Program-made: the position numbers and the translations under genes
NCBI GenBank assembly: GCA_024742395.1
Contig: JANSYO010000014.1
Coordinates: 1 to 64,000 of the forward strand
Direction: 5' to 3'
Length of the DNA: 64,000 nt
DNA from: Cytophagales bacterium
Lineage (GTDB): Bacteria > Bacteroidota > Bacteroidia > Cytophagales > Spirosomataceae
Shown here: piece by piece, positions 1-64,000 of the stretch
Layout: the number at the start of each line of letters is the position of its first letter
How positions within the stretch are numbered: the stretch's first letter is position 1
The notes under the pieces: model-generated
Told to the model about the DNA's origin: nothing
The model's input: only the letters and a program-made list of their open reading frames with translations
Database searches by the model: none

Positions 1-340
1 CCATGAATAGGAGTAGTTTGTGGTACCTCCTGTCACAGAGACCGTGGCAGCACCATCACTTAATCCATTACAGCTGACATTTGTTTGACTGCTGATAGTA
101 GCTGAGAGAACGTTGGGCTGAGTGATGTTAACCGTAGCAGAAGCGTTACAGCCATTTGCATCCGTGACAGTGACGGAGTAAGTACCGGCGGCGAGATTGT
201 TTGCAGTAGCCAAGCTTCCCCCAGCCGGAGTCCATGAATAGGAGTAGTTTGTGGTACCTCCAGTCACAGAGACCGTGGCAGCACCATCACTTAATCCATT
301 ACAGCTGACATTTGTTTGACTGCTGATAGTAGCTGAGAGT
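1..340. repeat. Near-identical 231-bp tandem repeat inside the surface-protein gene
   Basis: Bases 1-109 recur at 232-340 with one visible mismatch, a period of 231 bp or 77 codons. The intervening 122 bases complete one SprB-like unit. The array probably continues to the left of the window. Such high identity suggests recent copying or gene conversion. Confidence 0.9.
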
Positions 341-3300
341 TGGGCATATGTTTGTAGTAAAGTAGGGTCATTTTCACCATTTTCATCAGCGATTTTATCT
401 CCGTCAGTATCTGGATTAAAACCAGAGTCTGATACATCAGAGATTTGTAAATTCTCAGAATTTGTAGCATTAATGGTACTACTAATGGTATAAAGAGTAT
501 TGGACGGATTATTGGGGGAAACCTTCAATACAATAGTTTCAATACCATTTCCACTCATTGTTGAGGTCTGCAATAAAAGGCTGTCGTTAGAAGAACCATT
601 AAATGATTCGTTAAAAAACAAACTTCTTTTTTCAGAAGTATATTTTGGAGATTCAGTTATACTATAGTTACCGCTTCCAAAAATCGCATCAAGGTCTAAT
701 TGGAGATTAATAGAATCTAAAGCTGTTGTTCCAAGGTTTTGTATGTTATAAGTAAATGTAATTTCACCTTTACAATCTACACTTAGGTTTAAAGCATGGC
801 CAATTGAAGTAAAGTTAATGATAAAGAAAGTTGAATCATTTTCATCCAAACCAAATGGAAAACCATCACCATTTGGGTCTGGGTCTGTTCCAAAATCTGA
901 ATAATCACTAGTTTTAGAGCCTAACGGAGCTAGAGCACTAACAAAGACTTGGTTTGTAAAATAGCCTTTACCTTGACCGCGATTTGTAACATTAGTTACC
1001 TCAATTACTACCCTAATCTGTCCGGTATCGTAGCCATTAAGGGTTCCAGAAGAGATTAAATCTTTGTCTCCGCTTCCATCGAATCCCAAATTTAATGCTA
1101 TGGTTCCTGGATTATCTATAAAACTAGGACCAGAAGTTACAATGTAATTTCCTACCCCAAAAACAGCATCAAGGTCATTTGCAAGGGATAGGCTGCTTAG
1201 ATTAGAGGCTCCAAGATTCTCAAGGTAATAGTCTAATGTCACCAAGTTGCCTGTAACATTTGCATTTAGAGAGATACCAATATTGGCCTCGTCACCTATG
1301 ATAATTTCTGTAAAGTCATCTTCTCCTGCATCCCCGGCATTACCATTACTGTTAGCGTCTGGTATAAATCCAGAATCAGACAAATCGGATACTGAATTTC
1401 CTCCAGGGTCTGTTGCTGTAACGGTAACTTGGTTATTGTATATCCCAAATCCATTACCCTGATCTGTAACAGTATTAACGCTAATTGTAGTTCTAAATAC
1501 CTCCTTTTCTCCCGGTCTGAGATAACCTCCTAGTATGATCCTATCAAAAATATTAAACCCAAAAAATTGTGGACTTAATGTTAAAGTACTGGCACCGGAG
1601 ATATAAGCTGGTTGGGCTTGAATTGAGTAATTACCACTTCCAAAAACTGGATTTAAGGGATCTTGCATAAAAAAGTTCGTTAAGGTAACGTCACCAAGAT
1701 TTTCAATAGTAAAGATGAATGTCAAGGTGGTACCATTAACTATGACTTGTTTGGCAATACCTACTGCAGGTGATCCTGTAATGATAACTGCGGTTGGGTC
1801 ATCCTCACCGGCCTCGCTTGGATCATCATTACCATTGGGGTCAGGGTCGAGACCATCATCAGAATTATCAGAATAAATAAGGCCTGAAGGATTAGATCCG
1901 CTTATGACGACCTGAGAATTATAAACACCATAGCCACTACCCTGATCTGATTCTGAGTCAACATTTACCACCAATTGAATTTGTCCCACAGCACCACTAC
2001 TTAAGGTAGAAGATGAGGAAAGGATATCTGTATTTGTGGAACCATCAAAAGAGCCATTTAAGGTAATTGTTCCAGGATCTATGATTAGAGTGGGATTTGT
2101 AGTGATAGTGTAGTTTCCTTTTCCAAAGGTTTCATCAAGATTGTCTGCTATGGATAAGTTTGATAGCGTACTCAAACTCAAATTCTCAAAATAGAGATCT
2201 AAAGTTACTTGTTTTCCTGAAATAGCGGCTTTTTGGGCAATACCTAGAAAATCTGCAGCTATGGTAAACGTAGTCGCATCATTTTCTCCAGCTTCATTAG
2301 CATCGCCATTTCCGTTTGGATCTGGGTCAGTACCCAAATCAGAAAGATCACTTAATATTCCACCATATTCACTTAAACCTGAAAAGGTAGATTGTAATGA
2401 ATAATTGCCAGCACCTAAGCCTTGGAAATTAGTAATATTATTAATATTGATTTTTAGTCTTATCTGTGCTGTTTCATCTACAGCCAAACTACTGCCTTGA
2501 GCATTTAGTAGTTCTTGATTTTCGCTGGTGCCATCAAAACTCGAGTTGAGTGAAATAGTACCGGGGTTATCAATAAAAGTAGGTGGTGAAGAAATATTGT
2601 AATTGCCGGGTCCAAAGACATTATCCAAAATCGTGGTTAGCGATAAGCTAGAGAAATTTAAATTACCTAAATTCTCTAAGAAGAAATCAAATGTAACTTC
2701 ACTACCTGATACTGACGCTGTCAGAGCTATTCCAATAGAAGGGTCTCCATTAAGATCTATTGGAGTAGGGTCTGCTTCGGCAGGATCACCATCCCCATTT
2801 GGATCAACATTGTTACCTTTAGTGGAAATATCGCTAATAGGATTGGCTTGTGGATCGAGTCCATTTAAAGTCACGCTTGATTGATAAATACCGACTCCAA
2901 AGCCCTGATCAGTAATATTAGTTATCCTAGTTTGAGTTTTAAATGAAATACTTTCACCTGCTCCAAGTGAACTACCGGCATTTAGAAGACTTGTATTGGA
3001 GTTACCATTATATCCCGAGTTATAATTAAACGTATTACTTCCAGAAACTGCAGTTGGATCCAATAAATGAATATAGTTTCCTGCCCCGAAAACTGCATTG
3101 AGGTTATTTGAGATAGTAATATTATTTACGTTTCGGTTTCCTAAATTTTCTACATGATACAAGAACTCTACAGTATAAATGCCACTAGTTACATCTATCA
3201 GCTTATACTCAAGAGCAATCCCTATTTCATCTTTGGCTGCAATAGAAAAGCTTGATTTATCATTTTCTCCAATTTCATTGGCATTGGAATTACCATTTGG

Positions 3301-4746
3301 GTCAGGATCAGTGCCATCATCGGAATAATCTTCTGATTTTACATTTGATGGAGAAAAACCAACAGCATATACCTGATTTTCGTAATTCCCCAAGCCCAAG
3401 CCCTGATCTGAAAGAATAATATTTTCTACTACAATTTGAAGGGTGACTACTCCTGCCTCAGTCAATGAACCTACAGTATTATCAACAAGTTGATTGTCAA
3501 AATTTCCATCAAAATGTGGGTTTAATTGAAGGCCTAAGGAAGAGCCAATAAATTTACTAGACCTAATATTATAATTACCCACCCCAAAAACAGCATTAAG
3601 ATCTTCAGTGACTGAAATTTTATTCAAAGGGGTATTGCCTAGATTTTCAAGAACAATATTTATAATAACGGAATCTGCAACAATTGATACTTGTTTTGCA
3701 ACACCTATTGCCGGCTCTTCACCGATGATGAAATTGGTGGGGTCATTCTCATCCGGGTCTCCTGCGTTTCCATTTCCATTTATATCTGGTTCCGTACCTT
3801 CATCGGATAAGTCTTGGGTTGTTTTGCCACCTGAAGAATTTCCTGAGGCAGTAGCCTGATTTTTATAGACACCAAGCCCTAAACCTTGATCCGTAACATT
3901 TGTTATGTCAATGACGACTTCTATTCCAGCCGTTTCACCAATCCCAAGAGTTCCACTACTAAAAATGTCGGTAGATGAACTACCATTATAACCTTCATTT
4001 AATATTATTGTTTCGGGATTATCAAAAAAGGAAGGAACAGTATTAATTGAATAATTTCCGGCCCCTAAAACGGCATCTAGGTTGTCTACAAGACTTAAAT
4101 TCTGTAAATCACGATTTCCCAAATTCTCTAAATTGAACCTAAAGGTTGCTTGATTTCCATTCATGCTCGCTGACTTAGCGACACCTATCAGAGGATTTTG
4201 AAATAAATCTATAAGAGTTGGGTCATTCTCATTAGCATCACCAGCATCTCCGTTGCCGTTCGAGTCAGGATCTGTATTCCAATCTGATAAGTCAGAAACA
4301 CTTCCTGATGTTGATCCTTCAGCTGTTACCGTGACTTGGTTACTATAAATACCAAAGCCAATTCCTTGATCTGTTGGTGTGTCAATGGTAACGCCAAAAG
4401 TAAGGGTACCAAAGGATCTTGGCTCCAAGTCAGTTGGAACATTCAGGTATGAATTTGTGGAATTTAATAAATTGGTATTACTGGATCCATTGAAAGATGG
4501 ATTTGCCACTAGAGTTCCAGTTGCAGTTGGAGGGGTGGATAAACTGTAATTCCCTGTTCCAAATACTGCGTCTAAATCTTCTAATACTTGAATTGTTGTT
4601 AAGTTTTCATTTCCAAGATTTTCAATTATTAACGTGAATACTTGTTCTCTTCCCAAAGGCTCTACAGATTTGGCAATACCAATACTCGCTTGGCCAAATG
4701 AAGCAAAGGAAAATGAAAGAAATATAATTGTTAAAAGTCTGTTCAT
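1..4746 (-). CDS. Giant repeat-built surface protein, 5' part (SprB-type and DUF11-like repeats)
   Basis: The reading frame is open from ATG at 4746 to the left edge (1582 codons), so the C-terminus lies outside the window. It starts with a Sec signal peptide (about 20 residues, ending FASFGQA). About nine repeats of some 150-160 residues follow, each opening with a variant of IGIAKxxxxxG and containing ENLGN and D(L)xAVFGxGNY, which resembles DUF11/conserved-repeat domains. They are joined by acidic linkers of the type DPDPNGNGDANE, reminiscent of calcium-binding type-3 repeats. The last part seen consists of SprB-like repeats (VSCNGLSDGAATVSVTGG, GTYSVTVTDANGC) of 77 residues. SprB is the gliding-motility adhesin of Bacteroidota exported by T9SS; a cell-surface or adhesin role is inferred. 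A T9SS sorting signal would be in the missing part. Confidence 0.85.
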   Translation of the reverse strand, partial: MNRLLTIIFLSFSFASFGQASIGIAKSVEPLGREQVFTLIIENLGNENLTTIQVLEDLDAVFGTGNYSLSTPPTATGTLVANPSFNGSSNTNLLNSTNSYLNVPTDLEPRSFGTLTFGVTIDTPTDQGIGFGIYSNQVTVTAEGSTSGSVSDLSDWNTDPDSNGNGDAGDANENDPTLIDLFQNPLIGVAKSASMNGNQATFRFNLENLGNRDLQNLSLVDNLDAVLGAGNYSINTVPSFFDNPETIILNEGYNGSSSTDIFSSGTLGIGETAGIEVVIDITNVTDQGLGLGVYKNQATASGNSSGGKTTQDLSDEGTEPDINGNGNAGDPDENDPTNFIIGEEPAIGVAKQVSIVADSVIINIVLENLGNTPLNKISVTEDLNAVFGVGNYNIRSSKFIGSSLGLQLNPHFDGNFDNQLVDNTVGSLTEAGVVTLQIVVENIILSDQGLGLGNYENQVYAVGFSPSNVKSEDYSDDGTDPDPNGNSNANEIGENDKSSFSIAAKDEIGIALEYKLIDVTSGIYTVEFLYHVENLGNRNVNNITISNNLNAVFGAGNYIHLLDPTAVSGSNTFNYNSGYNGNSNTSLLNAGSSLGAGESISFKTQTRITNITDQGFGVGIYQSSVTLNGLDPQANPISDISTKGNNVDPNGDGDPAEADPTPIDLNGDPSIGIALTASVSGSEVTFDFFLENLGNLNFSSLSLTTILDNVFGPGNYNISSPPTFIDNPGTISLNSSFDGTSENQELLNAQGSSLAVDETAQIRLKININNITNFQGLGAGNYSLQSTFSGLSEYGGILSDLSDLGTDPDPNGNGDANEAGENDATTFTIAADFLGIAQKAAISGKQVTLDLYFENLSLSTLSNLSIADNLDETFGKGNYTITTNPTLIIDPGTITLNGSFDGSTNTDILSSSSTLSSGAVGQIQLVVNVDSESDQGSGYGVYNSQVVISGSNPSGLIYSDNSDDGLDPDPNGNDDPSEAGEDDPTAVIITGSPAVGIAKQVIVNGTTLTFIFTIENLGDVTLTNFFMQDPLNPVFGSGNYSIQAQPAYISGASTLTLSPQFFGFNIFDRIILGGYLRPGEKEVFRTTISVNTVTDQGNGFGIYNNQVTVTATDPGGNSVSDLSDSGFIPDANSNGNAGDAGEDDFTEIIIGDEANIGISLNANVTGNLVTLDYYLENLGASNLSSLSLANDLDAVFGVGNYIVTSGPSFIDNPGTIALNLGFDGSGDKDLISSGTLNGYDTGQIRVVIEVTNVTNRGQGKGYFTNQVFVSALAPLGSKTSDYSDFGTDPDPNGDGFPFGLDENDSTFFIINFTSIGHALNLSVDCKGEITFTYNIQNLGTTALDSINLQLDLDAIFGSGNYSITESPKYTSEKRSLFFNESFNGSSNDSLLLQTSTMSGNGIETIVLKVSPNNPSNTLYTISSTINATNSENLQISDVSDSGFNPDTDGDKIADENGENDPTLLQTYAQLSATISSQTNVSCNGLSDGAATVSVTGGTTNYSYSWTPAGGSLATANNLAAGTYSVTVTDANGCNASATVNITQPNVLSATISSQTNVSCNGLSDGAATVSVTGGTTNYSYSW

Positions 4747-5247
4747 GTAGGTCTTGTTATAAAGTGGTTTCTTGAAAGGAGTAAGAACGTTTTAATCAGG
4801 AATATGTGACAACTAGTATTGTCAGACGAATATTATGGAATTTCTAATTTTTTAAAGGCAGGAGAGCTTGAGTTTTTCATGGTCTTGAATTGATTGGTTT
4901 AAATCTTACTTCTTTTCTAATTACACTATTACTGTAGAGTAAATTTCAAATAAGTTTATTGTCGGTATGATGACTTGGTATCTAAATACAAAAATAAACA
5001 AAGGCAATATTTTAAGTTCATCCCTATACGCAATATAGTACATGCTATCGATCTGGCGAAATTAATTACTGTGAAAACTCCCCTTTTCTAAGATTAGATT
5101 GAAGCAATATTGACCGAACTGTTTAGGCAAGTGATAATAGCCTGATAAACTTCAAAATTTAACAGATTATAGTAAAAAATACTTGATTGCAGTCAAAGTA
5201 ACATACTTCTGTTTTATATTTACACCTTAACCGAATCAGATTTAGAA
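4747..5247. other. Intergenic region between divergent genes
   Basis: About 500 AT-rich bases lie between the surface-protein start (minus) and the receiver-domain gene (plus). I see no convincing reading frame, hairpin or repeat. Both flanking genes must be transcribed outward from here. A TATATTTA stretch at about 5214-5221 is close to the Bacteroidota -7 box (TAnnTTTG) but is not a clear match. Confidence 0.5.
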
Positions 5248-5622
5248 ATGTCATCACCCAAAAATGTCCTAATCGCAGAGGACTCCTCCGTAATCCAAAA
5301 CTTAGCTAAGAAGATTCTTGAGTTCCAAAATTTTAAGATCACAGCTGTAAAAAACGGAGAGCAGGTTATTCAGCTTCTTGAAAAAGAGTCTTTTGATATT
5401 GTTCTTCTTGACATCAATATGCCCGTAATGGATGGTATTGAATGTGTTCAGGCTATCAGAGAAAATGACGCAACTGCTGATATGCCGGTGGTAGCCATTA
5501 CTGGAAATGCTAGAAATTATACTGAAGACGAATACAAAGATGCTGGTTTCAATGAAGTTCTCATGAAACCGTTAAACTTTGACATGCTTGTAAAAGTGGT
5601 TAAAGACCTAACCGAAGCTTAA
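5248..5622 (+). CDS. Single-domain response regulator (CheY-like receiver)
   Basis: The 124 residues form one receiver domain with no output domain. Visible key residues are the acidic pair E11-D12, the phosphoacceptor D55 in LLDINMP, T85 in ITGNA and K107 in MKPLN. Such proteins relay phosphate within phosphorelays or bind partner proteins. No kinase gene is adjacent, so the partner is unknown. The gene ends 16 bases before the MBL-fold hydrolase gene and may be co-transcribed with it. Confidence 0.93.
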   Translation: MSSPKNVLIAEDSSVIQNLAKKILEFQNFKITAVKNGEQVIQLLEKESFDIVLLDINMPVMDGIECVQAIRENDATADMPVVAITGNARNYTEDEYKDAGFNEVLMKPLNFDMLVKVVKDLTEA

Positions 5623-5638
5623 GAGTATTCAAAACCAT

Positions 5639-6403
5639 ATGAAAATCACAATATTAGGAACGGGCACGTCATCTGGGGTGCCCGTTCTTACGTGTGATTG
5701 CTCCGTTTGTACTTCTGAAAACCCAAAAGACAAGAGACTTAGGGTCTCCGTTCTGGTTCAGACTGATCAGTTAAATATTGTCATTGACACAGGTCCGGAT
5801 TTCAGGCAGCAACTTCTCAAGCAAGGCATTAAAAAGCTTGACGCCGTACTGTTTACCCATGAGCACAAAGATCATACTGCGGGTTTAGATGATGTTCGCC
5901 CGTTTAATTACCTTCAGGGAAAGCAGTACATGAATATTTATGGGCGAGAACAGGTGCTGGAGCAATTAAAAAGAGAATTTCACTACGCTTTTTTAGAGGA
6001 GTCTTATCCCGGAGTTCCACTGATTCATACACACATCATTAAGAACAAACCTTTCTTAATTGAAAACCTTGAAATCCTGCCCATTGATGTTCTTCATCAT
6101 AAGCTACCTGTATTTGGCTTCAGGATTAAGGATTTTACCTATATAACCGATGTAAATTATATTTCTGCTAAGGAGAAAGAGAAAGTAAAAGGCACCAAGC
6201 TTCTGGTACTTGATGCACTTCAAAGGACTCCTCATATTTCTCACTTTACCCTCTCTCAAGCCATTGATTTCGCACAGGAAATAGGAGCAGAGAAAACCTA
6301 TCTTACCCACATTTCTCATAAAATGGGACTTCATAATGAGGTCAATTCAGAACTACCTGATGGAATTGAACTGGCCTATGACGGGCTTCAAATTCACTTA
6401 TAA
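5639..6403 (+). CDS. MBL-fold metallo-hydrolase (PhnP-like phosphodiesterase family)
   Basis: The 254 residues show the metallo-beta-lactamase fold: an N-terminal GTGTSSGVP strand-loop, then T-H74-x-H76-x-D78-H79 as the di-metal motif, followed by AGLDDVRPFN. Later histidines lie in DVLHHKLP and near the C-terminus in HISHKMGLH. The N-terminal CDCSVC cluster is also seen in PhnP-type proteins. These act on cyclic nucleotide or phosphoribosyl cyclic phosphate substrates, but the substrate here cannot be read from sequence. Probably cytoplasmic, because no signal peptide is present. Confidence 0.88.
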   Translation: MKITILGTGTSSGVPVLTCDCSVCTSENPKDKRLRVSVLVQTDQLNIVIDTGPDFRQQLLKQGIKKLDAVLFTHEHKDHTAGLDDVRPFNYLQGKQYMNIYGREQVLEQLKREFHYAFLEESYPGVPLIHTHIIKNKPFLIENLEILPIDVLHHKLPVFGFRIKDFTYITDVNYISAKEKEKVKGTKLLVLDALQRTPHISHFTLSQAIDFAQEIGAEKTYLTHISHKMGLHNEVNSELPDGIELAYDGLQIHL

Positions 6404-6548
6404 ACTCAATTATTTCTCGGTTTCGTCGGTTTTTTTTCTTGATTGGTAGAATAGCTGTGCGTTCTGCTAAACTATTGACTAGCTTTTATGTGTATGTATA
6501 GTGGTGGCTATTGAAGTTGCTAGTCCGTTTTAAAAATGAAACCTATTT

Positions 6549-8924
6549 ATGAAGCCATTCTTCAAATTTTTACTTTTTACGTTTTTACTTTTTTCTATTC
6601 TCAAGGTACATGCACAAGAATCAGAAGTGCTGGTTCAAGGTACTGTGCTGAATCTTGATAAAAGCCCCGTAGAGTTTGCCACCATTCTTTTGAAAGATCT
6701 GGATTCAGAAGAGTTAATAGATGGAACCACGGCAGATATAGAAGGCAAGTTTGAGCTTAAATCACCTAATGCTCAATTTTTTGCAGAAATTAGCTTTATA
6801 GGTTTTGAAAGTAAAGTAATTAGAAGTTTTAAAGTTCAGAATGGGATTGTAAATCTGGGGCAGATAATTTTAGGTGAAGACAATAAACTACTGGACGAAG
6901 TAGTGGTAAGAGCAGAGCGATCTCAAACAGAGTTTGAACTCGACAAAAGAGTTTTTAATGTAGGGAAAGATCTGGCTTCTACCGGTGCGAGTGCTCTCGA
7001 AGTACTTAACAATGTACCATCCGTTAATGTGAACATTGAAGGGGAAATTAGTCTTAGAGGAAGTTCTGGGGTTCAGATTTTAATTAATGGAAAACCATCT
7101 GTTTTGGCTTCTGAACAAGGGAATGCTTTGGGTACTATCACGGCAGAAATGATTGAGAAGATTGAGGTAATCACAAACCCTTCAGCTAAATATGATGCCG
7201 AAGGAACCAGTGGAATTATCAATATCATCATCAAAAAAGATCAAAGAAAGGGCTTGAATGGTTCTATTTCTTTAAATACCGGGGTTCCGGATAATCACAG
7301 CATCGGGGTGAGTCTAAACAGAAGAACCGAAAAGTTCAATCTATTTAGCCAGTTAGGTGCAGGCTACAGGTCTTTGCCTAGAATTGGAGAGGATATAAAC
7401 TTAAATTTAACAACCAATGAACGTATAGAAAGTGAGGGGACAGAATATAGAAATGAAACCTTTTACAATTTTATTTTAGGTACTGACTATCACTTGAATG
7501 AAACAAGTGTTTTTACACTTTCTGGTAACTTTGCTTACGAAGTAGAAACACAGCCATCCCGTACAAATTTTACTAGCTATGACGGAGCCGGGAATCTGGA
7601 GTCAGAATGGTATAGAGAAGAGACCACCGAGGCAGGAAACCCCAAATGGCAATACGATTTTCAATTCAAAAAGGACTTTAAAGACCATAAAGATCATACT
7701 CTTTTAGCTTCGGCCTTGGGTAGTTTTTTTGGGAAGGATCAGTCTTCAAGTTTCTCCAATACCTTCACTTCAGGCGAATCGTTTTTAAATAATCAGCAAA
7801 CCAGTACAAATTTTCAAGAGGCCGAGAGCATTTTCAAAATTGATTATACGCAGCCTTTTGCAGAGAAGTTTACATGGGAGCTAGGTTCGCAATATGTGAT
7901 AAATGATGTGGGGAATGACTATTCTGTAAGTGACTTTATTGACGGAAGCTTCGTTGAGAATGCCGAGTTAACGAATGATTTTGATTATAATCAGAAGGTT
8001 TTAGCGGCCTATTCTACCGCTTCTTTTGAAGGTGAAAAGTGGGGACTTAAGCTGGGTGCTCGTGTTGAAAATACTGACTTGAAAACATACCTGGCTACTA
8101 CGAATGTTTCTAATAATCAGAATTATACTAACCTCTTTCCTACGCTACATACCTCATTAAAAATGACAAAGGAGTTTTCTTTGCAGGCGGGGTATTCAAA
8201 AAGAATTTTCAGACCAAGGCTTTGGGATTTGAATCCGTTCTTTAATATCAGAAACAATTTCAATGTGAGAACCGGTAATCCAAACCTACTGCCGGAGTTC
8301 ACTGATTCTTACGAGGTTACTGCAATTTACCTGCTTGAAAAACTCTCACTTAATTCCGCAATATTTCATAGGTATACTGAAAACGTAGTAGAACGTATCT
8401 CCACCTTTATTGATGGGGTAAGTTATTCTAAACCTGACAACATAGGAACAAACAGGTCTACAGGTTTTGAACTGAATGGTAAGTACACACCTAATAAATG
8501 GCTAACAATTAATGGTGATTTTAATTACAATGTTTTCAAAAGAGAGGGTTCATTAGAGGCTATTTCATTTGATTTCAATGGAAATAGCTGGTCATCGAGA
8601 CTGAATGCCAAGTTTAACTTACCAAAAGATATTGATCTGGAATTTAGCGGTAATTACCGCTCAGGTTATAAAACTGTGCAAAGTGTAATTTCTGAGCAGG
8701 CTTTTGCCAATATGGGGGTTCGTAAAAAATTAATGAAAGGCAGAGGAGTAATAAACATCAGTGTTCGAGATATTTTTGCTTCACGTATTTCAATTAGCGA
8801 AACCACACAGCCTGAATTTTACCTATACAGCAGAGATTTAAGAGGTAGGTTTGTGACTTTAGGTTTTAGCTATGGTTTCGGAAAGGGAGAGGCTATGGAA
8901 TTTAGCGGAGCAAGAAGACGTTAA
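6549..8924 (+). CDS. TonB-dependent outer-membrane receptor
   Basis: The 791-residue protein starts with a signal peptide ending KVHAQ. A carboxypeptidase-regulatory-like beta-sandwich follows at about 27-115 (VLVQGTVLNLDKSPVEFATI), then a plug domain (about 120-230, including LRGSSGVQILINGKPS and the IEVITNPSAKYDAEGTSGI segment). The rest is an outer-membrane beta-barrel of the OMP_b-brl_3 type. This is the Bacteroidota-specific receptor architecture. The substrate is unknown because no SusD partner or transport gene is adjacent. The ATG at 6549 precedes the hydrophobic signal directly. Confidence 0.92.
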   Translation: MKPFFKFLLFTFLLFSILKVHAQESEVLVQGTVLNLDKSPVEFATILLKDLDSEELIDGTTADIEGKFELKSPNAQFFAEISFIGFESKVIRSFKVQNGIVNLGQIILGEDNKLLDEVVVRAERSQTEFELDKRVFNVGKDLASTGASALEVLNNVPSVNVNIEGEISLRGSSGVQILINGKPSVLASEQGNALGTITAEMIEKIEVITNPSAKYDAEGTSGIINIIIKKDQRKGLNGSISLNTGVPDNHSIGVSLNRRTEKFNLFSQLGAGYRSLPRIGEDINLNLTTNERIESEGTEYRNETFYNFILGTDYHLNETSVFTLSGNFAYEVETQPSRTNFTSYDGAGNLESEWYREETTEAGNPKWQYDFQFKKDFKDHKDHTLLASALGSFFGKDQSSSFSNTFTSGESFLNNQQTSTNFQEAESIFKIDYTQPFAEKFTWELGSQYVINDVGNDYSVSDFIDGSFVENAELTNDFDYNQKVLAAYSTASFEGEKWGLKLGARVENTDLKTYLATTNVSNNQNYTNLFPTLHTSLKMTKEFSLQAGYSKRIFRPRLWDLNPFFNIRNNFNVRTGNPNLLPEFTDSYEVTAIYLLEKLSLNSAIFHRYTENVVERISTFIDGVSYSKPDNIGTNRSTGFELNGKYTPNKWLTINGDFNYNVFKREGSLEAISFDFNGNSWSSRLNAKFNLPKDIDLEFSGNYRSGYKTVQSVISEQAFANMGVRKKLMKGRGVINISVRDIFASRISISETTQPEFYLYSRDLRGRFVTLGFSYGFGKGEAMEFSGARRR

Positions 8925-9004
8925 TTTTGCCTAAAGTTTTAGTATTCTGGCAATCTTTTGCTTCTGCTCTTTTGAGTTAAGAAGAGAAGAAATAAATTGC
9001 GTTT

Positions 9005-10669
9005 ATGCCGGAAAACGAAAACATAGTTCTTCCTCCTAAGTATTACCATGATTACTTCAATTATCTGTTAGATTTTGTCAAAGACAAATACAAACATTTA
9101 TTGAACGAAGGAGAATGGCGTTTTCTACGTAAGTATTATGGGCTTTCTGAAGATGCCCAATGCCTCTATATAAGATTTACCAATCGCAGAGGATTGTTCT
9201 TTAAGACAGATAAATTGGTGTATGAAGAACTGTCTGATATTCCATTGCTGCTTGAGGAGCTTAAAAATAAAGAGTTTATTGAAGACTTAGACGAAAAGCA
9301 CCAAGGCTTCATTCCTGACCTCCTGCATCATTGTACCAAGGCCGACCTTCTTAAAATTTCGACAGAAAAGGGCATTCGCTCAAAGCCTAAACCTGAGATC
9401 GTGGAGATTTTAAGAGAGAAAGAAGAACCGATAGAAATACTTCAAAGAATAAAGGACCTGTATTCGCTTATTAAGGTAAACTTTGAATACGAGACGACTT
9501 TTTTGAGGTTTTTGTTTTTTGGAAACAGGTATATGGATATGACCGAGTTTGTGGTAAGAGACCTCGGTTTTGTACAGTACTTTCAGCACGATGACGACAA
9601 GTTGGTGGCCAGATTTGAGACTCGAAAAGATGCTGAAGATAAATGGATGCTTACTGATCAGGCAGACCTTTTTGAACAATTAAAAAAGACAGAGTCTCCC
9701 GAAGAAATTTATGATTGGTTTGATACGTTTACTGATACCATTCACGATCTGAGTGAAGTAGCCAAACCTTCGTTGGAGCGATTAAAGCTCAAAGTAGCTC
9801 GTCATTTAGAACGATCAAATTCTTTAGAATTGGCCGTAGAGGTCTATAAAACCTGCGATTTGCCACAAGCGAAAGAACGTCGGGTAAGGTGCTTAACAAA
9901 GCTAAAATCCTTTGATGAAGCACTGCAATTATGCGAAGATATGATTGCAAACAGCACCAATGCCGATGAGCATTTCTTTGCTAAAGATTTCTCTGAGCGA
10001 ATGCTCAAAAACAAAAAGCGGAGGAAAAAGTTAACCACCGAGAAGCTGCATGAAGCTGAGCGAATTACCATTCCAAAAATATACAGAGGGCAGGTAGAGC
10101 TAGGCACTATTGAGCATTATATGCAAGAAGGTAAGTATGCCATTTTCTCTGAAAATCATCTTTGGCGTGGCATTTTTGGTTTAGTTTTCTGGGATATCAT
10201 TTTTGACCCCAGTTTGGTGACTTTTCACCATCCCTTTCAGCGTAGACCCTCAGATCTTCACTTGCCTGATTTCTATGAAAAGCGGAAGGAAATTATTCAT
10301 GAGCATCTTGCTTCTTTTGATAGTACAGATGAACTCCTAATCTATATGAGAAACAAGTATGTGGAGCACGAAGGCATTGCTAATCCATTTGTGATCTGGA
10401 TGGAAGGAATCTGGGAAGGAATCAGGATTGCCACGCAGTTTATTGGCTTAGAAAAGTTAAAAGATATTCTGGTGCATATCTCAAAAGATATTGCGGAGAA
10501 TTCAAGGGGTTTTCCTGACCTATTTGTGTGGGACGAGGAAGGTTATGAGTTTATTGAAGTAAAATCTCCTACCGATAATCTATCAAACAGGCAGCTGTAC
10601 TGGCTGGGTTATTTTGAAGACAATGGCGTTAATGCCAGGGTTTTGAGAGTGTTTTTTGAAGAAAAGTAA
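9005..10669 (+). CDS. FAN1-like VRR-NUC nuclease
   Basis: The 554 residues match the bacterial homologues of Fanconi-associated nuclease 1. An N-terminal part (LRKYYGLSEDAQCLYIRFTNRR) resembles the FAN1 winged-helix region, a TPR-like helical middle follows, and the C-terminus is a VRR-NUC domain. The catalytic signature is visible as G-x-P-D505-L and E518-V-K520, followed by the helix QLYWLGYF. FAN1 is a structure-specific nuclease that acts on flaps and interstrand cross-links. Nine bases separate it from the cyclophilin gene, so co-transcription is possible. Confidence 0.87.
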   Translation: MPENENIVLPPKYYHDYFNYLLDFVKDKYKHLLNEGEWRFLRKYYGLSEDAQCLYIRFTNRRGLFFKTDKLVYEELSDIPLLLEELKNKEFIEDLDEKHQGFIPDLLHHCTKADLLKISTEKGIRSKPKPEIVEILREKEEPIEILQRIKDLYSLIKVNFEYETTFLRFLFFGNRYMDMTEFVVRDLGFVQYFQHDDDKLVARFETRKDAEDKWMLTDQADLFEQLKKTESPEEIYDWFDTFTDTIHDLSEVAKPSLERLKLKVARHLERSNSLELAVEVYKTCDLPQAKERRVRCLTKLKSFDEALQLCEDMIANSTNADEHFFAKDFSERMLKNKKRRKKLTTEKLHEAERITIPKIYRGQVELGTIEHYMQEGKYAIFSENHLWRGIFGLVFWDIIFDPSLVTFHHPFQRRPSDLHLPDFYEKRKEIIHEHLASFDSTDELLIYMRNKYVEHEGIANPFVIWMEGIWEGIRIATQFIGLEKLKDILVHISKDIAENSRGFPDLFVWDEEGYEFIEVKSPTDNLSNRQLYWLGYFEDNGVNARVLRVFFEEK

Positions 10670-10678
10670 GCGATCGGG

Positions 10679-11278
10679 ATGAAAAGAATCTTATTCTTGT
10701 TTTTGGGTATAGTCAGTCTATTCTATTCATGCAAAACGCAGGAAAGGATAGAAATTGGTCAAATTCTCACCCCTCAAGGGGAAATGTTAATTTTGCTTTC
10801 TAACGAAACTCCGGTGCATAAAGAAAGTTTTATCAGGCTGGCCAAAGAGGGTTATTGGGATGGTTTAACCTTTAATCGTGTCATTAAGGATTTTGTGATT
10901 CAAGGTGGCTGCCCGGATACGCCTGAAGGATTTTCAAATTCTCCATATCTTTTAAAACCGGAATTTAGGTCTTCCTTAAAACACGAATATGGAGCTATTG
11001 GAGCAGGCAGAGATGATAACCCAGAAGAGCTTTCGGCCGGGTGCCAGTTTTACATAGTGCATGATAAAGATGGAATTCCACGCTTAGATAATCATTATAC
11101 CGTTTTTGGTAGAGTTATTAAGGGGCTGGATGTTCTGGAGCGTATTGCTAATTTACCTACTGACAGCAATGATACACCACTAGTTAGTACCACAATGGAT
11201 GTGAATATTATTAACCTAAAGGAGAAAGTAATGGAAGTGTATCAGTCAAAAATAAAGGAACATGCAGATAGTCAATAG
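10679..11278 (+). CDS. Cyclophilin-type peptidyl-prolyl isomerase, lipoprotein
   Basis: The 199 residues begin with a lipoprotein signal (LFYSC, lipidated C18). A cyclophilin domain follows with the catalytic arginine in FNRVIKDFVIQGG and the GCQFYIVHD segment. It likely helps fold exported proteins at a periplasmic membrane face. The end overlaps the next gene start by 17 bases, which suggests translational coupling. Confidence 0.92.
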   Translation: MKRILFLFLGIVSLFYSCKTQERIEIGQILTPQGEMLILLSNETPVHKESFIRLAKEGYWDGLTFNRVIKDFVIQGGCPDTPEGFSNSPYLLKPEFRSSLKHEYGAIGAGRDDNPEELSAGCQFYIVHDKDGIPRLDNHYTVFGRVIKGLDVLERIANLPTDSNDTPLVSTTMDVNIINLKEKVMEVYQSKIKEHADSQ

Positions 11279-11771
11279 CACCAAAGAAGATGTAGAATTC
11301 ATCTTTAAATTGTATAGAATTGCTTCTGCTTACCAGAAATCTAAAGGCGTGGTGGTTTGGCCTGAGTTTGACAGGGAAATGGTGGAGACTGAAATTGAAG
11401 AAAACAGACAATGGAAAATACTTATAGACGGGCAGATCGCTTGTATTTGGGCCACTACCTTTAGCGACGAAGCCATATGGGAAGAGAAAAATGCTGAACA
11501 GGCCATTTATATTCACAGGTTAGCAGTCAATCCCGATTTTAAAGGAAATAATTTTGTGCAATTGATGGTAGATTGGGCAAGAGACCTTGCCAAAAAACAC
11601 AACAAAGAATATCTTCGATTGGATACACTGGGCCATAACAAAGGCCTTATAAAACACTATACTGCTGCTGGCTTCACATTCTTAGGTATTTTTCATCTTA
11701 CTGATACAGCAGAATTGCCCTTACATTATCAGCGGGAAAAGGATTGCTGCCTGTTTGAAATGAGCGTTTAA
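11262..11771 (+). CDS. GNAT-family N-acetyltransferase
   Basis: The 169 residues have the GNAT layout: a central IHRLAVNPDFKGNNF segment (beta-4 and the start of the acetyl-CoA loop), the helix LMVDWARDLAKKHN, then LRLDTLGHNKGLIKHYTAAGF. The pyrophosphate loop departs from the canonical Q/RxxGxG/A (KGNNFVQ). The substrate is unknown. The start overlaps the cyclophilin gene. Confidence 0.85.
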   Translation: MQIVNSTKEDVEFIFKLYRIASAYQKSKGVVVWPEFDREMVETEIEENRQWKILIDGQIACIWATTFSDEAIWEEKNAEQAIYIHRLAVNPDFKGNNFVQLMVDWARDLAKKHNKEYLRLDTLGHNKGLIKHYTAAGFTFLGIFHLTDTAELPLHYQREKDCCLFEMSV

Positions 11772-11832
11772 GTATTTGTAAGAATGCTATAAAGGTGCTT
11801 ATCTTGTGAGCATCACATTAATAACCTATTGA

Positions 11833-12219
11833 ATGAAAACTTTTTGGAAAGTACTTAGCATAGTGCTTGGTCTGTTTATGATTTTTGCCGGAGTGCAGCA
11901 CTTTCTAAATCCTCAGTTTTATTCGGTTTTTATCCCTTCATTTTTACCTTTTACTTTATTCATCATTTATGCATCGGGCGTGCTTGAAATACTCATTGGG
12001 CTCATGCTGCTTATCAGTAAATATAGGTATTACGGTGCATGGGCCATGCTGGTATTGATGCTGATCTTTTTGCCTATTCACATTGCAGACGTGTTTTCAG
12101 AAACACCCGCCATAGGTAGCAAACAAGCGGCCTATATTCGCTTGCCTGTTCAATTTTTGCTGATTGCCTTGGCTTGGAAAATAAAACAATTACAAGAATC
12201 AAAAACTAACAACCTATAA
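11833..12219 (+). CDS. DoxX-like small membrane protein
   Basis: The 128 residues form four hydrophobic segments with a DoxX-type N-terminus (LGLFMIFAGVQHFLNP). Members are integral inner-membrane proteins of loosely defined function, sometimes linked to quinone or thiol redox. The gene lies two bases before the alpha/beta hydrolase gene and is probably co-transcribed with it. Confidence 0.78.
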   Translation: MKTFWKVLSIVLGLFMIFAGVQHFLNPQFYSVFIPSFLPFTLFIIYASGVLEILIGLMLLISKYRYYGAWAMLVLMLIFLPIHIADVFSETPAIGSKQAAYIRLPVQFLLIALAWKIKQLQESKTNNL

Positions 12220-12221
12220 AA

Positions 12222-13493
12222 ATGAAACTGTTCAAAACCTCGTGTGTTTTATTTCTTCTCTCTTTTTCTGTTTATTCACAAGACTTTGTCTATGGCGATT
12301 TACTTCCTGATGCACCTGAGTTAGCGGCGAGAGGAAAGTACAAATTAGGGGTACAAACAATGACTTTCACGAATAGCAACCAGGTAGATATTCTGAATTC
12401 AAAGGACGGGAAAGATGCAATTTATGACAGAAAACTAACTGTAGAGGTATGGTATCCGGCTGGTATAGCAAGTACTGATGATCCCATAACTGATTACGAA
12501 GAAGTAATGGGGACATCCGGTGATCCAAAACGTCCGTTAATTCCGTTTACTTTTAAAGGTAGAGCAAGCAGAAATGTGGAGGTTATAGCGGACCAAAATA
12601 AGTATCCGTTAATTGTGGTTTCTCATGGGTATGTGGGTTCCAGATATCTTATGACCTATTTGACAGAGAATATGGCTTCAAAAGGATATATCGTAGCGGC
12701 TATTGATCACATGGAATCAACTTTTAGAGACGCCGCAGGTTTTCAGAGTACGCTATTAAACCGAGCCAAGGACATCCGTTTTGTGGTAAATCAGATGGCT
12801 GACTTAAACAGCAAAGAGTCTTTTTTGAAGAATAGAATCGATATAGAAAATATAGGGATCATTGGTTATTCAATGGGGGGATATGGTGTTCTAAATGTTG
12901 CAGGTGCTGGTTATAGCTCGGGTTTAGAAGCATTTTTTGGTCAAATGACCGGCGGAAGTAAAGCTATCTCCCCTTTGATTTCAGGAAACGAAAAATATAC
13001 AAAGCCTGACCCCAGAATTAAGGCGGTAGTGGCTTTTGCACCCTGGGGAATGACCAGAGGCGTTTGGGATGCAGAAGGTTTAAAAGGACTAAGCATTCCG
13101 ACATTTTTTATCGCTGGAAGTGAAGATGATATTTCTGGTTATGAGAAAGGAATAAAAGCAATTTTTGAAGGGGCTACAGAGGTAGAAAGATATATGCTCA
13201 CGTATGAGAATGCCAGGCATAACGTAGCTCCCAATCCTCCTCCGGCAGAATCTCTGAAGCCGGGTCTTCCGTTTGACGAATATTACCGATATGCTGAGCC
13301 ATCTTGGGATGAAAGAAGGCTAAATAACATTAATCAGCACTTTGTTACAGCCTTTATGGGTATGAAACTTAAAGGAGAAGATCATAGCAAATACCTGAAT
13401 GTACAGCCCGATTCTAATGAAAAAACATGGACAGGTTTCACCAATAGGTCATCTACAGGTATGGAGCTAATACACAAGAAAGCAGGCGAATAA
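12222..13493 (+). CDS. Exported alpha/beta hydrolase (PAF-acetylhydrolase/dienelactone-hydrolase-like)
   Basis: The 423 residues begin with a signal peptide (ending SFSVYSQ). The nucleophile elbow G-Y-S217-M-G-G is clear, an aspartate lies in IAGSEDDISGYE, and H333 in ENARHNV completes a plausible triad. The oxyanion segment VVSHGYVGSRY precedes the elbow. The fold resembles the predicted periplasmic hydrolases related to platelet-activating-factor acetylhydrolase. The substrate is unknown. A stem-loop terminator follows. Confidence 0.83.
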   Translation: MKLFKTSCVLFLLSFSVYSQDFVYGDLLPDAPELAARGKYKLGVQTMTFTNSNQVDILNSKDGKDAIYDRKLTVEVWYPAGIASTDDPITDYEEVMGTSGDPKRPLIPFTFKGRASRNVEVIADQNKYPLIVVSHGYVGSRYLMTYLTENMASKGYIVAAIDHMESTFRDAAGFQSTLLNRAKDIRFVVNQMADLNSKESFLKNRIDIENIGIIGYSMGGYGVLNVAGAGYSSGLEAFFGQMTGGSKAISPLISGNEKYTKPDPRIKAVVAFAPWGMTRGVWDAEGLKGLSIPTFFIAGSEDDISGYEKGIKAIFEGATEVERYMLTYENARHNVAPNPPPAESLKPGLPFDEYYRYAEPSWDERRLNNINQHFVTAFMGMKLKGEDHSKYLNVQPDSNEKTWTGFTNRSSTGMELIHKKAGE

Positions 13494-13513
13494 TGATCTG
13501 TTGTATCCCGAAG

Positions 13514-13545
13514 GCTGAGGTTTACTTGTAAACTTCAGCTTTTAT
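13514..13545 (+). terminator. Intrinsic terminator after the alpha/beta hydrolase gene
   Basis: A 12-bp stem, GCTGAGGTTTAC paired with GTAAACTTCAGC (one mismatch) around a 2-base loop, is followed by TTTTATT. It overlaps the last codons of the convergent minus-strand gene. Confidence 0.75.
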
Positions 13546-14247
13546 TGGATGTTTTTTTGCATAATCATCATTTCTGCTTCCTGATACCTGCCAGCTTACT
13601 TCCACCTTAGGTTTGTTGGTCTTAATAGTGAATTGGTTTGCAGAAACTTTCTCATAAATCCAGCCTCTGGCTTTCTTACCAACGATAGTTAACTGATAAC
13701 GAAAATCAATATTAAGAGCTTCGAAGTATTCGGGTAAAGTGACTACGGCGAGTCCTTTATTATTCGTGATTACGTTACCACTGTAGATATTGAGCATATC
13801 AGGGCTTTCCACAAAGCTGTGGTAGAGATACATGTTTTCAGGGTCTAAGGGATGATCAATCCTAAAAGAACCGGCAGACTTTGAAAGTGTACCTGACACA
13901 TGCAGGTCGCCATCAATCTTTGTGTCGTTTTCTATTTTTGCCGTGCCTCGTACTTTTAAAGCATAGCCACCCGGCGTATTTGGGGCGTCTATATACACCC
14001 CATTACTGTAGGCAGAATTTATCACGGTAAATTTCGAAGTATTGGAGGAGGTGCCACCAATTATGACATTATCTGTAGGGCTAAGCTCTCCTAAGATAGC
14101 TCCGCCTTTCAAATGAAAGGGCTTTAAGGGGTCTTTAACTCCTATACCCACCACTGATGAGTTTAAAGTGTCTGGCCGCATTTCAGAATATTGTGCTGAA
14201 GCAGCGAAGCTGACAAAAGCCAACACGGATAGTATTGCATTTCTCAT
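13522..14247 (-). CDS. Exported tail-fibre-like structural protein
   Basis: The 241 residues start with a signal peptide (ending FAASAQ). The N-terminal half has short beta-repeats of the GIGVKDPLKPFHLKGGAILG type, and the middle (KIENDTKIDGDLHVSGTLSK) resembles phage tail-fibre or trimeric adhesin stalks. The C-terminal half (GNVITNNKGLAVVTLPEYF to WQVSGSRNDDYAKKHP) matches a module I recognise from exported Bacteroidota proteins; its function is unknown. It is the last gene of the minus-strand exported-protein cluster, three bases after the Hcp-like gene. Confidence 0.7.
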   Translation of the reverse strand: MRNAILSVLAFVSFAASAQYSEMRPDTLNSSVVGIGVKDPLKPFHLKGGAILGELSPTDNVIIGGTSSNTSKFTVINSAYSNGVYIDAPNTPGGYALKVRGTAKIENDTKIDGDLHVSGTLSKSAGSFRIDHPLDPENMYLYHSFVESPDMLNIYSGNVITNNKGLAVVTLPEYFEALNIDFRYQLTIVGKKARGWIYEKVSANQFTIKTNKPKVEVSWQVSGSRNDDYAKKHPIKAEVYK

Positions 14248-14250
14248 AGC

Positions 14251-14742
14251 CTAAAAAGTTTTGATAACATTGTCTAGAAAGTCCCAACCTACGCTTGTGG
14301 TCCCTATGAGTTGTCCTGACTGGTTGTACTCAAAATATTTATATGCAAAGGCTCCAATCCAAATGGAGACATGAGTTAAATTTTCTGAGCCTAGATTCAT
14401 AGCGTTAATGTAAGCCCTATCTAGTTTGTAGCTGAGAAATATTCTTTCGGGTGGGAGGCTTGTAAATACAATTTCAAACTTAATAGGTTTATCAGTATTC
14501 AGGAAATTAGACCATATATTTGGACTCTCTACAGAGTTTTCTAATACCACTTCCATTACGCCAGTAGACGCTTTATTGTTGATTTTGCTCATGTTATATT
14601 TGACTGAGCTTAGCTCAAAATAATTAGTAAAGTTGCCTTCTTTTAGATTGCCTGGAATTTCCGGGTCAATGAACTTTAAATACGCTTTCTGGGCATTTGC
14701 TGAAAAGTACGATAAAGCCAAAAGCAGAGTTAATATTCGCAT
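14251..14742 (-). CDS. Exported Hcp-like protein, copy 2
   Basis: I chose ATG 14742 rather than the longer frame from 14805, because it gives a clean signal peptide (MRILTLLLALSYFSANAQ) and leaves a 4-base gap to the upstream gene. The mature part follows the type VI tube protein (Hcp) pattern: an AYLKFIDPEIPG start, EVVLENSVESPNIWSNFL in the middle, and an ending FAYKYFEYNQSGQLIGTTS then GWDF. Canonical Hcp proteins lack Sec signals, and no T6SS gene is nearby. I therefore infer an Hcp-fold exported protein of unknown role, not a working T6SS part. Confidence 0.6.
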   Translation of the reverse strand: MRILTLLLALSYFSANAQKAYLKFIDPEIPGNLKEGNFTNYFELSSVKYNMSKINNKASTGVMEVVLENSVESPNIWSNFLNTDKPIKFEIVFTSLPPERIFLSYKLDRAYINAMNLGSENLTHVSIWIGAFAYKYFEYNQSGQLIGTTSVGWDFLDNVIKTF

Positions 14743-14746
14743 GATT

Positions 14747-15316
14747 TTATAGTTTTTCGGTGCAGATCCCGTTGTTAACAAAATCGTAGCAAGCCAGTTT
14801 CGCAAGTTTTAGTTTACCACCATTCTCAATTTCAGAAACACTGTAAATGACTTTTTCTATAAGTAGATTTACCTCATAAGAAACATTGGCACCTTTGAAA
14901 CTCATGTCAATTTTTTCCACTTTAGCATTTAATAATTTCAAATGCTGAAATTCATTAATGACGGTATTGCCTTCTCTGATATCCTGAAAAAGGTCTAACT
15001 CATTAAAAGTCTTATTTAATACCAAATACTCATGCCAGATAGTAGAAGACTTATCAGCAGGAATGCTTAAAATAACTGACCTTTGTCTTCTACCGGTATT
15101 TATAAGAGTGCCCCCACTGAGAAAAACAGGTCTAATAAAATCTAATTGGAAACCCTGAACAAGAGTACATTTGGATTTGGGAGGTGTTGTTTTTGTAGTT
15201 CTAAAAGCTGGAACTAAATATTCGCCGTTTACACTCGAAATATCTGCAAAAAATGTCACCTGTGCGTTTACTTCACACAAGACGAACACCAGGAATAGTA
15301 TATTGAAAGTCTTCAT
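14747..15316 (-). CDS. Exported Hcp-like protein, copy 1
   Basis: The 189 residues begin with a signal peptide (MKTFNILFLVFVLCEVNAQ). The mature part has the same order of elements as the following gene: VTFFADISSVNG, SVILSIPADKSSTIWHEYL, then alternating strands ending NGGKLKLAKLACYDF. The similarity to the Hcp fold is weaker than for copy 2 and is recognised partly by analogy with it. Residues C49 and the C-terminal pair (AC, IC) could form disulfides after export. The gene follows a 95-base gap containing an inverted repeat. Confidence 0.5.
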   Translation of the reverse strand: MKTFNILFLVFVLCEVNAQVTFFADISSVNGEYLVPAFRTTKTTPPKSKCTLVQGFQLDFIRPVFLSGGTLINTGRRQRSVILSIPADKSSTIWHEYLVLNKTFNELDLFQDIREGNTVINEFQHLKLLNAKVEKIDMSFKGANVSYEVNLLIEKVIYSVSEIENGGKLKLAKLACYDFVNNGICTEKL

Positions 15317-15370
15317 GGTAAAACTAATTTAACCGTACACAATTTTCTTGAAATTTCTCTGATCTCTATT

Positions 15371-15409
15371 TCATGGTTAACCCGGTTTTTTTCTGGTGGT
15401 TTACCATGA
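15371..15409. promoter_or_regulatory. Inverted repeat, candidate operator or internal promoter region
   Basis: TCATGGTTAACC and GGTTTACCATGA form a 12-bp inverted repeat (one mismatch) in the only sizeable gap of the exported-protein cluster. The same CCATGA/TCATGG words recur upstream of the cluster at 23504-23540. A shared regulator-binding site is possible. A hairpin controlling mRNA processing is the alternative. Confidence 0.45.
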
Positions 15410-15411
15410 TT

Positions 15412-18400
15412 TTAGTTCGAACACCCTACAATCTCAGCTTTAAAGACCTTGGAGTTTGATGCGGTGATTTCAAATCCCGGCTCAAGGAAAATGCCTCCTT
15501 CTGATTGATATTTTTTAGCTACCTGTAATTTTTCTGCGGAGAAAACCTCTTGATGGGCAAATTTTAAGCTGGCGTCATCAATGTTCAGCCCGCTGATCAG
15601 CAATTTGTTCTCATAAGGGAAAAGGTCAATGTGACTTACGGGTGACCCGCAGAAGTTTTGCAGGTTTTTTGGTTTATAACTCAATGAAACAGGAATTCTG
15701 TTTTCGGGAGTAATCTTTAAAATTGCCGTTGTATCTCCCGTGCTCCATTGAAAGTTCACCTGTCCTTCAAAGTCCACATTGGTGGTTCTAGCTCGCAGTA
15801 GAAATTCGGTGCCTCTGCACTGGTCAATGTAATTACGTTCCTCAAATCTATTAGGAGATATTACCCATTGAAACCATCCATAAAAGTCATCACTTGGGCG
15901 GTTACAATGTATAGAGTAATTTGCGGAGTTATCTAAGTAATACGCATACCACAGCGGGTCGCTTGAATTAGGACAGGTAAAAACTGCATTCCTTTTTATT
16001 AGATGAAAATCACCTTGTTGATCAAAAAAGCATTTACCTAAATGGTCGAAAGTAGTACTGCCAAAGCTCTCTTTGGTTTCAGGTTTAATATTTAAATTAT
16101 TGTCAATTTCAAAAATGTATAAAGCATCATAAGAGTGATTAAATTTACTGGAATTTTGTCCAGATTGGCCATAAACCCTGGATGTAACTAAAATACTAGT
16201 ATCAGGTGTAAGATATATGCCATGCAAATCTGTGAAATGTGAAGTAGATTCAAAATAATCGTCAAAATCATAAAGGGCCTCACTATGAATGTTACCATTC
16301 AAATCCAGTTTCCTTATTTTGTGATCGGTAGATATTAAATAGATAAATCCTTCTTTTTCAACCGCTGAAACACCTTCCTCGTTCTGATCAGTGCCAATTG
16401 CTTTTTGCCAAATAATTACTCCACCTGCATTAATACATACCAGCCAAATATCTTTTTGACCTAAGGCGGCCGATGTTTTATTACCATTAATTCCGGAGTT
16501 CGAAGAGCCAATCAAAAGGATGTTGGAATTGGAAAGTGTAATCGCATCTCCTAAATTTTCAGTCCCGTTTCCGCCAAAGCTGAAGTCACTGATTTTTTGG
16601 CCATCTGCGTCTGTTTTAACTATCCAAATATCAGATCCTCCCAAAGATTGACTCGTTTTATTGCCGTTAGCAGCAGAAGAAGATTCTCCGGCGATTATAA
16701 TATCAGAATTCGGCAATTGAATTGCCTTTATGGCCTTTTCAGCGGCTGTTCCGCCATAAGTTTTATCCCAGATTTTATTGCCCAAATGATCTCTACTGAG
16801 AATCCAGAAATCATCGCCGCCAAAAGAGGCCTGTGATTTTAGGTCACCAATACCTGCAGCGGAGAAACCTGTAGTTAAGAAAAGGTCACTTTTTAATAAA
16901 ATCATATCGACAGCAGTAGCAGCAATGGACTCATTTTTAAGAAATACTGAAGTTTGATCGTCTTCTAAAAGATGAAAATCAAAAAAGGCGTCTGTATAGA
17001 AAATTTGACCATTTGCAGTCGGAACGATGCCCACGGGAGGTTGGTAATCGGCATATTTGAATTGGGGCTGTCTATAAAATTTAGACGATTTTGCAAACTT
17101 ATAAGTAGGAGTTGCTGGTAACCGTTCCACCTCGATAATAGGAGGTAGAAGAGTAGGAGCAGAGGGGCTGAAAGTAATTTCGTTTGTGGAAGACGAAAAG
17201 CAGGTAGTTTGGCAATGTGCAGAGAATGTTTGCGAAATGTTTTGTTGTGAAACGGTGAGTTCAGTCCCTGTCATACCATTGCTCCAGGTAACATTGCCTG
17301 AGCAAGAATTGGCCATTAGTTTAGCCATTGTACCGGGGCAAGACAGAAGACTTCCCTCCGTTAATGAAATATTGAATGAAGGCTGAGTTGCCACTTTATA
17401 ACTTACTTTATATACGGCCGAACTCAACCCTGCACAGCCACTACTTAGTTTTACCTGATAGTCTCCCGGTGCATTTGATACAGTTAAGCTAGGGCTGTTT
17501 TGACCGTTTATAAGTTCATTGTTCTTGAACCACTGGTAGCTAAGGACTCCTGTCAAATCGCATATTGCATTCAATGTTATACTGGATCCCTGGCATACCT
17601 CAATTTTATCCGGGTTTTCAGACACAGGAGAAATGCGTAATAAAGGTTTCTTATTATCAATGGTAAGTACATTTGATTCCAGAACAGAGCATGAAGCGTA
17701 GCCTCCCAAATAGTTAAGTTTTAATTGGTAATTGCCACCCTCTGTGGTATTTAGTTGCTCTGTGCTAGAAACAATATTGCCATCTTTGAACCATTGATAG
17801 CTAAAGCCAAAATCTAAAGAAAGTGCACTGTTTTGATTATCAATTTCCAAGTTCACACTGGTTCCACAGAAACTTGCTAAAGCATCTGATTTGATATTCA
17901 GAGAATCTGTTTTTTTGATGTGAACATCGGCAAATCCACTAGTTACCACATTACATACCCCAGAACCACCATTGCTAATTTGAATAGAATATCTACCTGA
18001 TTCAGTTGCGGAAATGGAGTTTTGATTGTCCTGACCAATAAATCTGCCGTCTTTCATCCATGTCCATGTTATAGGGTCTCCGGAATTGTTTTGGATATTG
18101 GCAGTCAACGTTACCGCTGAGCCACATGTGCTAAGTGAAGGAGAAGCAGATATAGATGCTCCCAATTCACAAACAGTGATGGTTTGATTAGCAATGATGC
18201 TCCATTTACCCTCTGAATCTTGTGCTCTTAGGGTGAATTGATGATTGCCATTTGAAAGGGAATTGTCAATTGTAAATACCTGACTATCTAAGTCCAGAAG
18301 TGTATTGGCAGTGATGGGAATCTGCGAACCTAAACCATAGCCAGGGTCTGCATTGAAGAAATATTCAAGTTTAGTTATAGATGGCAGGGTATTACTATTT

Positions 18401-18909
18401 TGAGGTGTTTTATAGAAGTTTTGGCTATACACTACAGACCAGTGTCCACTGGCTGATTTAGCTCGAATATAGAATTTATGGAAACCTATAGGAAGGTTTT
18501 CAGCAATTGGAACAATAAGGCTTTGGGAAATATTTTGTGCAGCTGTGATACCTATTGCATTTCCAAGTCCGTAACCTGGATCGCTGTCAATAAAATATTC
18601 CAATTGGCTAATGTTTGAATTCTCTGTTACGAGTGTATTAGTCTTAAAAAAGTTTTGACCATAAGCCATGCTCCACACGCCGTTTGCATTTTTTGCTCTG
18701 ATAAAAAACTTATGGAAACCATTAGTCAAATTATTGGACAAAGGAATAGTTAAGTTTGCGGTTACTGTATTTCCCGAAGTGATAGGGACATTTATTCCAT
18801 TTCCAATTCCTGGGTCGGTATCAAAAAAATACTCTACTTTTTGGATATTCTGAGCGAAAACTAAATTAAACAATCCAACAAAAAATATATTTAGTATTAA
18901 ATTTTTCAT
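15412..18909 (-). CDS. Large exported Ig/beta-propeller protein with C-terminal 3-coathanger-type module
   Basis: The 1165 residues begin with a signal peptide (ending LVFAQ). Three N-terminal repeats of about 80 residues start with VEYFFDTDPGIGNG, LEYFIDSDPGYGLGN and LEYFFNADPGYGLGS. Several Ig-like domains with paired cysteines and SYQWFKDG-type cores follow, to about residue 570. The middle to C-terminal part has propeller-like repeats (SFGGDDFWILSRDHLGNKIW and relatives, each with a GG(S/D)DxWI core). The end (IFLEPGFEITASNSKVFKAE) resembles the 3-coathanger stack module found at the C-termini of exported Bacteroidota proteins. A surface role is inferred. It lies four bases after the beta-helix paralogue. 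Confidence 0.75.
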   Translation of the reverse strand: MKNLILNIFFVGLFNLVFAQNIQKVEYFFDTDPGIGNGINVPITSGNTVTANLTIPLSNNLTNGFHKFFIRAKNANGVWSMAYGQNFFKTNTLVTENSNISQLEYFIDSDPGYGLGNAIGITAAQNISQSLIVPIAENLPIGFHKFYIRAKSASGHWSVVYSQNFYKTPQNSNTLPSITKLEYFFNADPGYGLGSQIPITANTLLDLDSQVFTIDNSLSNGNHQFTLRAQDSEGKWSIIANQTITVCELGASISASPSLSTCGSAVTLTANIQNNSGDPITWTWMKDGRFIGQDNQNSISATESGRYSIQISNGGSGVCNVVTSGFADVHIKKTDSLNIKSDALASFCGTSVNLEIDNQNSALSLDFGFSYQWFKDGNIVSSTEQLNTTEGGNYQLKLNYLGGYASCSVLESNVLTIDNKKPLLRISPVSENPDKIEVCQGSSITLNAICDLTGVLSYQWFKNNELINGQNSPSLTVSNAPGDYQVKLSSGCAGLSSAVYKVSYKVATQPSFNISLTEGSLLSCPGTMAKLMANSCSGNVTWSNGMTGTELTVSQQNISQTFSAHCQTTCFSSSTNEITFSPSAPTLLPPIIEVERLPATPTYKFAKSSKFYRQPQFKYADYQPPVGIVPTANGQIFYTDAFFDFHLLEDDQTSVFLKNESIAATAVDMILLKSDLFLTTGFSAAGIGDLKSQASFGGDDFWILSRDHLGNKIWDKTYGGTAAEKAIKAIQLPNSDIIIAGESSSAANGNKTSQSLGGSDIWIVKTDADGQKISDFSFGGNGTENLGDAITLSNSNILLIGSSNSGINGNKTSAALGQKDIWLVCINAGGVIIWQKAIGTDQNEEGVSAVEKEGFIYLISTDHKIRKLDLNGNIHSEALYDFDDYFESTSHFTDLHGIYLTPDTSILVTSRVYGQSGQNSSKFNHSYDALYIFEIDNNLNIKPETKESFGSTTFDHLGKCFFDQQGDFHLIKRNAVFTCPNSSDPLWYAYYLDNSANYSIHCNRPSDDFYGWFQWVISPNRFEERNYIDQCRGTEFLLRARTTNVDFEGQVNFQWSTGDTTAILKITPENRIPVSLSYKPKNLQNFCGSPVSHIDLFPYENKLLISGLNIDDASLKFAHQEVFSAEKLQVAKKYQSEGGIFLEPGFEITASNSKVFKAEIVGCSN

Positions 18910-18913
18910 AACC

Positions 18914-19912
18914 TTAATTATTTGATTGAATCGTAATACTGCCGGAAAGCCCAGATTGAATAGAACCTGTATTACTTATGAAAAAATTAGTGATGATAGG
19001 AACAGGAGGCTGACCAGATAGTTTATACGGGATATTTCCTCCAAAGATCCCCATGTCAGAGCCGTTTGTGCCCGTAGCCAATGCCGGCGAACCACTTTTT
19101 AGCATGAAGTTTTTGTCGCTAATTGAATTACCCGAAGAGGGGTCTGCCACAATAAAAATGGTTGTTCTATCACTCAGGTTTTCAATATTGTTATTAATTC
19201 CAGATTGAGGGAAAACACTGGTTCCGTTTGGGATTTTTAAACAAAAAGCAATTGAATTTGTGGTGCTTAAATTAGGATTGACTTGTTCAATGAGGCAATT
19301 GTTGAATGTGTTATTTGTACCTGAATTGAGGTTATCAATATAGCAGTGATCAACGACAGCATTTGAAAGCTGAAACATGCCCAATATCGAGGATTGTATG
19401 AGGGTATTTAGGCCACTTCCGGAAACACTATTTGCCATTGAAGATTGGCAGTTGACCAGGCTATTATTATTGCCAAAAATGTTGATGCCACCTGAAAAAG
19501 TACAACCATTGAACGTTAGTCCACTTACAGACGGATCAATAGAAAAACTGAAGCTAAAAACTACACCGTAAACTATAGAATTTGACGAGCCAGAAGCGAA
19601 ATTGAAGCTATTTGTAATTTTTGATTCAAGTTTATTGGCAGAAATTGGGCTAATCGTGTTTGCATTTGACTCTAATTGGTATCCATTCCCAATTAGTACA
19701 ATTCTTTTTGAAATAGTACTTGCAGAATAACTCGTAGATGAGGGCTCTAAGTAGATGGTGTCGCCATCTATGACATCTGCCAAAGCAGTCGAAAGATTAG
19801 CATATACTAAACCTGGAACTAAAGCGATCTCAGGGTTATTGTTTACCCTTCGAATTGTGCCAAATGCCTGAGTACTGATGATCAGAATATTGAACAGAAA
19901 TAGATGTTTCAT
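18914..19912 (-). CDS. Exported beta-helix-like protein, paralogue B
   Basis: The 332 residues start with a signal peptide (MKHLFLFNILIISTQAFG) and continue TIRRVNNNPEIALVPGLVY. The middle is rich in short N/S/G turns and hydrophobic steps (FNGCTFSGGINIFGNNNSL), typical of right-handed parallel beta-helices. The C-terminus (YKLSGQPPVPIITNFF to GSITIQSNN) is shared with the upstream neighbour, so the two are tandem duplicates. The function is unknown; carbohydrate binding or a structural surface role is possible. Confidence 0.7.
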   Translation of the reverse strand: MKHLFLFNILIISTQAFGTIRRVNNNPEIALVPGLVYANLSTALADVIDGDTIYLEPSSTSYSASTISKRIVLIGNGYQLESNANTISPISANKLESKITNSFNFASGSSNSIVYGVVFSFSFSIDPSVSGLTFNGCTFSGGINIFGNNNSLVNCQSSMANSVSGSGLNTLIQSSILGMFQLSNAVVDHCYIDNLNSGTNNTFNNCLIEQVNPNLSTTNSIAFCLKIPNGTSVFPQSGINNNIENLSDRTTIFIVADPSSGNSISDKNFMLKSGSPALATGTNGSDMGIFGGNIPYKLSGQPPVPIITNFFISNTGSIQSGLSGSITIQSNN

Positions 19913-19923
19913 GGCCTCAATAG

Positions 19924-20946
19924 TTAATTGTTAGACTTGATAGTTATACTGCCGGTAAGTCCAGAGGATGTTGAACCCGTGGTGCTCAGAAAGAAATTGG
20001 TAATAACAGGAACAGGTGGTTGACCAGAAAGACGGTAAGGTTGAGTGCCACCAAAAGGGCCAATGTCCTGGCCAGAAGTTCCGGCTGCGATAGCAATTGA
20101 TCCGGTCTTGAGTCGAAAATCTTTGTCTATAGACGCATCAAACGGATTTCTGTTTCCATTGAAACCCAAAATAAAAATGTCATCCACTGAAGCATTTTCA
20201 ATATTATTATTTCCCGGGGTCCCGAAAGGAGCATTTATTTTAATAGAATTAGAAAAGGTATTATTGGTTCCAACATTATAATTATTAGTACCTACGATGC
20301 AATTGGTGAAGACGCCATTTACTATCCCAGCTACCCCACCTAGTATGCATTGGTCTACTATGGGGTTTTGCTGTCCGTTAAAAATATCTGTGAAAATATT
20401 ATTTCTAAATATATTGCCATTCCCATTTCCGCCAATATCGCTGTGGCCGCCACCTTCTAACGAAAAATAGCATTGCTCTATAAGATTATTAGAACTGTTT
20501 AATACTAAACAATGGGCATTCGAGCCTGAAAGTACACATCTTTTAAGTTGAATATTATTGGCCGTGACTGTGACATTTATATTCTTAAAATTTATTCCAA
20601 TAAAAATGCTGTTTTCGGCACCGGGTACAATACTAAAATTGCCTTGCAGGATAGATTCGTTTAACGAGAAAGAAAGTGGACTAATGAGTCCATTATTGCT
20701 GCCTTTTTGATATCCATCACCTATTACTGTAAGTTTTTTATCAAAACTGGGAACGGTAGAATAAAAGTTAACAGACGGTTCTATATAGATGGTATCTCCA
20801 CTTAATGACTCATTAAATGCATTAGGGAAATTGTCGTAAACCAAGCCTGCCACTAATACCACCCCAGGGTTATTATTTACTCTGCGAATCGTAGCGTTTG
20901 CTAGAAATACACAAAATAGCAATGTGATTGTCAATAAATGTTTCAT
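19924..20946 (-). CDS. Exported beta-helix-like protein, paralogue A
   Basis: The 340 residues open with a signal peptide and TIRRVNNNPGVVLVAGLVY and end YRLSGQPPVPVITNFF to GSITIKSNN, matching the next gene at both ends. The middle has diverged and carries the SN-, GN- and NN-rich rungs of a parallel beta-helix (NSSNNLIEQCYFSLEGGGHS). Divergence in the centre with conserved ends suggests the helix presents the variable surface. The gene is eleven bases upstream of paralogue B. Confidence 0.7.
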   Translation of the reverse strand: MKHLLTITLLFCVFLANATIRRVNNNPGVVLVAGLVYDNFPNAFNESLSGDTIYIEPSVNFYSTVPSFDKKLTVIGDGYQKGSNNGLISPLSFSLNESILQGNFSIVPGAENSIFIGINFKNINVTVTANNIQLKRCVLSGSNAHCLVLNSSNNLIEQCYFSLEGGGHSDIGGNGNGNIFRNNIFTDIFNGQQNPIVDQCILGGVAGIVNGVFTNCIVGTNNYNVGTNNTFSNSIKINAPFGTPGNNNIENASVDDIFILGFNGNRNPFDASIDKDFRLKTGSIAIAAGTSGQDIGPFGGTQPYRLSGQPPVPVITNFFLSTTGSTSSGLTGSITIKSNN

Positions 20947-20952
20947 AATGTT

Positions 20953-21312
20953 TTAGTTTAATGCGTTTTCCAGATAGATTCTTTTTCTTCGTGATATAGG
21001 GCAGTAAAGCTCATTTTGCATAGCCGCAATGTCTTTATCAAAGTCTTTCAAATAGTCTATATTGATGATATGCGAGCGGTGCACTCTTACCATATTTCCT
21101 ACGCTCTGAAGTCTTTCCTGAAGCTTTTGGATATTGGTACTTACTATGATTTTCCTTCCATCACGTAGGTATATATACGAATAGCTGATTTCTGCAGAAA
21201 TCATCACTATTTCTGAAGGTTTGATATAGGTGCGGCTACCTACATGTACCTGAGTTATTTCAGAATTTAATAAGGCAGGGTTTGCTGCTGGTATTTGCTT
21301 TCTTTGTTGCAT
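20953..21312 (-). CDS. Stand-alone LytTR DNA-binding protein
   Basis: The 119 residues are essentially one LytTR domain (VHVGSRTYIKPSEIVMISAE, YIYLRDGRKIIVSTNIQKL, MVRVHRSHIINIDYLKDF). No receiver or membrane segment precedes it. LytTR domains bind DNA direct repeats in promoters. Its location inside an exported-protein operon suggests local autoregulation of that operon. It is three bases after the YadA-like gene. Confidence 0.88.
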   Translation of the reverse strand: MQQRKQIPAANPALLNSEITQVHVGSRTYIKPSEIVMISAEISYSYIYLRDGRKIIVSTNIQKLQERLQSVGNMVRVHRSHIINIDYLKDFDKDIAAMQNELYCPISRRKRIYLENALN

Positions 21313-21315
21313 GAC

Positions 21316-23220
21316 TTATTTCTTTTGATTAGAAAATATCACTCCTCGTAAAGCCAGATTGCTGCCTTTCCATGTGGCATCTGCATCCAGAGTGAGGTAG
21401 TAGTAAAAGTTTTCATTGTCTATCACAGTTGCATTTGACAGTGCCACTGTTTTTTCCTGAATGGTGCTTAGGATTGAGTTGGTTGTAATACTGGCTAATA
21501 CAGCTGCAGGGCCCGCCCCTTGTTTCGGAATAACAAAGAACTTTAGGGTAAGGCCACCAGCAATGTTTTGTTTATAGTGAAGTGTTAAAGCCTGACAGTT
21601 AAATCCTTGTGGGAGTTCTACCGGTGCATAAAAGTATGCCTCGGTAGACTTGGTATCAGTGCTAAATGAAATGAGACATTTAGGTACATCTCTAAGTACA
21701 TTATTGGCATACAATGGATTGCTTATGATGGGCTGAAAACCCATGGCTGATACATTATAAACTTGTGCTGATGCTGAAGATGAACTGCATTCTATCAGAT
21801 TGCCGTTTGCATCAGTGCATACCTGTCTTTCGCCACTTCCATTTAAATTATTTGCCCGTAGTGAGGCACCTGAGATATTGGAAGTGGAGCTGATTCCACC
21901 ACCAACTCTAAGTCTATAGGTACTAGAAACACCGGGCAGTATGCCCAAATTCATGACACCATTTTTTTGTATTACCAAGGCATTGGAACGGATAGCGTTT
22001 GACTGCCCATTTCCTATGATAAAGAGCGGATCTGTACTTGAGAAAGTGTTTGAGGTACCGTCAGGGATAGTATTAAACATGCCTATAACCGAAGTGCCAA
22101 AACCCTGAAGCTCTAATCCCCAGCCCATGCCATACATATACTGGCCGGCTCCCGAGTTATTTGATTCTCCTACTAAAACGGTATTACTGTTACCATCTGA
22201 AATGTTATTGTTGAATCCACCTCTTGCAGAGTTAAAACCTACCACCTGCCAGTTTCCACTATTTGAGGGTACATTTTGCCAACTGGCATTTCCAAGAGCG
22301 TCAGAAGTAAGAATTTTACCGACACCAGCTCCTTTTGTTAGCTGTAAAGTATCCGTAATTAAGGCAGTTCCTTCTACCTGAAGTGTACGGTTTATGGAGT
22401 TAATCAGACCGATTTCTCTATTGATACCCACTCTGTCACTGAAAAAATCTCCTCCAATAAGGGGGTTGGTTATATCAGCATGTTCAATGTACAGTTTGTC
22501 GTTTCCAGTTTCACTTCTTCCGGCAAAAGACCCTATAAGTACATTTCCATTGCTTCCTTCAATACTTCCCAAATTATAGCCAGCTTCAAAACCCAAAATT
22601 GTGTTATTACTGCCTGCGATCTTTCTGAAGGAACCGTGTCCAATCACCGTATTTCTATCACCATCGGCTTTTACTAAGCCTATTTCGTTGCCTATATAAA
22701 TACTATGTGTTGTTTCGTTTGTTTCGCCATTTTGATTGTTTTGCAGACCGGTAAGTGTTTTATGTCCAATTGAGATTACATTTCTTGGAAGAGCATTCTG
22801 CATGTTTAATTGGCCAATAGAAATATTATGACCAGCATCATAGAAGGTCACATTACCCATGGCTTTAGTGCCAATAGCGATATTGGCCCCATCTATTGCC
22901 GGGTTATGTCTGGCTAGTGCACCGTATCCAATAGCAATCTGACTAGAAAAGTCCGGGTCCAGAATAACTTGTGGGGTGTAATTGTAAGACTTTAGGGCAT
23001 TGATACCTATTGCTATATGTCTATGTGAATTAATATTACTGAGTAAAGCATTTTTTCCGAGGGCAATATTGCTGGTATCTGAAGTTCTTTCCGGTAAGCC
23101 GCCTCTAATACCATTGGGCAAAATTTCAATAGAGGCAGAGTCCTTTTGTATGATGCTGATTTGAGCAAACGAGACAAATGAGGTAAGGAAGAATATAATA
23201 GAACCGATTAGTGCTTTCAT
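21316..23220 (-). CDS. Exported YadA-head-like / tail-fibre-like surface protein
   Basis: The 634 residues start with a signal peptide (ending FVSFAQ). Residues of about 45-230 carry many short repeats of the type (I/V)AIG.NAL, NIAIGTKAMG and ISIGQLNM, the hallmark of the left-handed beta-roll of trimeric autotransporter heads. Then comes a tail-fibre-like linker (GVGKILTSDALGNASWQ) and a C-terminal beta domain of about 150 residues with one CTDANGNLIEC loop. No YadA membrane anchor is visible, so the mode of surface attachment is unknown. Confidence 0.75.
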   Translation of the reverse strand: MKALIGSIIFFLTSFVSFAQISIIQKDSASIEILPNGIRGGLPERTSDTSNIALGKNALLSNINSHRHIAIGINALKSYNYTPQVILDPDFSSQIAIGYGALARHNPAIDGANIAIGTKAMGNVTFYDAGHNISIGQLNMQNALPRNVISIGHKTLTGLQNNQNGETNETTHSIYIGNEIGLVKADGDRNTVIGHGSFRKIAGSNNTILGFEAGYNLGSIEGSNGNVLIGSFAGRSETGNDKLYIEHADITNPLIGGDFFSDRVGINREIGLINSINRTLQVEGTALITDTLQLTKGAGVGKILTSDALGNASWQNVPSNSGNWQVVGFNSARGGFNNNISDGNSNTVLVGESNNSGAGQYMYGMGWGLELQGFGTSVIGMFNTIPDGTSNTFSSTDPLFIIGNGQSNAIRSNALVIQKNGVMNLGILPGVSSTYRLRVGGGISSTSNISGASLRANNLNGSGERQVCTDANGNLIECSSSSASAQVYNVSAMGFQPIISNPLYANNVLRDVPKCLISFSTDTKSTEAYFYAPVELPQGFNCQALTLHYKQNIAGGLTLKFFVIPKQGAGPAAVLASITTNSILSTIQEKTVALSNATVIDNENFYYYLTLDADATWKGSNLALRGVIFSNQKK

Positions 23221-23224
23221 TTAA

Positions 23225-23425
23225 CTAGATGTTTTTAATTATTCCCTGGGTAATAGCTTTTTTGACCAATCCCAATTCGGATTTTACCTTAAACTTTGTG
23301 CTCATCTCTGAGAGTGACTCTTCTATGATTTTTGGCTTTAGTTTGAGTTTTTCTGCTATATCCCGAACACTGTATTCATTAGATAAGAGAAGTAAAATTT
23401 CATATTCCCTTTCATTGAGTTTCAT
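23225..23425 (-). CDS. Small LuxR/GerE-type helix-turn-helix protein
   Basis: I chose ATG 23425 (66 residues) over a TTG eight codons upstream. The sequence ER-EYEILLLLSNEYSVRDIAEKL followed by K.I.ESLSEMSTKFKVKS is a GerE helix-turn-helix without receiver or sensor domain. It is the first gene of the minus-strand exported-protein cluster and lies opposite the histidine-kinase gene. It resembles the output domain of the NarL-type regulator encoded at 27107-27772, so both could act at similar sites. Confidence 0.75.
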   Translation of the reverse strand: MKLNEREYEILLLLSNEYSVRDIAEKLKLKPKIIEESLSEMSTKFKVKSELGLVKKAITQGIIKNI

Positions 23426-23503
23426 TTGCTTGCTTTCATTTCTATACAAATTTGCTCATTAGCCCAGGCATAACTTCTAAGGGTTTATAATGGAATTTCC
23501 TCT

Positions 23504-23540
23504 GGTGAAACCATGAAATGTATCTCATGGAAAACCATGA
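23504..23540. promoter_or_regulatory. Palindromic operator candidate between the exported cluster and the kinase genes
   Basis: TCATGG-AAAA-CCATGA (23525-23540) is a perfect palindrome. A neighbouring half, CTGGTG then ACCATGA (23502-23516), resembles CTGGTG...ACCATGA at 15393-15409. The position between divergent genes is right for a shared operator. No experimental support can be seen. Confidence 0.45.
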
Positions 23541-23604
23541 TTTTTCTTTTGGCTATTGGAATAACCTTGGTTTTGGCAGAACTTCCGTTTGCTAATCTAT
23601 CAGA

Positions 23605-25374
23605 ATGCATAAGGTCACAATAACAGCACTTTTCTTCGCCCTCTGTTTTTCTCTGCATGCACAGCTGAAAAAGGAGCTCGATTTTGAGGAAACTTTGGCG
23701 ACTATTGAGACCTTAACGTATGATGTGAACAGTTTTGATTCTGCCTATGAACTGGCCGATGAAATGATCAGTAAGGCCAAAACGGATGAAGAAAAAGGAA
23801 TGGCCAATTTTGCTAAAGCAGAGGTAATTGTAAAAAATGGCTGGGGTTATTATTTGGGAGAATATGGAGTGCCTTACCTTGAAGAAGCCATTAACTATTT
23901 AGCTAAATCTCAAAACAGGGAGTTATTATCTCAGGCTTTCAATACACTCTCTGTAAGTTTCATTACCAAGTATAACCCAAATAATGAACTCACTTCAACC
24001 AGGGAGCTTGAATATTTGAGAATGGCTCTAAGAATTAAAAATGATTCTGCTTACCAGCTGCCCTTACCGTTTATTGTCAAGCTTAAGGATCGTAATGCCA
24101 ATGAAGATGATGTTAAGTCTACTATAAAAAGTGTTTCTGAAGATTTGAATCTGGCTATACGATCAAACGACCTGGCCCGACAGATGTATCGGACTGAGAA
24201 ATTGGGTTATCTGTACTGGCAATTAGACGGGGGTTTACAGCGTAGTGAGAGCTATCTCCTAAAGGCGGCAGAAATGGCCTCGGTAAAAAATGATCAAATT
24301 TTCTTAAGCATTTGCCTGAGCCAGCTTACCGTTTATGCCAATAGAGCCAAAGATTTCCAAAAGGCTTTGGAGTATGGATTGAAAGGTTTAAAGCATTCAG
24401 AAGAGCATTCATTGAGATTTAGAGAAAGTATTTTTAGAGATCAATTATACCTTACATATAAGGCCTTAAACAGACCAGAAGAGGCTATTTTTCATAAGGC
24501 AATTGCGATAGAATTAGAAGAACAGATACAATCAGAGACGCACCCCAAGAGACAGAAAATGGTAGTAGACCGTATAAAAGCCTTAGAGTATCAGAATGAA
24601 CTGGAAAATTCATTGAAAGAGAAAACCAATCGGCTGAATTATATCTATTCGGGCATAGCGGTGCTGCTCTTGGTAATACTGGGTGTACTGTATTCAAATT
24701 ATCAATTAAGAAAGAAGAATAAGTTGATAAGTGAAGCTTCGCTAACGGGTCAGTCCATTGAAAGAAAGAGATTAGCGGCAGACTTACACGATAATTTAGG
24801 CTCTACTATTTCATCAATTCAATGGAGTTTAGACGCCATAAACCTCTCAGCCATGAGTTCCTCTCAGCAATCTGTCTTTAAGAATTTACGGGAGCAGTTG
24901 CAAAAAGCGTATGGCGATATCCGCTTGCTTTCACACAATCTTCTCCCTCTCGTTTTAGAAGAAAGCGGTCTTGAGGGAGCTTTACGTCAGTTACTTCATA
25001 AAATGAATAAAAACCCTAAAGTACATTTTCATTTAGAAGTGGATAAGGAGCTGGGTCGCTTAGAAAAGAAGCTGGAGTTTGAGCTCTATTGTATCTGTAT
25101 GGAGCTTTACAACAATATAATGAACCATTCAAATGCCTCGGAGGCTACAACTATTCTCAAAAGACTGAATAATCAATTAATACTGGAAGTATCTGACAAT
25201 GGTAAAGGGTTTAAAAATGACGAGAAGGAAGGCATGGGATTAAAGAATATCCGGGAAAGAGTAAAGGCCGTTAAAGGTCAAATCAATATTTCATCATCAG
25301 AGGGCGGTGGTGTTCTTACCCGCATAGAGCTAAACTTAACAAGGCAAAATCATGATAAAGGCTCCGTTATTTAG
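23605..25374 (+). CDS. TPR-containing sensor histidine kinase (HisKA_3 type)
   Basis: The 589 residues comprise a signal peptide, a helical TPR-like sensor region (about 25-335), one membrane helix (LNYIYSGIAVLLLVILGVLY), then HisKA_3 with the phosphoacceptor H395 in AADLHDNLGS. The ATPase shows an N-box (ELYNNIMNHSNAS, about 500), G1 (DNGKGF, D531) and G2 (GMGLKNI, about 543). All catalytic elements are intact. It probably phosphorylates the NarL-type regulator encoded convergently at 27107-27772. Its end overlaps the next gene by 23 bases. Confidence 0.92.
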   Translation: MHKVTITALFFALCFSLHAQLKKELDFEETLATIETLTYDVNSFDSAYELADEMISKAKTDEEKGMANFAKAEVIVKNGWGYYLGEYGVPYLEEAINYLAKSQNRELLSQAFNTLSVSFITKYNPNNELTSTRELEYLRMALRIKNDSAYQLPLPFIVKLKDRNANEDDVKSTIKSVSEDLNLAIRSNDLARQMYRTEKLGYLYWQLDGGLQRSESYLLKAAEMASVKNDQIFLSICLSQLTVYANRAKDFQKALEYGLKGLKHSEEHSLRFRESIFRDQLYLTYKALNRPEEAIFHKAIAIELEEQIQSETHPKRQKMVVDRIKALEYQNELENSLKEKTNRLNYIYSGIAVLLLVILGVLYSNYQLRKKNKLISEASLTGQSIERKRLAADLHDNLGSTISSIQWSLDAINLSAMSSSQQSVFKNLREQLQKAYGDIRLLSHNLLPLVLEESGLEGALRQLLHKMNKNPKVHFHLEVDKELGRLEKKLEFELYCICMELYNNIMNHSNASEATTILKRLNNQLILEVSDNGKGFKNDEKEGMGLKNIRERVKAVKGQINISSSEGGGVLTRIELNLTRQNHDKGSVI

Positions 25375-27106
25375 AATCATTGCCTTTTTACTTATACCTA
25401 TTAGTTCTGGGTATTCTGCTACTGCTCAGCAAGCAGACAGTACTGAGATTAATAAACTAATAGACAAGGCCACTGAATTATTAAACAATAATGAACTGGA
25501 TAATGCTCTAAGGGAAATTACTAAAGCTGAAAAGGCGGCAAAAACTATTCAATGGAAACAGGGCTTGTTAAAGATTTATGCCCGAAAAAGCACCATTCAA
25601 AATGTGTATAATCGACATTACGAAGCGATAGCCACTGGTTTAAAAGGTTATGAATTGTCCAGAGAACTGGCAGATAAGTATTACGAAGTACTCTTCAATA
25701 GATCGCTGGCCAATAATTACGACATGCTTGATAATTATAAAGAGGCGATTCCTTATTATCAAAAATGTCTGGCTGTTTCCGTCAATGTTCCATCTGCAGC
25801 AGTACTGAGAGGTCATTGTTTTGTAGAGATAGGTGATGCCTACAGGCTCTATCTTAAAAAGCCCGCCAAAGCAAGAGAATTAATTCAAGAAGGCATCAAT
25901 ATTTACCGGGAAAAATCGCCGGAGGCTTTGGGATATGCATATGATTATTTGGGTGAAGCCCTTACTGATCTTAAACTATACACTTTAGCCAATGAAACTT
26001 TCTTAAAATCAAGAAAGATTTATGAGCAGAACAAAGAGTTCTACCTTATTCCGGAGTTGCTATTTCATCATGCCAATTTATTTCTTGTACAACGGAAATA
26101 TAAAGAAGCCATTACTTTGGCAAAAGAGGGAGTGGCTTACAGCCAAAAAATGAATACTATTTATGGTGAAAGTGAAGCTCATAAGGTATTGTATTTGGCC
26201 TACAAAAGGTCTGGTTCGCCGGCAAAAGCATTGGAACATTTTGAATTTTACACGGCTCTGAGAGATTCATTGACTAAGGCGAATGTCGATAATCGTTTTG
26301 CACAAGTAGAAACCGAAGTGCAGCTTCAGAAACAAGAGAGCAGAATAAAGGAACTCCAACTTCAGCAACAAAACAATCTTTTAAAATCTCAAAAATACTT
26401 ACTGTACTTTTTGCTATTTACACTGCTTTTATCGGGTTTGTTTGCCTATTATTTTATACGCCAAAGTAGAAAGCTTAAGCTCAAAAACAGTAAAATTTCT
26501 GAGGCCCTCTTAATTGGTGAAACCACCGAAAGGCAAAGGATAGCACTGCAGGTAAGAGATTCTATCGGTTCTGGCTTATCCTCAGCTATTTGGGGGATAG
26601 ACCTGCTGGTCAATGATAAAATGACTGTTAAAGAAAAAGAGCTGATCGCCAAATTGAAAAAAGAGTTAGAAAAAACGTACAAGTCTGTCACTCTTCTTTC
26701 TCAGAATCTAAGACCCGAAGAACTTGAAAATAAAGGCTTGGTACCGGCTTTAAAAGCACTCGTCAGAAAAACCAATCTTTCTTCCGGGTCTAATTTTACA
26801 ATGTCTATTCACAAAGAATTTTTAGGTACCGAACCCAAAATTGAGTTTGAAGTCTATTATATCTTTCTTGAGTTGATCTTGTTGAGCAATAAAATTATAC
26901 CGGGCAAAGAGGTAGAATTTGGGATTGAAAGAATGGGTAAATATCTCAAGCTATATTATAAGGCAGAAGATGAAGGCAAAATTTTACTTTCCGATGACGA
27001 TCATTTAAAGAAGGTCTTTTTCAGGATAGAAACCTTGGATGGTAAAATAAACAGGCTAAAGTCTGAAAATAATAACACCGTTTTAATAGTTCAAATCAAG
27101 GTTTGA
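25352..27106 (+). CDS. Degenerate histidine-kinase paralogue (pseudokinase)
   Basis: The 584 residues have the same layout as the preceding kinase: signal peptide, TPR-like region, a membrane helix (YLLYFLLFTLLLSGLFAYYF) and a HisKA_3-like helix. Where the active kinase reads DLHDN, this protein reads QVRDS, so R402 replaces the phosphoacceptor histidine. The N-box asparagines and both glycine boxes are also missing (FLELILLSNK, then AEDEGKILLS). It should be unable to bind ATP or autophosphorylate. I infer a regulatory partner or co-sensor. The frame is intact over its full length, arguing against simple decay. Confidence 0.85.
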   Translation: MIKAPLFRIIAFLLIPISSGYSATAQQADSTEINKLIDKATELLNNNELDNALREITKAEKAAKTIQWKQGLLKIYARKSTIQNVYNRHYEAIATGLKGYELSRELADKYYEVLFNRSLANNYDMLDNYKEAIPYYQKCLAVSVNVPSAAVLRGHCFVEIGDAYRLYLKKPAKARELIQEGINIYREKSPEALGYAYDYLGEALTDLKLYTLANETFLKSRKIYEQNKEFYLIPELLFHHANLFLVQRKYKEAITLAKEGVAYSQKMNTIYGESEAHKVLYLAYKRSGSPAKALEHFEFYTALRDSLTKANVDNRFAQVETEVQLQKQESRIKELQLQQQNNLLKSQKYLLYFLLFTLLLSGLFAYYFIRQSRKLKLKNSKISEALLIGETTERQRIALQVRDSIGSGLSSAIWGIDLLVNDKMTVKEKELIAKLKKELEKTYKSVTLLSQNLRPEELENKGLVPALKALVRKTNLSSGSNFTMSIHKEFLGTEPKIEFEVYYIFLELILLSNKIIPGKEVEFGIERMGKYLKLYYKAEDEGKILLSDDDHLKKVFFRIETLDGKINRLKSENNNTVLIVQIKV

Positions 27107-27772
27107 TTAACCCTCTACAAGACCATGGCGTAAGGCGAATTTTGTCATGCCAATGGCACTTTTTACATTCAGTTTACGCATCAGGTTTCCTCTGTGAGTT
27201 TCTACAGTAGGCACACTCACAAATAATTTCTCGGCTATTTCTTTGGTATTAAACTCTTCGGCCACCAGTTTCAATATCTCTAATTCCCTGGTTGTCAGAT
27301 GCTCTATGGTCTCTGGTGAGGCCTGGTTTAGATCATCTCCGGCATCAAAAGCCAGTTCATCTATCACTTCTTCGCTGAAATATTTCTTGCCCGCATGAAT
27401 GGCCCGTACAGCCCTTTCAAGTTCATCTTTGCCAGACTTCTTCAGAACGTAACCTTTCACTCCGGCTCGTATAGCTTCCCTGATATGTGAGGCGTCTTCT
27501 ACCATAGTTAGCATCAAGATTTTAGTTTGAGGCGACTTTTCTTTCAGATATAAAGCAATGTCAATGCCGCTGGAATCTGGCATATTTAAATCACTAATGA
27601 GCACATCTACCGGCTGTGTAGCCAAATGACTTTTGGCGTCATGAAAACTGCTGAAACAGGCTACCGTTTCAAAATCTGCAATAGAATCAAAAAGCAGTCG
27701 CAAAGCATCCAGTACCACTTGGTGATCATCGATTAATACTATTTTTATTTTTGCCGAAGTCTCAATGGCCAT
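27107..27772 (-). CDS. NarL/FixJ-family response regulator
   Basis: The 221 residues consist of a receiver (acidic pair in LIDDHQ, phosphoacceptor D61 in ISDLNMP) and a C-terminal GerE helix-turn-helix ([20 protein letters not shown], then [17 protein letters not shown]). The stop codon abuts that of the convergent pseudokinase with no gap. HisKA_3 kinases typically pair with this class, so the neighbouring kinase is the probable partner. Confidence 0.92.
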
Positions 27773-27957
27773 TTTGATTTATTTAGCCTATAAAAATAAC
27801 CCCAATCATGCTTATTATCTTCTAATTCTTAAGAATTTCATTTAACGGTATTATTTCTGCTATAAAAACAGAGTCTGACTTTATCTATCCAATATAAAGT
27901 TCAGATGGCGAATTTGATCTTACCCACAAAAACCACACTTGATTGAAATTGAATTTG

Positions 27958-28689
27958 ATGACTAAACTAATTAGCCTGGTGCCACTTTTGCTTTTTTCCT
28001 GCAATGCTATTTTTCCGAAAGACGAAATGCCAGCGGCACAGATATTTGACTTAACTCCTTCTTTTCAAGACGAATTTGAGGGCGAGGAAATAAACTTTGA
28101 TGATTGGTATGATGATAGTTCGCGTAGAAGTCCGGCCAATTATTATTTGGAGAACGGAAGCTTGAAAATAGGAACACGAGCTCAGACGAGCGACAGAGTA
28201 AAGCTCAGAACCTTCAAGGATAGCTTCGGTTTAGGTAAATATGAATGGAGGATATTTGTTCCTGCCATTAACCCGGGAGATCAGGTTAGTGTAGGAGCCT
28301 TCCTATATTTTGATGATGAACACGAGTTTGATTTTGAGATTGGTTATGGCCAAATAGAGGATCGTGAGATGTATCTGCCCAAAACTGACGAGCTTTTGGC
28401 TTTTTGTGTTTCACAATCTGGTACATCCAAAGGAATACCCGTGGTGGCCAATACATGGCATACCTTTAGTTTGGAACTCACATTAAACGATGAAAACTAC
28501 TTTCTGGTCAAATGGCTGATTAATGAAGAAGTAGTCAAAGAACTCAATACTGATTTTGGCGAGGAAATCACTTTTAGTGCTATTTGCAGTGTAGAGAATC
28601 TAAGTTTTATGGGAGAGCAATTACCCGTTTCTGATACTTATGCTCTGTTTGATTATTTTAGATTTTATACTCTTCTAAAAGAAGAATAG
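27958..28689 (+). CDS. GH16-like lipoprotein (concanavalin-A-like beta-glucanase fold)
   Basis: I prefer ATG 27958 over a TTG five codons upstream. The lipobox is LLFSC (C15). The mature part reads like a GH16 or LamG jelly roll: QDEFEGEEINFDDWYD at the start, then LKIGTRAQ, GKYEWRIFVP, and the motif E123-F-D125-F-E127, which fits the GH16 catalytic ExDxE pattern. It may cleave a beta-glucan, but the surrounding active-site residues are not certain, so a binding-only role remains possible. Confidence 0.65.
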   Translation: MTKLISLVPLLLFSCNAIFPKDEMPAAQIFDLTPSFQDEFEGEEINFDDWYDDSSRRSPANYYLENGSLKIGTRAQTSDRVKLRTFKDSFGLGKYEWRIFVPAINPGDQVSVGAFLYFDDEHEFDFEIGYGQIEDREMYLPKTDELLAFCVSQSGTSKGIPVVANTWHTFSLELTLNDENYFLVKWLINEEVVKELNTDFGEEITFSAICSVENLSFMGEQLPVSDTYALFDYFRFYTLLKEE

Positions 28690-28755
28690 AAAGCTTCTTT
28701 AAAAGAAGTGAATCAATGTATTGAAGACTATGTTTATGCTTGTAAATAGAAGAAT

Positions 28756-29412
28756 ATGCGAGTAATAGTTACCGGAGTAACGGGAATGGTAGGAGAGGGC
28801 GTTATGCATGAAATGCTTAATAAGCCTGAGGTTGAAGAAGTCTTGGCTTTCAGTAGAAAATCATCTGGTTATTCGCATCCAAAACTAAAAGAAATACTTC
28901 ACCAGGATTTTTTTGATATTTCATCCATATCAGCAGATCTCAAAAATTATGATGCATGCTTTTTTTGTTTAGGTGTTTCCTCTGTAGGGATGAACGAGGA
29001 AGAATACTATAAACTTACTTATGAATTAACCCTGCATGTGGCCGAGACACTCTCAAAGAATAACCCTCAAATGACCTTTTGTTATGTCTCTGGAGCCGGA
29101 ACGGATAGCTCAGAAAAAGGAAAGAGTATGTGGGCCAGAGTAAAAGGTAAAACTGAAAACCATCTCGCTAAACTTCCGTTTAAGGCAGTATATAATTTTC
29201 GCCCGGGTTTCATTCTTCCAATTGAAGGAATGAAGTTTACCAATAAGTTTTACAAATATGTCAATTGGTTATTCCCTATCGGTCGATTAATTTATCCTAA
29301 AGGCTTCTGCAAACTTACGGAGATCGCGGAGGCCATGTATAAAGTATCAGCGGAAGGTTATTCTACGCAAAACGTGGAAGGTGATGATATCATCTCCTTA
29401 GGGCAAGTTTAA
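28756..29412 (+). CDS. NAD(P)-binding epimerase-like protein
   Basis: The 218 residues start with the Rossmann motif VTGVTGMVGEGV and carry SGAGTDSSEKGKSMWARVKG, where the serine and downstream lysine resemble extended or atypical short-chain dehydrogenases. Related proteins are annotated NAD-dependent epimerase/dehydratase or NmrA-like. The substrate is unknown. It is the last ordinary gene before the first cassette island, and its stop codon overlaps a direct repeat shared with 36619. Confidence 0.8.
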   Translation: MRVIVTGVTGMVGEGVMHEMLNKPEVEEVLAFSRKSSGYSHPKLKEILHQDFFDISSISADLKNYDACFFCLGVSSVGMNEEEYYKLTYELTLHVAETLSKNNPQMTFCYVSGAGTDSSEKGKSMWARVKGKTENHLAKLPFKAVYNFRPGFILPIEGMKFTNKFYKYVNWLFPIGRLIYPKGFCKLTEIAEAMYKVSAEGYSTQNVEGDDIISLGQV

Positions 29413-29437
29413 AAGAGGACGCTGCTCAGCATGATCC
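29409..29437. repeat. Left direct repeat of the first island (copy of the CoA-binding gene 3' end)
   Basis: TTAAAAGAGG-A-CGCTGCT-C-AGCAT matches 36619-36643 (TTAAAAGAGG-T-CGCTGCT-T-AGCAT) at 22 of 24 or more positions. At 36619 it is the 3' end of the CoA-binding-protein gene, encoding SSDLF and the stop. Here it is a detached copy. Such flanks are what site-specific integration into a gene 3' end leaves. Confidence 0.6.
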
Positions 29438-29439
29438 GT

Positions 29440-29522
29440 TCGGTGAAATCTAAAGATTTCTCCGTTCTCCTTTCCGCAAAGTCTTTAGACTTCGAAGGTG
29501 TGAATGCTGGTCTCTGACCAGC
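29440..29522. repeat. REP-like palindrome cluster 1
   Basis: Three short stem-loops follow each other: GAAATC/GATTTC (about 29445-29460), AAGTCT/AGACTT (about 29479-29493) and GCTGGTC-TCT-GACCAGC (29506-29522). Equivalent stems occur at 33607-33654, 34830-34842, 47767-47790 and 49272-49320. They are palindromic, dispersed and extragenic, as REP/BIME sequences are. Confidence 0.7.
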
Positions 29523-29551
29523 ACATCTCAAAAATCTTAGATTTAGATTAA

Positions 29552-29730
29552 AAGTTAACACTACTAAGCTATTGAAGATGAAGCTTCAAGCTTTGGAACT
29601 CACTTAGTAGAAAAGATATAGATTTAAGACGGCTTCAAGTTTTGATGACCATCATAATGCTCAAGTAAAAGGAATATATACACATGTAGTGGTGAATACT
29701 TTTGCTTTAATTAATTACCTCTTATTTTAG
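29552..29730 (+). pseudogene. Decayed 3' end of a tyrosine recombinase (integron-integrase-like), copy L1
   Basis: Read across frameshifts, the segment spells DIDLRRLQVL and then GIYTHVVVNTFALI before a TAG at 29728. These match the conserved C-terminal boxes of tyrosine recombinases (DLRYIQ, then the active-site tyrosine in IYTHV). In-frame stops and frame changes show it is dead. It is homologous over about 180 bases to the copies at 33680, 34880, 48952 and 57984, and is followed 13 bases later by a palindrome and a gene cassette in the same direction. Confidence 0.7.
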
Positions 29731-29742
29731 GTAAAATATTTG

Positions 29743-29773
29743 CGATATATCAGACATATGTCCTGATATATCG
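29743..29773. other. 31-bp palindrome at a cassette junction (attI-like candidate), L1
   Basis: CGATATATCAG and CTGATATATCG flank the self-complementary ACATATGT plus one base. The same palindrome stands at 33874, 35066 and 57941, and a diverged one at 48908. It is followed by GTTGTGTGT (29776-29784), the start of a cassette whose end, ACACACAAC, is at 31401-31409. Confidence 0.65.
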
Positions 29774-29828
29774 TTGTTGTGTGTAATTTAAAGAAACCTA
29801 AAAAACTAACAATTCAATCAAAGAAAAA

Positions 29829-30530
29829 GTGAGCATATTCTCTTATCATTTAATCGAACTTCCATTTTTTGAAGCAGTAAGAAGAATATTCTCAAGTCCA
29901 ATTTCTAAAAACACAAAAGAACTTATTCACTCCGAATACATGACGGCAATGACTCTAGGTTCACCAATTTTTTCTCCCTCTAGAGTTTTAATAGGTCAAG
30001 TAGCAGTTTTTATGCAATGGGAAAATGAAAATGCACTTGAAAACTATTTACAACAGGACAGTTTTGGAAGAATTTTAGCAAAAGGTTGGCATGTGCGTTT
30101 GTCCTTTATCAGAGAATGGGGAAGGTTTAGCGGATTTAAAATACCAACTGATAAAGACCAATTAGAAAGTCCAAATTCACCTGTTGTTGCTGTTACAATA
30201 GCAAGAATGAAACCTTTGGCAGTTCCTAGATTTATACATTGGGGAAGACCTGTTGAGAAGCTTGTTAGAGACCACCCAGGAACAATTCTATCGTTAGCCT
30301 CAGTTAAATTCCCTAACACAGTCTCAACCTTTTCAATTTGGAAATCTGAAAAAGAAATGACCGATATGGTGCATGGTCATAGTAAAGTGGAAAAACCGAA
30401 AAGGCATTCAAACGCAATGCAAGAAAGGGAAAGAAAAGACTTTCATTTTGAGTTTACCACACTACGATTTAAGCCTTTAGCCGAGTTTGGAAAATGGAAA
30501 GGTCAATCGAATTTTATTCCTATTAATTAA
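29829..30530 (+). CDS. Spheroidene monooxygenase (CrtA)-like protein in a cassette
   Basis: The 233 residues resemble the CrtA family: VAVTIARMKPLAVPRFIHWG in mid-protein, then TFSIWKSEKEMTDMVHGHSK and a late F.PLAEFGKWKG. CrtA is a heme-containing carotenoid oxygenase with a dimeric alpha/beta-barrel fold. The start is GTG at 29829, since no ATG lies before residue 37. No carotenoid gene is near, and it sits inside the cassette bounded by GTTGTGTGT and ACACACAAC, so its role here is uncertain. Confidence 0.6.
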   Translation: MSIFSYHLIELPFFEAVRRIFSSPISKNTKELIHSEYMTAMTLGSPIFSPSRVLIGQVAVFMQWENENALENYLQQDSFGRILAKGWHVRLSFIREWGRFSGFKIPTDKDQLESPNSPVVAVTIARMKPLAVPRFIHWGRPVEKLVRDHPGTILSLASVKFPNTVSTFSIWKSEKEMTDMVHGHSKVEKPKRHSNAMQERERKDFHFEFTTLRFKPLAEFGKWKGQSNFIPIN

Positions 30531-30545
30531 AACTTGTTTGTGGAG

Positions 30546-31427
30546 ATGGGAATAGCTAGGAAAAATCAAAGCATTCAGGATTGGATTACTCAACAATGGG
30601 TCATACTGTTTGGACAAAGAATTGACAATAAAAATTATCAATGGCTTTTAGGACCATTTGGCGGGACAAAAGGAATCGGGATAAAATTCGTTAAGCAGTT
30701 AGCTAAAGATGAGAGTTTAGTTATTAATAGCCAAAGAAAAAACCAAGGACTACTTGAATCAATTCTGAATCTCGGACTGCCTGAAAATGAACTTAAAAGA
30801 CTGTCTCCAAACGTAATTGACTTCTATGAAAACACGGCAAATTATGACCTGCTTCTAAAGGCAAAATGGAACCCATTTTTCAAATTTTTCGGAACTTTAA
30901 TAAAAAGTGTCTTCAGTAAGAGAATTGAACAACTGAATGTTCCCATTGAAAACTTAGAAGATGCATCAAGACTAACGAATGAAATAATTAAACTAGTCGA
31001 TACAAAGACAAATGAAGTTAAACGAACAATTTGGCTCAGGACTTTCAAATCAACAGGTCAAGTTGTTTACTCAGGAGTTTATGGGACCTGCTCTTTACCA
31101 AATAAACAGATTTGTATCAAGGCTATTTTTCCTTTACCTAATGGAAACGCTACGGTGATATTGACTCCGAGTGTCGGCAAAAATGGAGAACTCATTTTAG
31201 ATTCTTCGGGACAAAGAATTGGAGATAGTGGATTTTACTTCTTGCTTAGGGATTCTAAAGGACAATTATGGAGTAAATTTATCAAGTCATTTAAAGACAA
31301 ATTAGTTGTAAAAAGCATAAATGATAGAATTACCGCAACACAGACTATGACATTGTGGAATTTGAAAGTTCTTGAATTTGAATATGAAATAAAAAAAACT
31401 ACACACAACAATGGGTATAAAACATAG
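30546..31427 (+). CDS. Hypothetical protein, second gene of cassette 1
   Basis: About 293 residues from ATG 30546 (a TTG at 30534 is the alternative start). I do not recognise a family. The N-terminus is polar with IQDWITQQWVILFGQR, a helical middle follows, and the C-terminal third looks beta-rich (GNATVILTPSVGKNGELILD). No signal peptide is seen. It follows the CrtA-like gene by a few bases. The last codons (THNNGYKT) run into the attC-like site, as is common for cassette genes. Confidence 0.6.
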   Translation: MGIARKNQSIQDWITQQWVILFGQRIDNKNYQWLLGPFGGTKGIGIKFVKQLAKDESLVINSQRKNQGLLESILNLGLPENELKRLSPNVIDFYENTANYDLLLKAKWNPFFKFFGTLIKSVFSKRIEQLNVPIENLEDASRLTNEIIKLVDTKTNEVKRTIWLRTFKSTGQVVYSGVYGTCSLPNKQICIKAIFPLPNGNATVILTPSVGKNGELILDSSGQRIGDSGFYFLLRDSKGQLWSKFIKSFKDKLVVKSINDRITATQTMTLWNLKVLEFEYEIKKTTHNNGYKT

Positions 31428-31535
31428 GGCTGACAGTAGTTTCCGCAAGTTTCGGGCTCTTAGCAAACTTGGTCTCGGTGGACAAGTACGCAGCTTCGAA
31501 ATGCTCTACGTTTCATACCTAAGACCGTTGGCAAC
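31401..31535. other. attC-like imperfect palindrome S1
   Basis: The left arm AACAATGGGTATAAAACATAG pairs imperfectly with the right arm CTACGTTTCATACCT...GTTGGC. The site ends cassette 1 with ACACACAAC (complement of its start at 29776) and begins cassette 2 with GTTGGCAAC (complement of GTTGCCAAC at 32348). The AAC...GTT layout is that of integron attC sites. Confidence 0.65.
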
Positions 31536-31545
31536 AAGCTAAAAA

Positions 31546-32340
31546 ATGAAACGAATAATAATCATACTACTTTTAGTTTCGAATATTTCAATCGGACAAA
31601 CTCTCGATAGACTAAAGGAGAATTTCGATTTAGAAGTAGATTATCAATCTAAAAATGTTTTGGAAAAGTACAAGTCATTTGATTATGACTTTTCTAATAT
31701 TTGGTCAGTTACTGAAAACCAAAATGTTTATGGAATAATTGGTGACGAACATCAAAGAATATCAATAAAATTAATTTCAATTATTAGAATTTCAAATGGT
31801 CCATTTCTTTACAATGTTTATGGCAAATCCAAAGTCAAAGACAACATTTGCGAATTTTATGGAAATATTGTCATTAAAGAAATTAGAGAAGTAAAAGAGT
31901 TACACTTCGGAGTTGACGACGAATATGCCGACAAAGGAATCAAAAATCAGGGGATTTTAGTCGCGGATTACGAATTCTACGAAAGTAAAGAGCAAAAACA
32001 CAGCGGAATTTTTAAAGGTACACTCTATTCGAAATGGTATTTGAATTCCAAAAACCAAATAGTATATGATGACATCGAATTCATTTCAGATGGGTATATG
32101 AATAATGCTTTCGTAGGAGTATGGAAAAGCTATTCAACTGGTAAAGAAAAAGATTGTAATTGGGCTGATTACAGAGTTCCAATTGCTAACAGAGACTTTG
32201 ATATTGGAGCTGGAGAATTTAGCGTATCTGAAAAATATTGGAATAAAGGTTGGTTAGATATTGCATTAAAAAACAAATCACCAAACCTTGCGATTAAACA
32301 GAGCGAAAAAGCTGAAAATCAAAAAGAATGGTGGGAATAA
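31546..32340 (+). CDS. Exported hypothetical protein in cassette 2
   Basis: The 264 residues start with a signal peptide (MKRIIIILLLVSNISIGQ). I do not recognise the mature protein. It is beta-rich with repeated aromatic and acidic patches (DDEYADKGIKNQGILVADYE, then GVWKSYSTGKEKDCNWADYR). The cassette is compact: the start lies about 10 bases after GTTGGCAAC and the stop eight bases before GTTGCCAAC. Confidence 0.6.
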   Translation: MKRIIIILLLVSNISIGQTLDRLKENFDLEVDYQSKNVLEKYKSFDYDFSNIWSVTENQNVYGIIGDEHQRISIKLISIIRISNGPFLYNVYGKSKVKDNICEFYGNIVIKEIREVKELHFGVDDEYADKGIKNQGILVADYEFYESKEQKHSGIFKGTLYSKWYLNSKNQIVYDDIEFISDGYMNNAFVGVWKSYSTGKEKDCNWADYRVPIANRDFDIGAGEFSVSEKYWNKGWLDIALKNKSPNLAIKQSEKAENQKEWWE

Positions 32341-32347
32341 AAAGCCA

Positions 32348-32483
32348 GTTGCCAACACTGTATAAGCGTAATGCGGGCGAAAGTTCTAAATTGAAACGAA
32401 TTGAATATTAACAAACATAAGGTAAAGCCGAAAGTGTAGTGCTTATAATCCCGCACTACGCTTATACTTGACCGTTATATATC
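32348..32483. other. attC-like imperfect palindrome S2
   Basis: TATAAGCGTAATGCGGG (from about 32361) pairs with CCCGCACTACGCTTATA (32450-32466). The outer ends are GTTGCCAAC and GTTATATATC. The core resembles S5 at 51416-51550 read on the other strand. No complement of GTTATATATC was found downstream, so the next cassette seems truncated. From 32484 to 32661 I see nothing else. Confidence 0.65.
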
Positions 32484-32661
32484 ATTCCCCAGATAAGACG
32501 CTTCAGAATTGATTTATGGAAAAATATCACTTCATCTACTGCTTATTAATTTCCCCTGCTAACGAATAAAAGAAAGATTGAGAAAATATCTTAAAATAAT
32601 ACAATGAATAGGGCTAAAATTGTATTTTTCAGCATGTTAGTCCGAATTAAAAAATCCAATT

Positions 32662-33588
32662 ATGAAAAAAAAAATGAGTTTTGTAATATTAACTGCTGTA
32701 GTTATTTCTAGCTTATTTTTCAGTTGTCATTCTAATTCAAATAATACTAAAAAGGCTGTAGAAGTTCAAAAAGATACCACTTGGAATGCCGAGGAACAAG
32801 AATTAATTGCTCTTGTAGAAAAACTCTTTTTTGCTGTAGGTAATTCAGACTTTCAGACTTTGGAATCTATAGTATCAGACAAAGCAAACTTGGCCAGTGC
32901 AATAGTGAGAGATGGCATTTCTAAAAATTCCGTTATCAAAATTGGCGAATATTTTGAAACACAAAAAAAACGAGACGGTGAACGCAAGCCCTTTTATGAA
33001 CCTGTTAGTGAATACAAAATTCTAATTAATAAAGGGGAAATCGCTTTTGTTTGGGCTGATGCTACCCTACATTCATTCGGCGTTCCACAGACAAATAACA
33101 TCGACAATTTTACACTCATCAAGGAGGATGGTGAATGGAAATTCATTAATATTTCATTCACAAATACACGCTTACCGGAGGAGAAGAAAAAATTTGACGT
33201 AGAGGTTTTTGCCAGGAGTTACGCACAAGTGTGGTGCAGTCAAAGACCAAATTTTGTATCCTCCTTTTTTGCTGAAGATGGCGAACTATCAGTAAATAAT
33301 GGGAAACCAGCTAAAGGAACAGAAGCTATAAGTAGCGTAGCTAAAGGGTACATGGATGCTTTTCCTGATATGATTGTTACAATGGATAGCCTGATTGCCA
33401 CGTCAGATAAAACCAAATTTTATTGGACACTTGTTGGAACAAATAACGGCACCAATGGTACTGGAAATAAAGTTAAAATTAGCGGTTTTGAGGAATGGAC
33501 GTTAAATGATGAAGGCCTAATCCAAGAATCTAAGGGCCATTTTAATGAAAAAGAATACAGGCGACAACTTGAAATTGCTACAGATTAA
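32662..33588 (+). CDS. Lipoprotein with two NTF2/SnoaL-like domains
   Basis: The 308 residues begin with a lipoprotein signal (SSLFFSC). Residues of about 45-170 resemble a DUF4440-type NTF2 fold (LIALVEKLFFAVGNSDFQTL). Residues of about 180-300 form a second, SnoaL-like copy (YAQVWCSQRPNFVSSFFAED, GYMDAFPDMIVTMDSL). Such domains bind small molecules or act as isomerase-like enzymes. The specific function is unknown. Confidence 0.72.
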   Translation: MKKKMSFVILTAVVISSLFFSCHSNSNNTKKAVEVQKDTTWNAEEQELIALVEKLFFAVGNSDFQTLESIVSDKANLASAIVRDGISKNSVIKIGEYFETQKKRDGERKPFYEPVSEYKILINKGEIAFVWADATLHSFGVPQTNNIDNFTLIKEDGEWKFINISFTNTRLPEEKKKFDVEVFARSYAQVWCSQRPNFVSSFFAEDGELSVNNGKPAKGTEAISSVAKGYMDAFPDMIVTMDSLIATSDKTKFYWTLVGTNNGTNGTGNKVKISGFEEWTLNDEGLIQESKGHFNEKEYRRQLEIATD

Positions 33589-33606
33589 TTCTAACATTCT
33601 TCGTTC

Positions 33607-33654
33607 TGCGAAGTCTAAAGACTTCGCAAGTTTCAAAGTTGGTCTCTGACCAAC
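33607..33654. repeat. REP-like palindrome pair 2
   Basis: TGCGAAGTCT/AGACTTCGCA (33607-33628) is followed by GTTGGTC-TCT-GACCAAC (33638-33654). Both stems are perfect. The pair immediately precedes recombinase remnant L2, as at copies 1 and 3. Confidence 0.75.
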
Positions 33655-33679
33655 ACATCCATCAAACCTTAAATACAGG

Positions 33680-33861
33680 TAAAAATTAAACACTTCTTAG
33701 GCATTGTGGCTGAAGCTTCAAGCTTTGGATCTCACTTAGTAGAAAAGATATAGATTTAAGACTGTTTCAAGTTTTAGAAGACCATCATTGTTCTAAAGCA
33801 ACAGGAATATATACATGTAGGGGTGAATACTTTTGTAGTAATGAATAACCTCTTAGATTAG
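33680..33861 (+). pseudogene. Decayed 3' end of a tyrosine recombinase, copy L2
   Basis: Across frames it reads SFGSHLVEK, DIDLRLFQVL, SKATGIYT and ends NLLD-like with TAG at 33859. These correspond to the conserved HSFATHLLE, DLRYIQ and IYTHV boxes. A 2-base deletion relative to L1 breaks the tyrosine box. The next gene starts about 30 bases after the following palindrome. Confidence 0.68.
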
Positions 33862-33873
33862 ATAAAATATTTG

Positions 33874-33904
33874 CGATATATCAGACATATGTCCTGAAAT
33901 ATTG
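33874..33904. other. Diverged palindrome at a cassette junction, L2
   Basis: CGATATATCAG-ACATATGT-C is followed by CTGAAATATTG, so the right arm carries two changes from the perfect copy. The cassette-start sequence reads GTAAGCGG instead of GTT, suggesting a decayed site. Confidence 0.55.
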
Positions 33905-33945
33905 CTGTAAGCGGAAATTAAACAGACTGAACATTGAAGAATAAA

Positions 33946-34827
33946 ATGTTAAAAATCTCAGTATTGATAGGTGCTATATTTTTTAATGCTTGTAAAACTG
34001 AGAAATCTGAAAATAGTGAGAATGTCTCTTTATTAAAAGAGAACTTATACTTTGGATACAAACCCCCAGGGCTAGTTCCCGAGCTTTTTATTCCTAAGGA
34101 AAGTACTTCTACTGATTGGAAATTAGGGAATACAGACTCTTTGGATATGGACGAGTTTTATTTTACATACACAGGAGACAATCCATTTGAGCCACTTGTA
34201 GTTGTGTATCGGAATGAAGGTAATAGTTATCAGGTTAATAAGTATGGCTTTAACCATAATCCCAGCGATAGTAACATTTTATATTCTAGGTGGAATTACA
34301 TAGAACGGACAGATTCCGGTTGGTCAAAAATTAAAAGTCTAGGTCCAATGTTTGAAAGGGAAGATTGGGGCATTATGGTGATGTCGGTATCCTCTAAAGG
34401 TACTTTAGTTTTTGATGATTATAAAAGTAATGACGTCATCCGAATGTCAAGGATAATAAACGGTAAGCATGAAGAACCCAAATTACTCGCTAAGCATATT
34501 AACACAGGCAAATGGACATGTCACCCTTTTATTGCACCAGATGAATCCTTTTTAATATGGGGTAGTGAGCGAGAAGAAGGCTATGGCAAATCTGATAATT
34601 ATATAAGCTTTCGACAGCAAGACGATTCTTGGGGTCCTGCCATTAATATGGGAGATAAAATAAATTCAGAACTCGAAGAGAATGGTGCACACTTAACACC
34701 GGATGGAAAGTATTTGCTTTTTTCAAGGCATGAAGAAAAAGTAAGGGAGGACGGAACTACATATTACGAATCGAAGCAATATTGGGTTGATGCTAGAATT
34801 ATAGAAACCCTGAGACCTGACAATTGA
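33946..34827 (+). CDS. PD40/TolB-like beta-propeller lipoprotein
   Basis: The ATG at 33946 gives a lipoprotein signal ending FFNAC; a TTG four codons upstream is also possible. Repeats such as FIAPDESFLIWGSERE and HLTPDGKYLLFSRHEEK are the strand-turn units of WD40-like PD40 propellers. Enzymatic activity is not indicated. The gene stops directly before REP-like copy 3, and no matching cassette end was found. Confidence 0.72.
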   Translation: MLKISVLIGAIFFNACKTEKSENSENVSLLKENLYFGYKPPGLVPELFIPKESTSTDWKLGNTDSLDMDEFYFTYTGDNPFEPLVVVYRNEGNSYQVNKYGFNHNPSDSNILYSRWNYIERTDSGWSKIKSLGPMFEREDWGIMVMSVSSKGTLVFDDYKSNDVIRMSRIINGKHEEPKLLAKHINTGKWTCHPFIAPDESFLIWGSEREEGYGKSDNYISFRQQDDSWGPAINMGDKINSELEENGAHLTPDGKYLLFSRHEEKVREDGTTYYESKQYWVDARIIETLRPDN

Positions 34828-34829
34828 TT

Positions 34830-34842
34830 TGGTCTCTGACCA
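34830..34842. repeat. REP-like palindrome 3 (single stem)
   Basis: TGGTC-TCT-GACCA matches the second stem of the other REP-like copies. It begins within four bases of the preceding stop codon. Confidence 0.6.
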
Positions 34843-34879
34843 GCACATCTCGAAAATCTTAGATTAGGGTAAAAATTAA

Positions 34880-35053
34880 ACACTTCTTAGCCATTGTGGT
34901 TGAAGCTTCAAGCTTTGGATCTCACTTATTAGAAAAGATATAGATTTAAGACGGCTTCAAGTTTTAGAGATTAATCATAATTCTAATTCGATAGAAATAC
35001 ATACACATGTAGTAGTGAATACTTTTGCTTTAATTAATTACCTCTTATTTTAG
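34880..35053 (+). pseudogene. Decayed 3' end of a tyrosine recombinase, copy L3 (clearest copy)
   Basis: One frame reads SFGSHLLEK (34911-34937). The next frame is then open for about 40 codons, giving DIDLRRLQVL, NHNSNSIEIHTHVVV and NTFALINYLLF with TAG at 35051. These align with HSFATHLLE, DLRYIQ, GHxSSKTTEIYTHV of tyrosine recombinases. The active-site tyrosine of IYTHV is histidine here, so this copy is dead beyond its frameshift. Confidence 0.75.
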
Positions 35054-35065
35054 GTAAAATATTTG

Positions 35066-35096
35066 CGATATATCAGACATATGTCCTGATATATTG
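35066..35096. other. Palindrome at a cassette junction, L3
   Basis: CGATATATCAG-ACATATGT-C-CTGATATATTG, one change from perfect. It is followed by GTTAGCCACC (35099-35108), whose exact complement GGTGGCTAAC closes the cassette at 35726-35735. Confidence 0.7.
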
Positions 35097-35115
35097 CTGT
35101 TAGCCACCATTAAAA

Positions 35116-35373
35116 ATGACAGAAGAAATAGCAACATATGAAGTCACGGACAGACAAAGCTTTTCAGAATTCTTAAAACTCGTTTTGGTTGACTTTGAGA
35201 AAAATAGTCAAGAATGGGAAAATAATCGTCTTGAGTTATTTCTTGAAGCTATGCAACGGTATTCAGAAGATTTGGATGGTTTTTATAAAAATGTTCACCC
35301 TGACCTTGACGCAAACCAGCCAACTTGGAGGGCATTTAGCGACATAATTAAGGGAGCAATCATTTATGAATAA
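35116..35373 (+). CDS. DUF7660-like protein in a cassette
   Basis: The 85 residues fit the small DUF7660 family: SFSEFLKLVLVDFEKN, EWENNRLELFLEAM, DLDGFYKN and a terminal TWRAFSDIIKGAIIYE. The function is unknown. Its stop overlaps the ATG of the following broken gene by 8 bases. Confidence 0.68.
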   Translation: MTEEIATYEVTDRQSFSEFLKLVLVDFEKNSQEWENNRLELFLEAMQRYSEDLDGFYKNVHPDLDANQPTWRAFSDIIKGAIIYE

Positions 35374-35734
35374 TAACGAAATGGAACTTGTAAATAAAGA
35401 ACATAACACGGATGAAATACCAAAGGAGTTTAAGCTTGAAAAATCTCGTATTATGTATATAGAAGACAAATCCTAAGGACTTGAAGGAGAAGCGAGAATC
35501 GGTAGAGTTTACTTCTCTAAAACAGGAAAGACACTTTACTATAAAGGAAGACGATTTCAAAGCTTAAAAGGAATGGGCTTTAAGGCGAACTACATTGACG
35601 TTGATAATGGAGATGAATTTTGGATTTCAGGACCCAAAAAAGATAGAAATGACAGACTCTATGGTGGGCAACTTGGAGTCGAAATTGATGAAGATATTAA
35701 AGGCGAATATTTTAAATTAATAAACGGTGGCTAA
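35366..35734 (+). pseudogene. Broken small gene with an in-frame TAA (codon 37)
   Basis: From ATG 35366 the frame runs 123 codons to TAA at 35732 and is interrupted only by TAA at 35474-35476. Before it lies KSRIMYIEDKS; after it GLEGEARIGRVYFSKTGKTL and WISGPKKDRNDRLYGGQLGV. This matches a conserved hypothetical family in which the two parts are continuous. A single nonsense change, or a sequencing error, explains it. Its stop lies inside the cassette-end sequence GGTGGCTAAC. Confidence 0.7.
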
Positions 35735-35861
35735 CAAGGCATATAGCTTATGGCGGGTGAACAGCTACAAGCAAGGTTTTCGCTCCATAACCAGCTTTGG
35801 TTTCAGCCGACAGGACAGTGCTTCGAAACCGCCACAAGCCATATGCAAAACGTTGTAGCCA
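35726..35861. other. attC-like imperfect palindrome S3
   Basis: GCATATAGCTTATGGCGG pairs with CCGCCACAAGCCATATGC (about 35828-35846). The ends are GGTGGCTAAC and GTTGTAGCCA. The latter is exactly complementary to TGGCTACAAC at 36411-36420, the end of the next cassette. The body is very similar to S4. Confidence 0.7.
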
Positions 35862-35883
35862 ATAAAAAAAGACAATCAAGAAA

Positions 35884-36405
35884 ATGCCGACAATTGAAAT
35901 AGCATCTGTTAACTCGACTGGACTTAGCCTCAATCAGGACGAGTTTGTTGTTGCCATTGTTGTGGAAAACAAACTTGAGAGTCACAGAGGCCTATTTTAT
36001 GATTTTCTTCTAAAGCAAAATGGGACTATCATTCATATCGGTAACCCTGACTTGAGATTTAACAAAAACGGTGGATACTTCGCTGGACAAATAATCGACT
36101 GGGATTTTGACGACCCTGACTTTGATAATAAGAGAGAAGTATTAATTAGTAACGAGGATAACAGCTACGCAAATCAGGACTTCAATTTTCAATTCAGACT
36201 TGAATACAAAGTCGACATAAACAGAATTTTAAAGAGTGCGATTGATAGCTCTCCTGAGAAGAAAATCTACTTCTTGACTGACTATCAATTCGGTCCTAAA
36301 AATGGGAGTTTTAAGACCTTGGAGAATATTAGATCACTTTGGGAAGTTCACGACAATGAAGGACTAACTTGGAATACCCTTTATGAACTAAAAGAGAAAA
36401 AATAA
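35884..36405 (+). CDS. Hypothetical protein in a compact cassette
   Basis: The 173 residues match no family I know. The protein is beta-rich and acidic (VVAIVVENKLESHRGLFYDF, DFDDPDFDNKREVLISNEDN) and has no signal peptide. The start lies about 23 bases after GTTGTAGCCA and the stop six bases before TGGCTACAAC, a compact single-gene unit typical of cassettes. Confidence 0.6.
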   Translation: MPTIEIASVNSTGLSLNQDEFVVAIVVENKLESHRGLFYDFLLKQNGTIIHIGNPDLRFNKNGGYFAGQIIDWDFDDPDFDNKREVLISNEDNSYANQDFNFQFRLEYKVDINRILKSAIDSSPEKKIYFLTDYQFGPKNGSFKTLENIRSLWEVHDNEGLTWNTLYELKEKK

Positions 36406-36410
36406 AACAC

Positions 36411-36544
36411 TGGCTACAACCTAGCATATAGCTTATGGCGGGTGAACGGCAACCAGCAAGGTTTTCGCTCCATAGTAAGCTTTGGTTTCGGTGGACAAGA
36501 AAGTACTTCGAAACCGCCACAAGCCATATGCAAACTGTCCTGTG
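36411..36544. other. attC-like imperfect palindrome S4
   Basis: The body is nearly the same as S3 (GCATATAGCTTATGGCGG paired with CCGCCACAAGCCATATGC). The right end reads GTCCTGTG instead of GTT..., so the downstream half looks mutated or rearranged. The array ends here, about 75 bases before the CoA-binding gene. Confidence 0.65.
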
Positions 36545-36618
36545 AAACCCTACCCACAAACAGGACTAAAATTGCACAATCGTAGCTTAGCCAGAAGCTT
36601 ACTTAATTATAAGCAATC

Positions 36619-36975
36619 TTAAAAGAGGTCGCTGCTTAGCATAACCAAAGTACAGGCTTCAAAAGCATCAATGTCTTGTGCTTTAAGTCTGGCCATAAGC
36701 TTCGGATTCTCAGCTCCGGGGTTAAAAATGACTCTTTTAGGCTTTAACTCTAAAATGAAATTTTCATAAGCTTTTTGATTGTACTCATTTAGGTACAATG
36801 TCACCGTGTGAATGTCTTTTACATTTTCGGTAGTTCGCTGAATAGGCTGACCGGCTATTTCTCCGATTCTGTTGCCAACCAAGACTACTTCATGACCCGC
36901 TTTTACAAGTCTGTTTGTTACTATATTGGAGTATCTGCTTTGTATGGGTGATGCTCCTAAGATGAGTGTTTTCAT
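36619..36975 (-). CDS. CoA-binding domain protein
   Basis: The 118 residues form a Rossmann-type CoA-binding domain (LILGASPIQSRYSNIVTNRL, HEVVLVGNRIGEIAGQPI, RVIFNPGAENPKL, CTLVMLS). Such small proteins are common and of unknown role. Its 3' end is duplicated at 29409-29437, suggesting that it served as an integration site for the island to its left. Confidence 0.85.
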   Translation of the reverse strand: MKTLILGASPIQSRYSNIVTNRLVKAGHEVVLVGNRIGEIAGQPIQRTTENVKDIHTVTLYLNEYNQKAYENFILELKPKRVIFNPGAENPKLMARLKAQDIDAFEACTLVMLSSDLF

Positions 36976-37014
36976 ACCCTAAAAACCTTTTTTGATTCTC
37001 TTTAGTTTCCAATC

Positions 37015-37878
37015 TTAATTACTTAAACAGGCCTTTCTGTAACCTGAGGGGCTCATCTGATTTCTTCGTTTAAACTGCCGATTAAAATTAGAAACGTTTG
37101 TAAATCCTACGTCCATTGCAATGGCCTCAATGTTCTTATCCGGGTTCTTTAACTGATTGCATGCCTGAGTTATTCTGATGTCGTTCAGAAACTCCAGAAA
37201 AGTCTTTCTTGTATGTTTTTTAAAATACTTGCAGAAAGCGTTTGTGGTCATATTGGCCACCATAGCCGCCTCAGCAAGACTCACCTCTTTAGAGTACTCG
37301 TTCATAAGGAAGTCGAAAACATCGTTAAGCCTTTTATGCTGAGAAGCTTTAAGGGCACTTTTAATTTCTGAACTCAGGAAATTTTTGTCTTCCTTTTCTA
37401 AAAGGGAAAGTAAAAGTTCTAAAAACGCAAGAACCCGTCTGTAACCTTGCTCAAAAGAAACAGCCCTGATCTTGTTTTTGAGGTTTTCATCCTTAAGAGA
37501 AAAGCCATACTTCAGTGTTTCAATATCATTTAGATAGACATTGCCTTCGGGAAGCCCTTCTATGCTCTGCTGTAGCAGTGTTTTTGAGAAGAAAAAAGTC
37601 AGTGCCTTGCATCGCAAACCTTTCTTTTGGTAATAAACTTCATTACTTCTGAAGACGTGTGGCTGGTTTTCGCCCAAAAGGAAAATATCACCTTTAGAAA
37701 AAGGGTACATGTTTCCGTCAATAAAACAGGTGCCTTCGCCTTCTTCAATAAGGGTAAGCTGGTACTCAGGATGATAGTGAAGCGTATCGTAGAAATAGTC
37801 TTCATCTTCATTTTGAAAAACTACTGATCTGCTCTCTGTTTTAGGTATCCTAAAGTATTTGGGATGCATATATTTCAA
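37015..37878 (-). CDS. AraC-family transcriptional regulator of the hydroxyproline genes
   Basis: The 287 residues comprise an N-terminal cupin (HYHPEYQLTLIEEGEGTCFI, DIFLLGENQPHVF) and a C-terminal double helix-turn-helix (AEAAMVANMTTNAFCKYFKK, AIAMDVGFTNVSNFNRQFKR). It is divergent from the hydroxyproline operon, so regulation of that operon in response to hydroxyproline or a catabolite is the simple inference. Confidence 0.88.
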   Translation of the reverse strand: MKYMHPKYFRIPKTESRSVVFQNEDEDYFYDTLHYHPEYQLTLIEEGEGTCFIDGNMYPFSKGDIFLLGENQPHVFRSNEVYYQKKGLRCKALTFFFSKTLLQQSIEGLPEGNVYLNDIETLKYGFSLKDENLKNKIRAVSFEQGYRRVLAFLELLLSLLEKEDKNFLSSEIKSALKASQHKRLNDVFDFLMNEYSKEVSLAEAAMVANMTTNAFCKYFKKHTRKTFLEFLNDIRITQACNQLKNPDKNIEAIAMDVGFTNVSNFNRQFKRRNQMSPSGYRKACLSN

Positions 37879-38002
37879 TAACTATCCCAAATATAGTCGT
37901 ATTTGCTATATTTTGGATAATAATGTACAAGTATTGATTAAGATCGAGGCGTAGAATGCCTATGAAAGGTCAGACATTTGTCTCAAAGAAAACAAGAAAA
38001 TT

Positions 38003-38908
38003 ATGAGACCCACCTGGATAGGCGTTTACCCTGCCGTTACTACTAAATTTCATGAAGATCAGAGCCTCGATCTGGAGCTCTTTGCCTTCAATATTGAGAA
38101 ACAGATCGAAGCCGGCGTTCACGGCATTATTATCAATGGCTCATTGGGTGAAAACGGTACCCTGAGCACCGAAGAAAAATATCAATTGCTGGAAACGGCA
38201 AAAGAAGCTATCAAGGGCAGAGTTCCTTTGGTCATTTGTATAGCAGAATGCACTACCGTTAACGCAATTAATTTTGCAAAAGAGACGGCAATGAGGGGAG
38301 TAGATGGATTTATGTTGTTGCCCCCAATGCGATACCATGCTGACGAACGCGAAATTCTGACTTACCTTAACAAGGTAGCTGATGCCACAGAATTGCCGGT
38401 CATGCTTTACAATAATCCTTTGGCCTACGGCAACAAAATCACTATTCCGATGTTTAAAGAACTGGCTAAGAATGCGAAGTTTGAAGCCATGAAAGAAAGT
38501 ACAGGGGATATCAGGTATATGACAGATATTCTCAACGAACTGGGCGATCGCTATAAAATAATGAGTGGTGTGGATGATTTAGCCATGGAGAGTTTAGTCA
38601 TGGGAGCAGATGGCTGGGTAGCGGGTTTAGTAGATGCTTTTCCCAGAGAAACAGTGGTGATTTATGAATTGGTGAAGCAGGGAAGATTAGAAGAAGCACG
38701 TTCTATTTACAGATGGTTTTACCCTCTCTTGCATCTTGATGTAAGTACCAAGTTTGCTCAGAATATCAAATTGGCGGAAGTGGCCACGGGACTGGGTTCA
38801 GAATGGGTTCGTGAGCCGAGAATGCCTCTGGCAGGAGAAGAGAGAGCTTTTGTGTTATCAGTGATTGAAGAATCTTTAAAAACCAGGCCGGTTTTGCCAA
38901 AGATATGA
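38003..38908 (+). CDS. DapA-family deaminase/aldolase of hydroxyproline catabolism
   Basis: The 301 residues are of the dihydrodipicolinate-synthase family, with Schiff-base lysine K164 (EAMKEST) and Y136 (VMLYNNP). The substrate loop reads NGSLGENGTLS rather than the DapA TTGE form. Together with the epimerase and oxidase downstream, the likely activity is 1-pyrroline-4-hydroxy-2-carboxylate deaminase, which gives 2-oxoglutarate semialdehyde. The stop overlaps the next start (ATGA). Confidence 0.85.
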   Translation: MRPTWIGVYPAVTTKFHEDQSLDLELFAFNIEKQIEAGVHGIIINGSLGENGTLSTEEKYQLLETAKEAIKGRVPLVICIAECTTVNAINFAKETAMRGVDGFMLLPPMRYHADEREILTYLNKVADATELPVMLYNNPLAYGNKITIPMFKELAKNAKFEAMKESTGDIRYMTDILNELGDRYKIMSGVDDLAMESLVMGADGWVAGLVDAFPRETVVIYELVKQGRLEEARSIYRWFYPLLHLDVSTKFAQNIKLAEVATGLGSEWVREPRMPLAGEERAFVLSVIEESLKTRPVLPKI

Positions 38909-39972
38909 ATGCGGTAGCCCCCATCAGTTTAGCTTCTTTTGAGCAGAAGTTGGCTGAATGCCGTTTGCCAGGCGATTTGTTTTATTGCATCAATGCCCAT
39001 ACTGAAGGAAACCCTGTCAGGCTAATCGCTTCGGGTGGACCTGCATTAGAGGGAGATACCATGGCAGAGAAAAGGCTTCACTTTCTTAGGAAGTATGATT
39101 GGATTCGTGAAGGTCTGATGTTTGAGCCAAGAGGGCATGATATGATGTCCGGGAGTATTCTTTATCCGCCGCATAAGGAAGAAAATGATGTGGCAGTTCT
39201 TTTTATTGAAACCAGCGGATGCTTGCCTATGTGTGGTCATGGTACCATTGGTACGATAACCATTGCCATAGAGTACGGATTGATTGAACCCAAAAAGAAA
39301 GGAGAAGTTCGAATGGAAACTCCCGCCGGTTTAGTCAAAATTAAATATCATCAGGAAGAAACGGGTAAAGTCAAATGGGTCAAACTTACCAATGTGCCTT
39401 CATACCTTTCAGATGAAGAGCTGGAGGTCAATTGCCCAACACTGGGAAAACTGACAGTGGATGTGGCCTACGGGGGTAATTTCTATGCCATTGTAGATGT
39501 TCAGGAAAATTTTCCGGGCCTGGAGCACTTTACAGCTTCTGATTTGGTCTCTTGGGCACGTGCCATGAGAAAAGAACTCAATGAGCAATACGCTTTTATT
39601 CATCCTGTGGACAAAAACATTTCAGGATTGAGTCATATTGAATGGACGGGGGCTACGCTTGATCCAGGTTCAAGTGGCAGAAATGCCGTTTTTTATGGTG
39701 ATAAAGCCATCGATAGGTCTCCTTGTGGTACCGGAACCTCGGCGAGGTTGGCTCAGCTGTATGCCAAAGGCAAACTTAAAAAAGGCGAAGAATTTATTCA
39801 TGAGAGTATCATAGGTAGTAAATTTATAGGCATTGTAGAAGAGGAGGTTACTTTGGGGAACAAACAAGCGATCATTCCTAGTATACAAGGATCAGCGGTG
39901 GTTTTTGGGGAAGAGATATTGTCGATTGACCCCAAAACAGACATTTATTCAAAAGGTTTTCAAGTAATTTAA
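38905..39972 (+). CDS. 4-hydroxyproline 2-epimerase (proline racemase family)
   Basis: The 355 residues have both catalytic cysteines: C110 in PMCGHGT and C274 in SPCGTGTSA. The presence of both separates it from trans-3-hydroxyproline dehydratases, which have threonine at the first site. It would convert trans-4-hydroxy-L-proline to cis-4-hydroxy-D-proline. It is embedded between the DapA-like and oxidase genes. Confidence 0.9.
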   Translation: MNAVAPISLASFEQKLAECRLPGDLFYCINAHTEGNPVRLIASGGPALEGDTMAEKRLHFLRKYDWIREGLMFEPRGHDMMSGSILYPPHKEENDVAVLFIETSGCLPMCGHGTIGTITIAIEYGLIEPKKKGEVRMETPAGLVKIKYHQEETGKVKWVKLTNVPSYLSDEELEVNCPTLGKLTVDVAYGGNFYAIVDVQENFPGLEHFTASDLVSWARAMRKELNEQYAFIHPVDKNISGLSHIEWTGATLDPGSSGRNAVFYGDKAIDRSPCGTGTSARLAQLYAKGKLKKGEEFIHESIIGSKFIGIVEEEVTLGNKQAIIPSIQGSAVVFGEEILSIDPKTDIYSKGFQVI

Positions 39973-41244
39973 ATGAAGGTACACATCATTGGTGGGGGCA
40001 TTATCGGACTTTTTTCGGCGTATTATCTTGCGAAAGAGGGTGTAGAGGTAACAGTTATTGATAAAGAAAATGGTGATCAGGGCTGTTCTACTATTAATGC
40101 GGGATTAATCTGCCCAAGTCATATAGTACCCTTAGCCGCACCGGGTGTCATGAGTAAAAGCCTGAAATGGATGCTGGATTCTAGCAGTCCTTTTTATGTG
40201 AAACCTTCGCTTGACTGGTCTTTAATAAAATGGGGTCTTCTTTTTATGAAATCGGCCTGCCAGAAAAAGGTGGATGAATCCATGCCGGTTTTACGCGATT
40301 TTCTCACAGAAAGCAGAAGCCTTTACCAGCAATTTCAGAATGTAGAAACCTATGATTTTGGATTTGAGAAGAAAGGTTTATTGTTGCTCTGCAAAACAAA
40401 TCATTTTCTTGAGGAAGAAGCCCATGTTGGAGAAAAGGCAAGAGCATTGGGCATGAAGGTCAAAACCTTAAATAGAAAGGAAGTGATTTTTTTAGAGCCG
40501 GAGAGTACACCTGATGTAGAAGGTGCCGTTTATTACCCTGATGACGCTCATTGTAACCCGGCTATGCTAATAGCAGGCTTAAAGCGAATTCTTAAAGCGA
40601 AAGGTGTACAGTTTCTATACAATACAGAAGTGGTTTCGATAGATAAATCGGAGCAAAAAGTGAAAGGGCTTACTTTAAGGAATACACAAGGAGAGAAAAT
40701 GGAGTTGCCTACCGATCAGGTTATTCTGGCTGCAGGAAGCTGGAGCCGTGATGTAGCTCTGATGTTTCAGTTGACCATTCCGTTACAGGCCGGCAAAGGC
40801 TATAGTTTCACCAAACAGCAACAGGCTTGCACTATTCATTATCCTGCCATTTTGTGTGAAAAATCAGTAGCTGTAACGCCCTGGACTCAGAACACTGTTC
40901 GTTTTGCTGGTACTATGGAATTAGCGGGGCTTAACGATAAGGTAAACTTGAAAAGGGTGGCTGCTATTGCCAAAGCGGCTGAAGAATACTACCCTGGATT
41001 AGAAGTACCTATGCCGGCAAAAGATGAAATTATGTTCGGTATGAGGCCATGCAGTCCTGATGGTCTGCCGTATATAGGAAAGGCAAGTAATTTAGATAAT
41101 TTGACCATAGCCACCGGACACGCAATGCTGGGTTTAACTTTGGCTCCGGCTACAGGTAAAATGGTTTCAGAGATTGTGTTGAGGCCGGGCACTCAAGCTA
41201 ATAATAAATACTTCGCTCCTGATCGATTTGAAAGATTGCGATAG
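39973..41244 (+). CDS. FAD-dependent D-amino-acid (cis-4-hydroxy-D-proline) oxidase
   Basis: The 423 residues are of the DadA/DAO family, starting with the FAD-binding IIGGGIIGLFSAYYLAKEG and ending with GMRPCSPDGLPYIG and ATGHAMLGLTLAPATG. Within this operon it should oxidise cis-4-hydroxy-D-proline to the pyrroline. It starts directly at the stop of the epimerase gene. Confidence 0.88.
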   Translation: MKVHIIGGGIIGLFSAYYLAKEGVEVTVIDKENGDQGCSTINAGLICPSHIVPLAAPGVMSKSLKWMLDSSSPFYVKPSLDWSLIKWGLLFMKSACQKKVDESMPVLRDFLTESRSLYQQFQNVETYDFGFEKKGLLLLCKTNHFLEEEAHVGEKARALGMKVKTLNRKEVIFLEPESTPDVEGAVYYPDDAHCNPAMLIAGLKRILKAKGVQFLYNTEVVSIDKSEQKVKGLTLRNTQGEKMELPTDQVILAAGSWSRDVALMFQLTIPLQAGKGYSFTKQQQACTIHYPAILCEKSVAVTPWTQNTVRFAGTMELAGLNDKVNLKRVAAIAKAAEEYYPGLEVPMPAKDEIMFGMRPCSPDGLPYIGKASNLDNLTIATGHAMLGLTLAPATGKMVSEIVLRPGTQANNKYFAPDRFERLR

Positions 41245-41281
41245 CTTTCTACCTTTGACCATCTAAGACAAAAGTACTTAT

Positions 41282-43084
41282 TTGAAGTTAAAACATTATC
41301 TGGTAGATTTTTGGGATAAGCTTATCCTGGTCAGAGAGAAGATAGTCAATAGAATAGATAGAGGAATTTTACTTACTCTTTTTATTGGCTTCGCCTTGGT
41401 GATCTATCAAATTGGTTTTCCTAAAGAAAAGTCTGTAGAAGTAACCGTACTGAAGATACTTAAAGAGATACCCTGGCTGGCCATGGTATTGTATCTGGCT
41501 AAATGGCTTTTAACCACCTACATAAAAAAGAAGCCCAAACTCATAGATCGTCAGCATTTCCCTGATCTCCTTTTTGCGGCCCTGCTTTTTCTTTATGAAA
41601 GAGGACGGCACTGGGTAGATATTGTAGATCAAAGTTGGTTCCTGTACATCATGTTGGCCGTTTTTTTTGTGGTCAGAGTGATGCGGGATGGAGCCATCAT
41701 TAAAAGCAAAAGGATGACCCCTTCGGTGCTTTTTGTAGTCAGTTTCGCCATGCTGATTTTTGTAGGGACGGCCATGTTACTAATTCCTGATGCTACTAAT
41801 CACGACATGAGCTTTGTAGATGCCTTATTTACGGCCACTTCGGCAGTTTGTGTTACAGGACTTACCGTGGTAGACACGGCATCGGCCTTTACTGTCATAG
41901 GTAAAGACATGCTCTTGGTGCTTATTCAGATTGGAGGTTTAGGTTTGATGACCTTCACCAACTTTTTTGCCATTCTTTTTAAAGGCGGAATGTCTTTCAG
42001 GAATCATTTGATTTTGAATGATATCATTCAGGCAGATAAGCCAAATTCACTCTTTGCCACCCTAATCAAAATTTTTGTCTATACACTAGTGATAGAAGCT
42101 CTGGGTGTATTTTTTATTCACCTGGTTAGCAGTGAGAAGTTTTTCACTTCGTCTGGTGACTCATGGATGTTCTCGGTCTTTCATTCTGTTTCTGCTTTTT
42201 GCAATGCAGGATTCAGCACTTTGCCAGATGGGCTCTTTAATCTTTCTTTCCGTTATAATTATTCCTTTCAGATTGTTATTTGTTTGCTGGTTATCTTAGG
42301 AGGGATAGGCTTTCCGGTGGTAATAGATTTGTATAATTCAGTCAAAAGGTTTGTCAAACTCATTATTCGTTGGCTGTTTTTTAAAGAACCGGTGGTGCTG
42401 CTTTCCAGAAACCTAAGTGTTCACTCCAGATTGGTATTGACCTCTACAAGCATTCTTTTGGTCTTAGGAACGGTGGTTTACTTTATCACGGAATATAACA
42501 ACAGCCTGAGAGCACACCCAAGTTTGTACGGTAAATGGGTGCAGGCGTTTTTCGGATCTGTAACCCCCAGAACGGCAGGTTTTAATACCGTAGACATGGG
42601 AGGGCTGATGCAAGGTACCGTTTTGATCTACCTTCTTCTTATGTGGATTGGAGCCTCACCCAGCAGTACGGGCGGTGGTATAAAAACCACCACTTTTACC
42701 ATTGCCATTTCTAATATTGTTTCGCAGGCCAGAGGAAAAGACAGGCTTGAGTTATTCAGAAGACAGGTAACAGACACTTCCATAAAAAGAGCTTTTGCTA
42801 TTATTTTTCTCTCGCTCTTAATTATTGGTCTATCGGTATTTCTTGTGAGTATTTTTGAGCCGGGTACTGAGCTTACCAGAATTGCCTTTGAATGTTTTTC
42901 AGCGTACAGTACCGTGGGGCTTTCTATGAACCTTACTCCCAATTTAAGCACCGCCAGTAAGGTGGTATTAATTGTTACGATGTTTTTAGGTAGGGTAGGT
43001 ATGTTTACGCTGCTTTTTGGGATTTTTAAGGAAAAAAGCACGCAGGTGCATCAGTATCCTAAAGAGAATGTTTTGATTGTTTAA
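41282..43084 (+). CDS. TrkH/KtrB-family potassium uptake channel subunit
   Basis: The 600 residues (TTG start at 41282) form a multi-span membrane protein. The four pore loops of the superfamily are visible: AVCVTGLTVV, FCNAGFSTL, TPRTAGFNT and YSTVGLSM. An N-terminal extension of three or more membrane segments precedes the core. It pairs with the RCK-domain protein encoded 33 bases downstream for K+ uptake. Confidence 0.92.
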   Translation: MKLKHYLVDFWDKLILVREKIVNRIDRGILLTLFIGFALVIYQIGFPKEKSVEVTVLKILKEIPWLAMVLYLAKWLLTTYIKKKPKLIDRQHFPDLLFAALLFLYERGRHWVDIVDQSWFLYIMLAVFFVVRVMRDGAIIKSKRMTPSVLFVVSFAMLIFVGTAMLLIPDATNHDMSFVDALFTATSAVCVTGLTVVDTASAFTVIGKDMLLVLIQIGGLGLMTFTNFFAILFKGGMSFRNHLILNDIIQADKPNSLFATLIKIFVYTLVIEALGVFFIHLVSSEKFFTSSGDSWMFSVFHSVSAFCNAGFSTLPDGLFNLSFRYNYSFQIVICLLVILGGIGFPVVIDLYNSVKRFVKLIIRWLFFKEPVVLLSRNLSVHSRLVLTSTSILLVLGTVVYFITEYNNSLRAHPSLYGKWVQAFFGSVTPRTAGFNTVDMGGLMQGTVLIYLLLMWIGASPSSTGGGIKTTTFTIAISNIVSQARGKDRLELFRRQVTDTSIKRAFAIIFLSLLIIGLSVFLVSIFEPGTELTRIAFECFSAYSTVGLSMNLTPNLSTASKVVLIVTMFLGRVGMFTLLFGIFKEKSTQVHQYPKENVLIV

Positions 43085-43117
43085 AACATCAGATTTAATC
43101 TTTGTAAAAGAGTTTGT

Positions 43118-43810
43118 ATGAAATATATAATTATTGGTTTAGGGAATTTTGGTTCTACGCTAAGTACGCGTTTAACTTCTCTTGGACACGAGGTGTTTGG
43201 GGTAGATAACCGTTTAGAAATAGTTGAACAATTTAAAGACCGAATTACGCATACGATCTGTCTTGATTCATCAAAACCTTCTTCGCTTAACTCACTGCCT
43301 ATAAAAGATGCGGATGTGATTATCGTGGCCATTGGTGAAGATGTGGGGGCCTCTATTCTGACCACCGCTTTGCTTAAGCAAGATAATGCCAAAAGTATCA
43401 TTGGAAGAGCCATTAATCCACTGCATCAAACGGTGCTTGAGTCTATAGGTATAGAGACCATTTTTAATCCCGAAAAAATAGCTGCTGAGCAATTCTCAAA
43501 GCAGCTGGAGATGAATGATGTGGTTGAGTCTTTTGATCTCTCACCAAACTGCAGTATTCTGGAAATAAAAGTACCTTCAAGGTATTTAGGTAGAACAGCC
43601 AGTAATATAGACTTCAAAGGAACTTACAATTTGAAATTGATTGGTATCAAACACTTTGAAACCAAAAAGAATATGCTGGGCATGATGAGTAAGTTCTGTA
43701 CCGTGGATATGGATCTGGACCCCGACCATGAATTCACAGATTCTGATATATTGGTTATGATGGGTAATATTAAGGATTTTCAGAAAATGATTGGGAAAGA
43801 CAAAGACTGA
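43118..43810 (+). CDS. TrkA/KtrA-type potassium regulatory protein (RCK domains)
   Basis: The 230 residues comprise an RCK-N Rossmann domain (IIGLGNFGSTLSTRLTSLGH, then VDNR and AIGEDVGASILT) and an RCK-C domain (EIKVPSRYLGRTASNIDF). It gates the channel encoded upstream through nucleotide binding. The last base overlaps the ATG of the next gene. Confidence 0.92.
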   Translation: MKYIIIGLGNFGSTLSTRLTSLGHEVFGVDNRLEIVEQFKDRITHTICLDSSKPSSLNSLPIKDADVIIVAIGEDVGASILTTALLKQDNAKSIIGRAINPLHQTVLESIGIETIFNPEKIAAEQFSKQLEMNDVVESFDLSPNCSILEIKVPSRYLGRTASNIDFKGTYNLKLIGIKHFETKKNMLGMMSKFCTVDMDLDPDHEFTDSDILVMMGNIKDFQKMIGKDKD

Positions 43811-44199
43811 TGCTACAGCTAAATTCTATTCATCATATTGCCATTATTTGTTCAGATTTTCAACGATCTAAAGACTTTTACACTAAGGTGCTTGGCTTTG
43901 AGATTCTGGCAGAAACATATCGCGAAGCAAGAGATTCTTATAAGCTCGATTTGACCTTGAAAGGGCAATATGTCATTGAGTTATTCTCCTTCCCAAATCC
44001 ACCTTCCAGAGTCTCGCGGCCCGAAGCCAGAGGCCTTCGTCATTTGGCTTTTGAGGTGAATGACGTGGCACAGGAAAAAGATAAACTGGCGGCAGCCGGA
44101 GTAACATCAGAGGAAATAAGAATTGATGAATTAACAGGTAAAAAGTTTACATTTTTTGAAGATCCCGACGGTTTACCTCTTGAACTTTACGAAAAGTAG
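43810..44199 (+). CDS. VOC-family protein, YaeR/SMU1112c glyoxalase-I-like
   Basis: The 129 residues form one glyoxalase-type domain pair with likely metal ligands H8 or H9, E57, H78 and E125 (LPLELYEK). The closest recognisable group is YaeR-like, of uncertain substrate. It overlaps the TrkA-like gene by one base. Confidence 0.87.
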   Translation: MLQLNSIHHIAIICSDFQRSKDFYTKVLGFEILAETYREARDSYKLDLTLKGQYVIELFSFPNPPSRVSRPEARGLRHLAFEVNDVAQEKDKLAAAGVTSEEIRIDELTGKKFTFFEDPDGLPLELYEK

Positions 44200-44300
44200 A
44201 AGCCGAATTTTGGAAGTTTAACACTTCTTAACAACCATTTATAAACAAAAAACCTTCTGGAAGTGTTATTTCGCTGTCAATAACCTAAGAGAGTGAAAAA

Positions 44301-45566
44301 ATGAAGAAGTTCTTAATACTTGCATTCCTAACTGTTTATCATGCAGGCTTTGGTCAGATTACCAAAGACCCAAAAGTCACGAAGAAATCTACCAATGACA
44401 CATTTATAAACCGGATTACCATCACAGAAGACTACACCATTGTCTCTATGCAATTTGTGAGTAAGTCTAAAGAAGATTTACTTAAGGAGTACTTCAATAA
44501 CAATCCGGAGGAAAAGGAGAAAATGCGGCGTATGAATCCAATGATGCGTAACATGATTTTGCAACAAATGTTACCTCAGATGGGCGGTAGTACCATTAGC
44601 ATTCAGCCAACTTCTTTCCTAAGAGCCGAAGATGGCCGTAAATTTAATTTTATAAAGGCATCAGATATCCCGGTGGCTCCTGAAAGACTGGAGGTTAAAC
44701 CAGAGGAGAAGTACTTCTTTAAAGTATACTTTAAGAAACTGGACCCGGGCATTGAAAAGGTTGATTTAGTAGAAGGAGATGCTGATGAGCGGGATGGATT
44801 TCACTATTGGAATTTCTATGGAGTGGAAGTGAATAATCCGGCGAGTGGAGCTGCTCCGGCTGAAGAGAAACCGATAGAAAGTTTGGTAGCAGAAAAAACA
44901 GAATTCGTGCTAAGTGGAAAGGTGTATGATTCCAAAACAGATGAGCCTGTTTCGGCGAAGATAGTCTGTGCTATTGAAGGAGATGCGGAGGGTTTTGATT
45001 CCTTACAGACCTCTCGCACGGGTTATTATGAATTTTTGGTGAAGCCTAAGGCCTACGTGTACACCATTTCGGCTCCCGGCTATGAAGACTATGTTCAGGA
45101 ACTTGATTTGAGTACCTGGAAAAAGTCTTTGACTCAGGATTTTTATTTACAGCCGGTAGGGAAGGAGGAAGAACCCGATGTGGAAAAAGAGGCATTAGCG
45201 GTAAAAGAGGATTTGGAAGTAGTGGATGAAAATACGCTCAGGCTTAATAATGTTTACTTTCCGGTAGGAAAATCAGAAATCATCAATAAGTCATACAGGG
45301 AATTAGACAAAGTGGTAGAGATGATGAAGGAGAAACCTGAAATGAGAATCAGAGTAGATGGCCATACGGATAATCAGGGGGATAGTCAGCTTAACAAAGT
45401 TCTGTCCATAGATAGGGCCAAAGCGGTAAGGGACTATTTGATATCAAAAGGAATTGCGGCAGATCGGGTGGAGTTCAAAGGCTGGGGAGATACCAAGCCC
45501 GTGGTAAGCAATGCAGATGAAACAGAAAGACAAAAAAACAGGAGAGTGGAAATTACCATCTTGTAG
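44301..45566 (+). CDS. OmpA-family outer-membrane protein with carboxypeptidase-regulatory-like domain
   Basis: The 421 residues start with a signal peptide (ending AGFGQ). A unique N-terminal part follows, then a beta-sandwich (about 200-270, LSGKVYDSKTDEPVSAKIVC) and a C-terminal OmpA peptidoglycan-binding domain (NNVYFPVGKSEI, VDGHTDNQGD, LSIDRAKAVRDYL, QKNRRVEITIL). It probably tethers the outer membrane to the wall. A strong terminator follows. Confidence 0.9.
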   Translation: MKKFLILAFLTVYHAGFGQITKDPKVTKKSTNDTFINRITITEDYTIVSMQFVSKSKEDLLKEYFNNNPEEKEKMRRMNPMMRNMILQQMLPQMGGSTISIQPTSFLRAEDGRKFNFIKASDIPVAPERLEVKPEEKYFFKVYFKKLDPGIEKVDLVEGDADERDGFHYWNFYGVEVNNPASGAAPAEEKPIESLVAEKTEFVLSGKVYDSKTDEPVSAKIVCAIEGDAEGFDSLQTSRTGYYEFLVKPKAYVYTISAPGYEDYVQELDLSTWKKSLTQDFYLQPVGKEEEPDVEKEALAVKEDLEVVDENTLRLNNVYFPVGKSEIINKSYRELDKVVEMMKEKPEMRIRVDGHTDNQGDSQLNKVLSIDRAKAVRDYLISKGIAADRVEFKGWGDTKPVVSNADETERQKNRRVEITIL

Positions 45567-45585
45567 GATTTAATTTCAAGAAGTC

Positions 45586-45616
45586 AAAAAAGGAGGCATG
45601 TTTGCCTCCTTTTTTT
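45586..45616 (+). terminator. Rho-independent terminator after the OmpA gene
   Basis: AAAAAGGAGGCA pairs with TGCCTCCTTTTT around a short loop and continues into a T run. The stem is perfect and the A/T tails make it able to act on both strands. Confidence 0.92.
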
Positions 45617-45724
45617 GTTTGAGTATCTGCCAAACCATTTATCAGCCGTATAGCTCATTTGTCCAGATTTCCATTGAGAAGTTAGTTTAAAATATTATCA
45701 TTGTGATATCAAAACGATATTACT

Positions 45725-46576
45725 ATGAAAATTGAAAAAGAAATAAAAGCCAGAAATGGCTATTTAATGTTAGGGGTTCTGTTCTTGCTGCTCATTGTTA
45801 TTGGAGCCATGATTCTTGCCTTCCACAATCCCGTCGTATTAGTACTTGCTATTCTGATACCCTTGATTATTAAGGGGTTCTTTACGGTAAATCCGAATAG
45901 TTCAAAGGTGCTGGTACTTTTTGGCGAGTATGTGGGAACGGTGAAGGAGAACGGTTTTTTCTGGGCAAACCCATTTTATTCTCGTCAGAAAATATCCTTA
46001 AGGGCAAGGAATTTTGACAGTGAGCGTGTGAAGGTTAATGATAAGGTGGGTAACCCCATTCTGATCAATGTTATTTTGGTTTGGAAAGTAAAAGACACTT
46101 TCAAAGCAGCGTTTGAAGTGGATCATTATGAGGAGTTTGTTCGTGTGCAAACAGATGCTGCCGTGCGTAAGCTGGCAGGCTCGTTCCCTTATGATAATTT
46201 TGAAAGTGATACTTCAGAAATTACCTTGCTTTCTGGCATGGATGAGGTGAATGATGCCCTGGAAAATGAAATTACAGAAAGGCTGGCTATGGCCGGTATT
46301 GAAGTGATGGAGGCCAGAATTGGTTACCTGGCGTATGCTCCTGAAATAGCTAGCTCTATGCTGAAAAGACAGCAAGCAGTGGCTATTGTAGCGGCCCGGA
46401 AGAAAATAGTGGAAGGTGCAGTGGGCATGGTAGAAGATGCCTTGCAAAAACTAAGTGAGGACAACATTATTGAGTTTGATGATGACAAGAAAGCCTCAAT
46501 GGTTAGTAATCTGATGGTGGTGCTCTGTGGCGACAAAGAAGCCACGCCCGTAATTAATACAGGTACGCTGAATTAA
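45725..46576 (+). CDS. SPFH/band-7 domain membrane protein
   Basis: The 283 residues have two N-terminal membrane segments (GVLFLLLIVIGAMILAF, VLVLAILIPLIIKGFF) and then an SPFH domain (VNPNSSKVLVLFGEYVGTVK, ILINVILVWKVKD, VRVQTDAAVRKLAGSFP). A C-terminal helix (MLKRQQAVAIVAARKKIVEG) resembles flotillin-like coiled parts. It likely organises membrane domains. The small ribbon-helix-helix gene lies 87 bases downstream. Confidence 0.88.
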   Translation: MKIEKEIKARNGYLMLGVLFLLLIVIGAMILAFHNPVVLVLAILIPLIIKGFFTVNPNSSKVLVLFGEYVGTVKENGFFWANPFYSRQKISLRARNFDSERVKVNDKVGNPILINVILVWKVKDTFKAAFEVDHYEEFVRVQTDAAVRKLAGSFPYDNFESDTSEITLLSGMDEVNDALENEITERLAMAGIEVMEARIGYLAYAPEIASSMLKRQQAVAIVAARKKIVEGAVGMVEDALQKLSEDNIIEFDDDKKASMVSNLMVVLCGDKEATPVINTGTLN

Positions 46577-46604
46577 TTTCAGTAAGAATCTGTAAAAGAA
46601 GCAA

Positions 46605-46635
46605 ATACTTGAGGAGGCCATGCCTCTTCAAGTAT
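46605..46635 (+). promoter_or_regulatory. Stem-loop between the SPFH gene and the ribbon-helix-helix gene
   Basis: ATACTTGAGGAGGC pairs with GCCTCTTCAAGTAT (one mismatch) around a 3-base loop. There is no T run after it, so it may be an mRNA processing or attenuation structure rather than a terminator. Confidence 0.5.
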
Positions 46636-46663
46636 GCGTATCAACAAAAATGCTTTCTAAAAA

Positions 46664-46840
46664 ATGAGTAAGAAGAAGACATTTGTTCTACGAATTAATC
46701 CTGACACATTCAAGCAAATTGAAAAGTGGGCGGACGATGAATTTCGTAGTGTAAACGGTCAGCTGGAGTGGATGATAAACAAATGTTTAAAGGACGCTAA
46801 ACGACTGAAAAATAGTCCTGAGACTAAGGATGAGGAATGA
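46664..46840 (+). CDS. Small Arc-type ribbon-helix-helix protein
   Basis: ATG 46664 to TGA 46838-46840 encodes 58 residues: KTFVLRINPDTFKQIEKWAD, then EFRSVNGQLEWMINKCL. This is an Arc/MetJ-type ribbon-helix-helix with the R-x-N-x-x strand and the FRSVNGQ turn. I recall homologues next to SPFH genes in other Bacteroidota, where they seem to form a pair. DNA binding is probable and targets are unknown. Confidence 0.8.
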   Translation: MSKKKTFVLRINPDTFKQIEKWADDEFRSVNGQLEWMINKCLKDAKRLKNSPETKDEE

Positions 46841-46917
46841 GTTGATTTGCTCTCTTTAGTCCTTTTTAACGGATTGTCAAAGACAAAAGATTAGCCTTGG
46901 GCACTGCTCGAGTTATT

Positions 46918-47619
46918 TTAATTGCTCGTTTTTGCTAGTTTAAAGGCTTTGAGTTTTCTATCGTAATGTAGAATCAAAGACTGATGATCATGCTCAATTA
47001 TTTCCCAGTCCTGTAAAGAAAAATCTACCTCGTTTAGCGGGATATAATCACAGACAGTTAATTCAGCTTTGAGGAGTAGGCCTCTTACGGGCATTTTAAA
47101 ATGAATGGCATAGACCTCATCTAAAGCATCATCGATCGTAGCATCGGGGCCCAGATATACTTCTTTCATTATTGGCAAATACTTTTCTAATACTTTTATG
47201 GAGGAAGACTCTGAAAGAAAGTCTCTTTTATTCAATTTAGGTAACAGACCATCCAGATCCATTTCAGTTATAGTATCCCCATTTTTTGAGATTTCATAAA
47301 AGAATAATTTGTGCCATGAGCACTGCATATCTGCATGATATTCAGAGATGCCTAAACTCCAGGTTTCGTCCGCGTTTTTAAAAACGGCTGCTTCGAATAA
47401 GGGAAAAGCATTGATTATTTCTCCTTCTTTATTTTTCTCATGCCATTCCATGGCGTAATATCCATTTTTAAGGTCTATAACTTCATTTTGAACCTTGTAT
47501 TCTCCACTTTGATATTCACCATAGACCGAATCTTTTAAATTAAGACAATCCAGTATGTTTACCTGACTTTTCGAATGGAATCCGCTAAAAATCAAGATAA
47601 GAAGTGGAATGGTTCTCAT
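46918..47619 (-). CDS. Exported hypothetical protein
   Basis: I chose ATG 47619 (233 residues) because it starts the signal peptide MRTIPLLILIFSGFHSKSQ; an upstream TTG would add nine polar residues. I do not recognise the mature protein. Several acidic and aromatic stretches (SEYHADMQCSWHKLFFYEIS, KVEVYLGPDATIDDALDE-like) are visible without a known motif. Confidence 0.6.
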   Translation of the reverse strand: MRTIPLLILIFSGFHSKSQVNILDCLNLKDSVYGEYQSGEYKVQNEVIDLKNGYYAMEWHEKNKEGEIINAFPLFEAAVFKNADETWSLGISEYHADMQCSWHKLFFYEISKNGDTITEMDLDGLLPKLNKRDFLSESSSIKVLEKYLPIMKEVYLGPDATIDDALDEVYAIHFKMPVRGLLLKAELTVCDYIPLNEVDFSLQDWEIIEHDHQSLILHYDRKLKAFKLAKTSN

Positions 47620-47766
47620 GAATGTTTCTGGCTTTAGTTTCCTCAATTTTCAGTAAAAGAAGATATTCGCCTTTTCGAATTTTGGACAAACCTATGGCAA
47701 AGACGTGTTTACTTATTACTTAATTTCAGTTTTTTGAATGTGTTTGTCAGGAGCCACTAAACACTC

Positions 47767-47790
47767 CTGCAAAGTCTGAAGACTTCGCAG
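47767..47790. repeat. REP-like palindrome 4
   Basis: CTGCAAAGTCT-GA-AGACTTCGCAG, one mismatch in the stem, followed by AACGGA as in copy 5. It lies ten bases beyond the 3' end of the serine hydrolase gene. Confidence 0.65.
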
Positions 47791-47799
47791 AACGGATAG

Positions 47800-48876
47800 T
47801 TATCTTATTTCTTTTTTAATATTTAAGGCCAATTCTTCAAGTCTATCATCTATTCCTTGAGATACAATTGTGCCTTCGAAACTTGCGTTTGATAAAACAG
47901 CAATTCCGATATTTGACTTTGGAAAAATCATAAGCCAATTCTGCATCCCCCAAATTCCACCGTGATGACGATAACATACTTCATTTTCTATATCAACTAT
48001 ATTCCAATGATAGCCAATATCAAAATCGTATTGAGTACTAAAGAAGTTTTTATGAGATTCCTGAACTTCTGGGATTGAATCGTTCAAATGATATTTAATA
48101 TACTTGATTAAATCTCTAGTGTTTGAGTGAATTCCAGCAATTCCGCCCCAAAGATTGTTTTGAAAATGTTCTTGTGGTTCTTTTTCACCGTTATAGCCTT
48201 GTATCAACAAACTTTTGTCTTTTTCATTAAGGACAAATTTTGTGTTTGTCATTTCATTTGGTCTGAGGATATATTCTTCAATTAGCTTTTGGTAAGAAAT
48301 CCCATAAGCTTTTTCAAGAATGTATGCAGTTATTTCAGGTGCAGTATTTGAATAATGGAATTCTGTTCCAGGTTTAGAGCTAATTTCAACCTGATGTAGT
48401 CCACGCCAAAATGCTTTCTTATTTTCATCAGCAGGTGGGAAATTTGGAAAACCACCTGTATGGGTAATTATATCTTTAATGGTTATTATTTTTCCTTTGT
48501 ATTCAAGATTGGGATATTCTTCTGGCAAATATTTACGAATATCATCATCAAGAGATATTTTACCATCAAGAACTGCCTTTGCAACCATGGTTCCTGTAAA
48601 AGTTTTGGTTACGGAAGCCAGTTCGTATAGGGTAGAGTCGGGGGGTGTATTTTTATTGTTTGGATTTTTTTCTCCAAAATGAAATGTAGACTCTTTTCCG
48701 TTGTTATAGAGTGCAATTGAAACGGAATGAATTCTGTCATCATCTAAAAATTCGGTAGCAAAATGTTCGACAATTTCGTCGGGGCTTTTATTCTCGATCG
48801 ATTTATTTCGATTGCAACTACTTATCGAAAAAACGACAAATCCGAGTAAAAAAGTTTTAAGTATGTTCTTTATCAA
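47800..48876 (-). CDS. Serine hydrolase, beta-lactamase/PBP-like (class C fold) lipoprotein
   Basis: The 358 residues begin with a lipoprotein signal (FSISSC, C21). The active-site motifs are S88-V-T-K91, Y175-S-N177 and the HGG of RHHGGIWG, the pattern of class C-type peptidases and esterases. The substrate may be peptidoglycan peptides or esters. It stands directly downstream, on the minus strand, of recombinase remnant L5, which suggests it is cassette cargo. Confidence 0.85.
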   Translation of the reverse strand: MIKNILKTFLLGFVVFSISSCNRNKSIENKSPDEIVEHFATEFLDDDRIHSVSIALYNNGKESTFHFGEKNPNNKNTPPDSTLYELASVTKTFTGTMVAKAVLDGKISLDDDIRKYLPEEYPNLEYKGKIITIKDIITHTGGFPNFPPADENKKAFWRGLHQVEISSKPGTEFHYSNTAPEITAYILEKAYGISYQKLIEEYILRPNEMTNTKFVLNEKDKSLLIQGYNGEKEPQEHFQNNLWGGIAGIHSNTRDLIKYIKYHLNDSIPEVQESHKNFFSTQYDFDIGYHWNIVDIENEVCYRHHGGIWGMQNWLMIFPKSNIGIAVLSNASFEGTIVSQGIDDRLEELALNIKKEIR

Positions 48877-48907
48877 AGTTCTTTGTTTTTGGTAATATCA
48901 CACTTCA

Positions 48908-48940
48908 GCGATATTCTAGTATAGAAGCCAGATATATCGC
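48908..48940. other. Diverged palindrome at a cassette junction, L5
   Basis: GCGATAT and ATATCGC bound a 33-bp imperfect palindrome at the place the 31-bp palindrome occupies in the other copies. On the minus strand it lies 32 bases upstream of the serine hydrolase start. Confidence 0.5.
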
Positions 48941-48951
48941 AAATATTTCAT

Positions 48952-49131
48952 CTAATCTAAAAGGTTTTTAATTACTGTAAAAGTATCTACTTCTACAGGT
49001 GTATTTTTTTCCGTAGTTACAGAATTATCGGTTGACTCGGGAGCAATGGCACACTATAATTCGAAACTGTTTTAAATCTATCTCTTTCGCTTATAAGTGA
49101 GTTCCTAAGTCTTGAAGATTAGGCCTCATCA
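48952..49131 (-). pseudogene. Decayed 3' end of a tyrosine recombinase, copy L5
   Basis: On the minus strand it reads LGTHL, then EIDLKQFRIIVCHCSRV, and after a frame change NTPVEVDTFTVIKNLLD with TAG at 48952-48954. The ending TFTVIKNLLD is the same as in copy L4, and the first parts match the FATHLL, DLRYIQ and GH boxes. It is the most decayed copy. Confidence 0.6.
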
Positions 49132-49532
49132 GCTTGATTATGTTCAATTCCAGTATGACGGGTAAAGTCGGATCATAAAAGAAGATACATAACCATCCGA
49201 GAATAGTTCTTAAGGTAAACCAAAGGCAAGGAAGTGTTTAGTTAATGCCGAAGACTAAGTCTGCTGGATGTGTTGGTCAGAGACCAACTTACACACCTGC
49301 GAAGTCTGAAGACTTCGCAGAACGGACAGCTATTGCTATGGGCATAGCCCTCAAAACAGTTAAATCCTGGAAAAAACTAGAACCAGGAGGCCACGAAAAA
49401 ACCACAACAAAATGGTGGACGACTCCCTAAAAACCCATAAAGCGAGAACACTCTCGCCAACCTTCCACAATCTCAGAAAATTCAAACCCCATAATAAGGC
49501 TAATTGAAACACCGCCTCCAATTCCATTGCGG
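49132..49532. other. Intergenic stretch without a supported gene
   Basis: Apart from the REP-like pair at 49272-49320 this stretch holds only a 61-codon frame (49245-49430) that runs through the REP palindromes and has no recognisable content. I see no further gene. Confidence 0.5.
49272..49320. repeat. REP-like palindrome pair 5
   Basis: GTTGGTC-AGA-GACCAAC (49272-49288) and CTGCGAAGTCT-GA-AGACTTCGCAG (49297-49320), in the reverse order of copy 2 and hence inverted. Both stems are perfect. Confidence 0.75.
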
Positions 49533-49594
49533 GTTCAACACAGGCTGATCGTTGGCTTAATCAGCACGACTATTCAGCCTTTAATGTTGTGCGG
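49533..49594. other. Short attC-like palindrome S6
   Basis: AACACAGGCTGATCG (from 49537) pairs imperfectly with CGACTATTCAGCCTTTAATGTT. The right end GTTGTGCGG (49586-49594) is the exact complement of CCGCACAAC at 51416-51424. The IS3 element starts six bases later. Confidence 0.55.
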
Positions 49595-49666
49595 TCGGCT
49601 TGTAACCCTCCCCAAAAATAGGACAAGTTAAAATGCGACAATAAACGATTAAATTTAACTTGTAAA

Positions 49667-49933
49667 ATGAAAAGGAGTAAGCACTCAGAACATCAGATTG
49701 TGAAAGTACTCGGGGAGTACGAGAACGGTCGTAAGGTAGAAGATATCTGCCGGGAATTAAATATTCACAGAGCCACTTTCCATAACTGGAAGAAGAAGTA
49801 TTCGGGTATGAGTGGGACGGATCTGGCAGAACTAAAATCTCTTCAACAGGAGAATGCCAGACTTAAGAAGATGTATGCTGATCTGGCCCTTGATCACGCC
49901 GTTCTTAAGGATGTATTATCAAAAAAGTTTTAG
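49667..49933 (+). CDS. IS3 OrfA (helix-turn-helix transposase subunit)
   Basis: The 88 residues contain a helix-turn-helix (EDICRELNIHRATFHNWKKK) and a leucine-zipper-like helix (ELKSLQQENARLKKMYADLA). OrfA supplies DNA binding. Its end contains the slippery A AAA AAG at 49921-49927, through which a -1 shift enters OrfB. Confidence 0.95.
   Translation: MKRSKHSEHQIVKVLGEYENGRKVEDICRELNIHRATFHNWKKKYSGMSGTDLAELKSLQQENARLKKMYADLALDHAVLKDVLSKKF
49921..49927 (+). promoter_or_regulatory. Programmed -1 frameshift site A AAA AAG
   Basis: The zero frame reads TCA AAA AAG TTT TAG. Slipping back one base continues GTT TTA GGG CCT, which is in frame with OrfB. This is the usual signal that makes the IS3 OrfAB transposase. 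Confidence 0.85.
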
Positions 49934-49950
49934 GGCCTTTTGAAAAGCGA

Positions 49951-50823
49951 GTGGAGGTGAATTACATCGTAAAAGAGCATGGCATGAGCATTCAAAAGGC
50001 CTGTAAGATCATGGATTTAAGTCGTTCAGTTTATTACTATTCTTCTGTAAAAGACGATACAGAGGTGAGAGAGAAGTTGCTAGGTTTAGCCGAAAATCAT
50101 CCGAAAGAGGGGCAGGATAAGATGTATCTCAGGATACGGAATCAGGGTATTTTATGGAATTATAAGCGTGTACGCAGGATTTACTGTCTATTGGGTCTAA
50201 ACCTTCGTCAAAAGAGTCGCAAGAGGCTTCCTGCACGTGTTAAAGTGCCATTGATTCAGCCGGATGGTATCAATCAAACCTGGAGTATGGATTTTATGCA
50301 TGATGTTCTTGGAAATGGCCGGAAGATCAGAATTTTGAATATCATTGATGATTATAACCGGGAAGCCCTGACAGTAGAAGCTCATTTCAGTATTCAATCA
50401 AATATGGTAGTACAATGTCTGGAAGATCTTATTGCTTATAGAGGTAAGCCTAATCAAATCAGGGTTGACAATGGCCCGGAGTTTATTGCAAATGTGTTGG
50501 CAGACTGGTGTAGAGAAAATGAAATAAGACTACTTTATATCCAGCCTGGAAAGCCATTCCAGAATGGATACATTGAACGTTTTAACAGGACTTTTAGAGA
50601 ATCCATTTTGGATGCGTATCTGTTTGAAAATATCCATCAGGTCAGAATCCTGGCAGAAGAATTTATGAACGATTACAACACCCAAAGACCGCATGAATCG
50701 TTGGGAGGGTTCACCCCGGAAAAGTTCAAAAATTTAGGAAACTCATTTCCAGCAGGGGGAGCTAGCTCCCCCTGCTGGAAGAACAATAAATCAATATCTT
50801 TGTTTAATTATACTTTGTCCTAA
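49951..50823 (+). CDS. IS3 OrfB (DDE transposase)
   Basis: Counted from GTG 49951 (290 residues), the rve integrase core has D114 (WSMDFMHD), D173 (RVDNGPEF) and E209 (NGYIERFNR), that is D-D-(35)-E. In the fusion the frame begins at 49927. The last codons run through a 34-bp perfect palindrome, giving the unusual GGASSPCW tail. Confidence 0.95.
   Translation: MEVNYIVKEHGMSIQKACKIMDLSRSVYYYSSVKDDTEVREKLLGLAENHPKEGQDKMYLRIRNQGILWNYKRVRRIYCLLGLNLRQKSRKRLPARVKVPLIQPDGINQTWSMDFMHDVLGNGRKIRILNIIDDYNREALTVEAHFSIQSNMVVQCLEDLIAYRGKPNQIRVDNGPEFIANVLADWCRENEIRLLYIQPGKPFQNGYIERFNRTFRESILDAYLFENIHQVRILAEEFMNDYNTQRPHESLGGFTPEKFKNLGNSFPAGGASSPCWKNNKSISLFNYTLS
50747..50780. other. 34-bp perfect palindrome inside the OrfB end
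   Basis: TTCCAGCAGGGGGAGCT is followed directly by its exact complement, with no loop. It is G/C-rich in an AT-rich surrounding. It could form a strong hairpin in the transposase mRNA or in DNA; no T run follows immediately. Confidence 0.85.
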
Positions 50824-50852
50824 AAAGGGGAGGGTTACAGGCTTTTTATTTC

Positions 50853-51386
50853 TCAATTTATCGGTTTCCACTTTCCTTTTTCGAAAAACACATTATAAAA
50901 TTTGTCAGAGTTAAAAACTAAGTAGAAATCCCAAGCACTTCTGTAAGTTGTCGGATTACTTTTTAAAATATGATGAGTTGGCTGCTCCATTTCAATTATT
51001 AGTCGTGCAGAACTATATGGTTTTGTTGTTCTTATTCTCCCTCTATAATTTTTCAATATTTTTTCTTCGTCAGTTACGTAAAAAAAGATAGAATCATTTT
51101 TAGTTATTTCGAATCGAAAATGATTGTACTGCCAATCAGTTTGTTTACCCTTGAAATAATCTCTTTTAATTACATATTCACCGTAATAATCGTCTTTATC
51201 TAATTCAGTTTTTGCGGTTAACCACTGCACAATTCCAGAAAAAAGCATAAGCCCAAAAATACCCAACCATATAATAACCAATATTTTCCCTACAATAATT
51301 TTTCGTGATAGCAACCAAGCAATCAATAAAAATCCCGTCAATGGAACAAGAACAAAAATGAAGAATAAATTAAATCCAAATCCCAT
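50853..51386 (-). CDS. Hypothetical membrane protein in a compact cassette
   Basis: The 177 residues have two N-terminal membrane segments (FNLFFIFVLVPLTGFLLIAW, LVIIWLGIFGLMLFSGIV) and a polar C-terminal domain (FRFEITKNDSIFFYVTDEEK). No family is recognised. The cassette runs from 51424 to 49586 on the minus strand, with GTTGTGCGG 38 bases before the start codon. The IS3 element lies between its stop and the cassette end. Confidence 0.6.
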   Translation of the reverse strand: MGFGFNLFFIFVLVPLTGFLLIAWLLSRKIIVGKILVIIWLGIFGLMLFSGIVQWLTAKTELDKDDYYGEYVIKRDYFKGKQTDWQYNHFRFEITKNDSIFFYVTDEEKILKNYRGRIRTTKPYSSARLIIEMEQPTHHILKSNPTTYRSAWDFYLVFNSDKFYNVFFEKGKWKPIN

Positions 51387-51415
51387 ATCTGTCTCTTAGG
51401 TTCTTTTTTCTGCTG

Positions 51416-51550
51416 CCGCACAACGGTTTCGGCTATGCGTAGTGCGGGATTTCAAGGCACTTCACTTTCCGTTTAGCTGTTAGTTTATTTAATGTAATTA
51501 CTTTCATATCATTACTTTAGCCCGCATTACGTATAGCCATTGTTGTGCGG
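51416..51550. other. attC-like imperfect palindrome S5
   Basis: GGCTATGCGTAGTGCGGG (to 51448) pairs with CCCGCATTACGTATAGCC (51521-51538). The outer ends are CCGCACAAC and GTTGTGCGG. The core words are shared with S2, read on the opposite strand. It separates the membrane-protein cassette from the defence cassette. Confidence 0.7.
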
Positions 51551-51577
51551 TCGTACTTCTTTTTCGTCCGTCTGTCA

Positions 51578-51612
51578 GCGTTGGCAAAGACATACTCTTT
51601 TGCAATTTTTGG
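51578..51612. repeat. Left copy of a short direct repeat flanking the defence operon
   Basis: AGCGTTGGCAAA, six variable bases, CTCTTTTG recurs at 57831-57856 on the same strand. The right copy is part of a longer inverted repeat. Confidence 0.5.
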
Positions 51613-51677
51613 TTGTAGCGAGGGCTGGTGCGAATTGAAAATGTGTATGGCTTTTAGCGTAGGTAAATTATTCACGA

Positions 51678-53219
51678 TTATTCTCGTGATTCCTTTTCAT
51701 TACGTTCTTTTTCAATTTCAAACGGTATTCTTAATAAGTTGTCCTTAATAAATTTAACCGTATCGTGGCCAATACTTCCTGTCTTGTTCCAAGCTTTCCA
51801 TTCAGAAACTCCGTCATAAACTACGTGTCTTAAAAATACCAAAACACCGTTGTCATCTTTTATTTCTTGCCAATGAGGATGATTAGGGTTAAAGACTACG
51901 ATTAATTCGTAATTATCCTTTTTTTGAGCGGCAGAATCAGATATAACATAAGGGTCAAATGGTGACATATCTTCATCAGTATAAAGCTTGACAAGCAAAC
52001 TGCCAAGTTTTATAATAACAGGTTCGGATATTCGGTTTATGACGGCTTCAAGTAAGAAATCATTAGCTTTTTCTAATGCAATTTCTGGTGGTATCTCAAT
52101 ATTCTCTATTAAATCGATGGCAACTTCATTTTCCATTTCGTGATGCAAATTCCCGAGTGCAACCTCAATGGCTTTAACATCTGATATATCAACAGATTCT
52201 CGAACTCTTCTAGTTAGAGCTATTCTGACTAATTCTTTTACTTCTTCTTTAAGTTTATTTTCTAGTTCTTCTTCTTGTTCACCAGTCCAGAGTATTTGAT
52301 CTTTTGTGTGGCTAACATCAAATCCATCAATAAAAATTTCTCCAATTAGTCTTTGATTTACTAAATCATTTCTACCACCATCTTGTTCACCAAAAATTTC
52401 ACTTGGTCGATAATTTGTATTTATTACCCTTTCTGATTGTACTAAAGCAAAACCTGCTTGACCTCTGTCTCCTCTGTTTAAAACCCCTGCCCAACCTTTT
52501 ACAGGCTTTCCATCAACAATAAAATCAAATTCTTTTTTTGTTCTTTCTCCTTCAAAATTCTCTACTAATAGGCTATCTAAATTTTTCCAAGTTAGAAATT
52601 TATCCATCCATTTTATTTCCAGTTTTTCCGATAGTAAATCATAGCGGTAAATTGAAGATAAATATGACCTTACTTTTGATAATGTTCTACCGACAAAACG
52701 TCTATGCAAGTCCCAAATACGAATATTAGTGTAATGTGATTCTTTATCAACTTCATTTTCTTCAATTTCAAGAGAAATATTGCCATTTTCAATTTTTCGT
52801 ATGTCTACAGTTATCTTATATTCTTTGTTATTTCCTAGACGACTTGTAGTAACAGACCATTTATCACCTAACCAAAAGGAAGAAGTTTTAAGTCCTAACC
52901 CGTACTTGCTTCTACCAGTGTTTATTTCTGGTTTTTGACCAGTGTTAAAAGCTCTTCTTAACACTTCTTCGTTCATTCCAATAGAATTGTCTTTAATTTC
53001 GAAATAATCATCAGATAAATTTTCCCCTCTAAAATATTCTATGTCAACGAACAAAGACTCCCCATCTAGTTCTAGTTGTTCGTCTAGCTCTTCCTTGTTT
53101 TCTTCATAGGCTTGTGTTGAGTTGTCAATATATTCGGCTAATGCGTACCAAAGCTTATATGATAATCGTTTGTAAGATTCAGCAATATTTGCTGTAAAAG
53201 TTAAGTTTAGATTTTCCAT
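51678..53219 (-). CDS. MORC-like GHKL ATPase, last gene of the defence-candidate operon
   Basis: The 513 residues contain an HSP90/MORC-type GHKL ATPase: N-box AEYIDNS (E29, D32, N33), G1 KDNSIGM (D77, G81) and G2 GRSKYGLGLK (G102, G107, G109). An S5-like domain follows (about 200-330). The form YGLGLK is close to that of MORC proteins. Bacterial MORC/MutL-like ATPases are known in operons with DNA methylases and nucleases. It follows the nuclease-like gene by five bases. Confidence 0.82.
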   Translation of the reverse strand: MENLNLTFTANIAESYKRLSYKLWYALAEYIDNSTQAYEENKEELDEQLELDGESLFVDIEYFRGENLSDDYFEIKDNSIGMNEEVLRRAFNTGQKPEINTGRSKYGLGLKTSSFWLGDKWSVTTSRLGNNKEYKITVDIRKIENGNISLEIEENEVDKESHYTNIRIWDLHRRFVGRTLSKVRSYLSSIYRYDLLSEKLEIKWMDKFLTWKNLDSLLVENFEGERTKKEFDFIVDGKPVKGWAGVLNRGDRGQAGFALVQSERVINTNYRPSEIFGEQDGGRNDLVNQRLIGEIFIDGFDVSHTKDQILWTGEQEEELENKLKEEVKELVRIALTRRVRESVDISDVKAIEVALGNLHHEMENEVAIDLIENIEIPPEIALEKANDFLLEAVINRISEPVIIKLGSLLVKLYTDEDMSPFDPYVISDSAAQKKDNYELIVVFNPNHPHWQEIKDDNGVLVFLRHVVYDGVSEWKAWNKTGSIGHDTVKFIKDNLLRIPFEIEKERNEKESRE

Positions 53220-53224
53220 ATTAC

Positions 53225-54013
53225 CTAGTTTTCTTTAATGTAATACTCATTATTATCTGATTTTATAAGAAAGTATTTCTTATTGATATTTAATGGGTTT
53301 TGTCCTTTTGGAATTAAATATGTGGTATTACCAGAGTTAAGCCTTTCCCATTTAGTTTTCCTTCCATTATCTATGAGAATTATTTCTTCGCCATTATCAA
53401 TATTTAGTATTTTGGGTGAAGATACAATTAGCATATTAGCAGGATATTTAGGGAACTTACATCTTGATCGAGCAATTTCAATTATAGGGTACTCTCCGTC
53501 TATTCTGTAAGCTTCAACACCATCAGGATGGTCGAACATACCAAATACTAAAATACCTGTCCTTGGAAAACTCTTCGCTTCATCTGCCCATTTGGGATAT
53601 TCATCTACCATTACCAATACTCCTGGGTCATCTTGAAGGATTAATTTTTTTAAACTATTCTCACATAAATCAGAGTTTTTACTAACTAGATAAGTTGAAA
53701 TTTCTGTAGCATTATATCTTCCATTTGAAAATACTCGTATTTGCGTTTCTGTGTGCCCTTTAAATGGTTTTTTAGCAAGTTCAACTTCAATAACATACCA
53801 TCTACTGTAGTCTTTTTTAATTAGACATAGGTCTGGTTGACTTGATTCACCATTATACTCAATAGTTTTTTTTAGAGGTAATGTATAATATTCTGGGAAC
53901 ACATCTTCAGAGCGGGCAATAATTGTCCTTTCTAAAGTGTCTTCAACGTATGTGCCTGGTTCAAATTCTTCATACCAATCGTCTAATATTAATAATTTTG
54001 ATTTCCCTTTCAT
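53225..54013 (-). CDS. Predicted PD-(D/E)XK-like nuclease component
   Basis: The 262 residues contain S-Q-P-D61 and, fifteen residues on, E76-V-E78 with K81 following (WYVIEVELAKK). This resembles the D...ExK core of restriction-like nucleases, but the canonical lysine position is glutamate, so the assignment is tentative. The C-terminal half is beta-rich. It overlaps the methyltransferase gene by four bases. Confidence 0.55.
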   Translation of the reverse strand: MKGKSKLLILDDWYEEFEPGTYVEDTLERTIIARSEDVFPEYYTLPLKKTIEYNGESSQPDLCLIKKDYSRWYVIEVELAKKPFKGHTETQIRVFSNGRYNATEISTYLVSKNSDLCENSLKKLILQDDPGVLVMVDEYPKWADEAKSFPRTGILVFGMFDHPDGVEAYRIDGEYPIIEIARSRCKFPKYPANMLIVSSPKILNIDNGEEIILIDNGRKTKWERLNSGNTTYLIPKGQNPLNINKKYFLIKSDNNEYYIKEN

Positions 54014-55266
54014 ACTTTAGCTCCCATAAAATGTTTTGTACTTTCTTTAATCATTTCATAAGTCAGAACTGATTTCCCATTCAATCGGTTGTTGTTCTCT
54101 AATGGGTTAATATCTGAAAGGATTACAATTCTATCAGTGGCAGTTGCTTTCCCTTTTGTCTCTCCCCAAATTCTTGTTGTTTTATCTACACCTTGAATGT
54201 AATCTGAAAATATCCAAACATTTTTGAATAGTTTATTTTCCTTTACCATTAAGGCAAAATCTCGAGCTAATGGAATCACACTATCTTTAGACTTTGCGAC
54301 ATCTCCAATCACAAAAACAGCTACGCCATCAGGTTTGAGCATTTTTTTAAATTCAGTCAATGTTTTTTTTGAAAATTGAACCCATTGGTTAATATTCAAA
54401 TCATCATCTAATTTTTCTGAAATTTCGATTGGGTCAGAATTTAAAAACCAAGAACGAATCCAATTTTGTTTGGCATAATTTACAATTCCCAAATAGGGTG
54501 GAGAAGTAAGTAATAAATCTACTTTTCCTTGATATTTTTTTAGTTCTTCTGATTTTGAAATTTCTTTAGCATCACATTCGGTAATAAATGCTTCCTGTTT
54601 TGGCGATTTATGTTTGCCAAATATTCTTTCAACTTTTTCTTTTAAAATATCAAAGACATTACGGTTTACACGTTTCAGCTCTTTGGTTTGGACAAAACGT
54701 CTAACATATTCAGGCGACATACTGAAAGTATTCGGCATACTTATGGAAAGATATCCAGAAGTTCCGTCTTTTCTTTCTCCACCGTGCATAATACCCAAAA
54801 CTGCACCAATTAAAAATTGGTCTATTTTGCAGGAAGATGTTAAAAGTTCATCTTTTAAATAACAAAGTTGAGCAATCGTGCCTTGATGAAAAATTAAATG
54901 AATTTCATCCGATTCTGCTTGTGCCTCTGGAAGATAAAGTGCGTAGTCATATTCACTCTCTAAATCATCAATTCTAGAGATAACATCACTTTTTTTAAGG
55001 AAGTGACTTTTAGCCTTGCTTAAGGCCAATGCAATTGGGTTTAGGTCAGAACCAAAAGATTTTCTATTTAATAATCTACTTTCTAGAATTGTTGTTCCTC
55101 GCCCTGAAAAAGGGTCAAATACTAAATCATTTTCATCTGTAAAATATTTAATGAAATAATTAGCTAATGACGGAGGGAATGCTCCCAAATAAGAACAAAG
55201 AGAATGTAAAGGGTCTGAATCGCTTTTATCAGCCCAAGGAGTTACAAAAACTTTCTCTTCAATCAT
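54010..55266 (-). CDS. Site-specific DNA methyltransferase (predicted N4-cytosine or N6-adenine)
   Basis: The 418 residues have motif I at 50-59 (FDPFSGRGTT), SDLNPIA after it, and the catalytic motif IV TSPPY at 254-258. SPPY is commonest in N4-cytosine enzymes. About 190 residues between the motifs may hold target recognition. A late VFVIGDVAKS strand completes the fold. The start overlaps the ATPase gene upstream by four bases (ATGA). Confidence 0.85.
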   Translation of the reverse strand: MIEEKVFVTPWADKSDSDPLHSLCSYLGAFPPSLANYFIKYFTDENDLVFDPFSGRGTTILESRLLNRKSFGSDLNPIALALSKAKSHFLKKSDVISRIDDLESEYDYALYLPEAQAESDEIHLIFHQGTIAQLCYLKDELLTSSCKIDQFLIGAVLGIMHGGERKDGTSGYLSISMPNTFSMSPEYVRRFVQTKELKRVNRNVFDILKEKVERIFGKHKSPKQEAFITECDAKEISKSEELKKYQGKVDLLLTSPPYLGIVNYAKQNWIRSWFLNSDPIEISEKLDDDLNINQWVQFSKKTLTEFKKMLKPDGVAVFVIGDVAKSKDSVIPLARDFALMVKENKLFKNVWIFSDYIQGVDKTTRIWGETKGKATATDRIVILSDINPLENNNRLNGKSVLTYEMIKESTKHFMGAKV

Positions 55267-57518
55267 ATTTCAACATTTTCAAGTTCAACACTTTCAATGA
55301 TTATCGATTCAAAGAAATCATTAATCATTCCGCACACAGTTTCACTCGCATTCCTTAATTCAGATTCTTTGATTTTCTCATATGATTCAGTAGGTATTTC
55401 GTCATCATCTTTTGTTAATATGGTTTCAGGGTTGTTTTTGTCAAGCACAAAAGCGTGAAAAGAAATATGTTCTAAATATTTGTTTTTAATGTTTTGAACA
55501 GCATCTTCATTTTTTCGTTGTGCACGTTCAACAAGTCTTTGGAGGTTCTTATTTTCTTCTGACACATAAATCACTACTTCGTCTTGGTCACTAACAACAC
55601 TTGCAACGCTATGCTCATTCCAATTGTTTTCTTCAAAAAACGGATGGTCCTCACCAATAAAATCAACCCTAATATTTGGAGATTTGTTTTTACCTTTACC
55701 ATCATCACCCGAATTTTCAGGTCTTTCAACAATTTCTATTTCAACTGAATCAGAAAAAGACCTTTGTCCTATAGGTCTCAACTCCAATGTTATTTTTCCT
55801 TTGTCACCAATTTCAACATCTTCATTAGTTTTGAAATAGGCAATTCCATAACCGTTTTTTAAATTTGCAGTCCCCTGATATGAACCAATAGACTGAGGTT
55901 CGATAAAGGCCGCAAACGTTTCTGGTTGTTTGACATAGTTAGGATAAGCGTCAGTACTGAACTTTATTGAAAATGACTTATTTGCATAAACTTCTTTTGG
56001 TGAACTACTAGTTATTTCAAAGAAAGTTGGTGGGTCTTCAAATGGAATTTCAGGTAATTTTTTTGTTGGTGAGCTTTCACCAACGGTTGAAGTTGTTACA
56101 GAAGTCCCGCTACCTGTATTTTGTAGATAAGTGTTTATCCTTCTAGCTAATCTTTTCTTTAAGCTATCTAGTACCTGCGTATCATCTTTCGTAAAATATC
56201 GCTGTTTTCTTTCCTTGTCAAGTAGTTGGAGTCTATCATCTTCTTTTAGAGTATCAACAGTTAGTTTCTTCAATTCTTCTACAATTGAAGTATCTTTTAA
56301 AGATTCTCTTGTGCTACTAAACAATTGTCTTTTAGAATCATTGTCAAGATAATCAGTTTCTATGTGAACTATTAAATACCTGTCTAGATAAGGCAGTTTT
56401 AAGTCGTTTTTAATAAGGCCGTTTCCTAAAGTTCCTTGCTTTTGACCGTTATGAGTTATAACAATTGGGTTTGAAACACTTGCGTAATGTTTAATTCTTT
56501 CTCTTGGGTCCTTTCCTAACGTGTTCAGAACCCACCAATAAATTGTAACCTTACCAGTTTTAAATGTTAAGGTAACTTGATTGTGATATTCTCTGTTTTC
56601 CGTATATGTAAGTAGTCTGTTATTTCCAGTAACAGTTCTGTTATCCGTTTTCCCTTTTCTGCGGTCAGAAATAGTAAATGGGATAACTGGGTCAAACATA
56701 TAATTATGAGCTAAATACCAAAGACCTCTTTGTGGTGCAGTCATACTACCACTATATTTTCCCAAATCCATTAATACGTGACGAACTAAAGTTCCAGGCT
56801 CAAAAGTCTCATCATCTATTTCTGCTGTGAATGGTTGTCCAGTTGTTCTGTCGACCATATACTCATACCATTCGTGTTTATCCTTATCAATATCACCAGG
56901 GTTTATTCGAACGATAGTAAATGAAACTTTACTTTTCTTTCGTTCATCTTTTTTTAAATAAGGTTTTGAAATAATGATTGTATAATTATTGTATGCTAGT
57001 GCTGTTGAACCGCCTTGTCCAAATGCACCCATCAAATGAAGTTTTCCAATCTTGTTACTTCCGTTAAGGTCTAAAATTGTCTTTGAGAAATCTTCAGGTT
57101 CTAATCCTATGCCTTTATCACGTATTTCTACAGTAGGTTTAGATTCCTTTCCAGAATCATATAATGTGACTTGAACTTTATCCGACAAATCATCAATTTT
57201 CTTATCTCTTGCAGATTTTATTTTGGAAATTTTTCCATCTTCAATACCAAACCAATTTTCAGCTGCTTTTCTTGGAGAACGAAACCCTTCTGGTTCTCCC
57301 TGATTTTTCCATTCTTTTTCTAACACAGCGTCTATTGCGTTTGTAATTCTTTCAGTTACTCCAGCTGCTGGGTCAGTTCCAATATTGATTGTTGCTAGGT
57401 TATTTCTCCGTTTACCTACATTTTCCCAGAGCATTTTACTTGCTCCAATCTTTTTGAGAATGTTGGTTACTTCCTTTGGGGTATATGCCAAAATCAGCTC
57501 TTTAAAAATTTCTTCCAT
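55263..57518 (-). CDS. Large GHKL ATPase of the defence-candidate operon
   Basis: The 751 residues contain an HATPase_c_3-type domain with N-box E56-RIT-N60-AI-D63, G1 RDKGIGL (D134, G136, G138) and G2 GAFGQGGS (G164, G167, G169). A transducer-like S5 part follows to about 440, then a linker, a beta-sandwich (about 500-620) and a unique C-terminal domain of about 130 residues. The ATP-binding residues are intact. It is only distantly like the second ATPase in this operon, so this is not a recent duplication. Confidence 0.82.
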   Translation of the reverse strand: MEEIFKELILAYTPKEVTNILKKIGASKMLWENVGKRRNNLATINIGTDPAAGVTERITNAIDAVLEKEWKNQGEPEGFRSPRKAAENWFGIEDGKISKIKSARDKKIDDLSDKVQVTLYDSGKESKPTVEIRDKGIGLEPEDFSKTILDLNGSNKIGKLHLMGAFGQGGSTALAYNNYTIIISKPYLKKDERKKSKVSFTIVRINPGDIDKDKHEWYEYMVDRTTGQPFTAEIDDETFEPGTLVRHVLMDLGKYSGSMTAPQRGLWYLAHNYMFDPVIPFTISDRRKGKTDNRTVTGNNRLLTYTENREYHNQVTLTFKTGKVTIYWWVLNTLGKDPRERIKHYASVSNPIVITHNGQKQGTLGNGLIKNDLKLPYLDRYLIVHIETDYLDNDSKRQLFSSTRESLKDTSIVEELKKLTVDTLKEDDRLQLLDKERKQRYFTKDDTQVLDSLKKRLARRINTYLQNTGSGTSVTTSTVGESSPTKKLPEIPFEDPPTFFEITSSSPKEVYANKSFSIKFSTDAYPNYVKQPETFAAFIEPQSIGSYQGTANLKNGYGIAYFKTNEDVEIGDKGKITLELRPIGQRSFSDSVEIEIVERPENSGDDGKGKNKSPNIRVDFIGEDHPFFEENNWNEHSVASVVSDQDEVVIYVSEENKNLQRLVERAQRKNEDAVQNIKNKYLEHISFHAFVLDKNNPETILTKDDDEIPTESYEKIKESELRNASETVCGMINDFFESIIIESVELENVEI

Positions 57519-57519
57519 A

Positions 57520-57750
57520 TTAAAAATTGAATGATTCGGTGTTGCTCTTTAGATTCTTTTTATATAAAGTTTCCATTGTTTTTAGTTCTTCCTTAATCGC
57601 CTTGACCATTTTATTCAAGTCTTCTTCGTTGTATTCATAGTTGTTGACATTTGAGCATTTGGAAAGACTTCTTATTCCTTTCAGAATATTGTCTACTCTT
57701 CTAGAAGCAACTCTTTTAAATCGGTCTTTTTTTAGTTCAGAGTTATCCAT
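57520..57750 (-). CDS. Small helical protein, first gene of the defence-candidate operon
   Basis: The 76 residues are strongly charged and helical: DRFKRVASRRVDNILKGIRS, SKCSNVNNYEYNEEDLNKM, KAIKEELKTME. I recall similar small proteins beside DNA methyltransferase genes in phage and defence contexts, without known function. One base separates it from the ATPase gene. Confidence 0.65.
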   Translation of the reverse strand: MDNSELKKDRFKRVASRRVDNILKGIRSLSKCSNVNNYEYNEEDLNKMVKAIKEELKTMETLYKKNLKSNTESFNF

Positions 57751-57830
57751 TGTATTAGATTTCTGTTATTATGTAGTTGCAAATATAGGATTATATACTA
57801 CATTATTATAAATATAGTAACGTTTTTTAG

Positions 57831-57930
57831 AGCGTTGGCAAAAAACAACTCTTTTGGTTTTTTCAGATTTGGGCTTTCGGGTCGGCAAAAACCAAATGTG
57901 CTGTTTTTGCGGTTGGCTTTTCTTGTATGC
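57831..57930. repeat. Inverted repeat at the head of the defence cassette
   Basis: GGCAAAAAACA...TTTTGGTTTTTT (57837 onward) pairs roughly with GGCAAAAACCA...CTGTTTTTGC (about 57883-57910). It also holds the right copy of the direct repeat described at 51578. It lies between the 76-residue gene and the cassette boundary CCGCACAAC (57930-57938) and may carry the promoter or a regulatory hairpin. Confidence 0.5.
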
Positions 57931-57940
57931 CGCACAACAG

Positions 57941-57971
57941 CGATATATCAGGACATATGTCTGATATATCG
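57941..57971. other. 31-bp palindrome at a cassette junction, L4
   Basis: CGATATATCAG-G-ACATATGT-CTGATATATCG, the exact reverse of the palindrome at 29743. It adjoins CCGCACAAC (57930-57938), which is complementary to GTTGTGCGG at 51542-51550. Confidence 0.7.
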
Positions 57972-57983
57972 CAAATATTTTAT

Positions 57984-58110
57984 CTAATCTAAGAGGTTTT
58001 TAATTACTGTAAAAGTATAAACTGTTACAGGTGTATGTATTTCTTTAAAGGTAGAATTAAAGAGGTCTTCCAAAACTTGAATCCGTCTTTCATCTACTCC
58101 ATCTATTCCA
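57984..58110 (-). pseudogene. Decayed 3' end of a tyrosine recombinase, copy L4
   Basis: On the minus strand one frame is open: VDERRIQVLEDLFNSTFK, EIHTPVTVYTFTVIKNLLD, TAG at 57984-57986. These positions match DLRYIQ, LGHxSSKTTEIYTHV and the C-terminus of tyrosine recombinases, with key residues lost. The rest of the gap to 58258 shows nothing I can support. Confidence 0.65.
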
Positions 58111-58258
58111 TAGTTTGAGGCTTTGGGGCGGTGAATAGAGTATCCGAATTAAATTCTTTTTTTCTTCTCGGCATAGCCTATCTTAAATGTGATTTAATAA
58201 CAATTCAGCTAATGTAGAAGATTTATTGACGGTATGCGTGTTTTATTAAAGCACAGTT

Positions 58259-59788
58259 TTACCTGTCCACTTTCCCATACGTTACGCCTTCCCAGCTGTC
58301 TGTTCTGAAAGGTGTCATGGGCAAGCCATCGCGGTTATACATATTGCATTTTGGGTTGTTAGCCCAGGCATAACGAACGGCAACGGGGTTCTTGACACTT
58401 TCGCTGGAGATTTCCATTTGATTGTTGGAAATGATTTTGCCTTCTGCCCAAACAAACTTTTTGTCGGCTCCCGCAATGGCAAAGCCTTGTGGTTCTCTGA
58501 TATCAAAAGAATAAAGTCCCTGGCCCACACTGTCAAAAGTCAAAAGTATTTTGTCTCCCTTAACTTCCATTGATTTATACCTTGGTCCCTCATAAATGAT
58601 GTTCTTATGATAATCTCTTGCCAGGGCAATTCTGACCAGGCGGTCTGCCACTGTTTGTTTGTTTCTGGGATGGATGTCCCTGCCTTCTCCCAGGTCAATA
58701 ATCACGGCTTCTCCTACATTTGATAGTTTATCTTTGGTCATGGTTTGGGCTTCACGCAGCTCGGCCCAGCCACTTTCTTCCGGTTGGTCAGATTCTGCCA
58801 TAAAATCTGCTAACTGCACATAATAGAAAGGGAAATCGCCTTGTTTCCATTCATTACGCCAGTTCTGAATCATTAGAGGAAAGAGGTCTCTATACTGATA
58901 AGAACGCCCTGTATTGGCTTCTCCCTGATACCAGATCACTCCTTTGATGCCGTAACCAATGGTAGGGTGTAAAACGCCGTTGTAAATATTGGCCGGACGA
59001 TGATTTCCTGTCAATAAATTACCTGGTTTTCTTGGCATAGCTTCTTCTCTGTTGCCCGCCTTCCATTCTTCCATGGATGCATTCCACTTTTTTAATTCTT
59101 CTTCGTAGTTATACGTTTGTTCTAACTTTTTCCATGAAGACATGAGTGCAGAATAATTCTTATCGGATTCCAAAACGTCTCTGTTAACCCATGCTTCTGC
59201 GGCAGAGCCGCCCCAGGCGTTATCAATAAGGCCTATAGGTACATCTAAAGCATGGTGTAAACGCTGGCCGAAGAAATAGCCAATGGCAGAAAAGTCTGGT
59301 GTGGTTTCAGGACTGGCGGCCTCCCATGCTCCATTGAAATCATCCTGAGGCATAGATGTGCCCACTTGCGGAACGCTGATTAGTCGAATTTTTGGGTAAT
59401 TAGACGTGGCAATGGCTAGCTCACCGCTGTTGGTGTTTCTTAAAGACCATTGCATGTTTGATTGTCCGGAGCAAATCCATACTTCGCCCACCAAAACATC
59501 TTCAAAAAAGAATTTCGAATGATCGCCCTGGATATACATTTTATACGGGCCACCAGCCGGTATTGGCTTCAGGAGTACACGCCAGGCTCCTTTGGTATCT
59601 GCGATGGTGGTATGGCATTGACCATTAATTTCTACGGTGATTTTTTCATTTGGTTTTGCCCGGCCCCAAACAGGATTGTCCTGCTTTTGCTGCAAGACCA
59701 TGTGGTCGCCAAAAATGGAAGGTAGTTTAATTTGTGCCTGTACCTGAAAGGCTAACAGGACAGCACAAACGAAAGAGAAAAATTTCAT
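58259..59788 (-). CDS. Sialate O-acetylesterase
   Basis: The 509 residues start with a signal peptide (ending QVQA). The N-terminal beta domain is LPSIFGDHMVLQQKQDNPVW, the nucleophile lies in CSGQSNMQWSL, and the SASA core has VIWYQGEANTG and a late GRDIHPRNKQTVADRL with the catalytic D-x-x-H. It removes O-acetyl groups from sialic acids or related glycans in the periplasm. Confidence 0.92.
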   Translation of the reverse strand: MKFFSFVCAVLLAFQVQAQIKLPSIFGDHMVLQQKQDNPVWGRAKPNEKITVEINGQCHTTIADTKGAWRVLLKPIPAGGPYKMYIQGDHSKFFFEDVLVGEVWICSGQSNMQWSLRNTNSGELAIATSNYPKIRLISVPQVGTSMPQDDFNGAWEAASPETTPDFSAIGYFFGQRLHHALDVPIGLIDNAWGGSAAEAWVNRDVLESDKNYSALMSSWKKLEQTYNYEEELKKWNASMEEWKAGNREEAMPRKPGNLLTGNHRPANIYNGVLHPTIGYGIKGVIWYQGEANTGRSYQYRDLFPLMIQNWRNEWKQGDFPFYYVQLADFMAESDQPEESGWAELREAQTMTKDKLSNVGEAVIIDLGEGRDIHPRNKQTVADRLVRIALARDYHKNIIYEGPRYKSMEVKGDKILLTFDSVGQGLYSFDIREPQGFAIAGADKKFVWAEGKIISNNQMEISSESVKNPVAVRYAWANNPKCNMYNRDGLPMTPFRTDSWEGVTYGKVDR

Positions 59789-60012
59789 CAGGATGGTGTT
59801 AATAGGGTTGAATGAGTGAATTAATTATTCACGGCTATTCTAATATACCAGTTTAAATGAAATGACTTTTAAAAAATAGACGAAAAGCGAATGATGATCA
59901 ATAGATCAATGAAGTGTATATACCTGTGCGGCAAACTGAATGCGGTATTTGAAAATTCAAAGCAGATAATTTATTCATACAACCTGAGCCTCTTCTTTTA
60001 CATTTACTGAAT

Positions 60013-60426
60013 ATGAAGAAGATACCGGGCATACTTTTATTCGTGACTCTGGCTTTTAGTTGTCAGCAAATTTATACCTCTCCCCAAAAGTTGATTGGCA
60101 AATGGGATAATACCTATTATGTACAAACTTTAGACTCTACCGGCAAATGGAGTGACTGGACGCTGATAAATACTTTCGCAGCCTTGCCGCAATTAGAATT
60201 TACCTCGGAGGGAAAAATCCTTTGGGATGGCAAGCCTTCAACTTCTTGTTGCACTTATTTAAGCTACGCTTTAAAAGGCAATAAAATTCATTTGAGTGAT
60301 CCGGCCGCTTCAGATGCATTATGCAATTGTGCCGCCTGCGATGTCTGGGAAATTGAAAAACTCACTGATGAAATCTTAGAAATTGACATGTGTTATTCTA
60401 AGGTTCGGTATAGTAGAGCTAAATAG
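60013..60426 (+). CDS. Small lipoprotein, lipocalin-like
   Basis: The 137 residues have a lipobox LAFSC. The sequence KLIGKWDNTYYVQTLDSTGK and following strands resemble lipocalin-like domains, and CC, CNCAAC and a late MC give several cysteines. The function is unknown. The stop is three bases from the end of the convergent FG-GAP gene. Confidence 0.65.
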   Translation: MKKIPGILLFVTLAFSCQQIYTSPQKLIGKWDNTYYVQTLDSTGKWSDWTLINTFAALPQLEFTSEGKILWDGKPSTSCCTYLSYALKGNKIHLSDPAASDALCNCAACDVWEIEKLTDEILEIDMCYSKVRYSRAK

Positions 60427-60429
60427 CCT

Positions 60430-61641
60430 TTACTTAGTATGATTTAAATGGTTTTCCAATAGAAAGACCCCGTTTTTATTGGCTATAACGATGTCGATGC
60501 TCCCGTCCTGATTCATGTCATGCGTAGCAATATTGAGTCCGGCTCCCGAGTCATTGTCAATAAAATGTTCTTTAAAATACGGATACCTGTTTGGTGTAAA
60601 CTCAAACCATAGTAAAATGGGAGCATCGGCATCTCCGGCATCTCTTCCGTTATGTGCTAAGTATCTCTTACCTGTTATGTAATCCGGCCTGCCATTGTTA
60701 TCAAGATCTGCCAGGATAGAGGAGTGGGTCTGTGCGGTTGTTTCGCTCATTAGATGTGTTTTGAAATTGATGTGGCCGTCTAATTCAATTTGCTCATGCC
60801 ACCAAACTCCTAAACCATGGGCAGAGGCACTAACCACATCGTTCTTTCCGTCCTGATTTACATCCAGAACCTGCATGTGAGAACAGGCTTCACCTAAATT
60901 GGCCTGATGAAATCTCCAGTTAGCACTTGACTTATTGTCTTGGCCTTCAAACCATCCTTCGGTTATAACCACGTCTTTTATACCGTCATTATTGATGTCT
61001 CCATAGCCTATTCCATGTGAGTATCTATCTGTGCCCGCTACATTTTCAGTACTTATATTATGCCTTGTCCAATTGGTTTCTCCGGCTCGGGTGGGTGCCT
61101 GGAGCCATACAATTTGCTTTTTCATGACATCGCTACAAAGAATATCAAGCCGGCCATCTTCGTTTATATCAATAAAGCCCGGCGACTCATTTCCAACATT
61201 CATAGCGTCTGCAATGATATGCTTTTTCCAATCTCCTTCTTGGTTCTGGTTATTCTCCAGCCAAAAGCTGGCTTTGCCCGGGTAGTCAATGATTACTACA
61301 TCGTCCCATCCGTCCAGATTTACATCCAGTGCCATATTTAAGAATGATTCACTATACTCTTCCTTCGGATTAAAGACTCTGGAAGGGCCCATCTGATGGC
61401 GTTTCCAGTTAGGTGCCTCAAACCAGAAAAAGCCGGCAATAATATCTGGCAATCCATCTTTATTTAAATCTGCCACGGCTACACCTTCAGATAGAAAATC
61501 TCTGGTGATGGTAGTTTTGTTAAAATATTCTGATGTTTTTGGCTGAGCTTGAATGTTCTCAGAATTGCAGGCAGTGAGAAACAGGATGGAAAGAATGGCC
61601 ATGATTAAATCTGCCCTAAAAACTGTGTTGTTGTAAATCAT
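60430..61641 (-). CDS. FG-GAP/VCBS repeat lipoprotein (seven-bladed propeller)
   Basis: About seven calcium-binding blades are visible, such as DLNKDGLPDIIAGFF, DVNLDGWDDVVIIDY, DINEDGRLDILCS, DINNDGIKDVVITE and DMNQDGSIDIVIA. A lipobox (FLTAC) lies after residue 14. The ATG at 61641 overlaps the preceding stop by four bases, which supports translational coupling, although M14 would also serve. It probably binds glycans or a partner of the dehydrogenase. Confidence 0.88.
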   Translation of the reverse strand: MIYNNTVFRADLIMAILSILFLTACNSENIQAQPKTSEYFNKTTITRDFLSEGVAVADLNKDGLPDIIAGFFWFEAPNWKRHQMGPSRVFNPKEEYSESFLNMALDVNLDGWDDVVIIDYPGKASFWLENNQNQEGDWKKHIIADAMNVGNESPGFIDINEDGRLDILCSDVMKKQIVWLQAPTRAGETNWTRHNISTENVAGTDRYSHGIGYGDINNDGIKDVVITEGWFEGQDNKSSANWRFHQANLGEACSHMQVLDVNQDGKNDVVSASAHGLGVWWHEQIELDGHINFKTHLMSETTAQTHSSILADLDNNGRPDYITGKRYLAHNGRDAGDADAPILLWFEFTPNRYPYFKEHFIDNDSGAGLNIATHDMNQDGSIDIVIANKNGVFLLENHLNHTK

Positions 61642-64000
61642 TCTGATAAAATCTTTTCTATGCTCTCTAATTCCATGTGACGGGAATGAGCAGCTTCTGT
61701 ATTTAATCTAACTTTTAACTTCTCTAATTGTTTTCCGGACTCCTCAGTTTTTATACTTCCTACTTTTTGAATCATGTAAAGAAGCATTTTGGGCATATAA
61801 CTTTGTTCGGCCAGTTCCAGTGCCTTCTGACTATTTAGATCAGCCAAAGGTTCAGCAGCATACCACAGCATTAAAGGAAGGTTTTGATCACTACTGTCTT
61901 CTTCTCTTTGTACTAAATTCGAAAGAATCTCCCATCTATCGGCAAGAGGGAGTCGTTGTATGGCTGAACTTAAGTACAACCTGACCATAGGTGAGGGGTC
62001 ATTTTTTGCCAATTCTTCAAATTTTTCGACTGTTGCCGCAGAAAGTTTCTTGTTCTCAGCTAAAAGCTGAATGCTCCAACTTCTTAAGTGTTCGTTACTG
62101 TTTTCCAGAAGTTTATTCAGGTCTTTTTCTGTTAGGCCGTCTATTACATGTAGAGTCCATAAGGCTCGTAATTTCCGAAGGATATCAGGGTGCGTATGAA
62201 GTATTTCTTTTAAAGCACTAATCACTTCAGGATTATTACCGGCCCTTTCCTGCAGAAGGGTTCGGGCTTGTCTCACATACCACTCATTGTTATGAAGTTG
62301 ATATTGAACCAATTCAAGATTGGTGGCCTGGTATAAATTAACAGGAGACCATTGGTCTGTTTTATAGCTGATTTTAAATATTCGCCCCAGTGATTTGTCA
62401 TGCACATCAGGATTGGGACTGTGACACTGGTTTTGGTCATACCAATCAATGGCATACACTGAGCCTGACGGATCGTATTTGAAATTTAACCATTGCGACC
62501 AGGAGTCATTCATGACAATAAAGTCTTTTTCATGTGTGGCTTTGTATCCTGAGCCTGAAGGAGTCAGCTGGTCAATGTTCATTCTGGCTCCGTTAATATT
62601 GTTCATGAATATCTGATTTCGATACTTAGAAGGCCAGGAGTCGCCGCCCAGATAAATCATAGCACCAGAGTGGGCATGACCGCCTCCTGCGGCCGCAGAT
62701 CTGAAGTTACCTGCATGCGGCCCTCGGTCTCCCAGATAGTGCACATGATCACCAATGGTTTTGATATCATCAAATGTATATGGATTAAAGTGTTTTCCTG
62801 CCTGCCTTTGATATCTGCCGCCCTGTGTAATATGGTACATGTGCGGAATAACGCAAACCGTTATAAACGTATGGCCGTATTCATTGAAGTCTATGCCCCA
62901 GGGGTTGCTGGTACCTTCGGCAAATACCTCAAATACATGACGGGTAGGATGATAACGCCAAACGCCACCGTTGATTTTTTGACGCTCTGTTTCTGATGAT
63001 CCGGGCTTGCCAACATTAGAATGGGTAAAAACTCCATGGCAGCCATACAGCCAGCCGTCTGGTCCCCATCTTAGATTGTTTAATACTTCATGGGTATCCT
63101 GCGTGCCCCATCCATCCAATAGTTTTTGTGGCGGTCCGGCTGGTTTATCGGTTTCGTAATTAACAGGAATAAACAATAAATAAGGAGCGGCCCCCAGCCA
63201 AACTCCGCCCATTCCTACTTCTATGCCGCTCACCAGATTTAAGCCTTCGGCAAAAACTTTTCGCTTGTCCAGAGTTCCGTCTCCATTGGTGTCTTCAAAA
63301 ATCAGAATGCGGTCTTTGCCTTCTCCTTCTTTGGCAGGGGTAGGGTAGGTATGGCCTTCTACCACCCATATTCTACCTCGTGCATCTATAGTGAAGCTAA
63401 TCGGACGAATGATATCGGGTTCTGCGGCTGCAAGTTTTATTGTAAAACCTTCAGGTAAATCCATGACTTTGGCAGCTTCTTCACCCGAAAGGCCAGAGTT
63501 TACAATTGGATCAAGAGGAGGTAGAATGATGATATCACTCGGTTTTAGTTCATTTTGAAAGTAGGGTCTTTCTTTATGAAAACGAAAATCGTCAAAGTTA
63601 ATATGAGCCCAGGTATCTTTTCCTATGTATGAAATGGGAGAGACACCAGTTTCATTATCAACAATGCGGATGAAAATATCTTTGCCCAGGTGTTTACTCA
63701 AATCGGCAACTACGGGTTGCAAAGTTGCTCGGCCCTGACCTGTAGAACTGAAAATGACTTCCTTGGTTTTTGTTAAGACAAGCTCAACACGCGTATCATG
63801 TAAAGCTCCTCCGGACACTTTAAAAGAGGCAAAAGGATAAGTAACCTCAAACGGGATGGATTGTAAAGTCCCTGTTAATTGATGATTTAACGTGCCACCG
63901 CTACTCAGAAAGTACTGACCATCAGAACCAATTTGAGTGTCTGGTGCATGAATTTTATCAATATGGGCATCAAAAACAGGTTCAGTAAATGCATCACCTG
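61638..64000 (-). CDS. Membrane-bound dehydrogenase-type protein, 5' end beyond the window
   Basis: The frame is open to the right edge, so the start is missing; GTG at 63818 is only an internal codon. The visible part starts with a galactose-binding-like domain (to about 61 plus 110 residues). A six-bladed glucose/sorbosone-dehydrogenase-like propeller follows (DLPEGFTIKLAAAEPDIIRP, GRIWVVEGHTYP, GDHVHYLGDRGPHAGNFR) and then HEAT-like helices to the C-terminus. This resembles TIGR02604 proteins common in Planctomycetes and some Bacteroidota. A CxxCH heme motif is not in the part seen. Confidence 0.82.
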   Translation of the reverse strand, partial: GDAFTEPVFDAHIDKIHAPDTQIGSDGQYFLSSGGTLNHQLTGTLQSIPFEVTYPFASFKVSGGALHDTRVELVLTKTKEVIFSSTGQGRATLQPVVADLSKHLGKDIFIRIVDNETGVSPISYIGKDTWAHINFDDFRFHKERPYFQNELKPSDIIILPPLDPIVNSGLSGEEAAKVMDLPEGFTIKLAAAEPDIIRPISFTIDARGRIWVVEGHTYPTPAKEGEGKDRILIFEDTNGDGTLDKRKVFAEGLNLVSGIEVGMGGVWLGAAPYLLFIPVNYETDKPAGPPQKLLDGWGTQDTHEVLNNLRWGPDGWLYGCHGVFTHSNVGKPGSSETERQKINGGVWRYHPTRHVFEVFAEGTSNPWGIDFNEYGHTFITVCVIPHMYHITQGGRYQRQAGKHFNPYTFDDIKTIGDHVHYLGDRGPHAGNFRSAAAGGGHAHSGAMIYLGGDSWPSKYRNQIFMNNINGARMNIDQLTPSGSGYKATHEKDFIVMNDSWSQWLNFKYDPSGSVYAIDWYDQNQCHSPNPDVHDKSLGRIFKISYKTDQWSPVNLYQATNLELVQYQLHNNEWYVRQARTLLQERAGNNPEVISALKEILHTHPDILRKLRALWTLHVIDGLTEKDLNKLLENSNEHLRSWSIQLLAENKKLSAATVEKFEELAKNDPSPMVRLYLSSAIQRLPLADRWEILSNLVQREEDSSDQNLPLMLWYAAEPLADLNSQKALELAEQSYMPKMLLYMIQKVGSIKTEESGKQLEKLKVRLNTEAAHSRHMELESIEKILSE

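What the first reader, a model, noticed from the sequence alone, without database searches (positions are those of the whole stretch)
51542..57938. Candidate defence system: two GHKL ATPases, a methyltransferase, a PD-(D/E)XK-like protein and a small protein
Five genes overlap by 4 bases or are 1-5 bases apart: 76-residue helical protein, 751-residue GHKL ATPase, SPPY methyltransferase, D61/E76-V-E78 protein, 513-residue MORC-like ATPase. Both ATPases keep N, G1 and G2 boxes. There is no helicase and no classical restriction subunit. MORC/MutL-like ATPases in restriction-modification contexts are established for bacteria, but I do not know a named system with this exact five-part set. The setting in a mobile cassette fits defence cargo.
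Basis: partly seen in the sequence, partly recalled or inferred. Interest (0 to 1): 0.88.

Follow-up and report, generated by a model that had tools for sequence, protein, structure and literature searches.

The report
MORC-ATPase restriction-modification operon with small partner
Five tightly packed genes most likely form a mobile DNA-cutting defence against phages, in which MORC-type ATPases take the place of the usual helicase, and a small partner protein often comes with its own conserved control site in distantly related bacteria.

Summary
In detail: five minus-strand genes, with gaps or overlaps of 1-5 bases. The whole operon recurs, in order, in Portibacter lacus and Flagellimonas beolgyonensis. 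Identity to Portibacter (72-88%) exceeds that of RpoB (68%), which suggests horizontal transfer. The 262-residue protein is predicted to be a PD-(D/E)XK nuclease (E28, D61, E76-V-E78) with a C-terminal B3-like DNA-binding domain, as in restriction enzymes NgoAVII and BfiI. A three-gene core (methyltransferase, this nuclease, MORC) recurs on two phage contigs. Best reading: an ATP-dependent restriction-modification system built like CglI/NgoAVII, with MORC in place of the helicase, plus a second GHKL ATPase and a small protein. No PADLOC 2.0.0 or NCBIfam system matches, but Iyer et al. 2008 already described helicase-free MORC + paraMORC1 + methylase/nuclease neighbourhoods: a new variant of a known kind. 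New here: the B3-nuclease, the phage-borne core, and the small protein as a partner of GHKL(-like) ATPases in 12 of 17 loci examined. In 7 of these 12, from three phyla, a palindrome precedes the small gene; about 1 Mb of fetched DNA held no other copy. Function is untested.

The parts
57520..57750 (-). small76: 76-aa, helical-looking protein, first gene of the operon
   Evidence: ORF; 88% and 78% identical in Portibacter and Flagellimonas; family conserved over several phyla, invariant F11 A15 R18 N34 Y38 Y40 F74 in 12 aligned sequences; no match above a curated cut-off in Pfam or NCBIfam, none in PADLOC
55263..57518 (-). 751-aa GHKL ATPase (paraMORC-like) with C-terminal extension
   Evidence: E56/N60/D63, D134-x-G136-x-G138, G164/G169 invariant in 15 of 15 aligned sequences; 10 of 15 members reach PF13589 at E<=0.05, best 9.5e-6; own hit E=0.015, below the Pfam cut-off
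54010..55266 (-). 418-aa DNA methyltransferase, motif order DPFSGRGTT first, then TSPPY; m4C or m6A
   Evidence: PF01555 E=3e-22; PADLOC MTase_II E=2e-38; nearest solved sequences are N4-cytosine MTases, E=7e-7
53225..54013 (-). 262-aa restriction-type nuclease (R protein): PD-(D/E)XK + B3-like
   Evidence: E28, D61, E76, V77, E78, H87 and Q91 invariant in both five-sequence alignments; predicted fold; structural matches; no Pfam family above cut-off
53474..53953 (-). nuclease domain, residues 21-180
   Evidence: VIA-align: archaeal Holliday junction resolvases Z 6.3-7.0, a McrBC chain 5.9, a SPARDA chain 6.0; middling Z, motif order agrees
53228..53473 (-). B3-like DNA-binding domain, residues 181-262
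   Evidence: VIA-align: rows 1-13 all match this part (12 plant B3 entries, best 4ldv Z 8.1; LlaJI.R1 Z 7.2); also R.NgoAVII B3 6.0, BfiI 5.6, UbaLAI 5.5
51678..53219 (-). 513-aa MORC-family GHKL+S5 ATPase
   Evidence: PF13589 E=8e-19; family profile reaches HtpG and MutL in PDB at E 0.001-0.005; GFALVQSERVI at 256-266 fits the MORC signature GhXhhpXXRhl of PMC2292703
57796..57819 (-). palindromic operator-like site TACTATA-N10-TGTAGTA upstream of small76
   Evidence: only match to this pattern in 64 kb, shuffle mean 0; same site upstream of small76 in 7 distinct loci including this one, none elsewhere in 1.02 Mb, both strands
57780..57787 (-). TATATTTG, fits the Bacteroidota -7 promoter box TAnnTTTG (consensus recalled)
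   Evidence: sequence; same box in Portibacter, Flagellimonas (TACATTTG) and L083
51416..51550 (-). attC-like imperfect hairpin closing the cassette downstream (CCGCACAAC...GTTGTGCGG)
   Evidence: DNA fold z = -3.5, 0 of 200 shuffles as stable
57937..58080 (-). border repeat upstream of the cassette
   Evidence: 8 main matches in the host genome, 5 of them in this window, plus 5 short reverse-strand matches from its palindromic part; one, on another contig, overlaps the end of a tyrosine-recombinase gene

Best explanation
The operon encodes a mobile, ATP-dependent restriction-modification system that probably restricts phage DNA. The methyltransferase marks a short sequence in host DNA (m4C or m6A). 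The 262-aa R protein binds the unmethylated sequence through its B3-like domain and carries the PD-(D/E)XK nuclease (E-x-E type). The MORC ATPase takes the place that the DEAD/Z1 ATPase has in CglI/NgoAVII: on site binding it closes as an ATP clamp on DNA, loops or slides, and licenses the nuclease to cut. The paraMORC-like ATPase is a second clamp or regulator that adds a further check. The 76-aa protein is a dedicated partner of such GHKL ATPases and/or controls the operon through the palindrome upstream of it. Shown: gene content, order, conservation, motifs, phage-borne core, conserved site. Predicted from a model: nuclease and B3 folds. Inferred: horizontal transfer, methylation target, clamp mechanism, defence function, role of small76.
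For: Five genes intact and syntenic in three genomes. The nuclease gene is followed at once by the MORC gene in 6 of 6 complete loci and preceded by an MTase in 5 of 6; the sixth has a PbeA-like helicase there. A seventh, cut locus starts with the MTase end followed by the nuclease start. In 395 sampled genomes of the phylum (the host included), the 3 with the nuclease are all among the 12 with a match to this MORC. The two viral contigs with the trio carry terminase and portal (L056) or integrase and head protease (L062) genes. Nuclease + B3 architecture; nuclease motifs invariant. MORC signature. Operon identity to Portibacter above RpoB identity. CglI/NgoAVII, built as MTase + nuclease-B3 + ATPase, needs ATP hydrolysis to cut (PMC4267653: abstract and passages).
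Against: No experiment and no defence-system match. The R model has mean pLDDT 71 and structural Z scores of 5-8, which the tool calls middling; a sequence profile found no credible PDB relative. The third catalytic residue is E, not K; BamHI has E-x-E too, but that is recalled. The window MTase and the phage MTases are not closely related (E 1e-9 to 1e-13), so the MTase may have been exchanged. In G376 (L039) the only MTase relative found in the 19 kb read is a 278-aa one about 1.7 kb beyond the MORC gene on the other strand. The 751-aa model failed (pLDDT 36), so its extension is unexplained. Horizontal transfer rests on one reference gene and is clear for Portibacter only.
Confidence: 0.66

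Rival explanations
1. Two overlapping systems: the trio is a complete R-M system, and small76 + 751-aa GHKL is a separate defence or regulatory module that merely rides in the same transcript.
For: The trio occurs without the module on two phage contigs. small76 + a relative of the 751-aa protein occurs without the trio in L016, beside a type II REase match and a C5 MTase; small76 also precedes PDC-M33A genes in 7 other loci. Most relatives of the 751-aa protein in the genomes and plasmids looked at have no trio beside them.
Against: The GHKL and MTase genes overlap by 4 bases here, and all five genes are together in each of the 3 complete operons found that have both module and trio.
Confidence: 0.22
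2. Modification-dependent or abortive system: the R protein attacks modified or replicating DNA, or kills the infected cell, and the MTase guards or regulates it, rather than classical self/non-self restriction.
For: A B3-like domain also occurs in LlaJI.R1 (its McrBC-like nature is recalled); a GHKL domain is coupled to a nuclease in the Shedu-type protein VcSduA (PMC12137116, passages).
Against: A co-encoded MTase next to the nuclease in 5 of 6 complete loci points to protection of host sites.
Confidence: 0.15
3. Selfish maintenance module of mobile elements (cassette array, phage) that acts by post-segregational killing, with little role in phage defence.
For: Location in a cassette-like array and on phages.
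Against: Not exclusive: known R-M systems can do both (recalled). Purifying selection was measured on four of the five genes, which fits either role.
Confidence: 0.1

Closest known systems
CglI / NgoAVII R-M systems (PMC4267653; abstract and passages read)
   Same: Three-gene plan: MTase, R protein with nuclease + B3 domain, separate ATPase; ATP hydrolysis licenses cutting there.
   Different: Their R has a PLD nuclease and N is a DEAD-Z1 helicase; here PD-(D/E)XK and MORC, plus a second GHKL ATPase and small76.
Prokaryotic MORC / paraMORC1 R-M neighbourhoods (Iyer, Abhiman, Aravind 2008, PMC2292703; parts 1-3 of 4 read)
   Same: A minority class without helicase that combines MORC with methylases or nucleases and, in a subset, paraMORC1; same MORC signature.
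   Different: In the parts read: no B3 domain fused to the nuclease of such an operon (a separate VP1/RAV-domain protein is mentioned for another class), no small partner gene, no operator and no phage-borne trio; figure and supplement were not available.
Mza system and the related Z1/MORC systems (PMC9523054, one section read; Mza paper itself recalled)
   Same: MORC-type ATPase with MTase and PD-(D/E)XK genes; a relative of this MORC on a Rathayibacter plasmid is annotated beside dcm, Z1 and PD-(D/E)XK genes.
   Different: No Z1 or AIPR match among the five proteins; MzaB score 21.5 against a cut-off of 850.
PDC-M33 (PADLOC phage defence candidate)
   Same: small76 directly precedes the PDC-M33A gene in 7 loci, and 3 of these 7 carry the same upstream palindrome (L083, L087, L089).
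   Different: Different ATPase family (the 751-aa family does not match PDC-M33A); a DUF6339 protein (PDC-M33C in L083) instead of the trio.
VcSduA, Shedu type with GHKL domain (PMC12137116; passages)
   Same: GHKL ATPase coupled to a PD-(D/E)XK nuclease in tested phage defence; mutating either abolished activity.
   Different: Single fused protein with a different nuclease domain (DUF4263); the passages read present it as a stand-alone system.

Membership tests
Prokaryotic MORC (513-aa protein) | GHKL ATP-binding motifs intact | tested here: met
   E29, D32/N33, D77/N78, G81, G107/G109/K111 invariant in 13 of 13 aligned sequences
Prokaryotic MORC (513-aa protein) | S5-domain signature GhXhhpXXRhl | tested here: met
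   GFALVQSERVI, residues 256-266 (signature)
Prokaryotic MORC (513-aa protein) | neighbourhood of R-M genes | tested here: met
   MTase and predicted nuclease adjacent
paraMORC1 (751-aa protein) | intact GHKL motifs | tested here: met
   15 of 15 aligned sequences
[quoted passage not shown]
   long extension with D523, Y528, G556, P614, W633, Y681 invariant, but no S5 boundary could be modelled
paraMORC1 (751-aa protein) | sequence match to the published paraMORC1 alignment | not testable with these tools
   figure and supplement not held
CglI/NgoAVII-type R-M | MTase + R + ATPase gene trio | tested here: met
CglI/NgoAVII-type R-M | R protein with B3 domain | tested here: met
   by predicted fold only: residues 181-262, Z 5.5-8.1 to B3 domains
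CglI/NgoAVII-type R-M | PLD nuclease in R and DEAD-Z1 helicase as N | tested here: not met
   PD-(D/E)XK motifs and fold instead of PLD; no helicase match among the five proteins, MORC instead
Mza | MzaB model match above cut-off, with a Z1 protein | tested here: not met
   21.5 bits against 850; no Z1 hit among the five proteins
Type I / III R-M | helicase-translocase restriction subunit | tested here: not met
   none among the five proteins
PDC-M33 | PDC-M33A match by the GHKL protein | tested here: not met
   0 of 15 members of the 751-aa family match any PADLOC model at E<=0.01
Anti-phage defence system | reduces phage infection | not testable with these tools
   needs plating assay

The most novel reading that the evidence does not exclude
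small76 is a previously unrecognised family of controller proteins, without a recognisable HTH, for GHKL-ATPase defence operons. It binds the palindrome (A/G/T)ACTATA-N9/10-TRTAGT(A/C) upstream of its own gene, and it carries this circuit between unrelated R-M and defence cargoes in Bacteroidota, Deinococcota and Actinomycetota. The cargo here is a MORC-licensed restriction system in which two different GHKL clamps, not a helicase, decide whether a B3-guided nuclease may cut.
Probability: 0.3. Interest if true: 0.78.

Novelty: new variant of a known kind. Interest (0 to 1): 0.6.

Why it matters
Eukaryotic MORC proteins silence genes and compact DNA, and Iyer et al. proposed that they came from bacterial R-M systems. 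In the search listings I saw I noticed no biochemical test of a bacterial MORC proper; the nearest is genetic, the paraMORC3-type VcSduA. The three-gene phage version is about as small as such a system can be (MTase, site-reading nuclease, MORC), so whether a MORC clamp gates DNA cutting becomes directly testable in vitro. The small protein and its conserved site give a sequence handle on a whole set of GHKL defence operons.

Tried and rejected
P0002 (751 aa) structure: three-sequence alignment, pLDDT 36; discarded, not searched. phmmer of P0002 and P0005 against PDB: nothing; P0003: N4-cytosine MTases; P0004: one irrelevant weak hit. P0004 profile against PDB: two irrelevant hits. The 751-aa family is not visibly close to MORC or to the PDC-M33A-type ATPases by hhalign (probability 6% and 1.5%), so I do not call the two ATPases paralogues. 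P0004 or its relatives in plasmids and phages: no match; P0005 in phages: none. P0004 in viral contigs with the first three-sequence profile: none; with five sequences: one, already known. PbeABCD was considered because the helicase beside the G376 copy matches PbeA; rejected, since the passages read give PbeB-D as small proteins and an ABC-type ATPase, not GHKL or PD-(D/E)XK (PMC6459918, PMC10853773).

Operator as a general search key: the exact pattern in viral contigs gave 30 stretches, none with small76, GHKL or MORC genes by profile; I estimate that as about the chance level, so the site alone does not find the operon. A one-strand scan was superseded by a two-strand scan. The site was defined on five Bacteroidota loci and then looked for in eight further small76 loci: found in 2 (L087, L089), not in 6 (L084, L085, L086, L088, L090, L091). 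Against 100 shuffles of each upstream stretch, a loose motif score was reached 0 times for window, L054, L083, L016 and L087, 2 times for L053 and L089, and 23-99 times for the six misses. The phage small76 relatives without GHKL (L092-L095) lack the site too.

small76 is not always beside a GHKL gene: 12 of 17 examined loci have a GHKL or GHKL-like gene directly downstream (window, L053, L054, L016, L083, L084, L086-L091); L085 and L092-L095 do not, and L093 and L094 look nearly identical. That the PDC-M33A-type proteins are GHKL rests on reading their motifs; of 7 tested, only L083 (E 0.016) and L088 (E 0.0012) reach a Pfam HATPase model, both below its cut-off. Two further plasmid hits of small76 were not examined (H14, same organism and same coordinates as H13, and H17). 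I counted by distinct locus; L014/L053 and L056/L061 are the same places.

Literature on DUF6339 (0 papers), PDC-M33 (term absent from the 4 papers listed) and integron + defence + Bacteroidota (0 papers) gave nothing; the Mza search gave PMC9523054 only; PMC8011034 was opened (part 1 of 7) and not used further.
Full report
Observation. Five ORFs on the minus strand (proteins P0001-P0005) run 57750 to 51678 with spacings of +1, -4, -4 and +5 bases. GC in 2-kb bins is 32-34% from 51 to 58 kb, against 37-40% in the bins from 48 to 51 kb and 38-43% from 57 kb on. PADLOC 2.0.0 matches only the methyltransferase strongly (MTase_II, E 2e-38) and the MORC weakly to MzaB (E 0.002); NCBIfam MzaB gives 21.5 bits against a cut-off of 850.

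Conservation and spread. In 395 genomes drawn from the phylum, the host included, the 751-aa protein has relatives in 12, the 262-aa protein in 3, the MORC in 12, and small76 (as a profile) in 7. The 3 genomes with the 262-aa protein are all among the 12 with the MORC. The genome scan of GTDB 220 with the 262-aa profile found 3 loci: Portibacter lacus (complete operon), Flagellimonas beolgyonensis (complete operon) and a cut MAG contig that starts with the MTase end and nuclease start. That scan relies on short patterns, so it is a lower bound; it did not list the G376 copy, which genome search found. Identity to Portibacter is 88, 72, 78, 86 and 85% in operon order; RpoB (about 1,108 aligned residues) between the two genomes is 68% identical, which suggests that the operon moved horizontally. 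To Flagellimonas the values are 78, 65, 71, 66 and 62% against 69% for RpoB, which is less telling. Of 15 pairwise dN/dS comparisons, 6 had unsaturated dS and gave 0.03-0.13, over four genes; small76 was saturated in all three.

The nuclease. Six complete members of the 262-aa family were compared in two five-sequence alignments. E28, D61, E76, V77, E78, H87 and Q91 are invariant in both. The model (five sequences, mean pLDDT 71) shows helix 26-38, strands between 42 and 66, strand 72-78 and helix 84-97, the usual PD-(D/E)XK order, and a separate beta domain at 181-262. VIA-align on Foldseek's candidates matches residues 21-180 to archaeal Holliday junction resolvases (2wiz Z 7.0, rmsd 3.1, 98 aligned), a McrBC chain (5.9) and a SPARDA chain (6.0). 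It matches 181-262 to B3 domains: 4ldv Z 8.1, rmsd 2.5, 82 aligned; LlaJI.R1 7.2; R.NgoAVII B3 6.0; BfiI 5.6; UbaLAI 5.5. Foldseek alone had one hit at E below 0.001, also a plant B3 protein, with a low TM-score (0.25). These Z values are middling by the tool's own note; what persuades me is that rows 1-13 all match the same part, 12 plant B3 entries and LlaJI.R1, with further restriction-enzyme B3 domains below. No Pfam family covers the protein above its cut-off.

The core trio. On IMG/VR contigs 3300013104_000028 (L056) and 2883794882_000007 (L062) the order MTase, nuclease, MORC recurs with genes that overlap or lie at most 23 bases apart, and no 751-aa relative was found in the DNA held. 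These contigs carry terminase and portal genes, and integrase and head-protease genes, respectively. In G376 (L039) the order is PbeA-like helicase, nuclease, MORC. So nuclease and MORC are the constant pair (6 of 6), and the MTase is adjacent in 5 of 6.

The ATPases. The 513-aa protein fits the prokaryotic MORC definition of PMC2292703 (GhXhhpXXRhl) with GFALVQSERVI, and its GHKL residues are invariant in 13 of 13 aligned sequences. More distant relatives lie beside dcm and Z1 genes: L047 is annotated dcm / ATP-binding / Z1 / PD-(D/E)XK and L048 has dcm, ATP-binding and Z1 genes, like the systems of PMC9523054 (section read). The 751-aa family keeps E56, N60, D63, D134, G136, G138 and K156 in 15 of 15; 10 of 15 reach HATPase_c_3 at E<=0.05. 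Iyer et al. write that a minority of MORC neighbourhoods lack helicases but have methylases or REs, and that a subset also encodes paraMORC1 with intact motifs and a C-terminal extension. This operon fits that description; I could not compare sequences with their alignment.

The small protein. small76 homologues lie directly upstream of a GHKL or GHKL-like gene in 12 of 17 examined loci. In four of these (window, L053, L054, L016) the ATPase belongs to the 751-aa family. In the other eight, 7 match PADLOC candidate PDC-M33A (L083, L084, L086, L087, L089, L090, L091) and one (L088) does not. That these eight are GHKL proteins rests on motif reading; of 7 tested only 2 reach a Pfam HATPase model, below its cut-off. 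small76 itself matches no PADLOC model. Upstream of small76, an alignment of five Bacteroidota loci showed a shared palindrome. The relaxed pattern NACTATA-N8..11-TRTAGTN, scanned on both strands of the window and of all fetched loci then held except the 30 fetched by the motif itself (1.02 Mb with duplicates), occurs at 7 distinct places. All are just upstream of a small76 gene: window, Portibacter, Flagellimonas, L083, L016, the Deinococcus plasmid (L087) and the Arthrobacter plasmid (L089, a perfect GACTATATATC-A-GATATATAGTC). The pattern was fitted on the first five; the last two, out of eight further loci tested, are the independent support. In the window it lies 8 bases upstream of a TATATTTG box (57780-57787). 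I infer a control site; whether small76 or another factor binds it is unknown.

Setting. The operon's cassette is bounded downstream by an attC-like hairpin and upstream by a repeat with 8 main copies in the genome. One copy on contig C183 (5549-5658) overlaps the end of a tyrosine-recombinase gene (5613-6392, with one stop) that is the host's best match to the integron-integrase model, at 125 bits. That is below the curated cut-off of 265, and the same search also rings, below the cut-off, in 14 of 14 control genomes, so an integron-like array is a suggestion, not a result. The exact core motif was not found beside the Portibacter and Flagellimonas copies, so the operon is not tied to this element.

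Mechanism. The closest tested design is CglI/NgoAVII (PMC4267653): MTase, R protein with nuclease and B3, and a separate ATPase; B3 binds the site, the ATPase is stimulated by R, and cutting needs ATP hydrolysis. Here MORC would replace the helicase. Iyer et al. proposed DNA looping by MORC and paraMORC in R-M systems. I put 0.66 on this reading. The split into two modules, a modification-dependent or abortive mode, and a selfish-maintenance role remain open.

Novelty. A new variant of a known kind: the class was described in 2008. What I did not find in the paper searches made (listings) is the B3-nuclease with MORC, its phage-borne trio, or the small protein with its conserved site. The searches cover only open PMC papers, and Iyer's figures and supplement were not seen.

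Noticed in passing
window 57937-58080; also 48906-49011, 34978-35101, 33767-33908, 29635-29781; host contigs C183:5549-5658, C197:2285-2364, C272:19345-19487: Border repeat with the palindrome GATATATCAGACATATGTCCTGATATATC, 8 main copies in the genome; one copy overlaps the 3' end of a tyrosine-recombinase gene weakly like integron integrases (below the model's cut-off; control genomes ring too), so the region may be an integron-like array.
   Followed up: partly
window 51416-51550 and 32353-32464: Two attC-like hairpin regions with related sequence (75% identical over about 112 bases); only the first was folded.
   Followed up: partly
window 49667-50823: Two ORFs (88 and 290 aa) that read like an IS3-type transposase pair, between the defence cassette and the next repeat copy (from the translations; not searched).
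   Followed up: no
L016 4015-14205: small76 + GHKL next to a C5 methyltransferase (by reading), a REase_II match, a metallophosphoesterase-like protein and an HSP90-like GHKL protein (last two by reading): another composite operon.
   Followed up: no
L018, L019, L020, L022, L049, L051: Relatives of the 751-aa ATPase near ~1060-1200-aa proteins (L018-L020, L022) or annotated PAPS-reductase genes (L049, L051), possibly phosphorothioation-type or other defence islands.
   Followed up: no
L092-L095: small76-like proteins on viral contigs without a GHKL neighbour and without the palindrome.
   Followed up: partly
L055 1-225: MAG contig where the MTase-nuclease junction is intact but similarity to the nuclease ends after residue 42.
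   Followed up: no
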